Below, in pieces: positions 1 to 64,000 of a stretch of 64,000 bases of DNA. How positions within the stretch are numbered: the stretch's first letter is position 1; every line of letters begins with the position of its first letter. The stretch comes from Myxococcus xanthus (lineage in GTDB: Bacteria; Myxococcota; Myxococcia; Myxococcales; Myxococcaceae). The translations under genes were made by a program, and so were the position numbers. Below the pieces are notes generated by a model. It saw only the letters and a program-made list of their open reading frames with translations. It searched no databases and had not been told where the DNA came from. The DNA lies in NCBI RefSeq assembly GCF_900106535.1, contig NZ_FNOH01000007.1, forward strand, positions 186,001-250,000, given 5' to 3'.

Positions 1-978
1 CTGTTCCTCTTCACCACCGCCTTCCATGGCCGGCTGCACCGGGTGACGCCGCGCCAGCCCTTCCTCGCCCTGGGCACCGCGCTGGCCCTGGCGCTGGCCC
101 TGCCCCTGCGCGGCAGCGACGAACACCTGGCCCTCTTCGGCGTCATCGGACCCGCGGCGCTCACCGCCCAGCTCTATCTGGGGACCTTCGCCGTGCAGCA
201 TGACCGGGCCCGCGCGGACGCGGAGCGCCTGCGCGCCGCCGTGCACGCGCAACTGCTGGAGCAGCAGGAGCGCGACGTGGGCCGCCTGTCGCAGGCGCTG
301 TCGGAAATCCTGGGCTACCACCACGACATCGACAACGCGCTCATGGCGGCGGGCAGCGCGGCGGACATGCTGGCCGTGGTGGGCGCGCACCGCCCGGGCC
401 CCGGCCGCACCGAGTTCGACGACCTGCTCCGGCAGCTCAACGACAACCTGACGCAGATACGGGACATGATGATGGACGCCCGCAACAAGGGGCGGCGCCA
501 TGCCGGCATGGAGCCGGAGCCCGTGGAGCTGGCGCCGGTGCTGGACTCGGTGCAGGCCAGCGTGGGCCTGCGCTTCCCGGACGTGGACATCCAGGTGGAG
601 GTGGAGCAGCCCTCCCCGCCCCTGCGCGCCCTGATGCGCGGCGGCGCGCCCACGCTGCGCCGCGTGGTGGAGAACCTGGTGCTCAACGCCTGCGAGGGCA
701 ACGGCGAGGAAGGCGCCGCGCGGGTCCACATCCATGCGCGCGTGGAGCCGCTCAGCGGGCGCCTGGAGGTCACGATTACAGATGATGGCCCCGGCTTCCC
801 GCCCGGCCAGCTCAGCCGCCCCGCCGAGGCGCTGTACACCAGCAAGTCCCACGCGACGGGCCTGGGCCTCTACACCAGCGAGTGCCTCCTGCGCGCCAGC
901 GGCGGCATGCTGCACCGGCGGAACGCGACAGGGGGCGGCGCCGTGCTCCGCATGGTCCTTCCCAGGGAGTACCGATGA
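1..978 (+). CDS. Sensor histidine kinase, C-terminal part (5' end outside window)
   Basis: The reading frame is open to base 1, so the true start lies outside the window. The visible part begins with two hydrophobic segments (around LALALALPL and the stretch before AQLYLGTFAV), then a helical region with a possible phospho-acceptor box (LGYHHDIDNAL), then an ATPase domain. In that domain VENLVLNAC is the N box, DDGPGFP the G1 box and ATGLGLYTS the G2 box. It should be a membrane-bound two-component kinase, though the H box departs from the usual H-E/D-[LIV] pattern. It overlaps the next gene by four bases (ATGA), so it is translationally coupled to the isoprenoid-type genes. No response regulator is visible; it may lie upstream. 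Confidence 0.85.
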   Translation: MFLFTTAFHGRLHRVTPRQPFLALGTALALALALPLRGSDEHLALFGVIGPAALTAQLYLGTFAVQHDRARADAERLRAAVHAQLLEQQERDVGRLSQALSEILGYHHDIDNALMAAGSAADMLAVVGAHRPGPGRTEFDDLLRQLNDNLTQIRDMMMDARNKGRRHAGMEPEPVELAPVLDSVQASVGLRFPDVDIQVEVEQPSPPLRALMRGGAPTLRRVVENLVLNACEGNGEEGAARVHIHARVEPLSGRLEVTITDDGPGFPPGQLSRPAEALYTSKSHATGLGLYTSECLLRASGGMLHRRNATGGGAVLRMVLPREYR

Positions 979-1712
979 GCGGCGGAGCCCTGTACCAGGA
1001 GTCGCTGCGCGCGCTTCGCCGGCTGGGCTTGCCGGAGGTGTCGGAGCGGGACGTGCTCGCGGCGCTGGAGGCGGCGCAGCCCGGCCCCCTGTCCCTCTTC
1101 TACGAGGCGGGCGCGGAGGCCGGTCTGCCGCGCGAGGCCCTGATGGCGCGCGGCGCCGGGCTCTTCCTCAGCTTCAGCGCGGGCAACCTCGCCGACGACC
1201 TCATCGACGGTGAGTGCACGTACCACGACCCACCCATCCGCGTGGGGCCGTGCGTGCAGTTCATCCTCCAGAACCTGGCCTTCGCCACGCTGTGCGGCGC
1301 GCCGGCGCAACTGCCGGGCACGGTGCTGGAAGAGGCGGTCCGCACCCTGGCGGTGGCCGCCGGCCCGCAGGCGCTGGAGGTGCGCGCCAGCGACTGGACG
1401 GCGCCGTTGTTCCGCCAGGTCGCGGAGGGCATCGCCGGCCAGCAGTGGGCCGCGTACCTGCGCGTGTTGTGGGCGGGCACGGTGCTGGAGCCCCGCGCGG
1501 CGGCGGCGGGCCGGGCACTGGGCGTGGCCGCGCACGTGGCGGAGGACATCCGCACGCGGGACGTGCGCTTCACCAGCATGCCCGGGGCGGACCGTCACGC
1601 GGTGGTGGCCTGGGCGCGCGCCGCCGCGCAGGCGCTGCGCCGACTGGACCTGCGCTGCCTGGACGCGGCGCTGCGCCGCATCGAACCGATGCTGCCAGAG
1701 GGGGAGTCATGA
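975..1712 (+). CDS. Isoprenoid (polyprenyl diphosphate) synthase-like protein
   Basis: A 245-residue, mostly helical protein. The start at the ATGA overlap with the kinase is preferred over an upstream in-frame ATG that would overlap the kinase by about 97 bases. The segment NLADDLIDGE (around residues 73-82) looks like the first aspartate-rich metal-binding motif of polyprenyl synthases. A second canonical DDxxD is not obvious; AEDIRTRDVRF near residue 185 sits where one would be expected. The protein is shorter than ordinary prenyl synthases (about 300 residues), so it may be a degenerate or specialised member. It overlaps the following methyltransferase by four bases, suggesting one pathway that makes or modifies an isoprenoid. 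The family call is by motif only. Confidence 0.5.
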   Translation: MSGGALYQESLRALRRLGLPEVSERDVLAALEAAQPGPLSLFYEAGAEAGLPREALMARGAGLFLSFSAGNLADDLIDGECTYHDPPIRVGPCVQFILQNLAFATLCGAPAQLPGTVLEEAVRTLAVAAGPQALEVRASDWTAPLFRQVAEGIAGQQWAAYLRVLWAGTVLEPRAAAAGRALGVAAHVAEDIRTRDVRFTSMPGADRHAVVAWARAAAQALRRLDLRCLDAALRRIEPMLPEGES

Positions 1713-2590
1713 ACGCCGAAGCCGTGCAACCCGAGTGGAGACGCGACGAGGTGAGCGCGTACTACGAGGCGAAGACGGAGCGGCTGCTCCAACGCTATGG
1801 GCCCGGCCCACGCGTGCACTATCACTCCGGGCTGGTGGACGTGGTGCCGCCGCCCGGCGCGTCCTCGGAGGTGCTGCGCGACACGGTCCATTCCGCGCAG
1901 GAAGCGCTGCTGATGGAGCTGGCGCGCGCCGTGGGCCGCTTCCCGGACGGCGGCGAGGTGGTGGACGTCGGCTGTGGCCTGGGCGGCGGCGCGCTCTACT
2001 GGGCCACCGAGCATCAGGCGCACGTGACGGCCGTGACGAACGTGCCCTCGCATGTCGCGCTGGTGCGCGGCTTCGCGGAGGCCGCGGGCGTGAGCGCGCG
2101 CGTGCGCCCCATCCTCTGTGACGCCCTCTCCGTGCCGGGCCGCGCGGCCTTCGACGCGGTGGTGGCGGTGGAGAGCGCCTGCTACCTGCCGCGCGCCGAG
2201 TGGTTCCGCCGCACGCGGACGCTGCTGAAGCCAGGCGGCGTGCTGGCCATCGCCGACTGCTTCCTCTGCCGTCCGGAGCTGGCCCCTGGCTTTGACCGGT
2301 ATTGGCGCACGCGCATCGGCTCGCTCGATGAGTACCTGTCCGCCGCGCACGCCGCGGGGTTGGAGCTGGAGGTCCGCGACGACGTGTCCTCACGCGTGGT
2401 GGGCTTCTGGTCGCTGACACTGGAATTGATGGTGCATGAGCGCGCTTCGGCACACCCCACCCAGCATCCCCTGCGTGCGCTCGCTCAGGCCGGCCGCGGC
2501 GAATCCAGCCGCGAGCACCTGCGCCTGCAGCAGGCGTTGATGGACGGCGGTCTGGAGTACGGGCTGCTCGTGCTCCGGCGGGTGGACTGA
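1709..2590 (+). CDS. SAM-dependent methyltransferase, class I, possibly acting on an isoprenoid
   Basis: A 293-residue protein starting at the ATG that overlaps the previous stop. A class I SAM-binding fold is visible: VVDVGCGLGGGALYWA is motif I, ALSVPGRAAFDAVVAVESACYL the region of motifs II and III, and LLKPGGVLAIADCF the post-III strand. The N-terminal part (YYEAKTERLLQRYGPGPRVHYHSG) resembles the lead-in of small-molecule and isoprenoid C-methyltransferases such as geranyl-diphosphate or farnesyl-diphosphate methyltransferases. Together with the synthase-like gene immediately upstream this suggests methylation of a terpenoid precursor. That is inference; other small-molecule methyltransferases share the same fold. 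Confidence 0.7.
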   Translation: MNAEAVQPEWRRDEVSAYYEAKTERLLQRYGPGPRVHYHSGLVDVVPPPGASSEVLRDTVHSAQEALLMELARAVGRFPDGGEVVDVGCGLGGGALYWATEHQAHVTAVTNVPSHVALVRGFAEAAGVSARVRPILCDALSVPGRAAFDAVVAVESACYLPRAEWFRRTRTLLKPGGVLAIADCFLCRPELAPGFDRYWRTRIGSLDEYLSAAHAAGLELEVRDDVSSRVVGFWSLTLELMVHERASAHPTQHPLRALAQAGRGESSREHLRLQQALMDGGLEYGLLVLRRVD

Positions 2591-2736
2591 GGACTCGCCC
2601 CACCTCTTGATTGAAGCGGGCCCCTGGCCGCCCGGCCGGAGCATGGGCGGACATGTGCAACGGTCGGGGGGGCGGGGTGCAACACGCGAGGGTCGCCTCC
2701 AGCCTTGGGCCAGTCGCTACTCAGGGAGGAAACGCG

Positions 2737-3069
2737 ATGCAGGCTTTCAATCGGTGGATGGTGCTCGGTGCGGTGGCGGTGGCGATGTCCATTACAGGAT
2801 GCAGGGAACAGAACCGTGAGCACCAAGGGACGACGACCACCCCGGGCATGGAGGGCACCGGCGGTAGCGGCCAGGGCACCAAGCCGCACCCTAGCGGCGG
2901 CACCGGCGGCACCGGCGGCTCCGGCCACGAGATGCAAGGCTACGACGCCGGCACGGGCGGCTCCGGCCACGAGATGCAAGGCTACGACGCCGGCATGGGC
3001 GGCTCCGGGATGATGAACGACCACAACACCAAGGACACCGGGACGCACAGCCCCGAAGGTCAGCAGTAG
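2737..3069 (+). CDS. Small Gly-rich lipoprotein with internal 14-residue repeats
   Basis: A 110-residue protein. The start is the ATG 6 bases after a strong GGAGGA at 2725-2730, preferred over an in-frame ATG further upstream. A signal peptide ends in a lipobox (SITGC), so it should be an outer- or inner-membrane lipoprotein. After the Cys the chain is low-complexity: Gly, Ser, Thr and His dominate, with two near-identical copies of GTGGSGHEMQGYDA. No enzymatic domain is visible and I do not recognise the family. The His, Met and Asp content might permit metal binding, but that is speculation. It looks like its own transcription unit, followed by a hairpin. Confidence 0.75.
   Translation: MQAFNRWMVLGAVAVAMSITGCREQNREHQGTTTTPGMEGTGGSGQGTKPHPSGGTGGTGGSGHEMQGYDAGTGGSGHEMQGYDAGMGGSGMMNDHNTKDTGTHSPEGQQ
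2919..3002 (+). repeat. Tandem 42-bp repeat, two copies, inside the lipoprotein gene
   Basis: Copy 1 is 2919-2960 and copy 2 is 2961-3002; they differ at one base (C versus T, changing Thr to Met). The unit encodes 14 residues. The near identity at DNA level points to a recent duplication. Confidence 0.9.
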
Positions 3070-3075
3070 CCCGCC

Positions 3076-3097
3076 TGCTCGCGACCCGCCGCGAGCA
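3076..3097 (+). terminator. Hairpin after the Gly-rich lipoprotein gene
   Basis: TGCTCGCG (3076-3083) pairs perfectly with CGCGAGCA (3090-3097) around a six-base loop, seven bases after the stop. There is no T tract, so it may be only an RNA-stabilising or weak termination hairpin. Confidence 0.4.
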
Positions 3098-3297
3098 AGC
3101 AACCCACGGGGTCCGGGATGCTCCCGGGCCCCGCTCCGCTTCTGGGCCTTCGGCTCTGTCCTACCCGTCACACCCGTTCTGGCGGCGAGTCGACGCCACC
3201 CGGGCACAAAGGGAGGGGTTGCTGTCGGCCAGCGACCGTGCGTCCGGGCCGGAATGTCGGGTCACCCGCCCGCATCGGGTACGTTGTGCGGCGCGCC

Positions 3298-4551
3298 ATG
3301 CCCTTCAAGTTCGTTCATGCCGCCGACCTGCACCTGGACACGCCTTTCCGGGGCGTCGCGACCCAGGGGCCGCTCCTGGGACGCTTCCAGGATTCGACGT
3401 TCCGAGCGCTCACGCGCATCACGGAGGTGTGCCTGCGAGAACGGGTGGCCTTCCTGCTGCTCGCCGGAGACCTCTTCGATGTGAAGGACCGCTCGGTGCG
3501 CGCGCGGCTGGCGCTGCGGCGCGAGTTGGGCCGGCTGGACGCTGCGGGCATCTCCACCTTCATCGTCCACGGCAACCATGACCCGCTGAGCGGAGACACC
3601 GGCGCGCTGGGGCTTCCGCCGTCGGTGAAGGTGTTCGGCCCGGACTGGGAAGAAGTGGAGGTGAAGCGCGAGGGCCGGAGACTGTGCCGCGTGCAGGGCA
3701 TCTCCTATCCGGACGTGGAGGTGCGCGACGACCTCTCCGCGCGCTTCCGCCGCACCGGGGATGGCTTCAGCGTGGGACTGCTGCACGCCAACCTGGGCCG
3801 CGCGGAGGGCCACGCCAACTACGCGCCCTGCACCACCGCGGGTCTGGGCTCGCGCGGGCTGGATTACTGGGCGCTGGGCCACGTCCACACGCGCGCCGAG
3901 CACATGCTCCCCGGCGGCGGCGTGGCGGTGTACCCCGGCAACCCGCAGGGCCGGCACGCGAACGAAACCGGCCCGCGCGGTTGCATGTTGGTGGAGGTGG
4001 AGGACGGCGGCATGCGGCGGCGCTTCATCCCCGTGGACGGGGTGCGCTGGCACAAGCTGGAGGTTCCGCTGTCCGGCGTCAGCACGCTGGACGGACTGCT
4101 GGCCACGGTGATGGAGGGCGTGGAGGCTCGCTGCGCGCCCGAGCTGGACGGCCACGCGGTGCGACTCACCCTCACCGGAAGAGGTCCGCTGCACCGCGAG
4201 CTGGCCCGTCCCGGCGCGCTGGCACAGTTGGAGGTGGACCTGCGCGAACAGCTCGCGAGGAGTCACCCACCAGTGCTGTTGGAGTCGCTGCGGGACAGCA
4301 GCCGGCCGGAGGTGGACCTGGAGGCGGTGTGCGCGGCGGGCGGCTTCGCGCGCACGCTGCTGGACGAGGTGGGCTTCCTCGCGGAGGACCCGGCGGCGCT
4401 GGCGCGGTTGTGGGAAGAGGAGGCCATGGGCGCGCTGAGCCAGCGGCTGAAGCGGCTGGGCGTGGACGCGCTGGAGGCGCCTCGCGCGGAGTGGGTGGTG
4501 CAGGCCGGGCTGCACGGCGTGGAGTCGCTGCATGAGGAGGAGACGTCATGA
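3298..4551 (+). CDS. DNA repair exonuclease, SbcD/YhaO-type metallophosphoesterase
   Basis: A 417-residue protein starting at the ATG of MPFKFVHAADLHLD; a longer in-frame extension upstream lacks conservation-like features. The metallophosphoesterase motifs are all present: D10 and H12 (DLHLD), G57-D61 (GDLFD), G92-D95 (GNHD) and G194-H197 (GHVH), consistent with a two-metal Mn-type nuclease of the Mre11/SbcD fold. The C-terminal 150 residues form a capping region. It overlaps the next gene by four bases, and that gene encodes a large coiled-coil ATPase, so the two should form an Mre11-Rad50-like complex for processing DNA ends or hairpins. The closest described arrangement is Bacillus yhaO-yhaN. 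Confidence 0.88.
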   Translation: MPFKFVHAADLHLDTPFRGVATQGPLLGRFQDSTFRALTRITEVCLRERVAFLLLAGDLFDVKDRSVRARLALRRELGRLDAAGISTFIVHGNHDPLSGDTGALGLPPSVKVFGPDWEEVEVKREGRRLCRVQGISYPDVEVRDDLSARFRRTGDGFSVGLLHANLGRAEGHANYAPCTTAGLGSRGLDYWALGHVHTRAEHMLPGGGVAVYPGNPQGRHANETGPRGCMLVEVEDGGMRRRFIPVDGVRWHKLEVPLSGVSTLDGLLATVMEGVEARCAPELDGHAVRLTLTGRGPLHRELARPGALAQLEVDLREQLARSHPPVLLESLRDSSRPEVDLEAVCAAGGFARTLLDEVGFLAEDPAALARLWEEEAMGALSQRLKRLGVDALEAPRAEWVVQAGLHGVESLHEEETS

Positions 4552-7500
4552 AGCCGGGGCTGCGCATCGACGCGCTGCGCGTGCTCGGCTTCGGCCGCTT
4601 CTCCGGCCTCACGCGCGACCTGGGGCCGGGACTGCACCTGCTGTACGGCCCCAACGAGGCGGGGAAGAGCACGCTGCTGGCCTTCCTGCGCAGCATGCTG
4701 TTCGGCTTCGAGAAGCGCGGGCAACCGGAGCGCTACGAGCCGGCCCACGGCGGCGCGTTCGGCGGCGAGCTGACGTTGACCACCCACGCGGGACCGCTGC
4801 TGGTGCGCCGCATCGCGAGCCGGCGCTCGTCGGAGGGCGAGCTGTCGGTGCGCGACGCGGAGGGGAAGGAGCTCTCGAAGGAGTCGCTGGAGAGCGCGCT
4901 GGCCCACGTGTCGCGCGAGCTGTTCTTCGACGTGTTCGCCTTCCGCCTGGATGAGCTGGCCGGCTTCGAGCGGCTCACCGAACAGCGAGGCGCCTCCGAG
5001 GCCCTGGTGGCCGCCAGCATGCGCGGCGCGCGCCGACTGCCGGAGGTCATGGACCAACTCCGCAAGCGCATCGAGAAAATCTACAAGCCGAACGGCGTGA
5101 CTCCCTCGCTGAACGTGACGCTGAAGGCCCTGGAGGACGTCCAGGTCCGGCTGCGACAGGAGGGAGACCGGCCCGCGCGCTACTTCGCGGAGAAGGAGCG
5201 GCTGGGCGCGCTGGTGGAGGAGCAACGGACGCTCGAAGCGGCGCTGCTGGAGACGGGGACCGGACTGGAGCGGCTGACGCGACTGGAGGCGGCGCTCGGG
5301 GACGTGGCGGCGCTGGCACAGGCGCGCGCCGAGCTGGCGACGCTGCCCGCGCTGGAGACCTTCCCCGAGGCAGGTGAGTCGCGGCTCGAGGACGGCCTGC
5401 ACCGGCGTCGGAGCTATCGCGCGGAAGGCGCTCGGCTGGCGGAGCGGCTGGCCACGGTGGAAGCCGGGCTGGAGCGGCTGTCCGCGCCGTCGGGCGTCCG
5501 GGGTCGCGAAGAGGCGCTGAGCCAGGCCCTTGCGGCATACACCGAGGGCGCCGCGCTGCTGCGCGCCCTGCCCTCCCGCCGGGCCGCCCTGGCGGAGAAG
5601 CAGCGGCAGGTGGAGCTGGCCTTGCGCGAGCTGGGCCTGCCCGTGGATGGGCCCGGCCTGCTCGCGCTGGACTTGAGCGTAAGCGTCCGCGTGACGCTGG
5701 AGGAACTGGCGCTCCGGCTGGGAGCGGCCGAGGTCGCGCATCGCGAGGCGGAGGGCGCATGGGCCCGCGCCGTCTCGGAGCGTGAGCGGCTGGATGGCGC
5801 GCTGGCGCGGGTGGACGCCGAGCTGTCGACGCTGCCGGAGGAACGGGCGTCGCGAATTCGCCAGCAACAGGCGGGGCTGGGACGGCTGCGCACCGTACGC
5901 GCGGAGGTGGAGCGCCTGTCGGAGCAGCGGGCCGAGCTGCACCGGCAATTCGAGAGCGTCCGCACCCAGGGCGAGCCGCAGGCGACGGCGGCGGTGCTTC
6001 CCACATGGTGGGTGCCGGCGGTCGCCGCGGTGGTGGTGGCGCTCGCGGTGACGGCGTGGCTGCTGGCGGGCAATGTGGTGGGCGCGCTGTGCCTCGTGGG
6101 CGGCTTGCTGCTGACGGGCGTGCTGGAGCTGGCCCGGCGCCGTGTGGAGACGGCGCGCGACGCGGACGTGGAGGCACAACGCGCGCGCCAGCGCTGGCGG
6201 CAGCAGGAAGAGGAGCGGCTGCGCGCGGCCTTGATGGGTCTGTCCGCGCGAGAGGAACTGCTGCACCGTGAGCTACTGTCCGCGGCGTCCGAGGCCGGAC
6301 TCAACCTGGTCGCGACGGCGGCGGACATGGCGGCGCGGGAAGCCGTGCTGGCGGATGCGCTGGAGCGAGCGGGACGGCGGGAGCAGCTCGAGCGGGAGCG
6401 GGAGACGCTGCACGCCGAGCACACCGCCGCGCGACGCGAGGAGCACCGCGCGAGTGAGGCGGTGGGCGAGGCGGAGTCGCGGCAGGAACAGTTGGGCACA
6501 GAGCTGACGGCCCTGCTGTCCGAGCGGCACTTCCCTCCCACGTTGGCCGCGTCCGCGGCACTGACGCTGTGGCGTGACGCGGCGGCGCTCCGTCAGCGAC
6601 TCCTGGACGTAGGCGCGGAGGAAGCCGCGCTCACGGTGGACGCGCAAGTCTGCGCCCTGGTGACGTCGCGGCTGTGGGCGGAGGCCGTGGTGGCGGAACT
6701 CATCCCGGGCGCGACGGAGGCCCGTGAATTGGACGCCGGTGTCATGGAGCCCCTGGCGTCGCGGGTGGCGGCGGCGCTGGAAGCGGAGCGCGCGCAGAGC
6801 CTGGAGCGCAGGACGCTGGAAGAGCGGCGGCACGAACTGCGAGCGGAGAAAGCGCGACTGGACGGGCTGTGCCACGACGAAGAAGCGGCGTTGGCGACGC
6901 TGCTGGCCGAAGGTGGCAGCCCCGACGAGGAGACCTTCCGCCGCCGCGCCGCGCAGGCACGCCGCTACGTGGAACTGACGGGCCGGACGCGGGAGCTGTC
7001 ACACCGCATCGAGGCGCGCACGGGCCTGTCGGAGACGCTCGCGCGGCAGGCGCTCATCGACGTGGGCGGCGAGCAGGGCCTGCGCGTGGAGCTGGAATCC
7101 CTGCGCGACCGACAGGCGGAGGCCCAGGACCGGCTGAAGGCGGTGCTCACGGAGCGCGGCGCACTCAGCCACCAGTTGGAGCAGTGGGAGAACGACGACG
7201 CGCTGGCGAAACTCCGCATCGTCGAGGAGTCCCTGCGCGCACGGGCCGCCGAGCTGGCGAAGCAGTACGCGGCGGACCGGCTGACCCTGGCACTGCTGGC
7301 GCGGGCGCGCCGCCGCTTCGAAGAGGAGCAGCAGCCGCGGGTGGTGCAGCTCGCCTCGGAGCACTTCGCCACGCTCACCCAGGGCCGCTACCAGCGCGTC
7401 TTCATCCCCACGGGAGAGGAGCGCGAGCTGCGCGTGGGTGATGGTCAGCGTGACTGGAGCGCGGCGCAACTCTCCCGAGGGACGCGTGAGCAGCTCTACC

Positions 7501-7772
7501 TCGCGTTCCGGCTGGCGGTGGTGCGTGACTTCGGCGAGACGCGCGGGGCGCTGCCGCTCATCGTCGACGACGTGTTGGTGAACTTCGACCCGGAGCGGGC
7601 GCGAGGCGCCATCCACCTGCTGGCGAAGCTCTCCGAGCACCAGCAGGTCATCGCCTTCACCTGCCATCCCTGGCTGCGAGACGCCTTCGCCGCCGAGGGC
7701 GCGCGGGTGCAAGCGCTGGACGCTTCCACGAGCGAACCGCCCGCGCCCGTGTCCGTGCTGAAGACGGGCTAG
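4548..7772 (+). CDS. SbcC/Rad50-like ATPase, YhaN-type
   Basis: A 1074-residue protein with a split ABC ATPase. Walker A is GPNEAGKS at residues 34-41. The signature-like segment QLSRGTREQLYLAFRLA lies near residue 970, and Walker B LPLIVDDVLVNFD near 1003. Between them are long Leu/Glu/Arg-rich coiled coils. In the middle, about residues 484-530, are two strongly hydrophobic stretches (WWVPAVAAVVVALAVTAWLL and the one around VGALCLVGGLLL) separated by a few residues, so the coil apex looks membrane-inserted. This hydrophobic apex is also known in YhaN and distinguishes it from SbcC. It is the partner of the preceding nuclease. Confidence 0.88.
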   Translation: MKPGLRIDALRVLGFGRFSGLTRDLGPGLHLLYGPNEAGKSTLLAFLRSMLFGFEKRGQPERYEPAHGGAFGGELTLTTHAGPLLVRRIASRRSSEGELSVRDAEGKELSKESLESALAHVSRELFFDVFAFRLDELAGFERLTEQRGASEALVAASMRGARRLPEVMDQLRKRIEKIYKPNGVTPSLNVTLKALEDVQVRLRQEGDRPARYFAEKERLGALVEEQRTLEAALLETGTGLERLTRLEAALGDVAALAQARAELATLPALETFPEAGESRLEDGLHRRRSYRAEGARLAERLATVEAGLERLSAPSGVRGREEALSQALAAYTEGAALLRALPSRRAALAEKQRQVELALRELGLPVDGPGLLALDLSVSVRVTLEELALRLGAAEVAHREAEGAWARAVSERERLDGALARVDAELSTLPEERASRIRQQQAGLGRLRTVRAEVERLSEQRAELHRQFESVRTQGEPQATAAVLPTWWVPAVAAVVVALAVTAWLLAGNVVGALCLVGGLLLTGVLELARRRVETARDADVEAQRARQRWRQQEEERLRAALMGLSAREELLHRELLSAASEAGLNLVATAADMAAREAVLADALERAGRREQLERERETLHAEHTAARREEHRASEAVGEAESRQEQLGTELTALLSERHFPPTLAASAALTLWRDAAALRQRLLDVGAEEAALTVDAQVCALVTSRLWAEAVVAELIPGATEARELDAGVMEPLASRVAAALEAERAQSLERRTLEERRHELRAEKARLDGLCHDEEAALATLLAEGGSPDEETFRRRAAQARRYVELTGRTRELSHRIEARTGLSETLARQALIDVGGEQGLRVELESLRDRQAEAQDRLKAVLTERGALSHQLEQWENDDALAKLRIVEESLRARAAELAKQYAADRLTLALLARARRRFEEEQQPRVVQLASEHFATLTQGRYQRVFIPTGEERELRVGDGQRDWSAAQLSRGTREQLYLAFRLAVVRDFGETRGALPLIVDDVLVNFDPERARGAIHLLAKLSEHQQVIAFTCHPWLRDAFAAEGARVQALDASTSEPPAPVSVLKTG

Positions 7773-7776
7773 CCAG

Positions 7777-8625
7777 ATGGCGCGGAACAGGGTCATCGGC
7801 ATGCGCCACGAAGCAGACCGGCGCCGCGCGACACCTCCAAGTACAAGCCCACCTGCCGCGAGCCTGTGGCACACTGCGCGCGCCATTCGACTCCTCTTCT
7901 CCATCGTCTTCTGGGCGTTCCTGATGCTCTCCAGCGCCGTGCTCTTCGTGGGCGCCGTGCTGGTCTGGCTCGTCACGTTGCCGTTCGACCGCGACGGGCG
8001 CGTCCTGCACCTGTATTCGTGCTTCTGGGCGCAGCTCTACTTCTACGTCAACCCGCTCTGGCACCTGGAGGTCGACGGCCGCGAACACCTGCCCTGGCGG
8101 GGCCCGGCCGTGCTCGTGTCCAACCACGAGTCGCTCGGCGACATCCTGGTCCTCTTCGGCCTCTACCGCCCCTTCAAGTGGGTCTCCAAGGCGTCGAACT
8201 TCAAGCTGCCGCTCATCGGCTGGAACATGCGGCTCAACCGCTATGTCCCCCTGGTGCGCGGTGACAGGGCGAGCATCACGAAGATGCTGGCCGACTGCGA
8301 ATACTGGCTGTCTCGCGGCGTGCCCATCCTCATGTTCCCCGAAGGCACGCGCTCCTCCGACGGCGTCGTGAAGCCCTTCAAGGACGGCGCCTTCGCGTTG
8401 GCCTTGAAGCAGCGCTGCCCCGTCATCCCCGTGGTCCTCACCGGCACCGCGCGCACCCTGCCCAAGCACGGCCTGGTGCTGGAGACCACCGCCCGCTGCC
8501 ACGTCCAGGTCATGCCCCCCGTCGACCCCAGCGCCTTCACCGACGTGGCCTCCCTGCGTGAGCACGTCCGGAATCTCATCGTCTCGGAAAAGGCGCGCAT
8601 CGAGGCGCTGACGCCCGGCGCCTGA
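7777..8625 (+). CDS. 1-acyl-sn-glycerol-3-phosphate acyltransferase (PlsC-like)
   Basis: A 282-residue membrane acyltransferase. The catalytic HX4D motif is H117 to D122 (NHESLGD), and the acyl-acceptor motif FPEGTRS is at residues 187-193. A hydrophobic helix (about residues 40-65) precedes the catalytic domain, as in PlsC. It should transfer an acyl chain to lysophosphatidic acid in the inner membrane. The start at 7777 lies four bases after the previous stop; a second ATG at 7801 is equally possible because the first 35 residues are polar and unconserved-looking. It is probably co-transcribed with the nuclease pair, with no evident functional link. Several PlsC paralogues are normal in myxobacteria. 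Confidence 0.88.
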   Translation: MARNRVIGMRHEADRRRATPPSTSPPAASLWHTARAIRLLFSIVFWAFLMLSSAVLFVGAVLVWLVTLPFDRDGRVLHLYSCFWAQLYFYVNPLWHLEVDGREHLPWRGPAVLVSNHESLGDILVLFGLYRPFKWVSKASNFKLPLIGWNMRLNRYVPLVRGDRASITKMLADCEYWLSRGVPILMFPEGTRSSDGVVKPFKDGAFALALKQRCPVIPVVLTGTARTLPKHGLVLETTARCHVQVMPPVDPSAFTDVASLREHVRNLIVSEKARIEALTPGA

Positions 8626-8715
8626 CACATCCCTCCCGGCCCGCCCCTTTCACCGGCTCGAGAACCCAGGCAAAGATGCCCACCGGGTTCGAGGCGGGGC
8701 TCTCCGAGGAACGCG

Positions 8716-11700
8716 ATGCGCAAACAGCCGGTGGTGATGGTCGCGCTCGGTGGACTCGCACTGGCGCTGGCCGTGGCGCTCGTCCATGCCCAGGACGACT
8801 CGAGTGCTCGACCACCGCCACCCACCGCGCAGCACGGTCCATCGCTTCGAAAGCTCGACGCCCCCACACCCCCGCCGAAAGGCAACCACTCGCTCCGTGG
8901 CCGCGTGCTCGACCCGTGGCGCCGCCCCGTCGCGGGCATCCAGGTCTCCGCCACGCGCGAGATGCCCGGCGAGTCCCTGTCCGCACTTCCCTGTGACACA
9001 CGCGCGCCGGACCTGTCGCTGTCCTCCGGCGACTGCATTGGAGTGCCCGAGGAGCAGGTGCGGGGCCTCGTCGAGGTGGGCCACGGCGGCGCGCCCGTGG
9101 TGGCCCAGGCCGTCACGTCGGCGGAAGGAACGTTCCGTCTCGAAGGCCTGCCCGAGGGCACGGTGGCGCTCTGGGGCATCGGCGAGCATCACGCCACGCT
9201 GGCGCTCGACGTCAGCACCGGCGCGCAGGACGTGACGCTCGTCCTCGCCCCGGGCCTCTTCCTTCCCGGCCGCGTCATCGTCGAATCCGGCGCATCGCTG
9301 CCCGGAGCCCGCGTGACGCTCTTCCACCAGGAGCACTCCCGCTTCTTCGATGCCAGGACTGGCGCGGATGGCCGCTTCGCCTTCGGTCCGCTTCCACCGG
9401 GCGACTACACCGTCGTCGCCACCAGCGACGGCCTGCTGACAGACTCCCTTCAAAACGTGGAGATGGAGGACCTGAATCCCATCGTCCTCCACCTCCCCCG
9501 GCGGCTGTCCGGGCGCGTGCTTGCCCAGGACACGCCCGTAGCCGGCGCGGAAGTCCACGTGGCGTACACGTCGTCCGTCACAGTGACGGACGACCAGGGC
9601 CGCTTCTCCTTCGAGCCACTCTCTCCAGGTGATTACGAGGTGCGCGCGGAGCACCAGGGCGCGTACGGCTTCGCCATGGTGACGCTCACCGAGGAAGACG
9701 GGGACGCGGACACCACCGTGCACCTGGGCACGCTCATCTATCTGGAAGGCACCGTTCGCGACGAGTCCGGGCGCCCCATCCCTGAAGCCCAGGTGGGCGC
9801 TGGCGCGGCCAGGGGGCGGGCCCCTCCCGTGGACTACGCCACCACGATGGCGGACGGCCGGTTCCGGCTGGGCCCGCTGCGGCGGGAGCCCTACATCTTC
9901 AACGTCCTCGCCTCCGGCTATCTGGGCACGCTGCGCGACGAAGTCGCCGCGCCTGGACTGCGTCTGGACTTCACCCTCGCGCGCGCCCACCTCATCCGAG
10001 GCACCGTCATCGACGCCCAGGGAACCCCGGTGCCCGATGTGGACATCGACCTGGACAGGGAGTCGCTACCCGACACCGAGACAGACCTCCAGCGCGTGGA
10101 CGCCACCACGTCGGACGAGCACGGCCGCTTCGAGCTCGCGGTCCCCCATCCAAGGCGCTACGAAATCGTCTTCATCAGCCAGGGCCATCTGGAGGCGCGG
10201 GTGACAGCGGACGCGCCGGGCCCCGAGCTCCGCGTGGTGATGGAGGCGACCGCCCGCGTGGAGGGCACCGTCACGAGCGCCCAGGGCCTCCCCGTCCACC
10301 ACATGGCGATTCACCTCGAGGATGACAGCGACACCGGGAACTCCCACACCGTTGAGAGTGACGAGGAGGGGCGCTTCTCCATCACCGGCGTGCTCCCGGG
10401 CACGTACCGCCTGCATGCGGGGACGAACACCCACCCGGCCACCCGAGCGGCGTCGCGTACCGTCACCGTGCACGGTTCGGAGGTCGTGAATGCCTCGCTG
10501 CGGCTGGAGACCGGAGCGCCGGTGTCCGGCATCGTCGTGGACGAGCGCGGGCGCCCGGTGGCGAACGCCACGGTAGAGGGGCAATCCCTGTCGGGCCGGC
10601 GCAGCGACCTCCCCCCCAGCGTCACCACCAGCGACGACGAGGGCCACTTCACCCTGCACCACCTGGCGGAAGGTGAGTGCTCGCTGCGCGCGGCGAAGGG
10701 CCGGTATGTGCTCGAGGCCACCGAGCCTCGTGCTCCCGGCGCCTCACATCCCGCGGTCCTCGCGCAGTCGGGAGCTCGCAACGTGCGGCTGGTGCTGCGA
10801 AGCCAGGGAAACGTCCATGGCCGCGTGGTGCGCGCGAATGGCACCCCCATCACCCGCTTCACCATCAACCAGGAGCCCTTCCGGGACCCCGAGGGGAGCT
10901 TCAGGTTCGACGCCCCCGTCGTGGGGACACAGCGGCTGACCTTCGAGGCCCCCGGGCTGACGCGCGCCGTGCGCGAGGTGCAGGTTCCCGCGGCCGAGGA
11001 CCTGGACCTGGGGCAGGTGCGGCTGGAGGCTGGGCGCAACGTCCGCGGCCGAGTGGTGGACGCGGCGACGTCGAAGCCCATCGAGGACGCCATCGTCGAG
11101 GTCCATCTGCCGGGTGAAGGCGGCGCGTTCGAGGAAGTCACCGCGCTGGCCGTGGACGTCTCCCAACGGGATGGCACTTTCGCCTTCCCACTGCTGGAAG
11201 CGCGCCCGCTGGACGTGCTGGTCCAGACGAACCAGGGGCACCCCATCCTGCGCCATCGGATTGGCACGGGTGACGAAACCCTGGAGTTGCAGGTGTATCC
11301 GGGCGCACAGGTGGAAGGCACCCTGAATGACCGCGACGGAAAGCCCGCGGAAGCCATCGTGCAGCTCGTCGCCGAAGACAGGGACTACTCCGCCTCGGTG
11401 GATGAGGGGCTGGGGGCATTCCAGGCCCGGAACGTCCCGGCGGGCACCTACACGCTGTCGGCTTCCATGGGACAGAACGCGGAAGGCCGCAGCGTGGCCT
11501 TCCTTCCGCAGCGCGTGAAGGTTCCGCCCATGGGAAAGGTGACGTTCGCCTTCACGGAAGCCACCGGTGGCGGCACGATGCGACTCGGCATCCGGATGCC
11601 TCCGGTCAAGCCGGACGTGGGGATCTACAAGGCGTTGCTGTCGGGCACGCTGCCACCGACCGTATCCGGCCGGGAGCTGCGCACGCGGGCCCGCTTCGGA

Positions 11701-11895
11701 GACATCCGAGCGTCCACGAAGAGCCTGGAGGGCGTGTTGGTGTACGAGCAGCTCCCGGCTGGGGCGTACACGTTCATCGTCCTGCTGGAAGAGGGGAAGC
11801 CCGCCCGATTCACCGTCCACCGGGAGGAGCTCTTCCTCGCGGAGGGGGAGACGCTGGAGCGGGACGTCCAGGTGACGCCACGGCCCCTGCCCTGA
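8716..11895 (+). CDS. Secreted protein made of carboxypeptidase-regulatory-like (Ig-fold) repeats
   Basis: A 1059-residue protein with a clear N-terminal signal peptide (about residues 1-26, ending near VHAQDD) and a CCGAGGA ribosome-binding site. After a Pro-rich linker it is a chain of roughly ten repeats of about 80 residues. Each has the pattern G-V-D/V-P-A-G-A-V, then T-D-G-R-F and L-P-G-Y or LPPGDY (for example GRFAFGPLPPGDYTV and GRFRLGPLRREPYIF), which is the CarboxypepD_reg-like fold. No catalytic domain is present. Such proteins are usually periplasmic or surface scaffolds or adhesins; the precise role is unknown. There is no membrane anchor after the signal peptide. Confidence 0.8.
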   Translation: MRKQPVVMVALGGLALALAVALVHAQDDSSARPPPPTAQHGPSLRKLDAPTPPPKGNHSLRGRVLDPWRRPVAGIQVSATREMPGESLSALPCDTRAPDLSLSSGDCIGVPEEQVRGLVEVGHGGAPVVAQAVTSAEGTFRLEGLPEGTVALWGIGEHHATLALDVSTGAQDVTLVLAPGLFLPGRVIVESGASLPGARVTLFHQEHSRFFDARTGADGRFAFGPLPPGDYTVVATSDGLLTDSLQNVEMEDLNPIVLHLPRRLSGRVLAQDTPVAGAEVHVAYTSSVTVTDDQGRFSFEPLSPGDYEVRAEHQGAYGFAMVTLTEEDGDADTTVHLGTLIYLEGTVRDESGRPIPEAQVGAGAARGRAPPVDYATTMADGRFRLGPLRREPYIFNVLASGYLGTLRDEVAAPGLRLDFTLARAHLIRGTVIDAQGTPVPDVDIDLDRESLPDTETDLQRVDATTSDEHGRFELAVPHPRRYEIVFISQGHLEARVTADAPGPELRVVMEATARVEGTVTSAQGLPVHHMAIHLEDDSDTGNSHTVESDEEGRFSITGVLPGTYRLHAGTNTHPATRAASRTVTVHGSEVVNASLRLETGAPVSGIVVDERGRPVANATVEGQSLSGRRSDLPPSVTTSDDEGHFTLHHLAEGECSLRAAKGRYVLEATEPRAPGASHPAVLAQSGARNVRLVLRSQGNVHGRVVRANGTPITRFTINQEPFRDPEGSFRFDAPVVGTQRLTFEAPGLTRAVREVQVPAAEDLDLGQVRLEAGRNVRGRVVDAATSKPIEDAIVEVHLPGEGGAFEEVTALAVDVSQRDGTFAFPLLEARPLDVLVQTNQGHPILRHRIGTGDETLELQVYPGAQVEGTLNDRDGKPAEAIVQLVAEDRDYSASVDEGLGAFQARNVPAGTYTLSASMGQNAEGRSVAFLPQRVKVPPMGKVTFAFTEATGGGTMRLGIRMPPVKPDVGIYKALLSGTLPPTVSGRELRTRARFGDIRASTKSLEGVLVYEQLPAGAYTFIVLLEEGKPARFTVHREELFLAEGETLERDVQVTPRPLP

Positions 11896-11944
11896 GCGCG
11901 GGTGCGATTATCGGTTGTCCCCGCCCACGCCTAGAGTGAAGCGG

Positions 11945-12799
11945 ATGAGCGACAAGCGCCCCCTGGCGGACACGACCGAGTTGGAGCTGGACTGGCGTGG
12001 CCGCGCCCCCCGCAAGCCGGAGGCGCCCTCCAGCGCGGCCTTGGAACCGCTTTCCGAGGTCGAGGTGCCGTCCGGCGCGGGCAAGGGGCTCCCGGGCGAC
12101 CCGCGCCACATGAGCATCGAGTTGCGCCAGTCGGTGCAGGGGATGATGGAGACGCCCGCGCTGCGCATGCGGCAGATGCGCGAGGGGCTGGAGATTTTCT
12201 TCGGCGCCCAGACGCGCAACCGCTACGAGGTGTGCGACGACACGGGGCGCGTCGCGCTCTACGTGGAGGAGGAGGCCCGTGGCTTCGGCGCCATGCTCCG
12301 GCGGACCTTCTCGCCCTTCTACAAGGCCCGGATGGAGTGCATGACGCTGGGCGGCATCGTGGCGCTCGTGGTGGAGCGTCCCTGGAGCATCCTCCTCACG
12401 AAGGCGGACATCCTGGCCTGGGACGGCCGGCTGATGGCGCGCATCCAGCAGCGCTTCACCCTGTTGGGACGCCACCTGGACATCGTCACGCCCGGCGGCG
12501 CCGTCATCGCCACCGTGAAGGGCCCGCTCTTCAGACCCTGGACCTTCCGTATCTTCCAGAATGACGTGGAAATAGCCGTGGTCCGCAAGCGCTGGAGTGG
12601 CTTCCTCCAGGAGAGCTTCTCCGCCGCGGACACCTTCACCCTCGACTTCCAGCCCCAGTGCACCGACTTCCGGCTGCGGCAGTTGGTGCTGGCCGTCGCC
12701 CTGCTCGTCGACCTGACGTACTTCGAGAACAACAGCCCCCGCGCCGCCCTGGGCCCGGGGCTGGACCTGTTCGACGCGTTGATGTTCTGGAAGAAGTAG
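11945..12799 (+). CDS. Phospholipid scramblase / LURP-one-like protein
   Basis: A 284-residue protein. The start at the ATG of MSDKRPLAD is preferred over an in-frame ATG 30 bases earlier that leaves almost no upstream room. From about residue 80 it has the scramblase/Tubby-like pattern LEIFFGAQTRNRYEV, later KARMECMTLGG and a C-terminal hydrophobic strand (VLAVALLVDLTYFENN). The N-terminal 70 residues are polar and Pro-rich. Bacterial members are mostly uncharacterised and may bind lipids rather than flip them. It stands 18 bases upstream of the HEAT-repeat gene and reads in the same direction as the whole run up to the retron, so it may be the first gene of that transcript. Confidence 0.7.
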   Translation: MSDKRPLADTTELELDWRGRAPRKPEAPSSAALEPLSEVEVPSGAGKGLPGDPRHMSIELRQSVQGMMETPALRMRQMREGLEIFFGAQTRNRYEVCDDTGRVALYVEEEARGFGAMLRRTFSPFYKARMECMTLGGIVALVVERPWSILLTKADILAWDGRLMARIQQRFTLLGRHLDIVTPGGAVIATVKGPLFRPWTFRIFQNDVEIAVVRKRWSGFLQESFSAADTFTLDFQPQCTDFRLRQLVLAVALLVDLTYFENNSPRAALGPGLDLFDALMFWKK

Positions 12800-12817
12800 C
12801 GTGGTAAATCCCCCTCC

Positions 12818-15550
12818 ATGTCCACGTCCACGAGCGATGCGCTGAGCGCGGCAGACCTGGAGCGGCTGGTCCGCGCCGAGTCCCCTGACCTGGCCGATGC
12901 CGTCCTCGCCCTGCTCGAGCAGCCCGAGCAGACGCCGGAGAAGCCGCTGCCGAAGGATGCCTTCACCTTCGACGCACTCCTCCGGACGCTCACCCAGGCC
13001 CGGGCGCACTACGAGTCGGACGGGCGGCGTCAGGCCTCCTCCGAGGCGTGGCAGCGCTACCTGGCGCAGCAGGACGTGCCCCGCCCTCCCCGCCTGGCCC
13101 TGGCCGACCTGCTGGTGGCGCTCTACCAGCGCGGCACCCAGGCCTCGCGCGCGGCGCTGATGGACATCGCCCGCCGCGCGGACCTGCGCTTCGGCCTCTG
13201 GGGCGGACTCAAGCGCATCTACAAGCTGGCGGAGGCCAACCACGACGCGGAGCTGTTCGGCGTGCTCGCCTGGCGCTTCGACGTGGAGCGCCACCGCCCC
13301 AGCGCCAGCCGGGAAGTCTCCGGCGGCACCCTCACCTACCTGCGCCGCCGCGCCTGGCGCTACCTGCGCCACCTGGGCGCCGCCGTGCCGGAGCTCTACC
13401 CGCAGTTCGCGGTGGAGGTGCTGCGCCACTACGCGACGAACACCTCCTGGTACGGCGTCTGGGTGGCCCACCACATCTGGGCGCACGGCAGCGGCAAGTA
13501 CACGCAGGACTCCTTCGCCATGCCGCCGCCGGGCGACATGGTGAAGCACCGCGCCTTCCCGGACGCGTGGAAGCGCTCGCCGGACGCGCTGATGCGCCTG
13601 CTGGACGTGTGTGAGTCGGACCCCGCCGCCAGCTTCGCCATCCAGGGCCTGCGCAAGGACTTCCCGGAGGCGCTGCGCAAGGTGACGCCCGCGTGGCTGG
13701 ACCGGCTCGCCCGCCGTCCGCTGGGCAGCGCGCACGACTTCCTGGTGGAGACGCTGCAGGGCTCGCCCGAGTTCCACCAGGGCCGGCTGCGCGAGCTCGG
13801 CCTGCACGAGGCGGTGCTGGCGCTGCTGCTGTCCCCCAGCGCCAAGGCCCGCGCCTACGCCATCGAGTACGCCCGCGCCCACGCGCAGGACCTGCCGGCG
13901 GAGCGCCTGGAGGAGCTGGTGGCCCAGGGCGCCCCGGACGTGAAGTCCTTCGCCGCGGCCACGTTGGAGAAGCGCAACCCGCGCGAGCTGGGTGTGGCGC
14001 TGCTGGGGCGGCTCCTGCAGCACAAGGCCACCTCGACCTTCGCGGCGAGCGCGCTGGCGCAGTCGTTCGACCGGGCGGAGCTGCCCGCGGACTTCCTGCG
14101 CGACATGTACCTGGGCACCGGTGAGCAGCTCAACTGGGTGAAGGGCTTCATCAGTTCCAAGTACGGCGCCACCGAGCTGCCCGCGGACTTCTGGAAGGCG
14201 CTGCTGGACGACCCGCGGCTGCAGAAGAAGCCCCACCCCGTGGAAGGTCTGGCGATGCGGGCGCTGTCGGCCTACCCGGCCGCGGCCATCGGTCCGGAGT
14301 GGCTGCTGGAGAAGGCCGCCCATCCCCGCATCAGCCACATGGCGACCCAGGCGCTCATGCGCGCGGACAGCCTGCCCGGGCTGGACGTGGAGCAGGTGAA
14401 GGCGCGCGTCTTCAGCGCGAAGTACCGGGGCGTGGCCCTGGGCCTGCTGGGCAACCGCAAGCTGTTCACCGCGCGCCAGCTCACCGTGCCCTGGCTGCTG
14501 GCGCTGGCCCGCCGCGCCGACCCGGAGCTGCACGGCTTCGCGCACCGCTACCTGCTGGAGAACGTGGCCCCCGCGGACTTCAGCGACGCGGGCGACGCGG
14601 CCGCGGGCCTGGAGCGCCTCTTCGAGCTGGCCCTGGGCGCGAAGCAGCCGGCGCCCGTGCGCGCCTTCGCGCAGACGTACCTGCGCTGCCACCACCCCGT
14701 CATCGGGCCGGAGCAGCCGGAGTCGAAGTCCTACAACCTCAAGCCCCGCGCGCCGCGCAAGGCGTACACGCCGGAGCTGCTGTGGCCCGCGCTCACCGAT
14801 TCACGGGACGACGTGCGCCGCTTCGCCCTGGCCATTGCCCGCGCGGAGCTGCGCGCCTGGGGCTGGCACACGCGCGTGTACGAGCTGGCGGACGCCGAGG
14901 CGAAGGAGATTCGCAACCTGGCCTATGACGCTCTGCTGCGCGCGGGCGAGGAAGGCGCGGACGCCCGGCACACGCTCCAGCCAGAGGAGCTGGACCCCGT
15001 GAAGGTGTTCTCCCTCACGGAGAGCACCAAGCGCAGCACGCGCGAGGTCGCGGTGGAGCTCATCCGCCGACACTACGCGCGGCTGGGCGGCGCCGAGCGG
15101 CTCGCGTGGCTGATGCAGAGCGCGGACCGCGAGGTGGGCCTGTTCGCGGTGCGCCTCCTCTGGGAGAAGCACCGGCCCACGCACCTGCCGGAGGGGTGGA
15201 AGCCCGCGGGCGCCAAGGAGGCCCCGGCCGCCAGTGGCACGGAGCGCTTCGCCAACGTGGACGCGCTGCGCACCTTCCTGCGGAAGATGCTCTTCGGCCT
15301 GCCGCCGGGCCGCGCCAAGGAGGCCCGTGAGGGTGAGGTGCAGAAGCGCCTGTCCGCCAGCGTGGCCAAGCGCCGCGTCATCGAGCTGGTGCGCGACCTG
15401 GGCCTGGACGACGCGGCCTTCGCCCGCGTGGTGGCGCCGGTGCTGGAGGAGTTCACCGGCTCGCTGGCCAAGGGGGAATGGCAGAGCTGCCTCGCCTCGC
15501 TGGTGCAGCTCCGGGCCGCGCACCCGGATGCGCAACTCGGAAGCGCCTGA
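12818..15550 (+). CDS. HEAT/ARM-type alpha-solenoid protein (first of two)
   Basis: A 910-residue, Ala/Leu/Arg-rich protein with no signal peptide or membrane span. It is built largely of paired helices resembling degenerate HEAT repeats, for example TDSRDDVRRFALAIARAEL and SADREVGLFAVRLLWEKH. Near the end is a distinctive segment DALRTFLRKMLFGLPPGR followed by a basic helix. I do not recognise a named family. The context is suggestive: the next genes encode a JmjC-type oxygenase, a giant WD40+HEAT protein, a SWIM protein and a retron. HEAT and SWIM proteins travel together in some bacterial MoxR/vWA gene clusters, so this may be a subunit of the same complex. It ends 15 bases before the next start. 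Confidence 0.6.
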   Translation: MSTSTSDALSAADLERLVRAESPDLADAVLALLEQPEQTPEKPLPKDAFTFDALLRTLTQARAHYESDGRRQASSEAWQRYLAQQDVPRPPRLALADLLVALYQRGTQASRAALMDIARRADLRFGLWGGLKRIYKLAEANHDAELFGVLAWRFDVERHRPSASREVSGGTLTYLRRRAWRYLRHLGAAVPELYPQFAVEVLRHYATNTSWYGVWVAHHIWAHGSGKYTQDSFAMPPPGDMVKHRAFPDAWKRSPDALMRLLDVCESDPAASFAIQGLRKDFPEALRKVTPAWLDRLARRPLGSAHDFLVETLQGSPEFHQGRLRELGLHEAVLALLLSPSAKARAYAIEYARAHAQDLPAERLEELVAQGAPDVKSFAAATLEKRNPRELGVALLGRLLQHKATSTFAASALAQSFDRAELPADFLRDMYLGTGEQLNWVKGFISSKYGATELPADFWKALLDDPRLQKKPHPVEGLAMRALSAYPAAAIGPEWLLEKAAHPRISHMATQALMRADSLPGLDVEQVKARVFSAKYRGVALGLLGNRKLFTARQLTVPWLLALARRADPELHGFAHRYLLENVAPADFSDAGDAAAGLERLFELALGAKQPAPVRAFAQTYLRCHHPVIGPEQPESKSYNLKPRAPRKAYTPELLWPALTDSRDDVRRFALAIARAELRAWGWHTRVYELADAEAKEIRNLAYDALLRAGEEGADARHTLQPEELDPVKVFSLTESTKRSTREVAVELIRRHYARLGGAERLAWLMQSADREVGLFAVRLLWEKHRPTHLPEGWKPAGAKEAPAASGTERFANVDALRTFLRKMLFGLPPGRAKEAREGEVQKRLSASVAKRRVIELVRDLGLDDAAFARVVAPVLEEFTGSLAKGEWQSCLASLVQLRAAHPDAQLGSA

Positions 15551-15565
15551 GCAGATTGAACGCCC

Positions 15566-16453
15566 ATGCTGCTCGATGAACTGCTGAATGGCTTTCCGCG
15601 GGAGCGCTTCCTCCAGGAGCACTACCTGCGGCGTCCCTTCACCGGCGCTTCCGCCGCGGAGCGCCTCCAGCGCCTGGGGACGTGGGAGACCATCGACTTC
15701 CTCGTCGAGGAGACGGCCTGCGACGTGCTGCTCGCGCGCCAGGGCGTACCCTACCCGGGAGACAGGCCCACGACGGCGAAGGCGGCGCGGGAGCTGTTCG
15801 CGCAGGGCTACACGCTCGCGCTGCGGCAGCCGGACCTGCACCACCCGGACCTGGCCCAACTGGCGCGCGCCTTCAGCGCGGAGCTGCACGGCCGCATCAA
15901 CCTGCACATCTACTGCACGCCCGCGGGGCACCACGGCTTCGGCTGGCACTGCGACCCGGAGGAGGTGTTCATCCTCCAGACGGCGGGCCGCAAGGACTAC
16001 CTGCTGCGGGAGAACACGCTCCACCCCGTACCCCTGCCGGAGTCCGTACCCAGCGGCTCCCTGGCGGCGCAGGAGAAGACGCCCGTCGAGACGCACTCGC
16101 TGAGCGCCGGGGACTTCATCTACATCCCGGGCGGGCACTGGCACATGGCGCAGGCAACCGAGGAGGCGCTGTCCATCTCCATCGGCCTGATGCCGCCCAC
16201 GCTCCTGGACCTCCTCGACGGGGTGAGGGCCGCGCTGGCCAGCAGCCCGGTGTGGCGGCGGCGGATGCCCTCGCTGGGGCGTGCCTCCTCACTGGACGAC
16301 CCGAGCAAACTGGCGCTGCTGCGGACGCTGTTGTCGGAGCTGGGCGGTGAAGTCCAGCGCCAGCTCGCCGACCCCGGCTACCCCCTGCGCTTCCTCGCGC
16401 AGACGGCCCGGTTCTATCTGCGCTCCACGGGAATCCGGGGCAACGGGCGCTGA
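15566..16453 (+). CDS. JmjC/cupin-type Fe(II) 2-oxoglutarate oxygenase-like protein
   Basis: A 295-residue cupin. The metal ligands are visible as H128-x-D130 (GWHCDPEE) and a distal His in GGHWH (H191 or H193), with the expected spacing of about 60 residues. The sequence between them (EVFILQTAGRKDYLLRENT) matches the pattern of cupin_4/JmjC proteins such as the ribosomal oxygenases. It should hydroxylate a protein or small molecule using 2-oxoglutarate and Fe(II). It sits 15 bases after the HEAT-repeat gene and 85 bases before the WD40+HEAT gene. One attractive but unproven idea is that it modifies a neighbouring protein in this cluster. Confidence 0.75.
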   Translation: MLLDELLNGFPRERFLQEHYLRRPFTGASAAERLQRLGTWETIDFLVEETACDVLLARQGVPYPGDRPTTAKAARELFAQGYTLALRQPDLHHPDLAQLARAFSAELHGRINLHIYCTPAGHHGFGWHCDPEEVFILQTAGRKDYLLRENTLHPVPLPESVPSGSLAAQEKTPVETHSLSAGDFIYIPGGHWHMAQATEEALSISIGLMPPTLLDLLDGVRAALASSPVWRRRMPSLGRASSLDDPSKLALLRTLLSELGGEVQRQLADPGYPLRFLAQTARFYLRSTGIRGNGR

Positions 16454-16538
16454 CGGCGCGCGGCACCGCGAACCCCTTCACTGCGCGCTCTTCTATTGAG
16501 GGCGCTGGTGCTAAGAAGAGCAGCCACTGAGGAGCGTG

Positions 16539-19500
16539 ATGCCCGTACTCGCCATCGGCAACATCGAGAAGGTCCGCGCACTCGCGGCCAATGCGCGCCT
16601 GCTGCTGGTGGGCGGTGCTCGCGCATCCACCGCCAGCCGCCTCACCGCGTTCGAGCCGGGCACCAACAAGGTGCTGTGGAGCACGGAGCTGCCCTCCGCG
16701 GTGAACGCGCTCGCCCTGTCCGGTGGACAGTGGGCCGCGGCCGGCGCGGATGGCACGGTGCGCATCGGCACGCTGTCCGACGGACAGGTGCAGTTCCAAC
16801 TCAATGACGTGCACCCCGGCGGCGTCACGGCGCTGGCCTCCAGCGCGGATGGCACGCTCCTCTTCAGCGCGGGCGCGGACGGCGTCGTGCGCGCCTGGGA
16901 CTGGGAGTCCACGCGCAAGATGCACGAGTGGAAGGCGTCCACCCAGCCCCTGCGCGCGGTGGCCGTGGACCCCTCCGGCACCTACGCGGCGGGCGCGGGT
17001 GACGACGGCGTGGTGCGCGTCTTCACCGTGGCCACTGGCGCGCAGCGCGACATGGCCGGCCACGAAGGCGCCGTGCGCGCGCTCGCCTTCACGCCGCGCG
17101 ACGGCCGGCTGGTGTCCGCCGGTGACGACGGCAAGCTGCGCATCTGGTACCTCGTGGGCGCGGTGGAGTTCGAGGTCCGCGGCGAGAAGGACACCGGCCA
17201 TGCCGGCCCGGTGCTCGCCCTGCTCTTCCCGCCCACGCCCACCGCCAAGCCGGGTGAGGAAGAGCCCGGCGACCGCGTGTGGTCCTCGGGCAGCGACGGC
17301 CAGGTCAAGGTCTGGCGCCTGGACGTTCGCCGCAAGCCGCGCTCGCTCGACGCGGGGGGCAAGCCCGTGCAGGCGCTCGCCTTCGTGCCGCCGGCCAATC
17401 CGCGGCTGGCGAAGACGTCCCTGGGCTCCGTCTTCACGGGCGGGGATGACCGCCGCACGCACCGCTTCGGCCTCGCGGCGGATGGCTCGCCCGCGGGCGA
17501 CCACGATACGTCCCAGCACGGCATCGACCTGCTGACGGAATCACTCAAGGCCGGCCGTCCCCGCCGCGAAGCCGCGGTGCGCGAGGCCGCCGCGCTGGAG
17601 GAGACGGAGGCGCTGGACTTCCTCTTCCAGGTGCTGTCCTCGGAAAAGGACGCGGAGGTCCGGCGGCTCGCCGTGCGCGAGCTGGCGGACAAGGGCCGCA
17701 CCGCCGCGCGCCCCAAGCTGCGCGAGCGGCTGGACGACTCGCACCCGATGGTGCGCAAGGCCGCGCTGGACGCGCTCGTCGCGCTGGAGCCGGAGTCCCC
17801 GCTGTCCGCGCCGCGCGCGGCGCTGGGCTCGCAGCACCCGGAAGTGCGCGTGTTGGGCCTGGAGTTGCTGGCGAAGCTGGGAGGCACGTCCCCGCTGGTG
17901 CCGGGCCTCATCGCCGGCCAGCTCGCGGACAACCAGGGCGCGGTCGGCCTGGCCGCGCTGGACGCGCTCACCCAGGTGGTGCCGGGCGACGGCGCCGAGC
18001 CGCTGCGCACCGCCTTCGAGCGCGGCCCCTCCCAGCTCAAGGTGGAGGTGCTCATCCGCGCCGTGGCGGGCGGGCTGCTTGGCCACGCGCAGTTGCAGGC
18101 CCTGGTGGCCCGCGCGCTGGATGACGCGGACCCCGGCGTTCGCCGCACGGCCTTCACCGTGCGCGTCATGGAGCGCCGGGCGCTGTCCCACGCGCTGGAG
18201 TCACGCGACGAGGACTTTGGCCGGGGCACCAAGGAAGTCTCCCGCTGGCTGGTCCAGCGCGCGCGCCGTGCGCAGGGCGTCGCGGGAAATCCGCCCATCA
18301 CCGATGCGGAGCTCCAGTCCGCACGCGATGCGATGCCCGCGCAGGGCACCACGGGCGCGGCCATCACCGAGAGCGACCTGGAGCCGCTGCTGGCCGCCAT
18401 GGCCTGCCGCACGCCGGACACGGCCGTGCGCGGCGCTCGCGGCCTGGCACAACTGGGTGACGCACGGGCGCTGGGCGCGCTGCTCCAGCTCTCCCGCGAG
18501 CCGGACGCCGCCATCCGCCGGGTGGCTGCCTCCTCCCTCCAGGCACTCCAGGACGCGCGCGCTCGCGAGCGACTGGTGTGGATGCTGGACGACGAGAACG
18601 CGGACGTGCGCGCCGCCGCGCTGGACGCGGTGGTGGCGCTGGACGCGGACGCGTCGCTGGCGTCGGCGGAAGCCGCGTTGCGCTCGGGCCACGAGGACGT
18701 GCGCGTGCGGGGCCTGGACCGGCTGGTGAAGCTGGGCGCGGCGACGCCGGGCGCGGAGCCGCTGCTGGGCGACGCGCTGGAGGACGAGTCCGGCAAGGTG
18801 CGCGGCGAGGCCTTCCGCACGCTGTGGGCCTGGAACGAGAAGGCGCCGGAGAAGGCGCTGGACCGCGCGCTGGCGGGCCGCTTCCCCGACCTGCGCCACC
18901 GGGCGGTGGAGGTGCTGGCACAGCGCGCCGCCGAAGGCTGGGCGCTGGAGCGGCTGAAGAAGGCCGTGGAGGACCGCGACACCAGCGTGGCCACCGCCGC
19001 GTATGACGCGTGGGTGAAGCACGTGGGCAAGGAGCACGCGGAGGCCCACTTGGCGGCGCTCGCCACCACGCACGCGCCGCTGCGGGAGCACGCCGCGAAG
19101 GGCGCCATCCACGCCCCCATCGAGCCCCTGCGCTCGCCGCTGCTCAAGCGCGTCCAGGACGAGGAAGTCCCCGTCGCCGTGGCCGCGCTGGAGGCGCTGG
19201 ACAAGCTGGTGCCCAACGAGAACGGACCCCTGCTGGCCGGGCTCTCCGCGGCGCCGCTGCCGGTGCGCGTGCGCGCGGTGGAGCTGCTGGCTCCGCGTGG
19301 CGCCGAAGACATCATCGAGCCGATGCGCGCGTTCATCACCGACAAGGACCTGGAGCGGCTCTACCCTCCAGCCTTCCTGGTGCCGCTGCGCATCCGCGCC
19401 GCGCGGGCCCTGGCGTCACTGGGCTCGCGGCGCCTGCTGACCTTCTTCGCCACCGTGCTGCTGCCGCACGAGCTGGGCGACCTCCAGGAGCAGGGCGGCC

Positions 19501-22500
19501 GCGGGCTCGCCACCGCCGCTCGCCGGGGCGACGAAGGCTTCCTGCTGGACGCGCTGGGCCACGCCAACGTGGCGGTGCGCTCCTGGGCCGCGGACGGCCT
19601 GTCCCGCCTGGGTGACGTGCGCGCCCTGCCGGTGCTCACCGGCAACCTGCGCCACGACCACCTCCCCATCCGGCTGGGCGCCATCCTCTCCTTCGCGGCC
19701 CTGGGCCCGGAGGGTGACGGCGGCCTGCTGCACGGCCTGGAGGACCGCGCCCGCGAGGTGCAGGAGATGGTGTTCGCCATCGTCCTCGCCCGTGATTTGC
19801 GCGCCAGCCGCCGGGGCGAGCCGCCCGACCTGCTCACCAGCGCCCTCTCCAGTGGAAGGCCGGAGGTCCGCTACGCCGCCGCCCGCGCGCTGGAGCTGCG
19901 CACGGAGCCGGACTCGGCGCGCGCCCAGTTGGTGGAAGCCCTGCTGCCGCCTCGGCCGGAGAAGGTGGCCGACATGAAGGACTGGCCGGCCGAAGAGGAG
20001 CGCGTGAAGTACGTCGTCGGGCTCGCCGAGGCCCTGTCCAGCCTCCAGCCCGAGCAGCGCTACGCGGCGGCCCAGGTGCTGCTGCTGCGCGACAAGCCGC
20101 TGGAGTACTTCCGCCACGCCAAGAAGGTGGCGCGGCCGAGCACGCTGGATGCGCCCTGGAAGCCGGAGACGGCACCCACCAGTTCGCCTGTGCAGGCCGC
20201 ACCCGCGAAGAACTGGCTGCGGCGCATCTTCTCCGCCGTGAAGACGGACGCCCCCGCCGCCTCACCCGAGGCCTCCGCCCAGGCCGAGCGGCAGCACCTG
20301 CGCCGGCTGGCCTTCGGTGCCTACGTCGGCCTGCTGCGGCAGGTGTCCACGGGCGACGATGAGAGCCACCGCGTGCGTCGCGACGCGGTGGACCGCGTGG
20401 TGAAGCTCACGCTGGAGGGCTTCGCCGGCACGCCCGCCGCCGTGGCCGCCCTGCTGCGCGCCCTGGAGGACCCTCACCAACTGGTGCGCAAGGCCGCGCT
20501 GGCCGGGCTGAAGGAGCTCTTCCCCGCCGGGAGCGATGAGCCGCTGGCGCTGGCCCTGGCCTCGCTGGCGCCGGACGTGGCGCGCGCGGCGCTGGATGAA
20601 CTGGCCACGCGGGGTGACGCCGCGAAGCCGCGCATCACCGCCGCACTGAACTCGCCGCTGACGGACGTGCGCCGCTACGCCTTCGAGCTGCTGGAGAAGC
20701 TCAGCCCGCCCGGCAGCCTGGAGCCGCTGCTGGCCGCGCTGAGCAGCGAGCACGCCGACCTGCGCGTGGGCGTCATCGAGCGGCTGGCGGGCGCCAACGA
20801 CTCGCGCGTCACCGAGGCGCTGGGACGCGCCATGGCCAGCGAGCACGAGGACCTGCGCCTGCGCGCCTCGGAGCTGCTGGCGTGGCGTGGCGATGACCGC
20901 GCGGTGGAGGTGCTCGCCACGTTCCTGCGCGCGGAGAACGCGAGCGCCGCGAAGCGCGCCACGGAGGCCCTGGCCCGGCTGGCCACGCCCGCCTCGGTGG
21001 CCGCGCTGGCCGCCCGGCTGCCCGCGGCCCAGGATTACCATGAGCGCAAGCGGCTGGTGACGGCCCTGGGCAACACGCGCCGGCCCGAGGCGCTGGAGGT
21101 GCTGGCCCGCCAGTGCCAGACGGACGCAGAGGGCGTCATCCGCAGCGAGTGTGTCACCGCGGCCATGACGGTGGCCGGCAGCGACGTGAAGAAGCGCGAC
21201 GTGAAGCTGGCCGTGTCGTTCCTGCGGCAGGCCGTGAAGAGCTTCGACGTCGCCGTGCGGCTGGAGGCCCTGCGGCACCTGGAGCACGGCGCGGAGGCCG
21301 GCCAGTCGGAGCTGCTGGTCAGCCTCTTCACGGACCGCTTCCCCACCGTGAGCGGCGCGGCCGTGGAGGCCTACGCGAAGCGCGTCATCGAGCACGGCGC
21401 CCCGGCGGAGCCGCTGGAGGCGGTGCTGCGCGGCGGCTCGCGCGACCTGATGCTGCCGGCCGCGGAAGGCGTGGCCTTCAAGGGCGGCGCCAGCGCGCTG
21501 CGGCCCCTGATGCTGTACGCCCGCGCGGGCGAGGACGGCCAGCGCGAGCGGGCCCTGCTGGCCCTGGGCACGCTGGGTGACGCGCGCGCCCTGGCCGAGC
21601 TGGAGACGGTGGCCGCGGGCGGCACGGCGGAAGCGCCCGTGGAGCCGAGCATGGTGTCGGCCGCCATCGAGGGCCTGGGCCGGCTCGCCGCGAAGCTGCC
21701 GGACGGCGAGGAGCGCCGCCGCGTCGAGGAGAAGGTGGAGGCCGCCGCGGTGGAGGGCGCCACACTGGTGTTGCAGCAGGCCGGCGTGAAGGGCCTGCGC
21801 GCCATCGGCGGGGAGCGCGCCCGGGTGAAAATCGAGGCGCTGCTCGGCGATACGAGCACGGCGCTGCTGGTGCAGCTCACCGCGGCCCAGGAGCTGGGGA
21901 AGCTCAAGGACACCGCGGCGGAGACGGCCCTGGCCGCCGCGCTGGACGCGCCCCAGCAGGAGCTGCGCAAGGAGGCGCGCAAGGCGCTCGACGTGCTGTT
22001 CCCCACCGAGCGCACGCGGGTGGAGTTCCACGCGGTGGCCAGCCGCTACCCGGACATCTCCGCGCCCGCCGCGGCCTACCTCGCCAACGAAGGCGACCCG
22101 GCGCTGCTGGTGCCCCGGCTGGCCACGCTAGACAACGTGACGCTGCGGCTGCGCCTGCGGCGCGGGCTCGCACGCCGGGGCGCCCTGCCCCTGCCGGAAG
22201 TGGTGGCGCTGCTGGGCCACGACAAGCCGGAGGCCCGCGAGGAGGCCGCGCTGCTGGTGGGCACCTGGACGGGAGAGGCCCGCGAGCCCGGCACGGTGGA
22301 CCTGGCCGCGCTGTCCCGCGCGCTGGTGACGGCCGAGCGCCGCACGGCCACGGACTGGACCTCCGCCGCGCCGTCCAGGCGCGCCGTGCTGGAAGGCGCC
22401 TGGGAGCGGCTGCTGTGGGCGGGCTCCCGTCTGGGCGCCGCGGGCATGGCCGACTCCGCGCGCACCCTCCTCCAGGGTGGCGAGACGGCGGCTCCGGGCA

Positions 22501-23075
22501 CCGTGCGCCAGGAGGCCGCGCGCGCCCTGGGCCGGCTGGGCACGCCGGGGGGCACGCTGACGCTCACCGGACAGGCCCCGGCGGCCGTGCTGACGAACGA
22601 GAAGGAGCGAGCCGCCGCGGCGGACACGCTGCGCAAGTCGCTGGTGGACCCGGACGCGCGGGTGCGGGCGGCGGCGGCGGATGCGCTGGCGAAGCTCGCC
22701 CCCGAGCGCGCCACTGCCTGGGCACTGGAAGTGAAGCCCTTCGACGCGGTGGCCTTCGGTCCCATGGGGGCCCGGACGTCACGGGAGCTGCTGGCCACCT
22801 CCGAGGGTCGCCGGCTGTCGGTGCCGACGCTGCTGGGGGCTCACGCGCTGGAGCCCCTGAAGTCCCTGGCCACCGACGCGAAGCCGGAGACGCGGCAGGA
22901 CGCGTGGGCCGCGCTGGGCCGCCTGGGCGGAGACGACGCGGCGAAGCTGCTGCACGAGGCCGCCTTCGACAAGTCGCAAACCGAGGAGCTGCGCAAGGCC
23001 GCCTGGCGCGCCCACAAACGTGCACGCCGGGCCGCTGAGCGCGCCCGGAACCGGAAGGAAGGGAACCCGTCGTGA
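16539..23075 (+). CDS. Giant WD40 beta-propeller + HEAT-repeat protein, likely retron partner
   Basis: A 2178-residue protein; ATG at 16539 is chosen over the adjoining GTG because GAGGAG at 16529-16534 is well spaced. Residues 1-315 are WD40-like blades: AGADGVVRAWDW near 110, AGDDGKLRIWYL near 193, SGSDGQVKVWRL near 250. From about 345 to the end it is a series of 30-40-residue HEAT repeats (pattern D-x-x-V-R-x-A-A-x-x-A-L-x-x-L), broken once by a Pro/Ala-rich linker at about 1200-1250. It ends in a basic tail. No enzyme motif was seen. It overlaps the SWIM gene by four bases (GTGA), and the retron follows. This arrangement fits what I recall of retrons paired with an ARM/HEAT protein and a winged-helix SWIM protein (type XIII in the Mestre 2020 classification). 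Confidence 0.75.
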   Translation: MPVLAIGNIEKVRALAANARLLLVGGARASTASRLTAFEPGTNKVLWSTELPSAVNALALSGGQWAAAGADGTVRIGTLSDGQVQFQLNDVHPGGVTALASSADGTLLFSAGADGVVRAWDWESTRKMHEWKASTQPLRAVAVDPSGTYAAGAGDDGVVRVFTVATGAQRDMAGHEGAVRALAFTPRDGRLVSAGDDGKLRIWYLVGAVEFEVRGEKDTGHAGPVLALLFPPTPTAKPGEEEPGDRVWSSGSDGQVKVWRLDVRRKPRSLDAGGKPVQALAFVPPANPRLAKTSLGSVFTGGDDRRTHRFGLAADGSPAGDHDTSQHGIDLLTESLKAGRPRREAAVREAAALEETEALDFLFQVLSSEKDAEVRRLAVRELADKGRTAARPKLRERLDDSHPMVRKAALDALVALEPESPLSAPRAALGSQHPEVRVLGLELLAKLGGTSPLVPGLIAGQLADNQGAVGLAALDALTQVVPGDGAEPLRTAFERGPSQLKVEVLIRAVAGGLLGHAQLQALVARALDDADPGVRRTAFTVRVMERRALSHALESRDEDFGRGTKEVSRWLVQRARRAQGVAGNPPITDAELQSARDAMPAQGTTGAAITESDLEPLLAAMACRTPDTAVRGARGLAQLGDARALGALLQLSREPDAAIRRVAASSLQALQDARARERLVWMLDDENADVRAAALDAVVALDADASLASAEAALRSGHEDVRVRGLDRLVKLGAATPGAEPLLGDALEDESGKVRGEAFRTLWAWNEKAPEKALDRALAGRFPDLRHRAVEVLAQRAAEGWALERLKKAVEDRDTSVATAAYDAWVKHVGKEHAEAHLAALATTHAPLREHAAKGAIHAPIEPLRSPLLKRVQDEEVPVAVAALEALDKLVPNENGPLLAGLSAAPLPVRVRAVELLAPRGAEDIIEPMRAFITDKDLERLYPPAFLVPLRIRAARALASLGSRRLLTFFATVLLPHELGDLQEQGGRGLATAARRGDEGFLLDALGHANVAVRSWAADGLSRLGDVRALPVLTGNLRHDHLPIRLGAILSFAALGPEGDGGLLHGLEDRAREVQEMVFAIVLARDLRASRRGEPPDLLTSALSSGRPEVRYAAARALELRTEPDSARAQLVEALLPPRPEKVADMKDWPAEEERVKYVVGLAEALSSLQPEQRYAAAQVLLLRDKPLEYFRHAKKVARPSTLDAPWKPETAPTSSPVQAAPAKNWLRRIFSAVKTDAPAASPEASAQAERQHLRRLAFGAYVGLLRQVSTGDDESHRVRRDAVDRVVKLTLEGFAGTPAAVAALLRALEDPHQLVRKAALAGLKELFPAGSDEPLALALASLAPDVARAALDELATRGDAAKPRITAALNSPLTDVRRYAFELLEKLSPPGSLEPLLAALSSEHADLRVGVIERLAGANDSRVTEALGRAMASEHEDLRLRASELLAWRGDDRAVEVLATFLRAENASAAKRATEALARLATPASVAALAARLPAAQDYHERKRLVTALGNTRRPEALEVLARQCQTDAEGVIRSECVTAAMTVAGSDVKKRDVKLAVSFLRQAVKSFDVAVRLEALRHLEHGAEAGQSELLVSLFTDRFPTVSGAAVEAYAKRVIEHGAPAEPLEAVLRGGSRDLMLPAAEGVAFKGGASALRPLMLYARAGEDGQRERALLALGTLGDARALAELETVAAGGTAEAPVEPSMVSAAIEGLGRLAAKLPDGEERRRVEEKVEAAAVEGATLVLQQAGVKGLRAIGGERARVKIEALLGDTSTALLVQLTAAQELGKLKDTAAETALAAALDAPQQELRKEARKALDVLFPTERTRVEFHAVASRYPDISAPAAAYLANEGDPALLVPRLATLDNVTLRLRLRRGLARRGALPLPEVVALLGHDKPEAREEAALLVGTWTGEAREPGTVDLAALSRALVTAERRTATDWTSAAPSRRAVLEGAWERLLWAGSRLGAAGMADSARTLLQGGETAAPGTVRQEAARALGRLGTPGGTLTLTGQAPAAVLTNEKERAAAADTLRKSLVDPDARVRAAAADALAKLAPERATAWALEVKPFDAVAFGPMGARTSRELLATSEGRRLSVPTLLGAHALEPLKSLATDAKPETRQDAWAALGRLGGDDAAKLLHEAAFDKSQTEELRKAAWRAHKRARRAAERARNRKEGNPS

Positions 23076-24925
23076 CGACCGCCACCCGACACCCCGTCGA
23101 GCTGCGCTACGCCACCGCGAGCGACGTCGAGTCCGGCGCGGACGACTCCCGCGTCCGCCTGGCCCTGGAGGGCTCGCGCGGCACCGTGGGCGTGAGCGGC
23201 CGCGTCACCGACGCCGCCCTCTTCCGCGACGCGCTGGCCGCCACCTTCGGCATCCTCGCCAGCGACTTGCGCTACCGGGGCAAGGACCGCACCGCGTACC
23301 TCGCCTACCTGATGAAGCAGGGCAAGCGGGCAAGCGCGCTCATCTGGGAGGCGCAGAAGGCGTTCCTGGACAACGCGCTGGACGGCGAGAAGAAGCAGGA
23401 CGCGGTGCTGGACCCCGTGCTCACGGTGGATCCAGACAGCGTGTCCCTGGAGGTCTTCTCCCGCGACGAGAGCGCCTACGCCCGGCTGTCCTTCGACAAC
23501 CGCCTCTTCGAGGGCCGCGAGGCCGCGCACGGCTCCACCTTCCTGGACGTGCCGCCGGAGCTGCCCGCCCGCGTGGACCGGCTGCGCACCTACGTGCCCG
23601 TCTCCCTGGAGGCGCACGTCGCGCTGGCCACGCCGGCCTCGCAGCCGCCCCGCGCCCCGCGCAACGTGGAGGTGCCCCACGCCTGGCTGCGCGGCTTCCT
23701 CCAGGTGCAGTCCGCCGCCACGCTGCCCGCGAGCACCTGCGAGCTGGCGCCCATCGACCTCTACAACCTCCTCTTCGCCCTGCGCGCTCGCAAGGCGAAG
23801 AAGGCCCCCCGCGCGCTGCGCTTCGAGCTGGTGCCCGGCGCCCCGCCCCGGCTGGTGCTGGAGCCGTGGGAGCTGGTGCTGGAGTGCCACGGCGGCACGT
23901 ACAACGGCACCGCGCCCGCGGTGGTGCGCACCTTCGGCCGTCAGCGCCTGGCCGCGCTCGCGCGCCTGCTGCCCCACGCGAAGTCGGTGCGGGTGCAGCT
24001 CATGGGCCCCGGCCTGCCGGTGTTCTGGGTCATCGACATGGGCGCGGCCACGCTCACGCTGGGCCTCACGGGCTGGACGGAGAGCGGCTGGTCCTCCGCC
24101 GCGGCCTTCGACGTGCTGATGCCCCGCGCGGTGCCGGACGGATTGGCGGAGCAGCTTCGCAACCGACTGCGGACCGAAGGTCCCCTGCCCTTCGACACGC
24201 TCGCCGCCAATGCCGGCGCGCCCAAGGAGTCCGTGCGCGCGGCGCTCCAACTGGAGTGCCTGCGCGGACGCATCCTCTTCGACGTGGCGCGCGGCCAGTA
24301 CCGTCCGCGCGAGCTGATGCCCACGCCGGTGGACGCCGCCGTCATCCGCTACGGCAACGAGCTGGAAGCACGGGCGCACCGCCTGCTGGGCGGCGACGGC
24401 GCTCCGGGCGCGGGCGAGGTGAAGCTGACCAAGGTGCACGACGTGGTGGGAGAGGGCATCCGCATCCACGGCGAGGTGGTGGACCGCGAGGCCCTGCGCA
24501 GCTTCTTCCCCAGCTTCACGTTGGATTTGGAAGGCCGCGTGAAGGACGCCAGCTGCGGGTGTCCGCACCACCGGCGCTCCGGCCTGAGGGAAGGCCCCTG
24601 CGAGCACCTGCTGGCGTTGCGGCTGGCCTACGCGCGCCGCCGCGCGGAGGAAGAGGCGCTGCGGCAGACGCCCGAGGGCCGCAAGCTCATCCGCGCGGAG
24701 ACGCGCTCCTACGTGCGGCGCGACGCGGAGAGCGGCCTGGAGACGGTGTACCGGGTTTCCCTGGATGGTCAGGTGGTGGCGGTGGAGTGGGGCCCGCGCA
24801 CGGGCTCGCCGCGTCACCAGCGGCTCTGGTTCGACTCGGATGCGGAAGCGCGCGGAGCGTACTTCGCGCGCCTGGAGAAGTTGGCGGCTGACGGCTACAT
24901 CGACGCGGCCTCGGCATTGGTGTAA
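23072..24925 (+). CDS. Winged-helix / SWIM zinc-finger protein, likely retron partner
   Basis: A 617-residue protein with a GTG start inside the GTGA overlap with the HEAT gene and a GGAAGGAAGGG site before it. A zinc-binding SWIM motif is plain: C495-x-C497 (SCGCPHH) then C510-x-H512 (PCEHLLAL), giving CxC-x12-CxH. Before it, around residues 350-420, DGLAEQLRNRLRTEGPLPFD and the following helices look like a winged-helix module. SWIM domains bind DNA or proteins. The stop is about 78 bases upstream of the retron a1 repeat, so the gene is probably co-transcribed with the msr-msd and reverse transcriptase. It also resembles SWIM proteins from bacterial MoxR/vWA clusters such as E. coli yehQ. 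Confidence 0.8.
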   Translation: MTTATRHPVELRYATASDVESGADDSRVRLALEGSRGTVGVSGRVTDAALFRDALAATFGILASDLRYRGKDRTAYLAYLMKQGKRASALIWEAQKAFLDNALDGEKKQDAVLDPVLTVDPDSVSLEVFSRDESAYARLSFDNRLFEGREAAHGSTFLDVPPELPARVDRLRTYVPVSLEAHVALATPASQPPRAPRNVEVPHAWLRGFLQVQSAATLPASTCELAPIDLYNLLFALRARKAKKAPRALRFELVPGAPPRLVLEPWELVLECHGGTYNGTAPAVVRTFGRQRLAALARLLPHAKSVRVQLMGPGLPVFWVIDMGAATLTLGLTGWTESGWSSAAAFDVLMPRAVPDGLAEQLRNRLRTEGPLPFDTLAANAGAPKESVRAALQLECLRGRILFDVARGQYRPRELMPTPVDAAVIRYGNELEARAHRLLGGDGAPGAGEVKLTKVHDVVGEGIRIHGEVVDREALRSFFPSFTLDLEGRVKDASCGCPHHRRSGLREGPCEHLLALRLAYARRRAEEEALRQTPEGRKLIRAETRSYVRRDAESGLETVYRVSLDGQVVAVEWGPRTGSPRHQRLWFDSDAEARGAYFARLEKLAADGYIDAASALV

Positions 24926-25002
24926 ACCCTTCAACCACGGCTCGGCCGCCACGCGCGGCCGGCAGGACAGGTGCGACGAAGAGACGACGACGTGCGCTTC
25001 AC

Positions 25003-25035
25003 GCGCGAGCAGCCGAGAGAGGTCCGGAGTGCATC
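25003..25035 (+). repeat. Retron inverted repeat a1
   Basis: Pairs with 25251-25283; the outermost ten bases (GCGCGAGCAG) match perfectly and the remaining 23 contain several mismatches or G-U pairs. In retrons this stem brings the branching G next to the template start. Confidence 0.85.
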
Positions 25036-25100
25036 AGCCTGAGCGCCTCGAGCGCGGGAGCGGCGTTGCGCCGCTCCGGTTGGAATGCAGGACACTCTCC

Positions 25101-25235
25101 GCAAGGTAGCCTGTTCTTGGCTCTCTCCCTCCTAGGCACTACGGCCAGGGTGGGTAGCGGAGCCAACGACGCGACCGCCGTTTACCCACCCCGGCCGTAG
25201 TGCCTAGGAGGGGAGAGCCGGTGAGGCTACCGTGC
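25101..25235 (+). other. msd long stem-loop (msDNA hairpin)
   Basis: Outer stem GGTAGCCT (25105-25112) pairs with AGGCTACC (25224-25231). The main stem starts at GGCTCTC (25119) and closes at GAGAGCC (25213-25219). It runs through CTCCTAGGCACTACGGCC paired with its complement, and TGGGTA paired with TACCCA, up to a loop of about 16 bases around 25165. Very few mismatches are seen over almost 45 base pairs. It is too long and lacks a T tract, so it is not a terminator. Confidence 0.9.
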
Positions 25236-25250
25236 CCCAGGTAAGATGGT

Positions 25251-25283
25251 GGTGCTTTCCCGGCCTCCCTCGACTGCTCGCGC
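25251..25283 (+). repeat. Retron inverted repeat a2
   Basis: Complement of a1 (25003-25035), ending in CTGCTCGCGC at 25274-25283. Its inner end marks where reverse transcription should begin. Confidence 0.85.
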
Positions 25284-25325
25284 CATGTCCCGTCTTCCAT
25301 CGCCGCGCCCGCCCAAGGTGCAGAC

Positions 25326-26783
25326 ATGACCGCCAGGCTGGACCCGTTCGTCCCCGCAGCTTCGCCGCAGGCCGTGCCCACGCCCGAGCTCACCGCTCCG
25401 TCGTCAGACGCGGCCGCGAAGCGTGAAGCCCGCCGGCTCGCGCACGAAGCGTTGCTCGTCCGCGCGAAGGCCATCGACGAAGCGGGCGGCGCCGACGACT
25501 GGGTGCAGGCGCAGCTCGTCTCCAAGGGCCTCGCGGTGGAGGACCTGGACTTCTCCAGCGCCTCCGAGAAGGACAAGAAGGCCTGGAAGGAGAAGAAGAA
25601 GGCCGAGGCCACCGAGCGCCGCGCGCTGAAGCGTCAGGCGCACGAGGCGTGGAAGGCCACGCACGTGGGCCACCTGGGCGCGGGCGTGCACTGGGCGGAG
25701 GACCGCCTGGCCGACGCGTTCGACGTGCCCCACCGCGAGGAGCGCGCCCGGGCCAACGGCCTGACGGAGCTGGACTCGGCGGAGGCGCTGGCCAAGGCGC
25801 TGGGGCTGAGCGTGTCCAAGCTGCGCTGGTTCGCGTTCCACCGCGAGGTGGACACGGCCACGCACTACGTGAGCTGGACGATTCCGAAGCGGGACGGCAG
25901 CAAGCGCACGATTACGTCCCCCAAGCCTGAGCTGAAGGCAGCGCAGCGCTGGGTGCTGTCCAACGTCGTGGAGCGGCTGCCGGTGCACGGCGCGGCGCAC
26001 GGCTTCGTGGCGGGACGCTCCATCCTCACCAACGCGCTGGCCCACCAGGGCGCGGACGTGGTGGTGAAGGTGGACCTCAAGGACTTCTTCCCCTCCGTCA
26101 CCTGGCGCCGGGTGAAGGGCCTGTTGCGCAAGGGCGGCCTGCCGGAGGGCACGTCCACGCTGCTGTCGCTGCTCTCCACGGAAGCGCCGCGGGAGGCGGT
26201 GCAGTTCCGGGGCAAGCTGCTGCACGTGGCCAAGGGCCCGCGCGCGCTGCCCCAGGGCGCGCCCACGTCGCCGGGCATCACCAACGCGCTGTGCCTGAAG
26301 CTGGACAAGCGGCTGTCCGCGCTCGCGAAGCGGCTGGGCTTCACGTACACGCGCTACGCGGACGACCTGACCTTCTCGTGGACGAAGGCGAAGCAGCCCA
26401 AGCCGCGGCGGACGCAGCGTCCCCCGGTGGCGGTGCTGCTGTCTCGCGTGCAGGAAGTGGTGGAGGCGGAGGGCTTCCGCGTGCACCCGGACAAGACGCG
26501 CGTGGCGCGCAAGGGCACGCGGCAGCGGGTGACGGGGCTGGTCGTGAATGCGGCGGGCAAGGACGCGCCGGCGGCCCGAGTCCCGCGCGACGTGGTGCGC
26601 CAGCTCCGCGCCGCCATCCACAACCGGAAGAAGGGCAAGCCGGGCCGCGAGGGCGAGTCGCTGGAGCAGCTCAAGGGCATGGCCGCCTTCATCCACATGA
26701 CGGACCCGGCCAAGGGCCGCGCCTTCCTGGCTCAGCTCACGGAGCTGGAGTCCACGGCGAGCGCGGCTCCGCAGGCGGAGTGA
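25326..26783 (+). CDS. Retron reverse transcriptase (Mx162-type)
   Basis: A 485-residue reverse transcriptase, the same length I recall for the Mx162 enzyme. After a charged N-terminal extension of about 140 residues come the RT motifs: KRTITSPKPELKAAQRWVL, then the retron-specific NAxxH region (ILTNALAHQ), motif A VDLKDFFPSV, motif B QGAPTSPGITNALC, catalytic RYADDLTFSW, and the retron VTG motif (RVTGLVVN) that helps recognise the msr. It makes branched RNA-DNA (msDNA) from the adjacent msr-msd. The ATG at 25326 is 42 bases after a2. No effector domain is fused; the effectors are presumably the HEAT and SWIM proteins upstream. It ends three bases before the convergent hydrolase stop. Confidence 0.96.
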   Translation: MTARLDPFVPAASPQAVPTPELTAPSSDAAAKREARRLAHEALLVRAKAIDEAGGADDWVQAQLVSKGLAVEDLDFSSASEKDKKAWKEKKKAEATERRALKRQAHEAWKATHVGHLGAGVHWAEDRLADAFDVPHREERARANGLTELDSAEALAKALGLSVSKLRWFAFHREVDTATHYVSWTIPKRDGSKRTITSPKPELKAAQRWVLSNVVERLPVHGAAHGFVAGRSILTNALAHQGADVVVKVDLKDFFPSVTWRRVKGLLRKGGLPEGTSTLLSLLSTEAPREAVQFRGKLLHVAKGPRALPQGAPTSPGITNALCLKLDKRLSALAKRLGFTYTRYADDLTFSWTKAKQPKPRRTQRPPVAVLLSRVQEVVEAEGFRVHPDKTRVARKGTRQRVTGLVVNAAGKDAPAARVPRDVVRQLRAAIHNRKKGKPGREGESLEQLKGMAAFIHMTDPAKGRAFLAQLTELESTASAAPQAE

Positions 26784-26786
26784 CGC

Positions 26787-27677
26787 TCAGCGCGCGTCCG
26801 TCGCCGAGGTGCCGCGCGCCAGCAACGCGGCATTGAGGAAGTCCGTCAGCCGGCGCGGGTACGCCTCTGGCTCGGTGGCGCTGAAGTTCCCGTGCCCGGC
26901 GCCCTGGATGCGCCATGTCTGGGCATACTCGCGCACCTTGGCGAAGAGCTCGTCGGCGAGCGGCTGTCCTGACTCCTCCGTCCCCATGACGATGAGCAGC
27001 GGCCGGGGGCGGATGCGCTCCACCGCGTCGATGGTGCGCACCTCTTCCAGGGCGATGCCGCGCCGCCAGAAGGGCACCAGCGCCCCGGACTGCGACACGA
27101 AGCCAAAGCGGCGGAAGTCATACGCGGCGGCCAGCCACAGCGTGTTGAACGGGGACAGCAGCACCACCGCGCGCACCGCCGGGTCCTCCGCCGCCACCTC
27201 CGCCACGGCCGCGGAGCCAATCGAGAAGCCGAGCGCCCCTACCCGCTCCGGGTCCACGTCCGGCTGGGCGCGCACGAAGTCCAGCGCGGCCCGCACGTCC
27301 CGGCGCTCCAGGTCTCCCCAGGTGGAGAAACCACCCTCGCTTTCACCGTGGGCGCGCAGGTCGAAGAGCAGCACGCCATAGCCCGCGGCCCGCAGGATTC
27401 GCGCTTCGGGCAGCAGGTCCGCGCGCGTCTGGGACAGGCCGTGCGCCAGCACCACGGCGGCGCGGTTGCGGGACGGCACGTACCAGCCCCGCAGCGTCAG
27501 CCCATCCGACGTCTGAAGCGAAACGTCCTTTGCCTCGGCGAAATCAGCGGGGCGCTCGGCCTTGGGACGTGGGTAGTGGAAGTAGGCCTCGGAATGACGC
27601 AGCGCCCTACCGAACACCGCCAGCGCGGCCAGCAGCCCCAGCGCGAGCGCTCCACCCAGCAGCCACCGCCACTTCAT
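26787..27677 (-). CDS. Alpha/beta hydrolase, membrane-anchored
   Basis: A 296-residue protein. The ATG of MKWRWLLGG at 27677 is chosen because it begins a clear N-terminal signal or anchor (about residues 5-25); an in-frame extension upstream is polar. The serine hydrolase features are an oxyanion-hole HG motif (VVLAHGLSQ), the nucleophile elbow GFSIGSAA, an Asp in LLIVMGTEE/D-like position and a terminal His in GAGHGNF. It resembles BEM46/YfhR-type hydrolases that act on esters or lipids. The catalytic face should be periplasmic. It is divergent from the GMC oxidoreductase gene, with about 170 bases between them that hold both promoters. Confidence 0.8.
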   Translation of the reverse strand: MKWRWLLGGALALGLLAALAVFGRALRHSEAYFHYPRPKAERPADFAEAKDVSLQTSDGLTLRGWYVPSRNRAAVVLAHGLSQTRADLLPEARILRAAGYGVLLFDLRAHGESEGGFSTWGDLERRDVRAALDFVRAQPDVDPERVGALGFSIGSAAVAEVAAEDPAVRAVVLLSPFNTLWLAAAYDFRRFGFVSQSGALVPFWRRGIALEEVRTIDAVERIRPRPLLIVMGTEESGQPLADELFAKVREYAQTWRIQGAGHGNFSATEPEAYPRRLTDFLNAALLARGTSATDAR

Positions 27678-27846
27678 CTTCGTTGGACCTCGTTGAAGGA
27701 AGCTGGGGTGTTTGAACCCCAGGAGTGCAGACGGGACCCACGTTGCTCCGCCACGTACTGAGCAGCTTACACTCCACATAGACAACTCACAGTGCCATCA
27801 AAGACGGCACTGTCGCGCCAGGAAACCTGTGGGCACATCCAGGACG

Positions 27847-29352
27847 ATGTTCGACGTGGTGGTGGTGGGTGGTGGCGCTTGCGGCGGATGGACAGCCAAG
27901 CAGCTGACGGAAGCAGGCTTGCGTGTCCTGGTGCTCGAAGCGGGCCGAGGCATGGGCGCGGACCGGATGCTGTGGATGCTCCACCGCATGCGCCAATCCC
28001 TTGGCTACCTGGCGGAGACGGACGACCAGCGCAAGGTGCGCCAGTCGGTGCAGAGCACCACCTTCGCGTGGCCCTTCCACCCGCACGCCTTCGTCGACGA
28101 CGTGGACAATCCCTACACCACGCCGGAGGACCAGCCCTTCACGTGGATTCGTGCGCGGCAGGTGGGCGGGCGCACGTCCGTGAAGGCACACGGGCGCCAG
28201 TTCTACCGGCTGTCTGACTTCAACTTCAAAGCAGGCACGCAGGATGGACAGGGACCGGACTGGCCGCTGACGCTGGCGGACCTGGCGCCGCACTACGAGA
28301 CGGTGGAGCGGTGGATGGGCATCCACGGCAACGCGGATGGCCTGGACATTCTGCCGGACTCCGTCTTCGCGGGTTCCATCACCATGACGCCCGCGGAGCA
28401 GCGCCTGAAGGAACAGGTGGAGCGCCGCTGGCCGGAACGCCGCGTCATCGTCCGCCGCACCGCGGGAGCGCCCGTGACGATGCCCGCCGCGTTGAAGACG
28501 GGCCGGCTCGCGCTGCGCACGAACGCGGTGGTGGACCAGGTGCTGTACGACGCGGCGACAGGGCGTGCCACGGGGGTGCACTACCTCGACGCGAGGTCGG
28601 GCAAGTCCTACGAAGCCCACGCGCGGGTGGTGGTGCTGGCGGCGGGCGCGATTGAATCCACGCGGCTGCTGCTGAACTCGCGATGCAGCGCGTTCCCGGA
28701 CGGATTGGCGAACACGTCGGGGCAGTTGGGCCGCAACCTGATGGACCACACGTACATGCTGGGCATCGAGGCGAAGATGAACCTGCCTCCCGAAGCCCAG
28801 CGGCAGGAGCATAGCTGGGCGTACATCCCCCAGTTCCGCAACGTGGCCACGAAGGAGCAGGACTTCGCGCGCGGCTACGGCGTGCAGGTCTTCACCTTTG
28901 GAGACAACTGCCACTTCGTGCCCTTCGGGGAGATGGTGCCGCGCGCGGAGAACCGCGTGACGCTCAGTCCGACGGTGAAGGACCGCTGGGGCATCCCCGC
29001 CGCGCACATCGAATGCCGACACTCCGCCAACGAGCTGAAGATGGCCGAGGACGCGCTGGCGGCTTGCAAGGAGATGATGGAAGCAGCCGGCTTCACCGTC
29101 GAGAAGGCCAACGCCACGTTGTCCACGCCGGGCATGGCCATCCACGAGGTGGGCACGGCGCGCATGGGCACGGACGCGAAGACGTCGGTGCTCAATCCCC
29201 ACAACCAGAGCTGGGACGTGCCCAACCTCTTCATCAACGACGGTGCCTGCTTCCCGTCCCAGGGACCGCAGAACCCCACGCTGACGATGATGGCCATCGC
29301 CGTGCGCGCCAGTGCGCACATCGTGAAGGAGTTCAAGGCCGGGCGGCTGTGA
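27847..29352 (+). CDS. GMC-family FAD-dependent oxidoreductase
   Basis: A 501-residue protein. The start is the ATG of MFDVVVVGGGACGG, where the FAD-binding GxGxxG sits at residues 8-14 as usual; an ORF extending 135 bases further upstream is not convincing. Other GMC features are VLEAGRG (adenine-ribose Glu), VLAAGAIESTRLLLNS, and the C-terminal block HEVGTARMG, then FINDGACFPSQGPQNPTLTMMAIA, where the Asn-Pro and an upstream His or Gln form the catalytic pair. It should oxidise an alcohol or sugar. There is no signal peptide. It is one of many such oxidoreductases (gluconate or choline dehydrogenase-like), and the substrate cannot be read from the sequence. Confidence 0.88.
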   Translation: MFDVVVVGGGACGGWTAKQLTEAGLRVLVLEAGRGMGADRMLWMLHRMRQSLGYLAETDDQRKVRQSVQSTTFAWPFHPHAFVDDVDNPYTTPEDQPFTWIRARQVGGRTSVKAHGRQFYRLSDFNFKAGTQDGQGPDWPLTLADLAPHYETVERWMGIHGNADGLDILPDSVFAGSITMTPAEQRLKEQVERRWPERRVIVRRTAGAPVTMPAALKTGRLALRTNAVVDQVLYDAATGRATGVHYLDARSGKSYEAHARVVVLAAGAIESTRLLLNSRCSAFPDGLANTSGQLGRNLMDHTYMLGIEAKMNLPPEAQRQEHSWAYIPQFRNVATKEQDFARGYGVQVFTFGDNCHFVPFGEMVPRAENRVTLSPTVKDRWGIPAAHIECRHSANELKMAEDALAACKEMMEAAGFTVEKANATLSTPGMAIHEVGTARMGTDAKTSVLNPHNQSWDVPNLFINDGACFPSQGPQNPTLTMMAIAVRASAHIVKEFKAGRL

Positions 29353-29403
29353 CGGGGTGGCGAGCGTTGCCGCTCCGGCGCTGCATGCCGTAGCGTGCTC
29401 GCG

Positions 29404-30270
29404 ATGATTCAAGTCGACGAGCTCGGAGAAAAGACGACGTTCGCTGAGGTCGCCAGGCGATTTGCTGGGGCGAGCTGGCTCGCCTCGTTCCTCGAGACCG
29501 AGCAGCTCAACGACCCGGAGACCAACGGCATCGTCGTGCCTCGCATCGTCAACACAGGTCTGCGCCTCGACGACACGCTCAAAAGTGGGCCCGGCCCCTG
29601 GGCTGTCATCATCGACGGGGACCTCGAGACGAGCGGCGATCTCGTGTGCACGACCGACGATTACCTGACGAGCACGCTGATTGTGACTGGCAACGTGCGC
29701 GCGAGGAACGTGCGCTTCGCCGCGAGCGCGCGCGTCGGAATCGAGGGCGACCTGGTCGTCGGCAGAGGGCTCGGCATCGTGAGCGGAACGTGGGGTGACG
29801 GCGGCGCGGTGCTGTGGGCGCGCTCGTGCGAAGCCGCGCTCGTGTTGCTCGACGGCAACACGAGCATCGACGCGGACCGGTGCCGGCGGACGCTGGTGTG
29901 TGGGTCGACCGGTTGGGGCGAATTCACCCCGGACATCCACGACCACGCGACGTTCGAGGAGATGTTCGAACCCGCCGCTTTCGATGAACGCGGCGACCTC
30001 GATTTTGGCCGGGCGATGGCGCTCGCGAATGAAGGGCGCTCAGCGCTGCGGCCCGAGGTCGAGAATCGGCTGCGCGGAAGCAAGGGACTCGCAACACGCG
30101 AGGCGCTCGCATGGTTGACGAGCGACCCGCACTGCCGCGAACTCATGGCGCTCGGCGATGACAGGTCGATGGCGGTGCTCGCCGAGCAGTTGGCTCAGCG
30201 CGGCCACACGGTCTCCATCGAGAGCCTCACTCGCTCGGTGCGCGCCATGCTCGGTGCGCGCCTCGCGTAG
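29404..30270 (+). CDS. Hypothetical protein, beta-helix-like, atypical codon use
   Basis: A 288-residue protein from ATG 29404; a GTG at 29395 could add three residues. The middle, roughly residues 65-145, is rich in alternating V/I/L with G and N or D (WAVIIDGDLETSGDL, TLIVTGNVRARNV, VGIEGDLVVGRGLGIV), as in polymer-forming or beta-helical proteins. The C-terminal part is helical. I do not recognise the family. Codon use is looser than in the neighbours: TTT, GCT, AGG, CGA and GGG appear often and CTC is favoured over CTG. That suggests more recent acquisition. There is no signal peptide. Confidence 0.7.
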   Translation: MIQVDELGEKTTFAEVARRFAGASWLASFLETEQLNDPETNGIVVPRIVNTGLRLDDTLKSGPGPWAVIIDGDLETSGDLVCTTDDYLTSTLIVTGNVRARNVRFAASARVGIEGDLVVGRGLGIVSGTWGDGGAVLWARSCEAALVLLDGNTSIDADRCRRTLVCGSTGWGEFTPDIHDHATFEEMFEPAAFDERGDLDFGRAMALANEGRSALRPEVENRLRGSKGLATREALAWLTSDPHCRELMALGDDRSMAVLAEQLAQRGHTVSIESLTRSVRAMLGARLA

Positions 30271-30391
30271 AAATCGACCCGGCGCTTTCCCACGCGCCAC
30301 ATCGCGTCGGTGGATATGAACACGGGCTTCTTGCACCGCCTGAGCCTGCTTGACGGCGGCACCGAGGGTCCCCGCTACGTCCTGAAGCCCA

Positions 30392-32017
30392 TCAGGGCCG
30401 AGCCCTCCGCCGCGCCAGTGCCGCACCCGCGAGGCCCACCACCGATGACACCAGCGCAATTGGGCTCAGCCAGTCTCCCCACGCCAGGGCGAGTGTCGTC
30501 AGCGCGGTCGTCTCCGGCACGCGCATGGTGAGGCCCGCGCGCTGGTTGTCGTCCACCTCGGCCACCACCGCGCCCGTGATGTCGATGAGCGCGGTCACAC
30601 CCGAGTTCGTCACCCGGACCTGTGGCCGCCGCGTCTCGATGCTGCGGAAGGCCGCGTGCATCAGGTGCAACCGGGGCGCGGGCGTGCCGGTGAACCACGA
30701 GTCGTTGGACAGCGTGAGCAGCAGCTCCGCGCCCTGCCGCACGCCCTGCGCGACATACTCGGGGAAGATGGTCTCGTAGCAGATGAGCGGCGCCACCCGG
30801 AGCTGGCGTCCGTCGCGCAGCGTGAAGCTCACCGCCCGAGGCCCGGGCCCTCGCTTCCAGCGTCCTGTCCACGGCAGCCACTCGCGAAGCGTGGGGGTGT
30901 CGATGGCGTCCGGCACCCACTCCGTCAGCGGGAAGAGCATCGTCTTGCGGTACGCGGCGCGCTCGAACGCGCCTCCAGGTGACGACGGCCCCAGGAACAT
31001 GGCCGCGTTGAACTCGCGCTCGCCCTCCAGGTCATACGTGCCGAACACAAGCGGCACCCCGCGCTCGGAGACGTAGCCGGCGATCTCCGCGTCCAGCGCC
31101 GCGCCCGTCTCGCTGCGCGGCGCTCCAAAAGGAGTGGGGTACACCGTCTCCGGCCACACCAACAGGTCCACCGGTCCGTCGCGCAGCAGCGCGTCCGACA
31201 TCGCGTAGTGCGTGTCGAGCACCATCCGCACGACTTCGTAGGCGCCCATCTCCGCCTTCAGCTTCTCGTAGCGGGTGATGTTCGCCTGCACCGCGCCCAC
31301 CACCAGCCCGCCCTCACGCCGGGTTGCCTCGCGCACCTGCGCATGCCGGAAGGCGCCGTACCCCGACAACACGAGCACCAGCGCCGCGAGCCCTGCCACG
31401 GGCCGCCAGGCAGCACGCAAACCCCGCTGTGACTGACGAAGCGCCGCGAGCACGCACTCATTGCCCAGCAGCAACACCAGCGTGAGTCCCGGCGCGCCCG
31501 CCACGTCCGCGCCCTGGCGTAGCCACTCAGAGGCATAGAGCCCATGCCCCAACGTGTCCGCGAAGAGCTTGGGCGTGACGCCCTCCACACCCACGTATAC
31601 GAGCGTCCCCACCAGGGGCGGCAACCAGCCCTGCCCCTCCCGCGCCAGACGCCGCGCCGCGTACCGGGCCAGCGCGGCGGCGACGAACTGGAGCTGGAGC
31701 AGCGGCGCCACCAGCAGGAACAGCGCCCAACCAACCACCGTGGGCGCCCGCGAGTACGCCTGGAGCGCGCCCGGGAACCAGTGAAAGACGGCGGCGGTGA
31801 ACGTCACACTGAGCAGCACGCCCAGGCTCAGCGCCTCGCGTGCCGAGCGGGCCCGGTCCAACGCCGCGAGCCAGGGCACCATCGCCACCCAGCCGAGCGC
31901 CAGCCAGCGCGCCTCCAGCCGCCCGAACAGCGCGAACAGGACCGTGGTCCCCAGGACACCAAGCAGCGCCGCTCCCAGGTGCCACCCGCGTCCCACCCCC
32001 ACCTGGACGCCGGTCAC
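30392..32017 (-). CDS. lnt: Apolipoprotein N-acyltransferase
   Basis: A 541-residue inner-membrane enzyme that adds the third acyl chain to lipoproteins. The N-terminal half has about six to eight hydrophobic helices. The C-terminal half is a nitrilase-fold domain with a Glu in LLVWPETVYP (near residue 287), a Lys in YRKTMLFPLTEWVP (near 357) and the nucleophile Cys in LICYETIFP (near 413), followed by SNDSWF, the triad of Lnt. Length and order agree with the family. The start overlaps the previous gene on the same strand by four bases (32014-32017). The window encodes several lipoproteins, which would be its substrates. Confidence 0.93.
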   Translation of the reverse strand: MTGVQVGVGRGWHLGAALLGVLGTTVLFALFGRLEARWLALGWVAMVPWLAALDRARSAREALSLGVLLSVTFTAAVFHWFPGALQAYSRAPTVVGWALFLLVAPLLQLQFVAAALARYAARRLAREGQGWLPPLVGTLVYVGVEGVTPKLFADTLGHGLYASEWLRQGADVAGAPGLTLVLLLGNECVLAALRQSQRGLRAAWRPVAGLAALVLVLSGYGAFRHAQVREATRREGGLVVGAVQANITRYEKLKAEMGAYEVVRMVLDTHYAMSDALLRDGPVDLLVWPETVYPTPFGAPRSETGAALDAEIAGYVSERGVPLVFGTYDLEGEREFNAAMFLGPSSPGGAFERAAYRKTMLFPLTEWVPDAIDTPTLREWLPWTGRWKRGPGPRAVSFTLRDGRQLRVAPLICYETIFPEYVAQGVRQGAELLLTLSNDSWFTGTPAPRLHLMHAAFRSIETRRPQVRVTNSGVTALIDITGAVVAEVDDNQRAGLTMRVPETTALTTLALAWGDWLSPIALVSSVVGLAGAALARRRARP

Positions 32018-32667
32018 GGCGAGGGCGCCCCACTCTCCGCGCCCTCGGGCAGCTCCAACCGTTGGATAGGCATTCCCGGAGGGGCCAGCTCCTCGGGCAC
32101 CAGCCCGTCGGCGGGCTTGGGAATCGGCTGCCCGTTCGCATCCACGGGCTGATGGTCGGGATGGAACATCAGCACGGCCGCCACGATTTCACCCGAGTCC
32201 TTGTACTGGAAATGACGCACGTACCCGGGCGGCAGCTCGAAGTCATCGGGGACGACGAGGCCTTTCTTGATGGGCTTCGTCCCGGGCCGGTAGAGCTGCA
32301 TGCCCGTCAGTTCGGAGTCCATGGCCGGCTCCTGGACATCGGTATCGGTGGCCAGTTCGGCAACAGGCTCGGGGGCAGGCTGCGGAGCTGAAGCAGCGAC
32401 GGGAGGCGGCCGTGTCCGCGGCGCGCGGGCACGCACCTCGGACGTGGGAGGCGGGATGGGCAGCGGCACCTCCGCGAGCGGCGGCGGCGCTTCCACCTTG
32501 ATGTCGGTCGAACCCCACCAGACACTCAAGCCAATGCACGCGAGCGTGAAGACACACGCGCCGCCCACGAGCCACACACCCAGACCCTTCCCCGTTCGAG
32601 CGGGCGTGATGTGCGTGACGCCGTCGCTGTCGACGCGACGCTTTGGTGCAGGGGACTGCGGCCTCAT
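32014..32667 (-). CDS. Membrane-anchored Pro-rich hypothetical protein
   Basis: A 217-residue protein with one transmembrane helix at about residues 30-53 (LGVWLVGGACVFTLACIGLSVWW), then a long Pro/Ala-rich linker and a C-terminal domain of about 90 residues (from LTGMQLYRPGTKP to the end). The C-terminal domain contains PPGYVRHFQYKDSGEIV. Topology suggests a short cytoplasmic tail and a periplasmic domain. Its stop overlaps the lnt start, so the two genes are translationally coupled. I do not recognise the domain. A role beside lipoprotein maturation is possible but only by position. Confidence 0.75.
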   Translation of the reverse strand: MRPQSPAPKRRVDSDGVTHITPARTGKGLGVWLVGGACVFTLACIGLSVWWGSTDIKVEAPPPLAEVPLPIPPPTSEVRARAPRTRPPPVAASAPQPAPEPVAELATDTDVQEPAMDSELTGMQLYRPGTKPIKKGLVVPDDFELPPGYVRHFQYKDSGEIVAAVLMFHPDHQPVDANGQPIPKPADGLVPEELAPPGMPIQRLELPEGAESGAPSP

Positions 32668-32747
32668 GTTCTCGCGAAGACCTCCGGGCTGCGTATGCTA
32701 CGGAGCCACTCCCTCCTAGGCAAACACAGCGCCTTCCGCTCACCCTC

Positions 32748-33665
32748 ATGAGCTCTTCGTCCATTCTCGTCACCGATGCCCCCGGCGGCACGCCACCCGC
32801 CACCACGCCCGAGCCCGCTCGCTTCGCGGTGCACGCCTGGACACCCGGGCTGCGAGGGCTCGCGGTGGTGACGCAGCTCGCCGCGCTGGGCGCCCTGCTC
32901 CACTTCACCGCGCAGCTCTGGATGGAAATTTCCGAAGGGACCCAGCGGATGCAGCCCGTGCCCATCGTCGTCGGGCTGGTGCTGCGAGTCGTGCTACCGC
33001 TCGCGTTCGTCTCCGCGCTGCGCCGCAGCCGCCGGGCCATCGTCGCCGTGGACACCCACCAGTGGACCCTGACGCTGCGCGGCGGCGCCCGGATGGAGAT
33101 TCCCTTCGAAGCCGTGAGCGCGGTGCGCCCCTGGCGGCTGCCGCTCCCGGGCCCCGGCCTGGCGCTGCGGATGCGGTCAGGCCGCGCTTTCAGCCACGCG
33201 CTGGAGGTGGAGGACGCCCTGCCCCTGCTGAACTCGCTGGGCCAGCACGGAGCACCAGGCGCCGCGCAATCCCACACACTGATTCGTTACGCCCATGCGC
33301 GCCATGCCCTGTGGCGCCGCCGCTGGTACCACCTGCTGGTGAAGTTCGTGTTCTTCCCGCTGGTGCCCACGGCCATCCTCTTCTACTCGTACCAGGTCAT
33401 CTCGTTTGGCGGCGCGCTGGGTGAGTACAGGATGTACGGATTGGACGCGTACCTGCGTTCGTTCGGCCGGTACTACGCGCCAATCTCGTTGTGCCTGCTG
33501 CTCTTCGCCTGCTTCTGGCGCGTCGTCGCAGAGGGCGCGTCGCTCCTGGCGGCGTGGCTTCTGCCAGCCTGGGCGCGCGGCGTGCGGCGTGCGGCGGAGT
33601 GGTTCTGCTGGCTCGTCTACTACGTCGGCACGCTTGGGTTGATCGGCGCGCGCTTCATGATGTGA
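32748..33665 (+). CDS. Hypothetical membrane protein with four or more helices
   Basis: A 305-residue protein; the ATG of MSSSSILVTD is chosen over an upstream in-frame ATG whose product would overlap the divergent gene. It has two helices near residues 38-90, a soluble loop (about 95-180) with a PH-like pattern (LTLRGGARMEIPFEAVSAVR), and two or three helices near residues 205-300. The soluble loop resembles the bacterial PH-like domains found in small membrane proteins. No enzymatic motif is visible, and I do not recognise the family. It runs divergently from the lnt pair across about 80 bases. Confidence 0.75.
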   Translation: MSSSSILVTDAPGGTPPATTPEPARFAVHAWTPGLRGLAVVTQLAALGALLHFTAQLWMEISEGTQRMQPVPIVVGLVLRVVLPLAFVSALRRSRRAIVAVDTHQWTLTLRGGARMEIPFEAVSAVRPWRLPLPGPGLALRMRSGRAFSHALEVEDALPLLNSLGQHGAPGAAQSHTLIRYAHARHALWRRRWYHLLVKFVFFPLVPTAILFYSYQVISFGGALGEYRMYGLDAYLRSFGRYYAPISLCLLLFACFWRVVAEGASLLAAWLLPAWARGVRRAAEWFCWLVYYVGTLGLIGARFMM

Positions 33666-33693
33666 CGTGCGCGCCAGGCGCTGGAAACGACAA

Positions 33694-33724
33694 GGCCCCC
33701 GGTTCCCGAAGGCAACCGGAGGCC
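33694..33724. terminator. Possible bidirectional terminator between convergent genes
   Basis: GGCC plus CCGGTT (33694-33704) pairs with AACCGG plus GGCC (33714-33724), with one unpaired base on each arm. It lies between a plus-strand stop at 33665 and a minus-strand stop at 33769. There is no T tract. Confidence 0.4.
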
Positions 33725-33768
33725 CAAGCACCGCGCCCACACCCGAGGCGTGAGCGCGGTCGCAGTGA

Positions 33769-34821
33769 CTACGGCCTGGCGGGGTTGAACTTCGCGCTCT
33801 CCCAGCCCATGCGGTCGTGGCCAGTCTTGTTCCAGGTCGAGGTATCGGTGGGCAGCGCGCCGGTGCCGCCAGAGCTGGAAATGGTGCCACCGGTGTAGGT
33901 CGGGTGGGTGTCGTCAGACTGGAGGTAGTCGTAGCTGGTGCTCGCGTTGACGAAGTGCGTGTTCGAGTCGCGCAGCGTGGAGCGCAGCGTGACGGAGATG
34001 CGCTGGACGTACGCCGCCTCGGACTCGCCCTCGATGTAGCGGATGGCCTCGGAGTCCACCTTGCCATCACCGTTGGAGTCGTAATCCGCGGCCATGTACT
34101 CCGCGAACGAGTCCGCGCACTTGAAGCCGTGGCGAGCCGCCAGGCTGCACGCACGCCAGTTGCTCCTCGCCAGCAGCGGCAGGAACTTCTCCCGCTTGTT
34201 CACCACCTGGCCCGTGGCGGAGTCCCGGCACTGGGTGTTCACGTTGTCCGCGTTGAAGCCCGGGTAGTAGATGTTGGAGATGATCTTCGTCGCGGTGGCG
34301 GGCGCGTACTGGTTGATGGTCTGCATCGCCCGCTCCATGTACGTGGTGCAGGTCGCCAGCGCGGCCTCCAGGCCCGAGTAGTTACAGGTGCCCGTCTGCC
34401 CAGAGAAGGCGCTGCGCGCCTGGAGGTAGTCGTTGCCACACATCTCGAACATGACGACGCGGGTGTTCGCCGCCTGCATGTACGAGCGCTCAGAGACAAT
34501 CTTGTTGTTGTAGATGTCGTCCGCCTTCGCGCCGGACTTGGTGCGGCGGATGACCTCCACGTCCGCGTTCCACTTCCGCGCCAGGTCCTCGCCCTGCACC
34601 ACCGGCGCCGCGCGGCGAGCCACGTTCCAGAAGAAGACGGAACCGTTGTAGCCGGCGTAGATAGAGTCGCCGTAGGCCACCACGCGGTACTTCGTCGACG
34701 TCGACGGCTGGTCGATGGTCCACGACGTGTTCTGGTTGAGGGTGCTCGCCATCGCGCTACCACCGACCGTGAAGGCCGCGCACATGGCGACGACGGACAT
34801 CCCGCTGTGACGGAAAGACAT
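33769..34821 (-). CDS. Secreted SGNH/GDSL-family hydrolase
   Basis: A 350-residue protein with a signal peptide (residues 1-25, cleavage near SAMAST). SGNH blocks are visible: block I YGDSIYAG with the nucleophile Ser53, block III MCGNDYLQ, and block V DDTHPT near the C-terminus with catalytic Asp and His. A DSNGDGKVD segment around residue 245 resembles a calcium-binding EF-hand or dockerin loop. Several Cys pairs (MCGND, TCNYS, TCTTY) suggest disulfides in the exported enzyme. It should be an extracellular esterase or lipase. An AT-richer stretch lies upstream. Confidence 0.85.
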   Translation of the reverse strand: MSFRHSGMSVVAMCAAFTVGGSAMASTLNQNTSWTIDQPSTSTKYRVVAYGDSIYAGYNGSVFFWNVARRAAPVVQGEDLARKWNADVEVIRRTKSGAKADDIYNNKIVSERSYMQAANTRVVMFEMCGNDYLQARSAFSGQTGTCNYSGLEAALATCTTYMERAMQTINQYAPATATKIISNIYYPGFNADNVNTQCRDSATGQVVNKREKFLPLLARSNWRACSLAARHGFKCADSFAEYMAADYDSNGDGKVDSEAIRYIEGESEAAYVQRISVTLRSTLRDSNTHFVNASTSYDYLQSDDTHPTYTGGTISSSGGTGALPTDTSTWNKTGHDRMGWESAKFNPARP

Positions 34822-35042
34822 GCCCCGCTCCTTTGGATTCCCACTGGGGGGTTGTTGGGGGAGCGCGGAGGCTACATGGCGTCGATTTGCAAATCACCCT
34901 GAAACAAGAATAACGCATCAAGTCAGAATAGCTGGTGTTGTTATGACCTCACCCGTGTTTGGACCGATGTCGTAAGAATGACGCGGAGCAAACCTTTGAC
35001 GCGGTGTTTCATCATGTTTCACCCAGGTCCGGAGTGTTTCAC

Positions 35043-36344
35043 GTGAATCTTTCCCGTGGCACGAGAGCGCTGATGCAGTGGCTGCTCCTGGGTGGGCTGG
35101 TGGGCGTCGTCTGCGGCGTGGCATCCGCGGTCTTCTTGTACCTGTTGGACGAAGCGACGCACTTCCGGGAGGGGCACCCGTGGCTGGTGTACGCGCTGCC
35201 GGTGGCGGGGCTGGTGCTGGGGGCGGTGTACGGGAAGTGGGGTAGGCCCATTCGCGGGGGCAACAACCTGGTGCTGGACACGGTGCACGCGAGCGACGCG
35301 CAGGTGCCGGTGCGCATGGCGCCCATGGTGCTGGTGGGGACCGTGCTGACGCACCTGTTCGGCGGCAGTGCGGGCCGCGAGGGCACAGCGGTGCAGATGG
35401 GCGGCAGTCTGGCGGACCTGGTGGCGCGACGCTTCCGGGTGGGCCCGGACACACGCCGCGAGCTGCTGGCCGCGGGCATCGCGGGTGGGTTCGGTTCGGT
35501 GTTCGGCACGCCGGTGGCGGGGGCGGTGTTCGGGCTGGAGGTCGTGGTGGTGGGGCGCATGGGCTACGAGGCCCTGCTGCCCGCGCTGGTGGCATCCGTG
35601 GTGGGAGACATGGTGACGCGGGGGCTGGGCATCCACCACACGCCGTATCCGGCGCCGGGGGCGCTGCCGCTGACAGTGGCGGTGCTGGCGAAGTGGCTGG
35701 TGTTCGCGGTGGCGGTGGCCGTGGTGGCGGTGGTGTTCGTGGAGTTGATGCACCGGCTGAAGAAGCTGCTGGAGCAGCGCGTGCAGGTGTTGCCGCTGCG
35801 GATGGCGTTGGGCGGTCTGGCCGTGCTGCTGCTGTGGCTGCTGGCCGGTACGGATGACTACCTGGGCCTGGGGGTACCGGGCATCCAGCGAGCCTTCGAG
35901 GACCCGGCGCTGCCCGTGTCGGCGTTCGCGTGGAAGCTTGCCTTCACGGTGGTGACGCTGGCCGCGGGATTCCTGGGCGGCGAGGTGACGCCGCTGTTCT
36001 TCATCGGCGCATCGCTGGGCAACGTCCTGGCGCGGCTGTTGGGCCTGCCGTTGGATTTGGGCGCGGCGGTGGGCATGGCGGCCCTGTTCGCGGCGGCGGC
36101 GAATACGCCGCTGGCGCTGTCCATCATGGCCGTGGAGCTGTTGGGGGCGAATGTGTTGCCCCACGTGGCGATTGTGGCCACGGTGGCGTACCTGCTCACG
36201 GGGCAACGGGGCATCTATCCATCACAGCGGATTGCCCGGATGAAACACGGAGGGCCGCTGCTGGAGAAACTCGTGGCCCTGCGGGAGCTGGCCCGCGAGG
36301 ACCGCGCCCCGCCCTCAGGGCCTGAGGGACGGGGCGGCGGCTGA
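35043..36344 (+). CDS. ClC-family chloride channel / H+-Cl- antiporter
   Basis: About 433 residues and ten or more membrane helices. The family signature GREGTAVQMG contains the gating Glu (the usual form is GREGP). Also present are GSVFGTPVAGAVFGLEV, and FLGGEVTPLFFIGASLGN as the GxFxP-like block. No CBS domains follow. The GTG at 35043 is a provisional start; the frame is open to a TTG at 34959, and a GTG at 35034 or ATG at 35073 are alternatives. The 220-base gap from the divergent GDSL gene is AT-richer; TTGCAA at 34887 and AATAAC at 34909 could be a promoter, but weakly. The stop is three bases from the convergent gene. Confidence 0.88.
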   Translation: MNLSRGTRALMQWLLLGGLVGVVCGVASAVFLYLLDEATHFREGHPWLVYALPVAGLVLGAVYGKWGRPIRGGNNLVLDTVHASDAQVPVRMAPMVLVGTVLTHLFGGSAGREGTAVQMGGSLADLVARRFRVGPDTRRELLAAGIAGGFGSVFGTPVAGAVFGLEVVVVGRMGYEALLPALVASVVGDMVTRGLGIHHTPYPAPGALPLTVAVLAKWLVFAVAVAVVAVVFVELMHRLKKLLEQRVQVLPLRMALGGLAVLLLWLLAGTDDYLGLGVPGIQRAFEDPALPVSAFAWKLAFTVVTLAAGFLGGEVTPLFFIGASLGNVLARLLGLPLDLGAAVGMAALFAAAANTPLALSIMAVELLGANVLPHVAIVATVAYLLTGQRGIYPSQRIARMKHGGPLLEKLVALRELAREDRAPPSGPEGRGGG

Positions 36345-36347
36345 GGG

Positions 36348-38375
36348 TTACGGCTCCGGGAAGTGGTAGACGTTTCCATCGTCGCCGACGATCCAGAAGT
36401 TGCTTGAGGAGGTCATGGCGATGTCGCGGAGCGGCACGTTCGGTGCGCTTGGGGTGAAGGCTGGCGCCTTGGCCCATCCGTGTGGGGTCAGCCGCTGTAG
36501 CCGTCCTGCATTGCCCTCGTTGCCAATGACGTAGGCATTCATGGTCCCGGGCGGGGCAGCCACACTGACGTAGTTGAGCACGGGTCCCGCCTGCGGGAGC
36601 ACCCGCTCCCAGTCCCTCGACTGGCCACTGCCTTTCACCACCAAGCCGCCGTCGCCCACCGCGTAGATGAGCGTCGCATCCGCAGCCCATACCGCTCGCA
36701 AGCCGCCGTTGTAGCCCGCGGTCCCCTGGAGGTTGTGCGCAGCCGGAGTGCCCCAGGTGATGCTGCGGGTATAGAGATTCACCACCGGCGTCAGTGGTGA
36801 CAACTCTCCTGTCGAGCCCACTGCATACAGCGCATTCTGACCGAATGCATGGAGCCCCCAGTACCGGCCGGGTGAGTCGTGGCGCAGGGCAGCACCTGTC
36901 CACTCGTACAACTGGCCCAAGGTGGAGACCGCGAATACCTGAGCTGGACTTCCTACTCCAACGACGCTTGAGAAGTAGTCGTTCTTGCCAGGGAGGTCGA
37001 ACTGGAATGAGGAACAGGAGCCGCCGTTGTGCTCGCCTATATGGCCGTCCTCGCCGGCTATGAGCACATAACTATTATTGGGGCTAATCCAGGCCGCGTG
37101 CCAGTCCAGCAGGTTTCCGGCCGGCCCACACCGGGTCGCCGTATCCCCGCCGTGACTCACGAACGCTGAAGTCGCGTCCATCTTCACCGCCAGCCTGCCC
37201 CCCAATCCCGCCACCCACACCGGGTAACCACTCGGGTGCACGGCCACCGTCCTCCAATTGCCCCCTGCCAGCACGGGGTCCACCACCTTCTTCAGCGAGC
37301 CGCAGGACATCTCCTCATCCACCTGCCCGTCGCAGTCGTTGTCCAGCCCGTCGCAAACCTCCGTCGCCAGGGTGTTCGTGCCAGGGTCAGCGTCATCACA
37401 GTCCCGCGTGTTGTCCGCCATCATCGAAGGCATGGGCGCGTCAGGGCACAGCTCTCCCACCGGCGCACTGTCCTTCTCGCCTTCACCGTCGCTGTCCGCG
37501 TCCGCGTAGAGCGGCGTCGAAGGCGTGCCGACGCAGACAGTCCCCGTCTGCGCGTCGTTGCATGCATACGTCCCGTTGCAGAACTCCGTGCACGCCGTCC
37601 CCAGGGCACCCGGCCCCTCCGTGAACAGCTCGTCGGCGCGCCCGTCGCAGTTGTCATCCGAGCCGTTGCATGCCTCCACGGCGTTTGGATGGATGTCGGC
37701 CCGCTCGTCGTCACAATCCCCCGTCACCTCGACATGAAGTTCACTCGGCGGGTCACAGGCCTCCGTGCCGGGCCCATTGCGTCCGAAGCTGTCGCGGTCG
37801 CGGTCCAGGTACCAGACCTTGTTGACGACACCCGTTTCAATCTGGCCGTCGCAGTTGTCATCCAGGCCGTTACAGAGTTCCGGCGCGCCGGGGAAAGCCG
37901 TCGCCCGCAGGTCATCGCAGTCCGTCCCCCGGTTCATCGGACCACCCGGTGAGACGAAGCCGTCACCGTCCTCGTCAGCGGTGTGCAGGTCCTCGATCAT
38001 CCACTCCTGCCGGCCCGCTGAGGCGAAGCTGAAGGTCTGCTTCCGCTCATCCACCAACTGCTCCGTCGCGCAGCCCTTCTCGAAAGCCCTGACGGTGATT
38101 TCGACGTCCCGCGCCCAGTCCGCCTTCCGAAAGACGGCGACGTTCAACACCGGGTCGTTGGTGTCGAACTGACCGGGCTCCTTGAACTCCGCGAGCACCG
38201 TCTCACCGGTGCCACCATGGGCCTCCACCGTGATGCAGCCCTGACTGAATTTCGGGTGGTGGCCAATCTTGACGTGAACCGCAGCCTGCTTCGTGTCCGG
38301 CTCTTTCGAGTCCTTCTTGCAGGCCAGTATCAACAGAGGCAGGAGGAGAATGGCGGATTGACGCATAGGATGCAC
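36348..38375 (-). CDS. MopE-like lipoprotein with Cys/Asp metal-binding motifs and a propeller-like C-terminus
   Basis: A 675-residue protein. The signal peptide ends in a lipobox (LILACKKD), so it is a lipoprotein. Residues about 140-350 hold copies of the myxobacterial MopE-type motif: CNGLDDNCDGQI, CNGSDDNCDGRA and CDGLDNDCDGQV, with DEDGDGF and DADSDGEGE calcium-binding-like loops between them. From about 365 onward come Gly-rich beta repeats with a propeller look, each beginning near WVAGLGG, LIAGEDG, AVGSTG, AVGDGG and IVGDDG. It is likely a surface protein. The start at 38375 is favoured by upstream GGGG; the ATG at 38366 is an alternative. Confidence 0.8.
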   Translation of the reverse strand: MHPMRQSAILLLPLLILACKKDSKEPDTKQAAVHVKIGHHPKFSQGCITVEAHGGTGETVLAEFKEPGQFDTNDPVLNVAVFRKADWARDVEITVRAFEKGCATEQLVDERKQTFSFASAGRQEWMIEDLHTADEDGDGFVSPGGPMNRGTDCDDLRATAFPGAPELCNGLDDNCDGQIETGVVNKVWYLDRDRDSFGRNGPGTEACDPPSELHVEVTGDCDDERADIHPNAVEACNGSDDNCDGRADELFTEGPGALGTACTEFCNGTYACNDAQTGTVCVGTPSTPLYADADSDGEGEKDSAPVGELCPDAPMPSMMADNTRDCDDADPGTNTLATEVCDGLDNDCDGQVDEEMSCGSLKKVVDPVLAGGNWRTVAVHPSGYPVWVAGLGGRLAVKMDATSAFVSHGGDTATRCGPAGNLLDWHAAWISPNNSYVLIAGEDGHIGEHNGGSCSSFQFDLPGKNDYFSSVVGVGSPAQVFAVSTLGQLYEWTGAALRHDSPGRYWGLHAFGQNALYAVGSTGELSPLTPVVNLYTRSITWGTPAAHNLQGTAGYNGGLRAVWAADATLIYAVGDGGLVVKGSGQSRDWERVLPQAGPVLNYVSVAAPPGTMNAYVIGNEGNAGRLQRLTPHGWAKAPAFTPSAPNVPLRDIAMTSSSNFWIVGDDGNVYHFPEP

Positions 38376-38498
38376 TCTACCCCAACCCCAGGCGTGACTT
38401 GCCCAGAAGCCGGCTCACCCTGAAGTCCGCCTGACTGAAACACCATGGACATCCCACAGCCAGAATGGACTGAGGCACACCCCCGTGAGCCTTCGCCG

Positions 38499-39821
38499 TC
38501 ACGGCTGTGAGGCCAACCGCCCTGGAGGCACGGCCGCCGTCCCGCGCTGACGCAACTCCGGCGACGCCACCGCGAACCCTTCCGGCAACATCCGGAGAAT
38601 GCGCTCACGCCGGTGCTTGGAGCCTTCCAGCCGCCGCTCCAGCAAGGCCTTCTGCGCGCGTGTCTCCTTGTCCAGAGGCGCGGGGCGCGCCGCCAGCAAC
38701 GCCAGCCGCGCCGTCACCTCCTCCACCTCCCGGTCGATGAGCACTGGCTGGATGTTCCGCGACTCATTTCGCGCCCGCCCCACCGCGTTGTTCTCAATCC
38801 ACACCGGCAGCACCGCCACTTCCTCCAGAGCCACCGACACACCGGGCATGGGCCGCACCAGCGACAGCCGCAGCAACATCGAGTCCCGCCGGTCGCCCCC
38901 CGAGCTCTTCGTCCCCGCTGCGTGCTGGTAGAAGCGGTCCTGGTTCGCCACCAGGTTGCCCAGCGAGTACGCGATAAGCCCCTTGCGCCCATCCACCGTC
39001 TGGTACGACTCCAGCGGCTGGAGCACGTGCGGATGGTGCCCGATGACCGCCCTCGCCCCCGCGTCCAGCAGCGCGCGTCCCAGCTCACGGTCCTCGGGCC
39101 GTGGCTCCCCCTTGTACTCCGTCCCCCAGTGCGCCAGCACGATGAGCGCGTCACATTGCGCCGCCGCGGCGCGCACGGCTTCCACGGCCTGTTCGGGCTG
39201 AATCCCCCGGTGCGTTTCGTGCCCCGAATAGGGCACCAGCGCGACGTGCGGCGCCTGCGCATCCTTCGGATTGCTGAAGCCATTCAGCATGCGCGTGAAG
39301 GACAGGAACCCCACCTTCACGCCTCGCACGTCCACGAAGGCGGGCTCCCACGCGGCGTCCTTCGTCGCGCCCGTGCCCGTATGACGGATGCCCGCCGCAT
39401 CCAGGTGCCGCAGCGTCTCCAACATGCCCGCGGGGTGCTGGTCCCTCGCGTGGTTGTTCGCGGTGGACACCACCTTCACCCCGGCCGAGGCCAGCGCGTG
39501 CACCATGGCCGACGGCGCGTTGAACAAGAGCTCCCGCGCGACCGCCTTCGTGTTGTCGGTGACGGGCGTCTCCAGATTCACGACGCCCACGTCCGCCGTG
39601 CGCAGCACGTCCGCGATGGGCCCGAAGACGTGGTCCCAGCCCTCATGGTTGAGCGAGGGCGCCCGGCCTCCTTCCGGTGGCGGCGCCCCGGTGCGGGCGT
39701 GCAGCCTCGCGACATCCTTCACCTCGCCATGGGGAATCACATCCCCACCAAACACCAGCTCCACGCGCGTGGGGGCGGAGGCACAAAGCAGGGGCAACAG
39801 CAGCAGGACGGAGGCGGACAC
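38499..39821 (-). CDS. CapA-like (PGA_cap) metallophosphatase-fold protein
   Basis: A 440-residue protein with a GTG start after GGTGGAGGT and a signal peptide (residues 1-16, ending near CASAP). The body has the CapA pattern: GGDVIPHG near residue 26, VNLETPVTDN, NNHARDQHPAGMLETL, VLAHWGTEYKGEP, and a terminal GHHPHVLQP metal-binding block. Such proteins are linked to poly-gamma-glutamate capsule synthesis or to related hydrolysis of surface polymers. No other PGA genes are nearby, so its substrate is uncertain. The C-terminal 120 residues include a Glu/Arg-rich coil. Confidence 0.87.
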   Translation of the reverse strand: MSASVLLLLPLLCASAPTRVELVFGGDVIPHGEVKDVARLHARTGAPPPEGGRAPSLNHEGWDHVFGPIADVLRTADVGVVNLETPVTDNTKAVARELLFNAPSAMVHALASAGVKVVSTANNHARDQHPAGMLETLRHLDAAGIRHTGTGATKDAAWEPAFVDVRGVKVGFLSFTRMLNGFSNPKDAQAPHVALVPYSGHETHRGIQPEQAVEAVRAAAAQCDALIVLAHWGTEYKGEPRPEDRELGRALLDAGARAVIGHHPHVLQPLESYQTVDGRKGLIAYSLGNLVANQDRFYQHAAGTKSSGGDRRDSMLLRLSLVRPMPGVSVALEEVAVLPVWIENNAVGRARNESRNIQPVLIDREVEEVTARLALLAARPAPLDKETRAQKALLERRLEGSKHRRERILRMLPEGFAVASPELRQRGTAAVPPGRLASQP

Positions 39822-39902
39822 ACCTCCACCCTAATCCAGACACCCGGCATCGCTGGAAGAGCCCCCCGGGTGCTAGCGGACCGCGGCGCTCAGGCCCTGC
39901 TT

Positions 39903-40412
39903 TTACGCTCCCCGGCGCCGGCGAGCCACCGCGCCCACCAGCAGCGCCACCCCCGCCGCGCCCAGCGCACCCGGCGCCGCTGCACAACCATCGGAATCAC
40001 GGACGTCCCAGCACGTCACCTCCGCGCTGATGGCGAGCCGCTGGTCCACGCCGTCCACCTGCACCGTGTAGGACTGCTCGACGAAGCGCTCTCTCTCGGA
40101 CTCCTCCCTGCCGAAGAGGAAGCTCGCCTCTTCACCTGGTGCGAGCGCCTGGGTGCACACACTGTCCGGACAGCTCGACAACGGCCAGTCGACCAGCGTC
40201 ACCGTCTGCGCACAGGCGTTGCGCACGTTGCTCAGTCCGCAGCTGACGGACGCGCGGAAAATGAGGCACGGCACCTCGGAGACGACGCTCTGGTTCGACG
40301 TGGAGCACGCGCACGGCTCCGACTCCGCCCGGGCGATTCCCGACAGTCCCAGCACACTGGCGCAGCCCAGCCAGACCCTCATGCGCCGGGCGCGAACAAG
40401 CATTCCTTGCAT
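39903..40412 (-). CDS. Exported protein with MYXO-CTERM sorting tail
   Basis: A 169-residue protein; the start at ATG 40412 (MQGMLV) opens a signal peptide ending near GIARAES. The mature part is Cys-rich (CACSTS, VPCLIF, VSCGL, NACAQ, SSCPDSVC). The C-terminus has the MYXO-CTERM architecture: a Cys-containing lead (DGCAAAP), a hydrophobic helix and an RRRR cluster. These tails are recognised by a myxosortase and lead to surface anchoring. The in-frame ORF that continues upstream overlaps upp and is a shadow. The function of the mature domain is unknown. Confidence 0.8.
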   Translation of the reverse strand: MQGMLVRARRMRVWLGCASVLGLSGIARAESEPCACSTSNQSVVSEVPCLIFRASVSCGLSNVRNACAQTVTLVDWPLSSCPDSVCTQALAPGEEASFLFGREESERERFVEQSYTVQVDGVDQRLAISAEVTCWDVRDSDGCAAAPGALGAAGVALLVGAVARRRRGA

Positions 40413-40522
40413 CACTGCACCCCAACCGATTGCGCCGGCCCCGTCCGCGGCGCGCATCCTGTCCCGGACACGTCCGCGCGCCAAGTCACCGTTGCCGGGT
40501 AAGGGGTATCTCCTCCACCGCG

Positions 40523-41158
40523 CTACTTGGTCCCGAAGAGCCGGTCGCCCGCGTCGCCCAGGCCCGGGAGGATGTAGCCGTGCTCGTCCAATCGCTCGTC
40601 GATGGCGGCGGTGTAGACGTGGACGTCCGGGTGGTGCTCGCGCAGGTTCGTCAGGCCCTCCGGGCACGCCAGCAGACAGACGAAGCGCAATGAGCCGGGC
40701 TTGCTCTTCTTCAGCCGCTGGAGCGCGGCCACCGCCGAGTTCCCCGTGGCGAGCATCGGGTCGCACACCACCACGTCCCGGTCCGCGAGCTGGCCGGGCA
40801 CGCGGTAGTAGTACTCCACCGGCGACAGCGTCTCCGGGTCTCGGTACAGGCCGATGTGCCCCACGCGCGCGGAGGGCACCAGTTGCAACATCCCGTCGAG
40901 GATGCCCTGCCCCGCGCGCATGATGGCCACCAGCACCAACTTCTTGCCATCCAGCACCGGCGCCACCGTGCGTGCCATGGGCGTCTGGATGTCCTCCTCG
41001 CGCACCTTGAGGTCTCTCAGCGCCTCATAGGCGAGCAGCAGTGAGATTTCCTGGAGCAGCGCCCGAAAGGAGGCGGTGCTCGTCTCCACCCGGCGCATCT
41101 GCGTGAGCTTGTGCTTCACCAGCGGGTGGTCCACCACCGTGCAGTTCGGAAACTCCAT
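40523..41158 (-). CDS. upp: Uracil phosphoribosyltransferase (URC6 role)
   Basis: A 211-residue protein of the usual UPRT length. The PRPP-binding loop [14 protein letters not shown] is intact, as is the uracil-binding C-terminal segment ([17 protein letters not shown]). N-terminal residues [15 protein letters not shown] match UPRTs. It makes UMP from uracil and PRPP. Here it is the last gene of an operon with Urc1, Urc4 and an aldehyde dehydrogenase, where this enzyme (Urc6 in yeast) feeds the URC uracil-degradation route rather than only salvage. The gap to the previous gene is 12 bases. Confidence 0.95.
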
Positions 41159-41170
41159 TGCGTCCTCCCG

Positions 41171-42374
<1,204 letters not shown>

Positions 42375-42382
<8 letters not shown>

Positions 42383-43628
42383 CGAGGTCCCGCCCCTTCA
42401 CCTGCGCCAGCCCCGCCGCGTCCGCCACCGGCCCTTGCGTGAAGTAACCCGCGGCCTTCTTCGCCTCCATCTCCACCTTGGCGTCGGCGGGGATGAGCTC
42501 GTCGGGGATGGGGACGCGCTCCAGGATTTCAATGCCCGAGCGCGTAATCGCGTCGTGCTTCATGTCACTCATCGATACGAAGCGGTGGATGCGGGTGATG
42601 CCCAGCCAGTGCAGCACGTCCGGCATCAGCTCCTGGAAGCGCATGTCCTGCACGCCGGCCACGCACTCGGTGCGCTGGAAGTAGGTGGCCGCGGAGTCGC
42701 CGCCCTCCTGCCGCTTGCGCGCGTTGTACACGAGGAACTTCGTCACCTCGCCCAGCGCCCGGCCTTCCTTGCGCAGGTAGACGATGAGCCCCGCGCCGCC
42801 CGCCTGCGCGGTGCGTACGCACTCCTCGATGCCGTGCGCCAGGTAGGGCCGACAGGTGCAAATGTCGCTGCCGAACACGTCGGAGCCGTTGCACTCGTCA
42901 TGCACGCGCACCGTCAGCGGCACATCCCGGTCCGCCAGCGTCTCGATGCCGCCGAAGACGTACAGCGTCAGCCCGCCAATGGGCGGCAGGAAGACGTGCA
43001 GGTCCGGGCGCGTAATCAGCTCCGGGAACATGCCGCCCGTCTGCTCGAAGAGACCACGGCGCAGCGCGCTCTCCGTCATGCCGAAGCGCTTCGCGATGCC
43101 CGGCAGGTACCACACCGGGTCCACCGCGGCCTTGGTCACCTTGATGTCGCCGTTGCCGCGCAGCAGGTCCCCGTCCGGCGTCAAGCGCCCGGCATCGATG
43201 GCGTCGCGCACCTCGGGGAAGTTGATGTGCGCCTTGGTGACGGCGATGGTCGGCCGGAAGTCGATGCCCTGCTCCGCGAAGGGCCGGAACGCCTGCGGCG
43301 CGATGGCGCCCCACGGGTCCAGCGAGACGATGCGCTGCGGGTCGCTCCACGACGGATGCGGCCCCACCTGCGCGGCGGGCGCGGTGTTCTTCAGGTCGGC
43401 GCGGTGGTCCTGCGGCAGCATGCCCGCGGCCACGGCGAGCGCGCGGTACACGGCATACGCGCCGGCATGCGTGCCGATGACGTTGCGGTGCCCGGCTTCC
43501 GTCAGCGTGGCGACGACGGGGCCGCGGCGCGTCGGCTCGCCGTCTCCCCAGCGGATGGGGACGCTGGGGACGTCGCCATCCGGGTGGGAGGTGAGGCGGA
43601 TGTGATTGAGATTCTTTTTCTCGGCCAT
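42375..43628 (-). CDS. GTP cyclohydrolase II-like protein, Urc1-type
   Basis: A 417-residue protein. The start at ATG 43628 (MAEKKNLN) has AGGAGGGCGC upstream; an extension to 43739 would overlap the end of the aldehyde dehydrogenase gene. The C-terminal half is GTP cyclohydrolase II-like: the zinc ligands are C246, C257 and C259 (ECNGSDVFGSDICTC), with the same 11 and 2 spacing as RibA. RTAQAGGAGLIVYLRKEGRALG matches the GTP-binding region. The long N-terminal extension is typical of URC1. In the URC pathway Urc1 acts on a uridine-type nucleotide rather than GTP. It is the second gene of the operon, after the dehydrogenase. Confidence 0.88.
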
Positions 43629-43702
43629 GGGAGCGCCCTCCTTGCGGGCGCGGGAGCAAAGTCGGGGTGCGGGGGGCGGTGCTTCGCGTCGTGGGGCGCG
43701 CT

Positions 43703-45229
43703 TCAGCTCATCCACGAGCCGTCGGTCCGGGCCGACCACTTGCGGGTGACCTTCTTCACCTGCGTCCAGAAGTCGAGGCTGGACGGCCCGGTGATGTCCC
43801 CGTGCCCGAAGCGCGAATCGCCCGTGCCACCGAAGGAGAACGGCTCACGCGGGACAGGGACGCCCACGTTGACGCCCACCATGCCGGCGCGCACGCCCTC
43901 CACCACCGTCTGCGCCACCCCACCGTTCGTGGTGAAGATGGACGCCGCGTTGCCGTAGGGCGACGCGTTCTCCACCGCCAGCGCCGCGGACAGCGTGGGC
44001 ACCCGGACGATGGAGAGCACCGGGCCGAACAGCTCGCGCCGCGCGGCCTCCATCTCCGGACGCACGCCGTCCAGCAGCGTGGGGCCCAGCCAGTTGCCGC
44101 CGGACCACGGCTCGCCCTGCGGCTTGTGGCCACGGCCGTCCAGCAGCACCCGCGCGCCCTCGGCCTCCGCGCGGGCAATGGCCGTCTCCAAGCGGTCCAA
44201 CGAGCCCCGGTCGATGAGCGCGCCCATGCCGGGGCCCAATTCCAGCTTCGCCGCGCGGCGGACGACTTCCTGGAGAAGGGACTCCACGTTGCCCACCGCG
44301 AGCAGCACGCTGGCCGCCATGCAGCGCTGGCCCGCGCAGCCGGTGAACGAGTCCACCACCGCCTGCGGCGTCAACTCCGGGTCCGCGTCCGGCACGACGA
44401 TGAGGTGGTTCTTCGCGCTGCCCAGCGCCAGCACGCGCTTGCCGCGCTTGCAGCCCTCCGCGTACAGGTGGCGCGCCACCGCGGACGAGCCGACGAAACC
44501 CACCGCCTGCACGTCCGGGTGCGCCACCAGCGCGTCCACCGCCTCCTTGCCGCCGTGCACGACGGAGAAGACGCCCGCGGGGTAGCCAGCCTCACACATG
44601 AGCTCGCCCAGCGCGCACGCGGTCAGCGGCACCTTCTCCGACGGCTTGAGGATGAAGGCGTTGCCCAGCGTGACGGCGATGGGGAACATCCACATCGGCA
44701 CCATGGCCGGGAAGTTGAACGGAGTGATTCCGGCGACGACGCCCAGCGGCTCGCGGCGGTACTCACAGGAGATGCCGCGGCTGACCTCCAGGTGCGCGCC
44801 CGTGTCGAGGTTCTGGAGGGACAGCGCGAAGTCGCAGACCTCCATGCCCTTGAGCAGGCCCGCGCGGGCCTCCGCCACCGTCTTCCCCGCCTCGCTGGCG
44901 GCCAGCTGGGCCAGGGCGTCCAGGTCACGCTCGAGGAACTGGCGGAAGCGGTACAGGTACTGCGTGCGCTCCCGCAGCGAGGTGTTCTTCCAGGCAGCCG
45001 CCGCCGCCTTCGCGGCCTCCACCGCCTGGGCGACTCCGGATGCGGGCGTCAGGGGAACCCTGCCAATGACGGTGCCCGTGTAGGGGCTCCGGACATCAAG
45101 GTGCGCCGCACCGGGCGGCACCTGCCAGCTTCCTCCAACGAGGTTACGGCACGAGACGACGCTCCGCGGAAGCTGGATGAAGGACACGCACACCCCCCAG
45201 GTGTCTGGCGTGGAGAAATGGCCTGCCAT
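43703..45229 (-). CDS. Methylmalonate/malonate-semialdehyde dehydrogenase (CoA-acylating)
   Basis: An aldehyde dehydrogenase of 508 residues from ATG 45229; a GTG at VSFIQLPRS, about 42 bases further in, may be the true start because family members begin close to LVGGSW. Diagnostic features are RREPLGVVAGITPFNFPAMVPMWM, the GSAKNHLIV segment typical of MmsA-type enzymes, and the catalytic Cys in FTGCAGQRCMAA (C303). It converts a malonate-type semialdehyde to acetyl-CoA or propionyl-CoA. It precedes the Urc1 gene on the same strand by 75 bases. It may finish the uracil-derived 3-hydroxypropionate/malonate semialdehyde branch, which is inference. Confidence 0.9.
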   Translation of the reverse strand: MAGHFSTPDTWGVCVSFIQLPRSVVSCRNLVGGSWQVPPGAAHLDVRSPYTGTVIGRVPLTPASGVAQAVEAAKAAAAAWKNTSLRERTQYLYRFRQFLERDLDALAQLAASEAGKTVAEARAGLLKGMEVCDFALSLQNLDTGAHLEVSRGISCEYRREPLGVVAGITPFNFPAMVPMWMFPIAVTLGNAFILKPSEKVPLTACALGELMCEAGYPAGVFSVVHGGKEAVDALVAHPDVQAVGFVGSSAVARHLYAEGCKRGKRVLALGSAKNHLIVVPDADPELTPQAVVDSFTGCAGQRCMAASVLLAVGNVESLLQEVVRRAAKLELGPGMGALIDRGSLDRLETAIARAEAEGARVLLDGRGHKPQGEPWSGGNWLGPTLLDGVRPEMEAARRELFGPVLSIVRVPTLSAALAVENASPYGNAASIFTTNGGVAQTVVEGVRAGMVGVNVGVPVPREPFSFGGTGDSRFGHGDITGPSSLDFWTQVKKVTRKWSARTDGSWMS

Positions 45230-45365
45230 TGTAACCAGGAGAATGGACTGACATGCAACCCAGGGGTCCCCGAGGGTGCCTTTAGACACGCCCAATGGAA
45301 GACATCCAGGCGTTCACTCTGTCAGATAGAGGACCCATCTCTCGGACGGGTGTGAGGGATTGCGT

Positions 45366-45776
45366 TCAGCGGGCGTCAGGCACCGCCAGCAGGCCGCGCA
45401 GCCGGGCGATGGTGGCCGTGTCGTCGGCGTCCGGCGTGAGGCCCAGGGCCTGGACTTCGTCGTACAGCGCGAGCGCATAGTGAATGCGGGAAGTGGCCGT
45501 GGCGGTGTCGCCCTGCTCGGCGCTCAGCTCTCCGTCCTCGGCGACCAGGCGCGCGAGCACCTTCACGCGCGTGGGGGAGCCCAGCAGCCGCGCGGTGGCC
45601 CCCGGGTCCGCCATCAGCAGCGCGGCGTACTCCATGCCCAGCGAGGACAGCGCCGTCTCCTGGATGAGGCGCTGGGCGTCCGCGAGCTTCTTCTCCCGGC
45701 GCGCCTTGATGATGCGGGCCAGCGCGGCGGCGAACTCCTCGATGAGCCGCTCGATGTAATCCTTGCGAAGGGACAT
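45366..45776 (-). CDS. Small helical hypothetical protein, possibly DUF6483-type
   Basis: A 136-residue, Ala/Glu/Arg-rich, all-helical protein. The N-terminal MSLRKDYIERLIEEFAAALARII looks like the start of DUF6483 proteins, which I recall with the pattern DYIERMIEQ, followed by TPR-like helices. No catalytic motif or signal peptide is present. It precedes the aldehyde dehydrogenase on the same strand but about 137 bases upstream, so it is probably separate. I do not know its function. Confidence 0.65.
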   Translation of the reverse strand: MSLRKDYIERLIEEFAAALARIIKARREKKLADAQRLIQETALSSLGMEYAALLMADPGATARLLGSPTRVKVLARLVAEDGELSAEQGDTATATSRIHYALALYDEVQALGLTPDADDTATIARLRGLLAVPDAR

Positions 45777-46025
45777 GGCGGCCCGAAGGTAACCGCGGAG
45801 TGGGGAACGTGCACGCCGAGTCCTTCCGTCGGCTCCCCCCCGGCATCACCACTGTCTACCTACGCCCAACCGGAGATGGTAGCGGCGCTGGGCTCACCTG
45901 ACAGGAGCCAGGAGTTCGCCGAGCGAGCCGTCACTGCGCTTGGACATCTCGTGGCCCTTGGTCGGACTCTTCTTGTATTCCTGGCCTGGTCTCGCAGGAG
46001 CGCGCCCCGGAACCGGAGGACTTGG

Positions 46026-47369
46026 ATGAGAGCGCATGCGGTCATCTGGCTGGTGCTGGCGCTTGCCGTCACAGGCTGTTCGACCACGCGACTCGTGCGC
46101 CTGGACACCGGCGACGGACATCTCATCGTCCACACGCCCTTCGCGGAGGAAGGCGACGGGCCTGTGGAACTGGCCGACGATGAATTCGAGGAGACCATGG
46201 TGGCGCTCGCCCGGGGCGTGCGGCCCTTCTCCAATCCCCTGCGCGAGGCCCGCCAGCGCTTCGGCGTTCCCGAGCGAAGCGGCGTGTACCTGTACGAGGG
46301 GCACGGCCCCCGGCTCATCCCCCAGGATGAAGGGAAGGACCCAGGCGGTCCGCATCTCCTGGAAGTCTACGCGGATGACGAACTGACGCGCGCCTATGGC
46401 CGCTGGTGCGAGCGCAAGTCGCAGCCCGGTGACTGCCTGCGCCTGTTGTCAGAAGGCCCGCTGCTGGCCAGCGACGGCAAGTACTCGCTGGCCATGGCCA
46501 TCGCCATGGACTCGGTGTGGGAAGAGACAGCAGAGGCGCTGGAGGACATGGCCGACCCACAGGCACTGCTGGCGACGGTGAGTGCCTCGGTCAGCATGTA
46601 CCTGCTCCTCTGGTCGCTGCCCGAGCCAGTGAGCAAGGGACTGGCCGCCCTGCTGACGGCCTCGGCCATTGCCTACCTGGGCGTGGATACCGTGTGGCGC
46701 ATTCTGGACGGGTGGATGGCGCTGGTGCGCGAAGTGGACCGGGCCACCACCTTCGAGCAACTCAGCGAGGCGGGCGAGGCGTACGGCGAAGTGCTCGGGG
46801 AGAACGCGGCGCGCGTCTTCGTCATGCTGGCCACGGCGGCGATAAGCAATACGGCGGGCCTGGCGACGCAGTCCTCGAGACTGCCGGGCTCGGCGCAGGC
46901 TGCGCTCGCGGTGGAGACGCAGGCGGGCTATCAGTACTTGACTATCGGAAGCGTGCAGTCGGTGGCGATGACGGCCGAGGGCTTCACTGTCGCCCTGGCG
47001 CCCAACGCGGTCGCCATGGCGGCCCAAGGCATGAGCGGCGGCCGCTCCGAAAACCACCACCTCGCGACGAACAAGAACGGCGTCTCCACCGTGCGCGGCG
47101 GGCCCTGGACGCCCCGGTTCAAGAGAATCTTCAAGAAGGCAGGGATGGAGCTGGAAGACCCTGAGAACATCGTGCCCGTGAAGGGCCACAAGGGCCCCCA
47201 TCCCCAGAGGTATCATGAGCGGGTCTACGCACGGCTGGAGGAAGCGACGAAAGGCTGCCGGAAGATGACCGAGTGCCGGGAGGCCTTGGTCAACGAACTC
47301 AGACAACTCGCCAAGGAAGCCGGCGCCCCGGGCTCCGGCTTGAACAAGCTCCTCACTCGAACCGAGTGA
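46026..47369 (+). CDS. Lipoprotein polymorphic toxin with C-terminal AHH nuclease domain, SitA-like
   Basis: A 447-residue protein. The ATG at 46026 follows GGAGG (46016-46020) and opens a lipoprotein signal (ALAVTGCSTT). The middle holds hydrophobic helical stretches (SMYLLLWSLPEPVSKGLAALL, AIAYLGVDTVWRIL). The C-terminal 110 residues are an AHH-type HNH nuclease: ENHHLATNKNG (H344, H345), then WTPRFKRIFKKAGM, and a basic HKGPHPQRYHERVYARL block. The next gene is a probable immunity gene 12 bases on. M. xanthus SitA toxins, as I recall, are lipoproteins of this architecture spread between kin by outer membrane exchange. The open frame upstream to 45360 is not used. Confidence 0.8.
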   Translation: MRAHAVIWLVLALAVTGCSTTRLVRLDTGDGHLIVHTPFAEEGDGPVELADDEFEETMVALARGVRPFSNPLREARQRFGVPERSGVYLYEGHGPRLIPQDEGKDPGGPHLLEVYADDELTRAYGRWCERKSQPGDCLRLLSEGPLLASDGKYSLAMAIAMDSVWEETAEALEDMADPQALLATVSASVSMYLLLWSLPEPVSKGLAALLTASAIAYLGVDTVWRILDGWMALVREVDRATTFEQLSEAGEAYGEVLGENAARVFVMLATAAISNTAGLATQSSRLPGSAQAALAVETQAGYQYLTIGSVQSVAMTAEGFTVALAPNAVAMAAQGMSGGRSENHHLATNKNGVSTVRGGPWTPRFKRIFKKAGMELEDPENIVPVKGHKGPHPQRYHERVYARLEEATKGCRKMTECREALVNELRQLAKEAGAPGSGLNKLLTRTE

Positions 47370-47381
47370 TACCGAGGCGCC

Positions 47382-47954
47382 ATGATGGCCAAGAAGTATT
47401 TCCAGCTCGCCGACAACGTTTCCATTCCGGGCCGTTGGGAGTTGGGCCACCCGGGAGATGCGCGAGGTCACGAAGTAGACGACCCTTGGATGTTCCGGGA
47501 GGGCCATCCAGTGGAGGTGAGCCAGCGATTCACGGTTCCTATCGAGGAGCCGGGCAAGGCCCTCGATTTTTCTCTCGCGGGCTTCAGCACTCCCGTGGTC
47601 AGCGCCAGCGTGGCCAACATCTTCCTGGAGATGGCTCCCAAGGACGTGCAGCTCCTCCCCGTGGACATCCATGGCCCCCTGGACCCGTACTTCATCCTGG
47701 TGGCCACGAGGCTCATTCGCTGCATTGACGACGCAGCATCGGAAGAGGTGCTCCACTGGCGCCCGGAGGATGGGCGGCCCGAGAAGGTGGGGCAGTACCG
47801 GGATGTCTACGGCATGCGCGTCGACCTCGCCCAGGTGGGCAACGCCCAGGTGTTCCGCACCTGGGGCTGGTCCATCGCCCTCATCGTCTCCGAGGACATC
47901 AAGCAGGCTTTGGAGCGTGCGAAGGCGACCGGCGTGAAGTTCACACCGGTGTAG
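47382..47954 (+). CDS. Probable immunity protein to the AHH toxin (Imm11/DUF1629-like)
   Basis: A 190-residue soluble protein; ATG 47382 and ATG 47385 are adjacent alternatives. It starts 12 bases after the toxin stop, the standard place for an immunity gene. The body, for example SANIFLEMAPKDVQLLPVDI-like segments and YFILVATRLIRCIDD, together with the length resembles the Imm11 (DUF1629) proteins paired with AHH lipoproteins in myxobacteria. There is no signal peptide or TM helix, so it would neutralise the nuclease in the cytoplasm. The family call is from memory of the pattern; the pairing is well supported by position. Confidence 0.75.
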   Translation: MMAKKYFQLADNVSIPGRWELGHPGDARGHEVDDPWMFREGHPVEVSQRFTVPIEEPGKALDFSLAGFSTPVVSASVANIFLEMAPKDVQLLPVDIHGPLDPYFILVATRLIRCIDDAASEEVLHWRPEDGRPEKVGQYRDVYGMRVDLAQVGNAQVFRTWGWSIALIVSEDIKQALERAKATGVKFTPV

Positions 47955-48124
47955 TTCGCGCAAACGCGCCCCCTGTCCTCTGAAGCACCCAGGAGGTCCA
48001 GAGGACAGTCCCCCACGCGTCGGTGACGGCAGACACAGGCCGGGTGCGCAGGCAGCCATGCGAACAGCCTGGAACATGGGCCTGATGGACAAGCGCGGAT
48101 AGAGTGACGCCGGGTGCATCGGCC

Positions 48125-50878
48125 ATGAGCATGAGAGACAGCGGTAGAGGACGCGCGGGCACGGGCAATCGAGAGGGCGATGCCTTCGGCACCGGCCCTG
48201 GGTCGCGGCGCGACGACGCGCCACCCGTTCCCCAGGTGGGGCGCTACTTCCTCCTCAAGCGCCTGGGACAGGGCGGCATGGGCGTGGTGTACGCCGCCTA
48301 TGACCCGGACCTGGACCGCAAGGTGGCGCTCAAGCTGCTGCACGCGGACTCGCGGACGGACTCGGAGGAGGCCCGAGCCCGGCTGCTGCGCGAGGCGCAG
48401 GCCATGGCGCGCGTCTCGCACCCCAACGTCATCCCCATCTTCGACGTGGACGTGTGGGGTGACCGCGTCTTCCTGGCCATGGAGCTGGTGGACGGCGGCA
48501 CCCTGGCCTCGTGGGTGAAGGAGGGGCAGCGCTCCTGGCGAGAGATTCTGGAGTCCTTCCTCGCCGCGGGCCGGGGGCTCCAGGCCGCGCACGAAGCCGG
48601 GCTGGTGCACCGCGACTTCAAGCCCGCCAACGTGCTGGTGAACAAGGCAGGCCGCGTCTTCGTCACCGACTTCGGCCTGGCGCGGCCGGTGGGCACGCTG
48701 CCCAAGGAGGAGCCCCTCTCCGAGGACGCAGAGGCCCTCATTCCCTCCGAGCGGCGCATGCTGGACACGCCCCTCACCGAGGCGGGCCTCATCATCGGCA
48801 CGCCCAGCTACATGTCCCCGGAGCAGTTCCGTGGGGATGACCTGGACCCGCGCTCGGACCAGTTCAGCTTCTGCGTCGCGCTGTACTGGGCGCTCTACCG
48901 TCAGCGCCCCTTCGAGCCCGCCAAGATGGAGGCCTATGCCTCCTCGCGGAAGCCCCAGGCCCAGCCCGTGGTCGAGGCCACCGAGCCGCTGAACGTGACG
49001 GCGCCCCTGGAGCGAGAGGCCCCCAAGCCCCTGCCGCCGCCCGTCCTCATCCAGGAGCCGCCGCGCGACGTGAAGGTCCCCGCCTGGGTGAAGCAGGCGA
49101 TGATGCGCGGCCTGTCGCTGGACCCGGCCGCGCGCTTCGCGTCCATGGAGGCGCTGCTCGGCGCGCTGTCACAAGAGCACCGCTTCACGAAGCGCCGGCG
49201 CTGGGTGGCGGGCGCGAGCACCGTGGCGGCGGGCGTGGCCCTGGTGGGCGGCGTCCTCTACCAGCAGTCCCAGGTCTGCGCGGCCGCGGGCGCGCGCATG
49301 GATGACGTCTGGAGCCCGGCGGCGCGGCAACAGGTGGAGGCGGCCTTCCTCGCCACTGGCAAGCCCTTCGCGCAGGAGCTGGCCGGCAAGGTGTCCCAGG
49401 TGCTGGACGGCTACGCGAGCGCGTGGAAGCAGCAGAGCACCGAGGCCTGCGAAGCCACCCACGTCCACGGCGTGCAGACGGAGGAGCTGCTGACACGGCG
49501 AACGGTGTGTCTGGCGCGGCGGCACAAGGACGTGCGCGCCACGGTGGCGCTGCTGTCCAGCGCGGACGCGTCGCTGGTGGAGAAGTCGGTGGACGCGGTG
49601 CACGCCCTGCCCTCGCTGCACGAATGCGAGGACGAGGAGTCCCTGGCCGAACAACAGCGGCTGCCCTCGGACGCGGCGAAGCGCGCCGACATCGAGAAGC
49701 TGGAGGAGCAGCTCGCGGGCGTGAAGGCGCTGGTGGACGCGGGCCGCTATCCGAAAGCCCTGGAGACGGCGCGCGCGCTGGAGGCACCGGTGCTGGCCAC
49801 CGGCCACCTGCCGCTCACGGCCGAGCTGCGCTTCCACCTGGGCTGGCTCCAGGAACAGAACGGCCAGTCCCCCGAGGCGTCGAAGCAGCTCTTCCACGCC
49901 GTGCGCGACGCCGAGGCGGGGCGGGCGGACCGGCTGAAGGTCGCCATCCTCAACAAGCTGCTCTACGTGGAGGACGGCCAGCAGCACTTCACCCAGGCCT
50001 CGGACTGGGGCGAGCTGGCACACGCGACCCTCCAGCGTCTGGGCGGCGAGCCCGTGCTGGAAGCCGACGTGCGGATGAACCAGGCCAACCTCGCGGTGTC
50101 GCAGGAGCGCTTCGAGGATGCGCGCACGCTGCTGGAGCAGGCCAAGGCGCTCCAGGCCCACGCCCTGCCCCTGGGCCACCCCAAGCGCGCGCGAACCACC
50201 TTCCTGCTGGGCGGCGTGATGCTGGACCTGGGGAAGCCCGAGGAGGCGGTGAAGCTGCTGGAGGAAGCGCTGACACTGACGGAGGCCGCGGTGGGCCCCT
50301 GGCACCCGGACATGGCCCAGCGCCACGGCATGCTGTCGCTGACGCTGCGCGAGCTGAAGCAGGACGCCAAGGCCCTGGCGCACGCGCAGGCGGCGGCCCA
50401 GGTCCGCAAGGCCACGCAGGGCGAGACGAGCGTCCTGTACGCGGAGACCCTGGACGAGGTGGGCATGTGCCTGCACGCGATGAAGCGCTACGACGAGGCG
50501 CTGAAGGCCTACGAAGAGGCGCTGGTCATCAAGCGCGCGGCGCTACCCGCGGACGACGAGCGCCTCCAGTACTCCTATGACGGCGTGGGCCAGGCGTTGC
50601 TGGAGCTGGGCAAGGCGAACGAATCGGTGGCGCCGCTGCGGCAGGCCGTCTCCTTCGCGTCGGCCCCGCCCGACGTGCTGGCCGAGTCCGGCTTCGCCCT
50701 GGCTCGCGCCCTGTGGATGACGCAGCAGCCCCCGGCGGCCCGCGGGGAGGCGGCCCAGGCCCGGGCGCGCTTCACCGAGGCCGGCCTGGATGCGCGGGTG
50801 GCGGACGTGGACGCCTGGCTCTCGACGCTGCCGCCCGAGCCTGCCCCCCGGCCCGCGCGACGCAAGCCCCGGCGGTGA
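48125..50878 (+). CDS. Serine/threonine protein kinase with TM helix and TPR-rich C-terminus
   Basis: A 917-residue protein; ATG 48125 (MSMRDSG) is preferred to a GTG at 48104. The kinase domain spans about residues 40-345: glycine loop LGQGGMGVVY, VALKLL lysine, catalytic D164 in VHRDFKPANVL, DFG in VTDFGLARP, and GTPSYMSPEQF. After a basic stretch, one TM helix (about residues 360-382) leads to a periplasmic part with Cys residues and, from about 540, repeated TPR-like helix pairs such as LLEQAKALQAHALPLGHPKRA. This kinase-TM-TPR layout is common in Myxococcus. The downstream FHA activator is a plausible partner. Confidence 0.92.
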   Translation: MSMRDSGRGRAGTGNREGDAFGTGPGSRRDDAPPVPQVGRYFLLKRLGQGGMGVVYAAYDPDLDRKVALKLLHADSRTDSEEARARLLREAQAMARVSHPNVIPIFDVDVWGDRVFLAMELVDGGTLASWVKEGQRSWREILESFLAAGRGLQAAHEAGLVHRDFKPANVLVNKAGRVFVTDFGLARPVGTLPKEEPLSEDAEALIPSERRMLDTPLTEAGLIIGTPSYMSPEQFRGDDLDPRSDQFSFCVALYWALYRQRPFEPAKMEAYASSRKPQAQPVVEATEPLNVTAPLEREAPKPLPPPVLIQEPPRDVKVPAWVKQAMMRGLSLDPAARFASMEALLGALSQEHRFTKRRRWVAGASTVAAGVALVGGVLYQQSQVCAAAGARMDDVWSPAARQQVEAAFLATGKPFAQELAGKVSQVLDGYASAWKQQSTEACEATHVHGVQTEELLTRRTVCLARRHKDVRATVALLSSADASLVEKSVDAVHALPSLHECEDEESLAEQQRLPSDAAKRADIEKLEEQLAGVKALVDAGRYPKALETARALEAPVLATGHLPLTAELRFHLGWLQEQNGQSPEASKQLFHAVRDAEAGRADRLKVAILNKLLYVEDGQQHFTQASDWGELAHATLQRLGGEPVLEADVRMNQANLAVSQERFEDARTLLEQAKALQAHALPLGHPKRARTTFLLGGVMLDLGKPEEAVKLLEEALTLTEAAVGPWHPDMAQRHGMLSLTLRELKQDAKALAHAQAAAQVRKATQGETSVLYAETLDEVGMCLHAMKRYDEALKAYEEALVIKRAALPADDERLQYSYDGVGQALLELGKANESVAPLRQAVSFASAPPDVLAESGFALARALWMTQQPPAARGEAAQARARFTEAGLDARVADVDAWLSTLPPEPAPRPARRKPRR

Positions 50879-50936
50879 AGTCGCCACGGACCCAACGGGT
50901 GGCGGGCCGTGTCGGCCGTGTTAGCGTCCCGCTCCC

Positions 50937-52277
<1,341 letters not shown>

Positions 52278-52366
52278 GCGCTCCGAAAACAACTTTCTCC
52301 AGAGATTGGAGATAAGCTCGAATTGGAGCCATGTGGGCTCCGCCCATCCCCCAGGGAAGACCGCCC

Positions 52367-53137
52367 ATGCGAGTGAACCTCTTCCAGTCCATCGCGAGGC
52401 TCTCGGAGACCCGGACGCAGCAGAGCGTCCCGCCCGCAGCGTCCGGCCCCGCCCAGACCCAGGCCCCCCAGCAGCCGTCCGTCCCCGACGTGGTGGCCCG
52501 GTACCTCACCGACAGCTTCGAGGCCGCGGGCGCATCGGAAGTCATCAAGCAGACCAAGGACTCCAACTGCGGCGCCGCGGTGGCCACCCTGCTGTCGCGC
52601 ACCGCGGGCAAGGACTCCGCGTCGGCGGCGCAGAAGATGGACACGCTGGAGTCGCGCTTCACCGACGGCGGCGGCACGACCCCGGAGGAGCTCGCGAAGA
52701 TGCTCGCGCACGAGGGCCTGGAGGTGAAGAAGGGCACCTCGAACTTCGACATGCCTTCGGTGAACGAGGCGCTTGCCCGCGGTCAGCAAGTCGTCGTCCA
52801 ACTGGACACCAACCGGCTCGCCACGGGCGTGGACTCCAAGATCGCCGGTGACTCGCACTGGGTCGTCGTCGACGGCATGGACGACAAGGGCAACTACCAG
52901 GTGAAGGACACGAACACGGGCACCAAGTACTCCGTGTCCGGTCAGCAGATCGCCGACTCCGTGGGCTCCGCGTGGGAGCTGCACCAGGGTGGCGGCATGC
53001 TCGTCGTCGGCGACCCGCAGAGCGCCATGGACGAAGGCACGCTGGTGGAGAAAAGTTCCCTCCACACCAGCGTCCTGGGTAACACCGACGGCGGTGGCTC
53101 CCGGGCTCGCGGCAGCTTCGGCCGCGAGTCTTCCTGA
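52367..53137 (+). CDS. C39-like cysteine protease domain protein
   Basis: A 256-residue protein. ATG 52367 follows AGGGAAG with good spacing; an ATG at 52331 would add 12 residues. The papain-like/C39 triad is readable: C68 in DSNCGAAVA, H164 in GDSHWVVVDG and D181 in VKDTNTGTK. There is no signal peptide, and the N-terminus is Ser/Gln/Pro-rich. The next gene is convergent and encodes a lytic transglycosylase with a similar unstructured, signal-less start. Such proteins can be ABC-transporter leader peptidases or effectors of a contact-dependent secretion system; the absence of a Gly-Gly-peptide or ABC gene here makes the second more likely, but that is inference. Confidence 0.75.
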   Translation: MRVNLFQSIARLSETRTQQSVPPAASGPAQTQAPQQPSVPDVVARYLTDSFEAAGASEVIKQTKDSNCGAAVATLLSRTAGKDSASAAQKMDTLESRFTDGGGTTPEELAKMLAHEGLEVKKGTSNFDMPSVNEALARGQQVVVQLDTNRLATGVDSKIAGDSHWVVVDGMDDKGNYQVKDTNTGTKYSVSGQQIADSVGSAWELHQGGGMLVVGDPQSAMDEGTLVEKSSLHTSVLGNTDGGGSRARGSFGRESS

Positions 53138-53170
53138 GCCTCCCGCCGTCGTCCTACCTGCCAGCGTCGA

Positions 53171-54232
53171 CTACGCCGGCAGCGCGCCCTGACCGGAAGC
53201 CAGGGTGCTGGCGAACTGATTCACGTTGCGCACGTAGTCCGCACTGCCCAGGCCCGCGGGAATCGCATGCGGGTTGCTCTTGTCCACGCCGTTCGGACCG
53301 GAGTTGTAGGCGCGCAGGGCCAGGTCCCAGTTCCCGAACTGCGCCTTCATGTCCTTCATGTAGCAGGCGCCCGCGAGGATGTTCGTCTCCGGGTCAGACA
53401 GGTTCTTGCCCTGCAACTCGGGGTACTTGTCCTGCAGCCCCTTGAAGGTGTTGGGGTTCACCTGCATCAACCCCGTGTCCGTCATGCCGTTGCCGCCGTT
53501 GGTGGACGAGGCGTCCACCTTGCCGCGCGACTCCGCCCACACCTGCGCGGCCAGCATCTCCACCGGCACGCCCGTCTTGGCCGCCGCGGACTCGAGCGCC
53601 GGACGCAGCTTCTCCAGCGCCGGAGGCAGGTTGCCGCCCAGGCTCGCGCCGCCGGCACCCGTGCTCGCGCCCACCGAGGGCGCCGCGCCGATGCCGCCCA
53701 CCGGCGCACCCTCGATGTCACTCACCGGAGCGGGCGCGGGCGCGGGGCCACCAGCGGCAGGCGCCGACGTGAGGCCCTCCACCGGCTCATTCATGAACGG
53801 AGACGGGCCCTGGGCGCTGGGGTTCAGCTCCACGGGAGGACGGCCACCGCGGGCCGACGCAGGCGAGAAGGAGCTGTCCAAGAAGCACTTGGACGAGGAC
53901 GCGCCCTGGGCGCCTTGAGCACCGGAAATGCCCTGGCCGTACGAAGCGCCCTGCGCGCCACCCGCCGCGCCGCCCGCCTGCATGGCCTGCTGGAGCTGGG
54001 CCAGCGTGTTGATAATCGCCAGGGCCCCCTCGAGCAGCTTGCCCAGGGACTCGGCCTTGCCGCCGCCCAGGTCGAAGCCATCCTGCTGCATCCCGATGCG
54101 CCCCAGCGACGGCTTCTGGGCCGAGGCACCCGAGGGACCAGACAGCGACGCGGAAGGCCGGGAGACGGAGACATCCTGGGCCGGGGAGCGGACGGCGGAG
54201 GAGGCGGAGCCGCTGAGAGGAGAGAGGCGCAT
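53171..54232 (-). CDS. SLT-type lytic transglycosylase, no signal peptide
   Basis: A 353-residue protein. The start at ATG 54232 (MRLSPLSGS) has GAAGGAAC upstream; an extension to 54280 was rejected. The first 200 residues are Ser/Gly/Ala/Pro-rich and disordered. Residues about 205-350 form a soluble lytic transglycosylase domain: catalytic E234 in WAESRG, then GLMQVNPNTF, ILAGACYMKDM and LRAYNSGPNGV. It would cut peptidoglycan between MurNAc and GlcNAc. No classical signal peptide is present, unlike housekeeping transglycosylases. It is convergent with the C39-like protease gene, 33 bases apart. Confidence 0.85.
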   Translation of the reverse strand: MRLSPLSGSASSAVRSPAQDVSVSRPSASLSGPSGASAQKPSLGRIGMQQDGFDLGGGKAESLGKLLEGALAIINTLAQLQQAMQAGGAAGGAQGASYGQGISGAQGAQGASSSKCFLDSSFSPASARGGRPPVELNPSAQGPSPFMNEPVEGLTSAPAAGGPAPAPAPVSDIEGAPVGGIGAAPSVGASTGAGGASLGGNLPPALEKLRPALESAAAKTGVPVEMLAAQVWAESRGKVDASSTNGGNGMTDTGLMQVNPNTFKGLQDKYPELQGKNLSDPETNILAGACYMKDMKAQFGNWDLALRAYNSGPNGVDKSNPHAIPAGLGSADYVRNVNQFASTLASGQGALPA

Positions 54233-54506
54233 GGGGAAGTTCCTTCGGGGAGGGTTGGAGGGCTGCTGTAGGCGACCCACGCACCAGTAGCAGCAGGTGT
54301 GCCAACCGTCGGGAGCCCTCCTTTCCCCGCCAAACCCCTGATTTCACTTGAGTCGCTGGAGCGCCCGCGCCCCGTGAGGCCCTGGCCCCTGGTGACTGCC
54401 GCCGTCAGGGGGCGGTGGTCGCAGTCACCAGGCTCCGTCCGGCAGCCGTGCCGACATGCCGGCGCGCTAACGTAGCGGCCTTCTCGTCGTGGAGGGGATG
54501 CGGGAC

Positions 54507-56171
54507 ATGAGCCAGAACGGAAGCAGTGCCGAGAGCGCACGCGTGCGCTGGCTGGTGGTGGGTGCCTTCTCCCCGTCCCCCTCGGGCCGGCGCTTCCCGC
54601 TCACGGTGAACACCTTCGGGGATGAGCTCACGCGCGCCGCCAGCGGGCTCCGCGTCACCGTGGCGGACCGACTGGGCGCGGGTGACACGCGCACCGTCGA
54701 GCTGTCCTTCGACCGGCTGCGCGCCTTCAGCTACGCGGACGTCATCACCCGCGTCCCGGAGCTGCGCGCCTTGCAGCACCTGCACGAATCGCTGTCCACG
54801 TCCGATCCGCTGCGCACGCTGACGCCCGAGGAGGCCGCCACGCGCGTGGCCACCGTCACCGGCCCAGGCCGCCTTCCGGACGCGGTGGCCGAGGCCCTGC
54901 GCGCGGCCTCCACGCCGCCCGCTCCCACGGCGCCGACCGCGCCCACCGAATCCGGCGAGGACCTGGTGGAGACGCTCCTCAGTCGCGCCGACGCGAGCAC
55001 GCCCGCCGCCGCGTCCCGGGCGGTGGATGCCTTCCTGCGCGCCATCAATCCACGCGTGCCCGCCACGCCCGCGCCCGTCGTCACGCCGGAGGCCGCCACC
55101 CGGCAGACGGCCCGGGACCTGGTGGAGCAAGCGCTGCTCCTCACGGCGAAGGACCTGCTCGGCGCCGAGCCCGTGGCCCACCTGGAGTCCGCGTGGCGCG
55201 GCCTCAAGTGGCTGCTGGACCAGGTGCCCGCGTCCTCGGGCATCTCCGTGGAGGTGCTGGACGTGGCGCGCGCCGGGCTGCTGGACGCCGTGCAGGGCGC
55301 GCTAGGCGCCGAGCCCTTCGAGCGCCCCGACGCCGTCTTCATCATGGATGCCACCGACGACGTCGCCCTCCTGGGCAAGCTCGCGGCGATGGGCGAGCGC
55401 GCGCAGCTCCCGGTGGTGGCCGCCGTGTCCGCGCCGCTCCTGGGCGTGGCGCAGGCGGAGCTGGCCGTGGCGCTGGAGGAGGAGCGCGAGCATGTCCCCG
55501 AGGCCTGGACGGAGCTGCGCCAGGACGAGTCCGCGCGCTGGCTGTGCGCCGTCATCAACCGCGCGGTGGTGGCCAGCGAGGGTCGCGGCGCGGCCCGGCG
55601 CGTGAGCTTCACCAGCCCCGCGCTGGCGGTGGCGGCGATGCTGGCGGCCAGCTTCCGGGACACCAGCGCCTTCGCGCGCATCATGGGCCAGCAGGGCGGC
55701 CTGAAGGCGCCCGCCATGTGGGAGCTGCCCACCGGCCGCGATACCGGGCTGAGCATTCCCACCGAGCACTTCCTCCCCATCCGGGCGCAGGCGCGGCTGG
55801 AGGAGCGCGGCATCCTGGGCCTGGGCAGCGGGCGCAACGCGGACGCGGTGCTGCTGGCCGCCGCGCCCATGGTGTTCGGCGGAGGCTACGCGGTGCCGCT
55901 GCCCGCGCAGTTGCTCACCGGGCGCATCGTCCGCTTCGCCACCTGGGTGCGGGACCAGTTGCCCGCGGGCACCGGCGGCGACGACGTGGACGCCATCTTC
56001 TCGCAGGCCGCGGAGGTGTTCCTCTTCCGGGGCGCCACGGAGAACGGACAACTGCGCGGCCAGTTGGTGGCCACGGACAACGGCCGCGGGGTGCACGTCA
56101 CCGCCACCGTCCGCCCGGAGCACGCGGGCACGCGCTTCCAGCTCGCCTTCACCCTGCCACTGCGCGGCTGA
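54507..56171 (+). CDS. Type VI sheath-like protein, apparent TssB-TssC fusion
   Basis: A 554-residue protein; the ATG at 54507 (MSQNGSSAE) is preferred because GGAGGGG at 54491-54497 is well spaced for it. Residues about 15-90 have the TssB pattern (RWLVVGAFSPSPSGRRFPLTVN, then VELSFDRLRAFSYADVITRVPELRAL). A linker of about 100 Ala/Pro residues follows, then a TssC-like part from about 195 (LESAWRGLKWLLDQVP, VFIMDATDDVALLGKL, VAAVSAPLLGVAQAELA). The C-terminal half contains VAAMLAASFRDTSAFARIMGQ, also like sheath proteins. No other T6SS gene is nearby, so this may be an orphan or phage-tail-like sheath. Homology is by eye. Confidence 0.6.
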   Translation: MSQNGSSAESARVRWLVVGAFSPSPSGRRFPLTVNTFGDELTRAASGLRVTVADRLGAGDTRTVELSFDRLRAFSYADVITRVPELRALQHLHESLSTSDPLRTLTPEEAATRVATVTGPGRLPDAVAEALRAASTPPAPTAPTAPTESGEDLVETLLSRADASTPAAASRAVDAFLRAINPRVPATPAPVVTPEAATRQTARDLVEQALLLTAKDLLGAEPVAHLESAWRGLKWLLDQVPASSGISVEVLDVARAGLLDAVQGALGAEPFERPDAVFIMDATDDVALLGKLAAMGERAQLPVVAAVSAPLLGVAQAELAVALEEEREHVPEAWTELRQDESARWLCAVINRAVVASEGRGAARRVSFTSPALAVAAMLAASFRDTSAFARIMGQQGGLKAPAMWELPTGRDTGLSIPTEHFLPIRAQARLEERGILGLGSGRNADAVLLAAAPMVFGGGYAVPLPAQLLTGRIVRFATWVRDQLPAGTGGDDVDAIFSQAAEVFLFRGATENGQLRGQLVATDNGRGVHVTATVRPEHAGTRFQLAFTLPLRG

Positions 56172-56173
56172 AG

Positions 56174-56704
56174 TCAGTCCTTCTTGAAGCGCAGCACGTA
56201 GCCTTCGAGGAACACCGTGGGCAGGTCCAGGTCGCCCACGGGTTCGCGCACGAAGCCGCGCCGCTGGTACATGCGCCCCACGCCCTCCGCGCCCCTGCGG
56301 ACGTGGAGGCACACGGCGTCCACGCCCCACTCGCGCGCCCGGGCCTCGGCGGCGTCCAGGAGGGGCTGGGCCAGCCCGGTGCCATGGTGACTCACGGCGG
56401 TGGCCAGGCCGCGCAGGTCGGCGGCGTTGGGCAGCCAGGCCTCGGAGCCGGGGGCACCGGGCTTGAAGAGCGCGACGGTGCCCACCACCTGACCGTCCAA
56501 CTCGGCCACCAGCACGGTGGCCGCCTTGCGCCGGGACGCGACGTCCCGCAGCTCGCGCTTGCGCTCGTCGCCATAGACGACTTCCGGGAGCTTCTTCGCG
56601 TACTGGGTGAGGAAGGCATCCACCAACAACTCCCCCACCACCGCGTCATCCTCGGGCCGCGCCTCGCGAACGAGGGCCCGCTCTACGACATGCCGGGTGT
56701 CCAT
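56174..56704 (-). CDS. GNAT-family N-acetyltransferase
   Basis: A 176-residue protein. The GNAT core is visible: VREARPEDDAVVGELL at the N-terminus, VLVAELDGQVVGTVAL (beta strand 4), then LATAVSHHGTGLAQPLL as the acetyl-CoA-binding motif A (a variant of Q/RxxGxG/A), and VCLHVRRGAEGVGRMYQRRGF at the C-terminus. Substrate unknown. The stop lies two bases from the end of the sheath-like gene, so the two are convergent with no room for a terminator. Confidence 0.88.
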   Translation of the reverse strand: MDTRHVVERALVREARPEDDAVVGELLVDAFLTQYAKKLPEVVYGDERKRELRDVASRRKAATVLVAELDGQVVGTVALFKPGAPGSEAWLPNAADLRGLATAVSHHGTGLAQPLLDAAEARAREWGVDAVCLHVRRGAEGVGRMYQRRGFVREPVGDLDLPTVFLEGYVLRFKKD

Positions 56705-56796
56705 GGCCCGGAACTCTACGACCGGCCGCGCGTCCGCGCGATTTCACCCCGGCCAGCCCTGCTCATGTCTGCGTGCAGGCGGACACTGCGTCGGCG

Positions 56797-58128
56797 TCAC
56801 CACTTGCCCAGGGTGCCAATCAGGTTGCCCGTCTTCGCGTCGAAGACATCCAGCCACACCCAATGCGGAACGTAGACGCGCCCACCGTGCAGCTTGATGT
56901 CGGACGCCCCCGAGCCGCTCTTGGAGTTGGGAATAGGGACGTCCCAACTGACGCTCCCCGTCCGCATGTCTCTGCGAATGAGCTGCGCTCCCCCCTCCTT
57001 CAACTCGTAGACCATGACGAGTGCGTCCTCGGAGAAGGCGAGGACCTCCACCACGCGCTCCTTCACCATCTTGGGGTCCATGTCGGCGACGTTGCCATGC
57101 CACAACGGGACCTTCTGGCCCTGCTGGAACACCGCCGCCATGGGCACGCGGCTCCCAGGACTCCGCTCACCCAGGACGACGTTCAGGTCATTCAGCTTGT
57201 AGACATGCTGAGCCGAAAACCCGGGAACGTCCGGCAGGTCGCGCGGGCGTTCACAGGGGATGGGACTCCTCCTCACCAACTGGGGGGGACACATCCGGGG
57301 GCCCCATTTGAACGGCGCGCAGGAGGGGGGCGGCTCGATGGCGGGCCGAGCGGCCGCCGTTTTCGTGTTGAGCAGGAGGTTCTGCCCATCCGAAACATCG
57401 ACCCAGACGGACTCGGTGTCGCCCCGTGGGATGCAGAGGTTGCGAGGCTTGTCCGAGAGCGCCACCCGTCCGAGCTGCTTGCCCGTCTGCGGGTCGAGGA
57501 TGCTCACCGCGTCAGGCGAACTCATCACCACGCGCCCGCCCTGATGAACGAAGTGCACCGTGCCGCTGAGCTCCGAGATTGACCCCTCGAGGCCCGTCTC
57601 CCAGAGCAATCCGAGCGACTTCCCATCGAACGCGGCGGCCATCGAGCGGATGTCCGTCCCACCGGTGTTGGGCATGAGCCGACGGATGCGCCCGACGAAG
57701 TCGTCCGTCCCGTCCCCGTTGAGGTCCACCACCAGGGGAACGCTCGTCGTGTCCCATTGAAACGTCGATGCCTTCTCCACCCCGGGTGGCCGCGCCACGA
57801 CGATGGGAGCCGGCCCCGGCCCGCCCGGGATGGGACCACCGGTGGACTCGGAGGCAGTCGTCCAGGTGATGAAGCCCACGACCAGCGCGATGAGTGCCAG
57901 AACGACGCCGCCGATGGCCGCCAGTTGAATCACCCCGACCGGGATGCCCCCACGCTCCTCGGATTCTGGTACGGGCGGGGCCTCATAGGAGGGGAGCGGT
58001 GCCTTCTCGCCCCGCGTGTCGATGGAGGCATTGCAGTAACCGCAGGTGTACAGCTCCTGTCCCTGTGTGAGGGCGAAGGGCGCGTTACAACGAGGGCAAC
58101 GAGGCGAGGTCGGGCGTGCGCGAGCCAT
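56797..58128 (-). CDS. Zinc-ribbon membrane protein with beta-propeller-like periplasmic domain
   Basis: A 443-residue protein. A zinc ribbon is at residues about 10-38 (CPRCNAPFALTQGQ and TCGYCNAS). A TM helix follows (about residues 68-92, GVIQLAAIGGVVLALIALVVG), then a long domain with Trp and beta-strand-like repeats (PLVVDLNGDGTDDFVG, FDGKSLGLLWETGL, ILDPQTGKQLGRVAL), like PQQ-type propeller blades. The ribbon would face the cytoplasm and the propeller the periplasm. I do not recognise a named family. It is followed on the same strand by the GNAT gene about 90 bases away. Confidence 0.7.
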   Translation of the reverse strand: MARARPTSPRCPRCNAPFALTQGQELYTCGYCNASIDTRGEKAPLPSYEAPPVPESEERGGIPVGVIQLAAIGGVVLALIALVVGFITWTTASESTGGPIPGGPGPAPIVVARPPGVEKASTFQWDTTSVPLVVDLNGDGTDDFVGRIRRLMPNTGGTDIRSMAAAFDGKSLGLLWETGLEGSISELSGTVHFVHQGGRVVMSSPDAVSILDPQTGKQLGRVALSDKPRNLCIPRGDTESVWVDVSDGQNLLLNTKTAAARPAIEPPPSCAPFKWGPRMCPPQLVRRSPIPCERPRDLPDVPGFSAQHVYKLNDLNVVLGERSPGSRVPMAAVFQQGQKVPLWHGNVADMDPKMVKERVVEVLAFSEDALVMVYELKEGGAQLIRRDMRTGSVSWDVPIPNSKSGSGASDIKLHGGRVYVPHWVWLDVFDAKTGNLIGTLGKW

Positions 58129-58179
58129 GGCGCCTCTTTACCATCCCCTCCCCATACACTCCGAGCGTGGAACCACGCC

Positions 58180-59427
58180 TCAGAGAAAACTGCCGATGAA
58201 CCACGGCAGCCGCTCGCCCAGCTTCTGCAAGAGCCCGCGCCGCTTCCACCCGCTCCAGTGAATCTCCCGCGAGTGGCGTAAATCCTTCTCAAAGGATGCG
58301 GCGAGCTGCGCCGCCAGCGCCACGTCCTCCACCACCACCGAGCACTCCTCCAACGTCGTCAACGCCAGCGGGTCCATGTTGGTGGAGCCCACGACGGACA
58401 GGGAGTCATCCACGAGCATCGTCTTGGAATGCATCATCGACAGCTCGTACTCCCAGATGCGCACGCCGCCCTCCAGCAAGCGCGCATAGGACGCCCGCTG
58501 CGCCGCGTTCACGGGCCCGACGTCATGGTGCCGCCCGGGCACCAGCACCCGCACGTCCACGCCTTGCTTCACCTTCTCCAGCAGCATGTCACTGATGGCG
58601 TCGGAGGGAATGAAGTAGGAGTTCGCAATCCAGAGCCGCTCCTGCGCCGCCGCGATGGTGAGCAGCGTCATCCGCCGCGCGTCCGACAGGAAGCGGTTGT
58701 CCGTGCTGGCCACGAAGCCGGCGCGCGCATCCCCCGCGTAGCGAGGCTCCGGGAAGTCCGTCGCCGGCAGGAAGTCTCCACCCGCCTCCTGCCAGTTCTG
58801 CGCGAAGGCGACCTGCATCTCTCGCACGGCCGGGCCCTCCACGCGGATGTTCATGTCGCGCCAGGACTCCGCGCTCTGCGCATTCCCCATCCAGCTCTTC
58901 CAGATGCCCCAGCCGCCGGTGATGCCCACCTCGCCATCCCTCACCACCATCTTCCGGTGGTTCCGCGCCCTCAGGCGAACCGCGTCCAAGGCCACGAAGT
59001 CACCTTGGATGGGCCGGAAGTAGCGCGCGTCACAGCCGCTGGCCGCCAGCGCGGGAATCACCGCCTCGAAGTTGACGCTGCCCAATGGGTCCACGAGCAC
59101 GCGGCACGCCACCCCGGGCCGCCGCGCCGCCAGCGCCCGCACCAGCCGGTCCGACGGCTCACCGGGGCGCCAGATGTAGCTGATGATGTGGATGCTGGTG
59201 CGCGCGGCGAGAATCTCCTCCTCGATGGCGTCGAAGATGAAGCCGTTCTCCACCAACTCCACGCGGTGCCCTGGCACCAGCGCCACGCCCAATGACTGGA
59301 AGAACGCGAGCGAGCGCGCCTCCGGACTGGTCCCCGGCAACGCGCGCAGGCGCAGGTCATGCCGGTGATTGGGAGCGGGACACCCGGCGGCAATCAACAC
59401 CACGGGCACGAGCCAGGCGAGCTTCAC
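58180..59427 (-). CDS. Phospholipase D / cardiolipin synthase-like lipoprotein
   Basis: A 415-residue protein. A lipobox (IAAGCPAP) follows a hydrophobic N-terminus, so it appears to be a lipoprotein. Two HKD motifs are present: RARNHRKMVVRDGEVGITGG and MHSKTMLVDDSLSVVGSTNMD, both with H-x-K-x4-D. These are the hallmarks of the PLD superfamily; cardiolipin synthases (Cls) share this two-domain form. Predicted reaction: phosphatidyl transfer or phospholipid hydrolysis. The lipid anchor is unusual for Cls, which is normally inserted by TM helices, so a hydrolytic or envelope role is possible. Confidence 0.85.
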   Translation of the reverse strand: MKLAWLVPVVLIAAGCPAPNHRHDLRLRALPGTSPEARSLAFFQSLGVALVPGHRVELVENGFIFDAIEEEILAARTSIHIISYIWRPGEPSDRLVRALAARRPGVACRVLVDPLGSVNFEAVIPALAASGCDARYFRPIQGDFVALDAVRLRARNHRKMVVRDGEVGITGGWGIWKSWMGNAQSAESWRDMNIRVEGPAVREMQVAFAQNWQEAGGDFLPATDFPEPRYAGDARAGFVASTDNRFLSDARRMTLLTIAAAQERLWIANSYFIPSDAISDMLLEKVKQGVDVRVLVPGRHHDVGPVNAAQRASYARLLEGGVRIWEYELSMMHSKTMLVDDSLSVVGSTNMDPLALTTLEECSVVVEDVALAAQLAASFEKDLRHSREIHWSGWKRRGLLQKLGERLPWFIGSFL

Positions 59428-59573
59428 CGCCGGAAACTAAGCGCCCATGGCCCGCGGCGCACCTGCCGATGTCTCACGCAAGACACCCCGAGACGCGCGG
59501 CGGGCACCTCTCCACCGTGAGGGTGGAAGCCCCCGCCCCGCGTGCGCACCTTCGGGACACACCGCGTGTCGCC

Positions 59574-60302
59574 ATGCTCAACGTGCCCTCACACCGACGT
59601 CCCATCACCGCGTGCACACTGCTGCTGGGCTGCCTGCTGTCCGCCGCGAGTCACGCGGCGGCCACGGACGCACCGCTGCGCGACACGCCACCTCCTGAAA
59701 CACGTTCCAGGTACCTGGACACGCCCGCCGCCCCGTCCCCGGAAAGAGCAGCCGTGCCCACGTACATCGAACCGGAGGACGTCCCGCTGCCCAAGGGCGC
59801 ATGGGTGGCGCACGGCGGGCTCTCGCTGCTTCCCGTAGCCGGCGTCTGGGGCGCCAGCCGCGTGGGCGGGGACACCCGCGTGGGTGCCACCGCGGCGGAG
59901 ACGGCGGCGGGAATGCTCCTGGGCGCCATCCCCTCGCGGCTCCTCTTCTTCCGTCCCGCGGCGCCCAGCCCGGGGCGGTGGATGGAATTGGAGACCGTGG
60001 CCTTCGGCGGCGGCTTCGTGCTGACACCACCGCTGACGGCGCTCGGAACGTGGGGCCTGGGCGAGCTCGCCTTTGGCGAGAGTCACCATCCGGACCGCGC
60101 CTACCTGGGCGCGCTCGGCGGCGCGGCCCTGGGCACGCTGCTGGGCGTCATCGTCCACGAAGCCCTGGTGAAGCTGTCCAAGCCCAGCGCCCGCTTGAAG
60201 AGCGGCCGTCAGCTCGTCGGCCTGGGATTCATCGGCGTGGGCGCGACGTTGGGCTATCAATGGGCAGGCGGCGGACCTCGCCCAGACGGACACACGCGAT
60301 AG
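59574..60302 (+). CDS. Exported hypothetical protein with hydrophobic segments
   Basis: A 242-residue protein. ATG 59574 (MLNVPSHRR) is chosen because the signal peptide (about residues 10-28, ending near SHAAAT) begins there; an ORF start about 280 bases earlier is an extension. The mature N-terminus is Thr/Pro-rich and is followed by four hydrophobic stretches (LSLLPVAGVWGAS, AAGMLLGAIPSRLLFF, AFGGGFVLTPPLTALG, LGALGGAALGTLLGVIV). Gly-rich and amphipathic patterns could fit a small outer-membrane or integral protein. I do not recognise it. Confidence 0.6.
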   Translation: MLNVPSHRRPITACTLLLGCLLSAASHAAATDAPLRDTPPPETRSRYLDTPAAPSPERAAVPTYIEPEDVPLPKGAWVAHGGLSLLPVAGVWGASRVGGDTRVGATAAETAAGMLLGAIPSRLLFFRPAAPSPGRWMELETVAFGGGFVLTPPLTALGTWGLGELAFGESHHPDRAYLGALGGAALGTLLGVIVHEALVKLSKPSARLKSGRQLVGLGFIGVGATLGYQWAGGGPRPDGHTR

Positions 60303-60457
60303 TTCTGCTGCGTCTGTTTTCACACGCACGCGTTGTGCACCACCCAAGTCCTTGCAGTCTCAGACGCAGTGCGTGTGACACGCGGGGCATTGTGATTGTC
60401 AGACCCGGGCTCCACACTCCGCCGCGCTGTACGGACACCGCTGTTGGAGAGACCGCA

Positions 60458-60628
60458 ATGACTGCTCGCAAGCACCTCCGAATCGCCGTCGTCCTCGCCG
60501 CCGCCGCCGCCGTGCTGGGCCTGGGAATCACCATGACGCCGGCCACGGCCGTCGCCGATGACTGCCAGCCCCCCTGCTACAAGCACCCCATCACCGGTGA
60601 GTGGATTTGCGGCACCCCGTGTCCGTAA
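60458..60628 (+). CDS. 56-residue Cys-rich exported peptide
   Basis: A small gene with its own ribosome-binding site (GGAGAG about 8 bases upstream). The product has a signal peptide (residues 1-32, ending near PATAVA) and a predicted mature part of about 23 residues, DDCQPPCYKHPITGEWICGT plus PCP, with four Cys and several Pro. A termination hairpin follows 28 bases after the stop. The Cys pattern suggests two disulfides, as in small bacteriocins, toxins or metal-binding peptides. Two MacB/FtsX-type permease genes lie just downstream on the opposite strand. No function can be assigned. It may be overlooked in routine annotation. Confidence 0.7.
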   Translation: MTARKHLRIAVVLAAAAAVLGLGITMTPATAVADDCQPPCYKHPITGEWICGTPCP

Positions 60629-60656
60629 TCCCCGGACACACGTGCTGAAACACCTG

Positions 60657-60688
60657 GGGCCTCTTCCGCACCGCGCGGAGGAGGCCCC
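60657..60688 (+). terminator. Rho-independent-like terminator after the Cys-rich peptide gene
   Basis: GGGGCCTCTTCCGC (60657-60670) pairs with GCGGAGGAGGCCCC (60675-60688) with one G-U pair and a four-base loop; GTTTCATT follows. The stop codon of the permease gene on the other strand is at 60726, so it could serve both directions. Confidence 0.7.
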
Positions 60689-60725
60689 GTTTCATTCCCA
60701 GCCACCCTGCGGCACCTGCGTGGGG

Positions 60726-61946
60726 TCAGTCCGTCCGCATGGCCTCCACGGGGTCCAGCTTCGCGGCGCGCGCGGCCGGGTAGATGCCGAACAGCAGGCC
60801 CACGCCGCTGCTCATGGCCAGCGACAGCATCACCGCCCAGGCCGGCACCTGCGCGGGAAGCCCCACCATCCACTTCGCCAGTTGCGCCAGGCCCATGCCC
60901 AGGCCCACGCCCAACGCGCCCCCCACCAGCGACAGCACCACCGCCTCGATGGCGAACTGCGCGAGGATGCGGCGCCTCTTCGCGCCCAGCGCCTTGCGGA
61001 TGCCAATCTCCCGGGTGCGCTCCGTCACCGCCACCAGCATGATGTTCAGGATGCCGATGCCGCCCACCAGCAGCGACAGCATGCACACGCCGAAGCTGGC
61101 CGCAGAAATCACCTTCGAGATGTTGTTGAACATCTCCGTGGCGCTCTCGTTGGAGAACACGAAGAAGTCATCCTCCTCCAACGGCTTCAGGTTGTGGCGC
61201 CGCCGCATCAGCAGCGTCACCTCGTCCTGCGCGCGCTGGAGCACCTCCGCCGACTGGGCCTGGACGCTCACCCGGTAGTTGCGCACCCCGAACAGCGCCT
61301 TGTAGACGGACAGCGGCATCATCACCTGGTTGTCCTGGCTGCCTCCACCCATGAAGCTGCCGCGGCGCTTGAGCGTGCCAATCACCTGGAAGCTGCGCCC
61401 CAGGATGCGGATGTTCTGCCCCAAGGGCTGCACGCCCGGGAACAACGTGTCCGCCAGGTCCTGGCCAATCACCGCCACGCGGCGGCCATCCAGGTACTCC
61501 GCGTCCGTGAAGGGCCGCCCGAACTCCACCACCACCGAGTTCGTCTGGAAGTACTCCGGCGTGCCGGCCCAGATGACCACATTGGGACGCGACTCGCGCT
61601 GCTGCGTGGACACCTTCTGTCCACCCTTGGAGTCCTCCGCCGCCGCCAGCAGCACCGACGGCTGCAGCCGGATGGCCTCCAAGTCGCCCTCGTTCAGCCG
61701 GGGCCGCCGCGCCAGCTCCGCCAGGGACAGGTTGCCGCCGAAGGGCAGCCGCTGCACCTGGAAGCAGTCGGAGCCCAGCTCGGACATGCTCTCGTTCACC
61801 TGGATGCGCAGGCCCTCGATGAGCCCCATCATCGACACCACCGTGGTGGCGCCAATGACGATGCCCAGCAGCGTCAGGAAGGAGCGCAGCAGGTTGGAAC
61901 GGAACGTTCCGAACGCCAGCCGCAGGGTGTCCCAGATTGCCATCAT
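60726..61946 (-). CDS. MacB/FtsX-type ABC transporter permease (second of pair)
   Basis: A 406-residue protein. An N-terminal TM helix (about 20-42, SFLTLLGIVIGATTVVSMM) is followed by a MacB_PCD periplasmic domain (around residues 50-260), then an FtsX core: FGVCMLSLLVGGIGILNIMLV, ERTREIGIRKALGAKRRRIL, and two further helices, ending at PVEAMRTD. No ATPase is encoded beside it in the window. MacB-type permeases work in efflux or in lipoprotein/peptide export. It starts 19 bases after the first permease ends, so both are in one transcript. Confidence 0.9.
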   Translation of the reverse strand: MMAIWDTLRLAFGTFRSNLLRSFLTLLGIVIGATTVVSMMGLIEGLRIQVNESMSELGSDCFQVQRLPFGGNLSLAELARRPRLNEGDLEAIRLQPSVLLAAAEDSKGGQKVSTQQRESRPNVVIWAGTPEYFQTNSVVVEFGRPFTDAEYLDGRRVAVIGQDLADTLFPGVQPLGQNIRILGRSFQVIGTLKRRGSFMGGGSQDNQVMMPLSVYKALFGVRNYRVSVQAQSAEVLQRAQDEVTLLMRRRHNLKPLEEDDFFVFSNESATEMFNNISKVISAASFGVCMLSLLVGGIGILNIMLVAVTERTREIGIRKALGAKRRRILAQFAIEAVVLSLVGGALGVGLGMGLAQLAKWMVGLPAQVPAWAVMLSLAMSSGVGLLFGIYPAARAAKLDPVEAMRTD

Positions 61947-61965
61947 CGCCGCCGTCTCCCGTCCG

Positions 61966-63192
61966 TCACTCGTGGCGAAGCGCTTCCACCGGGTCCAGGT
62001 TCGCCGCCCGCGCCGCCGGCCAGATGCCGAACAGCAGCCCCACCATCGCCGCGAACCCCACGCCCGCCACCACCGTCAGCGGCTCCACCGCCGCCGCCAG
62101 CGGCGTAATCAAGGACACGATGCGCGCCAGCCCCAGGCCCACCACGGTCCCCAGGGTGCCGCCCAGGGCGGACACGCAGGAGGCCTCCATCAGGAACTGG
62201 AGGATGATGGTGCGCTTGCGGGCCCCCAGCGCCCGCCGGACGCCAATCTCCCGCGTCCGCTCGCGCACCGACACCAGCATGATGTTCATGATGCCGATGC
62301 CGCCCACCAACAGCGTGATGAGGCCCACGCCCATGGCCGCGCCATAGAGCGCCCCGGTGAGCTGCGCGTACATGCTGGCCAGCTGGTCCGGCCGGTTGAT
62401 GGCGAAGTCGTCCGGCAGCCCCGGCGGCGTGTTGCGCTCCCGGCGGAGCACCGCGGTGAGCTTGTCCACCACCGCTGGCGCATGCTCCGGCGACGTGAGG
62501 GCCACCGCGATGTTGGGCGAGCGCTTCTTGCCGAAGTGCGCCAGGAAGGTGCGGGAGGGCACCACCACCACCAGGTCCTGGTTCTCTCCCAGGATGGTGC
62601 CCTTGGCCTCCAGGGTTCCCACCACGCGGAAGGGCTTGCCCTCGAAGAGGATGCGCTGCCCCACCGGGTTCACTCCGGGGAAGAGCGAGCGCACGAGCTC
62701 CGCGCCGATGACGGCCACCTGCGCCCGGTTGTCCACGTCCGCGTGGGTGAGGAAGCGGCCCCGCTCCAGGGCGAACGAGCCCACCGTGGCGTAGTCCGGC
62801 GTGGTGCCCACCAGCAGCACCGAGCCGATTTTGCGGTCCAGGAAGCGGCCCTCCACGCGCTCGAAGAAGAGCGGCGCCGCGGCCAGCACGTGCTCGGACG
62901 CGTTGAGGATGGGCGGCACCAGGTCCGCACTCAGGTCCTTGCGGTTGCGGTACGACCACCAGTCGCCGTTGAGCGTCCAGGGGAACTTCGAGATTTGGAG
63001 CGTGTTGGCGCCAATGCTCGAAAGCTGATCCTCGAAGGAGCGGTTGATGCCCTGGATGATGCCGACAATGGCCAGCAGCGTGCACACGCCCACGCCAATG
63101 CCCACCGTCGTCAGCACGGTCCGCAGGCGGTTGGAACGGAGCGAGAACAGCGCGATGCGCGCCCCCTCCCACACATCGACCCGGATGCTCAC
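61966..63192 (-). CDS. MacB/FtsX-type ABC transporter permease (first of pair)
   Basis: A 408-residue protein with a GTG start at 63192 preceded by GGAGAG. It is a close paralogue of the next permease: TM helix at about 22-46 (VLTTVGIGVGVCTLLAIVGII), MacB_PCD domain (GANTLQISKFPW), then the FtsX block MGVGLITLLVGGIGIMNIMLVSVRERTREIGVRRALGARKR-like and terminal ANLDPVEALRHE. A heterodimeric pair without an adjacent ATPase suggests it borrows an ATPase encoded elsewhere, or one outside the window. The 290 bases before the start hold no gene that I could support. Confidence 0.9.
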   Translation of the reverse strand: MSIRVDVWEGARIALFSLRSNRLRTVLTTVGIGVGVCTLLAIVGIIQGINRSFEDQLSSIGANTLQISKFPWTLNGDWWSYRNRKDLSADLVPPILNASEHVLAAAPLFFERVEGRFLDRKIGSVLLVGTTPDYATVGSFALERGRFLTHADVDNRAQVAVIGAELVRSLFPGVNPVGQRILFEGKPFRVVGTLEAKGTILGENQDLVVVVPSRTFLAHFGKKRSPNIAVALTSPEHAPAVVDKLTAVLRRERNTPPGLPDDFAINRPDQLASMYAQLTGALYGAAMGVGLITLLVGGIGIMNIMLVSVRERTREIGVRRALGARKRTIILQFLMEASCVSALGGTLGTVVGLGLARIVSLITPLAAAVEPLTVVAGVGFAAMVGLLFGIWPAARAANLDPVEALRHE

Positions 63193-63481
63193 GTCAGATT
63201 CTCTCCGCTGCGTTGCACGTCGCGCTGGTTGGTACGGGCCCCGGAACGGGTGATTGCACGCGACATTCCTTCGGTGCAAATCCAGTGTGCTGGAAATCCG
63301 TCTGGGACCCCGCGCGAGGCCGTCCTCGGCCCGCCAGTGTAGGTGTCCCACTCCCAGGGCGTGCCGGCCCCCACACCCGGCATGCATCCGTGTGGCCGCC
63401 CCTGGCCTCCACGCGAGGTGGGAACGGAAGACCGCTGGGACACCGCGCCAGGACGGCGGCACGGTGTCCCGGGCCTCATGA

Positions 63482-64000
63482 TTACGGGACCACGGTCACG
63501 GAATCGCCCTGGATGCGGACGTTCAGGATGGCCTCGTTGGGGAGCACGTCCGCTTCCTCGATGATGTCCTGCTCATCCACGCCCACGCGCAGGGAGTACG
63601 TGCCGTCCGTCAGGTCGGTGATGTCAATCCACTGGCAGGGGATGTCGGCGACGTAGATGTCCGCCCAGCCGGCGGAGATGCTCATTCGGTCCAGCGGGAA
63701 GTGGAAGGGCGCCGCGTCATCGCACTGGCGCTGGTAGTCGACCAGATAGAAGCCCTGCTTGCGGCCCTCCACGACCTCGTTGCCCTGCGCGTCCCGCAGC
63801 ACGTACTGGGCGAAGTTGGTGAGGTGTTCGTGGCCGTGGCACTCGTCCCAGACGTAGAGGTCCGGCCGCTCGTCCATGTTGGGCACCGAGGCCGCCGCCG
63901 CGCCCAGGTTCTGGATGGAGGTGCTGAAGCGCAGCAGGCGCCGCTCACCGGGCGCGGGCACGCAGCCCTCCAACATCTCACAGGAGTCCGCGGCGAAGGT
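63482..64000 (-). CDS. Lysyl oxidase-like protein, 3' part (5' end outside window)
   Basis: The last 172 codons of a gene; the frame is open to the window edge (TFAADSCEMLEGC), so the true start lies beyond. The copper-binding talon of lysyl oxidases is recognisable: WDECHGHEHLTNFAQYVL, with the C-H-x-H-x-H pattern. Then come DAQGNEVVEGRKQGFYLVDYQ and CQWIDITDLTDGTYSLRVGVD. Lysyl oxidases make aldehydes from lysine in secreted proteins, with a Tyr-Lys cofactor. Bacterial members occur in myxobacteria and are probably exported. Context: same strand as, and about 290 bases upstream of, the permease pair. Confidence 0.82.
   Translation of the reverse strand, partial: TFAADSCEMLEGCVPAPGERRLLRFSTSIQNLGAAAASVPNMDERPDLYVWDECHGHEHLTNFAQYVLRDAQGNEVVEGRKQGFYLVDYQRQCDDAAPFHFPLDRMSISAGWADIYVADIPCQWIDITDLTDGTYSLRVGVDEQDIIEEADVLPNEAILNVRIQGDSVTVVP

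Follow-up and report, generated by a model that had tools for sequence, protein, structure and literature searches.

A small peptide gene and its neighbours

The window, by which we mean the whole stretch of 64,000 nucleotides that was analysed, contains a small gene at positions 60458-60628 on the + strand, running from ATG to TAA and encoding the 56-residue product MTARKHLRIAVVLAAAAAVLGLGITMTPATAVADDCQPPCYKHPITGEWICGTPCP. Upstream lies a gene (59574-60302, + strand) whose 242-residue product begins with a signal-like sequence and matches nothing in Pfam at E<=0.01. Downstream, two permease genes on the - strand, assigned to MacB_PCD and FtsX by family match, occupy 60726-61946 and 61966-63462 and converge on the peptide gene. 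The peptide reading frame is intact, and a ribosome-binding site, GGAGAG (60446-60451, + strand), lies six bases before the ATG, in agreement with the initial annotation. GGAG, AGGA, GAGG, AAGG or GGGA is found upstream of 52/52 genes of subfamily A and 13/13 of subfamily B, which are defined below.

In the source genome the frame through the peptide gene is open for 309 codons, and the list of open reading frames also includes one of 275 residues that shares its C-terminal end with the 56-residue peptide. In relatives, in-frame stops occur as near as 15 bases (subfamily A) or 3 bases (subfamily B) upstream of the ATG. Because these stops fall just before the ATG, the 56-residue unit is the conserved gene, and they rule out the 275-residue frame as a true gene. 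Two relatives (L008 and L009) lack whole alanine codons and keep the frame. The interval 60458-60628 on the + strand is a genuine conserved coding gene, one that is easily overlooked because of its small size.

Distribution and subfamilies

Genera are given here by label, g1 being Myxococcus plus Pyxidicoccus and g8 Archangium. When 61 genomes were searched with the single sequence, 25 of the 27 from g1 held a relative at E<=1e-9, and a genome of another genus held one at 4e-8; the match in its own genome had an E value of 9e-35. A profile search gave matches at E<=0.05 in 58 of 147 genomes of the class. Fifty-five of these were at E<=2e-15 and belonged to five genera of one family, and the remaining three were at chance level. 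The same 55 were the only strong matches in a phylum set of 195 genomes. By genus, among the genomes listed, they comprised 25/27 in g1, 6/6 in g8, 16/16 in g31, 4/4 in g32 and 4/7 in g33. Conservation in close relatives, on which the initial annotation had made its proposal depend, is thus evident in 55 of the 147 class genomes. Since no copy of the peptide was found in two of the 27 g1 genomes (G009 and G022) or in three of the seven listed g33 genomes, the gene is dispensable.

A scan of named genomes returned 11 loci, all in Myxococcus, Pyxidicoccus or Archangium except for one record labelled Comamonas. This record (BNCN01000009.1, locus L062, Comamonas sp. KCTC 72670) carries the Myxococcus locus described here, with 86% peptide identity, and is probably a mislabelled myxobacterial genome. 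A match on a Streptomyces plasmid (E 0.5) was rejected as chance, as it has no leader-like stretch before it and its frame continues past the match; a phage match (E 9) was likewise attributed to chance.

The family so defined contains 65 genes, 52 in subfamily A (the gene in the window included) and 13 in subfamily B. Weak profile matches (E 0.004-0.05) were left out as chance; two of these, the weak reading frames L103 and L104, were read and dropped. The search for homologues with conserved cysteine spacing, suggested with the initial annotation, showed the pattern C-x3-C-x10-C-x3-C-P in 52/52 members of subfamily A. Subfamily B has exactly two cysteines, as C-x10-C-P, in 13/13. All 52 A sequences and 12/13 B sequences contain the motif P-[IVF]-[TS]-G. 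At position 43, where the window has His, 21 of the 52 A sequences have Asn or Asp. Of the 27 g1 genomes, 24 carry subfamily A, which also extends to four other genera, and three carry B; one of these three (G019) has only the two-cysteine type. Net charge was taken as K+R minus D+E over the sequence that begins two residues ahead of the first cysteine in A and six ahead of it in B. It was 0 in 32, -1 in 10 and -2 in 10 of the 52 A sequences, and 0 in 12 and -1 in one of the 13 B sequences.

No curated family matched at E<=0.001, the best E values being 0.015 for Pfam (33 members searched), 0.0091 for NCBIfam (25) and 0.015 for PHROGs (33). In open-access main text, no paper was found with the strings KHPITG, RHPITG, KNPITG or KDPITG. 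Searches of the same kind of text for Myxococcus small secreted peptides, ribosome profiling, disulfide peptides, defensins and the secretome listed matches in which no title or start of an abstract describes the family.

Putative flanking expression signals

A promoter-like element, TTGTGA and CACACT separated by 17 bases, is located at 60390..60418 (+ strand). Of 24 g1 loci, 21 have the pattern TTG[TC][CG][AT]-N17-NANNNT 66-69 bases ahead of the start codon, compared with a mean of 0.11 and a maximum of 2/24 in 1000 mononucleotide shuffles, a control that flatters the element because the pattern was derived from these loci, which are themselves related. Recurrence of the putative element upstream of the gene is support for a promoter and not proof; a scan of the peptide locus with the sigma-70 consensus found none. 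The region between this element and the ribosome-binding site holds a further motif, recognised by eye, GTACGGACACC (60429..60439, + strand). Many of the upstream sequences have it some 20-30 bases ahead of the start codon, possibly near the 5′ end of the mRNA. A similar GTACnGACnCA precedes several subfamily B genes, again by eye.

Downstream, an intrinsic terminator-like hairpin of 15 pairs followed by TTTCATT was found at 60655-60689 (+ strand). This was the one such site after the gene, against a shuffle mean of 0.1, which bears out the earlier suggestion that the gene has its own terminator. Terminator-like sites follow 43/52 A genes compared with 18/52 after shuffling, and 4/13 B genes compared with 5/13.

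Predicted export signal and mature peptide

Residues 1-33 (60458..60556, + strand) were read by eye as a Sec-type signal peptide. It begins with basic residues, continues through a hydrophobic segment and ends in AVA, just before DD; cleavage would follow AVA. AlphaFold2 (AF2) was run twice, with a 12-row alignment and with the single sequence, and both models place helix across much of residues 1-33 and none after residue 25, at low overall confidence. A pattern search of the 65 members found neither a lipobox ([LVI][ASTVI][GAS]C) nor a twin-arginine motif in any of them, ruling out a lipoprotein and, by pattern, Tat export. A lipoprotein-signal model of Pfam touched 2 of 33 members, with a best E value of 0.015.

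The predicted mature peptide, residues 34-56 (60557..60625, + strand; DDCQPPCYKHPITGEWICGTPCP), contains four cysteines, as the initial annotation had it, and one histidine. Its PITG sequence was considered as a sortase-like LPXTG signal and rejected on inspection, as it lies between cysteines and lacks a hydrophobic tail. The leader is probably cut at the AxA site and the 23-residue product oxidised outside the cytoplasm. The description of a small, exported, Cys-rich peptide is supported by the signal and by the cysteine spacing fixed among relatives, and the peptide is probably exported.

Selection on the leader and the mature part was compared by the Nei-Gojobori method. The ratio dN/dS for the mature part was 0.29, 0.33 and 0.35 in three overlapping Myxococcus sets of 9, 11 and 24 sequences, the last containing the other two and four more, 0.31 in 16 g31 sequences and 0.26 in the 13 B sequences; with so few sites these values are rough. 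The leader gave 0.58, 0.43, 0.62, 1.38 and 0.32 in the same order, and the whole gene 0.44, 0.38, 0.49, 0.99 and 0.30, the value of 0.99 in g31 being due to its leader. Purifying selection acts on the mature part, which is more constrained than the leader. In g1, g8 and g32, 14 A genes share one mature type, CQPPC...CGTPCP, although their leaders differ widely, and therefore selection acts on the exported part.

Four loci in other genera (L084, L091, L095 and L098) combine a mature peptide nearly as in the window with unrelated leaders. Such combinations may reflect leader replacement, convergence or a transfer that involved the mature part.

Predicted hairpin fold

Both AF2 runs assigned strands to residues 40-42 and 49-51, on either side of a PITG turn. 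The hairpin core, CYKHPITGEWIC (residues 40-51; 60575..60610, + strand), was predicted with mean pLDDT values of 86 and 91 over residues 41-50 in the two runs, within models of low overall confidence (mean pLDDT 67-68, pTM 0.26-0.28). The predicted register sets C40 opposite C51 and C36 opposite C55, the outer cysteine pair lying outside the assigned strands. A fold search in the PDB gave a best E value of 5.5, which is uninformative for so small a model, and a sequence search of the PDB found nothing at E<=0.001 (best 0.49).

Covariation was examined in 29 distinct A cores (55 pairs). The cross-strand pairs 39-52, 41-50, 38-53 and 43-48 ranked 3, 9, 11 and 13. All four have a position sum of 91, which is the register of both cysteine pairs, and their mean rank of 9 has a chance of 0.005 for four random pairs, relatedness being ignored. 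The neighbouring register, with sum 92, has two pairs at mean rank 7 and does slightly better, and the two strongest covarying pairs, 37-39 and 41-43, are i,i+2 neighbours within one strand. Asp43 is accompanied by Lys48 in 5/5 sequences and Lys48 is present in 0/47 sequences lacking Asp43, a pattern that may reflect as few as two events. Together with the models, these data argue that the mature peptide would fold as a beta-hairpin around P-I-T-G, with C40-C51 as the inner bridge and C36-C55 as the outer one, and we consider the hairpin itself well supported. Subfamily B would retain the inner bridge alone, between Pro-rich arms.

Genomic neighbourhood

The 242-residue upstream gene is absent near 5 of 21 g1 loci, and no counterpart of any of the seven window genes tested was found beside the peptide gene beyond g1 and g31. 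Twenty neighbouring ORFs at 11 loci from other genera or subfamily B, 11 of them matched to Pfam and nine matchless, some possibly miscalled, gave no match to an exporter or immunity family. The neighbours were a GntR-aminotransferase and a glutamine amidotransferase in g8, CstA and a family 30 glycosidase in g33, and an amidase, an L-PSP protein and an aminotransferase near B genes. The changing neighbourhood and the promoter-like element suggest that the peptide gene is an independent unit.

Further features of the region were noted. The permeases form a MacB-like tandem (60726-63462, - strand), and no MacA or ATPase gene was recognised within 12 kb beyond it, judged from a rough gene call and first residues. 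A gene at 63482-65485 on the - strand, with its start outside the window, encodes a 667-residue exported-looking protein whose in-window part matches lysyl oxidase (PF01186, E 6.4e-28). The 560-residue product of 54489-56171 (+ strand) has matches to VipA (E 1.7e-6) and to VipB (E 6.8e-17), as a fusion of the two type VI sheath proteins would. In its vicinity are genes for an FHA-sigma54 activator (50937-52277) and a TPR protein (50054-50878); the genes searched in 50054-63976 gave no match to other type VI families. Alpha/beta hydrolases of differing sizes are found near three of six B loci searched (L040, L072 and L079), which may be chance.

Possible function

We propose a stand-alone gene for a Sec-exported hairpin mini-peptide that acts as a self-directed ligand of the envelope or the extracellular space, structural or signalling in nature and not a weapon, a reading that in our judgement has about an even chance of being correct. 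The near-invariant turn face (K42, P44, I45, T46 and G47) might conceivably bind a conserved partner in the envelope or extracellular matrix of the producing cell. The two observations that argue for a self-directed target are conservation and the lack of cationic charge, and the target and role named here are guesses.

A small protease inhibitor, in which a constrained hairpin loop acts on secreted proteases of the cell itself, seems unlikely. The P-I-T-G loop is conserved, sunflower trypsin inhibitor 1 is a single-bridge hairpin inhibitor, and myxobacteria secrete many proteases. The sequence and fold searches described above returned no relative (at E<=0.001 for sequence), however, and no protease was recurrent among the neighbouring ORFs searched; the alpha/beta hydrolases lie near three of six B loci.

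The initial annotation had suggested a bacteriocin-like peptide. The producers are predatory bacteria, and an antimicrobial hairpin with a tachyplesin- or protegrin-like fold could serve in predation or competition. In the portion of PMC13001179 available, beta-hairpin antimicrobial peptides are described as disulfide-closed single hairpins of 11-25 residues with cysteine pairs at least three residues apart, and with charges of 1 to 8. The mature peptide would agree in size and cysteines, with 23 residues after the predicted cleavage, two cysteine pairs and a predicted hairpin. Its charge, however, is -2 to 0 in 65/65 members, which sets it outside the cationic class. In addition, the mature part is conserved by purifying selection and not diversifying, and none of the 20 neighbouring ORFs searched at 11 loci matched an exporter or immunity family, nine of them being matchless. 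A bacteriocin is therefore quite improbable. For the signalling role that the initial annotation offered as an alternative, the findings speak neither for nor against.

The peptide could also be exported or sensed by the adjacent permeases. The pair adjoins the gene here, as had been pointed out, and in all g1 (21/21) and g31 (16/16) genomes with enough flank the second permease gene is no more than 2.6 kb downstream. (Of 24 g1 genomes with an A gene, 21 were tabulated; the others are that of the window, which has the pair, and two more.) Heat-stable enterotoxin II is a disulfide peptide. In the part of PMC7403778 available, MacAB is reported to handle this toxin in E. coli, which offers a precedent. 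Against this, the second permease gene is near 0/12 A loci of g8, g32 and g33 and 0/13 B loci (about 4-10 kb on each side), and three g1 genomes (G019, G009 and G022) retain a copy of it (80-82% identity) that lacks an A peptide within 1.5 kb. The genes are moreover convergent, and the rough call beyond the tandem showed no MacA or ATPase partner. Its recurrence in only two genera and its convergent orientation make the pair a poor guide to function, and a link to the permeases is very unlikely. It is extremely unlikely that the four cysteines and the histidine make the peptide a metal-binding or redox mini-protein, as subfamily B has only two cysteines (13/13), position 43 is so often Asn or Asp, and the pairs are CXXXC and not CXXC.

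The self-directed ligand might be extended to an undescribed family of uncharged-to-acidic, disulfide-stapled hairpins serving as a conserved intercellular or envelope ligand in Myxococcus-type bacteria, with the one-bridge sister B directed at the same receptor or a related one; this wider proposal is doubtful. Myxobacteria are models for bacterial social life, and to our knowledge few of their extracellular peptide factors have been described. A gene so tiny, with its four-cysteine form in 24/27 g1 genomes and four more genera and a hairpin core that hardly varies, would be simple to delete, synthesise and assay.

Comparison with known peptides

Bacterial cis-defensins and the myxobacterial cysteine-stabilised helix peptides (PMC5116183 and PMC11561630, as far as the available portions describe them) are also small cysteine peptides of myxobacteria, the type of Zhu (2007) having four cysteines. 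The cis-defensin pattern given in the available part of PMC11561630, CX(2,18)CX3CX(2,12)CX(4,17)CXC, is matched by 0/65 members. The family differs from these peptides in having no CXC in 65/65 and in a predicted hairpin instead of a helix, the mature part lacking helix in both low-confidence models; membership of the cis-defensin or CS-alpha-beta class was rejected.

Tachyplesin, protegrin and gomesin resemble the peptide in their shortness, in a single hairpin (here predicted) and in two nested cysteine pairs. Tachyplesin has CX3C flanks and four residues between its inner cysteines. The peptide differs from the three in being non-cationic and in having 10 residues between the inner cysteines, and homology was not found. 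The likeness to cationic antimicrobial peptides and to cis-defensins is one of size and, for the former, also of predicted shape.

The peptide may be a natural minimal beta-hairpin, useful for work on folding and peptide design. In this respect it can be set beside chignolin, a designed 10-residue hairpin (GYDPETGTWG; available part of PMC6435801), whose D-P-E-T-G-T has the P, T and G in common with H-P-I-T-G-E and whose register would match that of the peptide. Chignolin differs in being designed and in having no cysteine, and the resemblance is a likeness of turns and not of descent.
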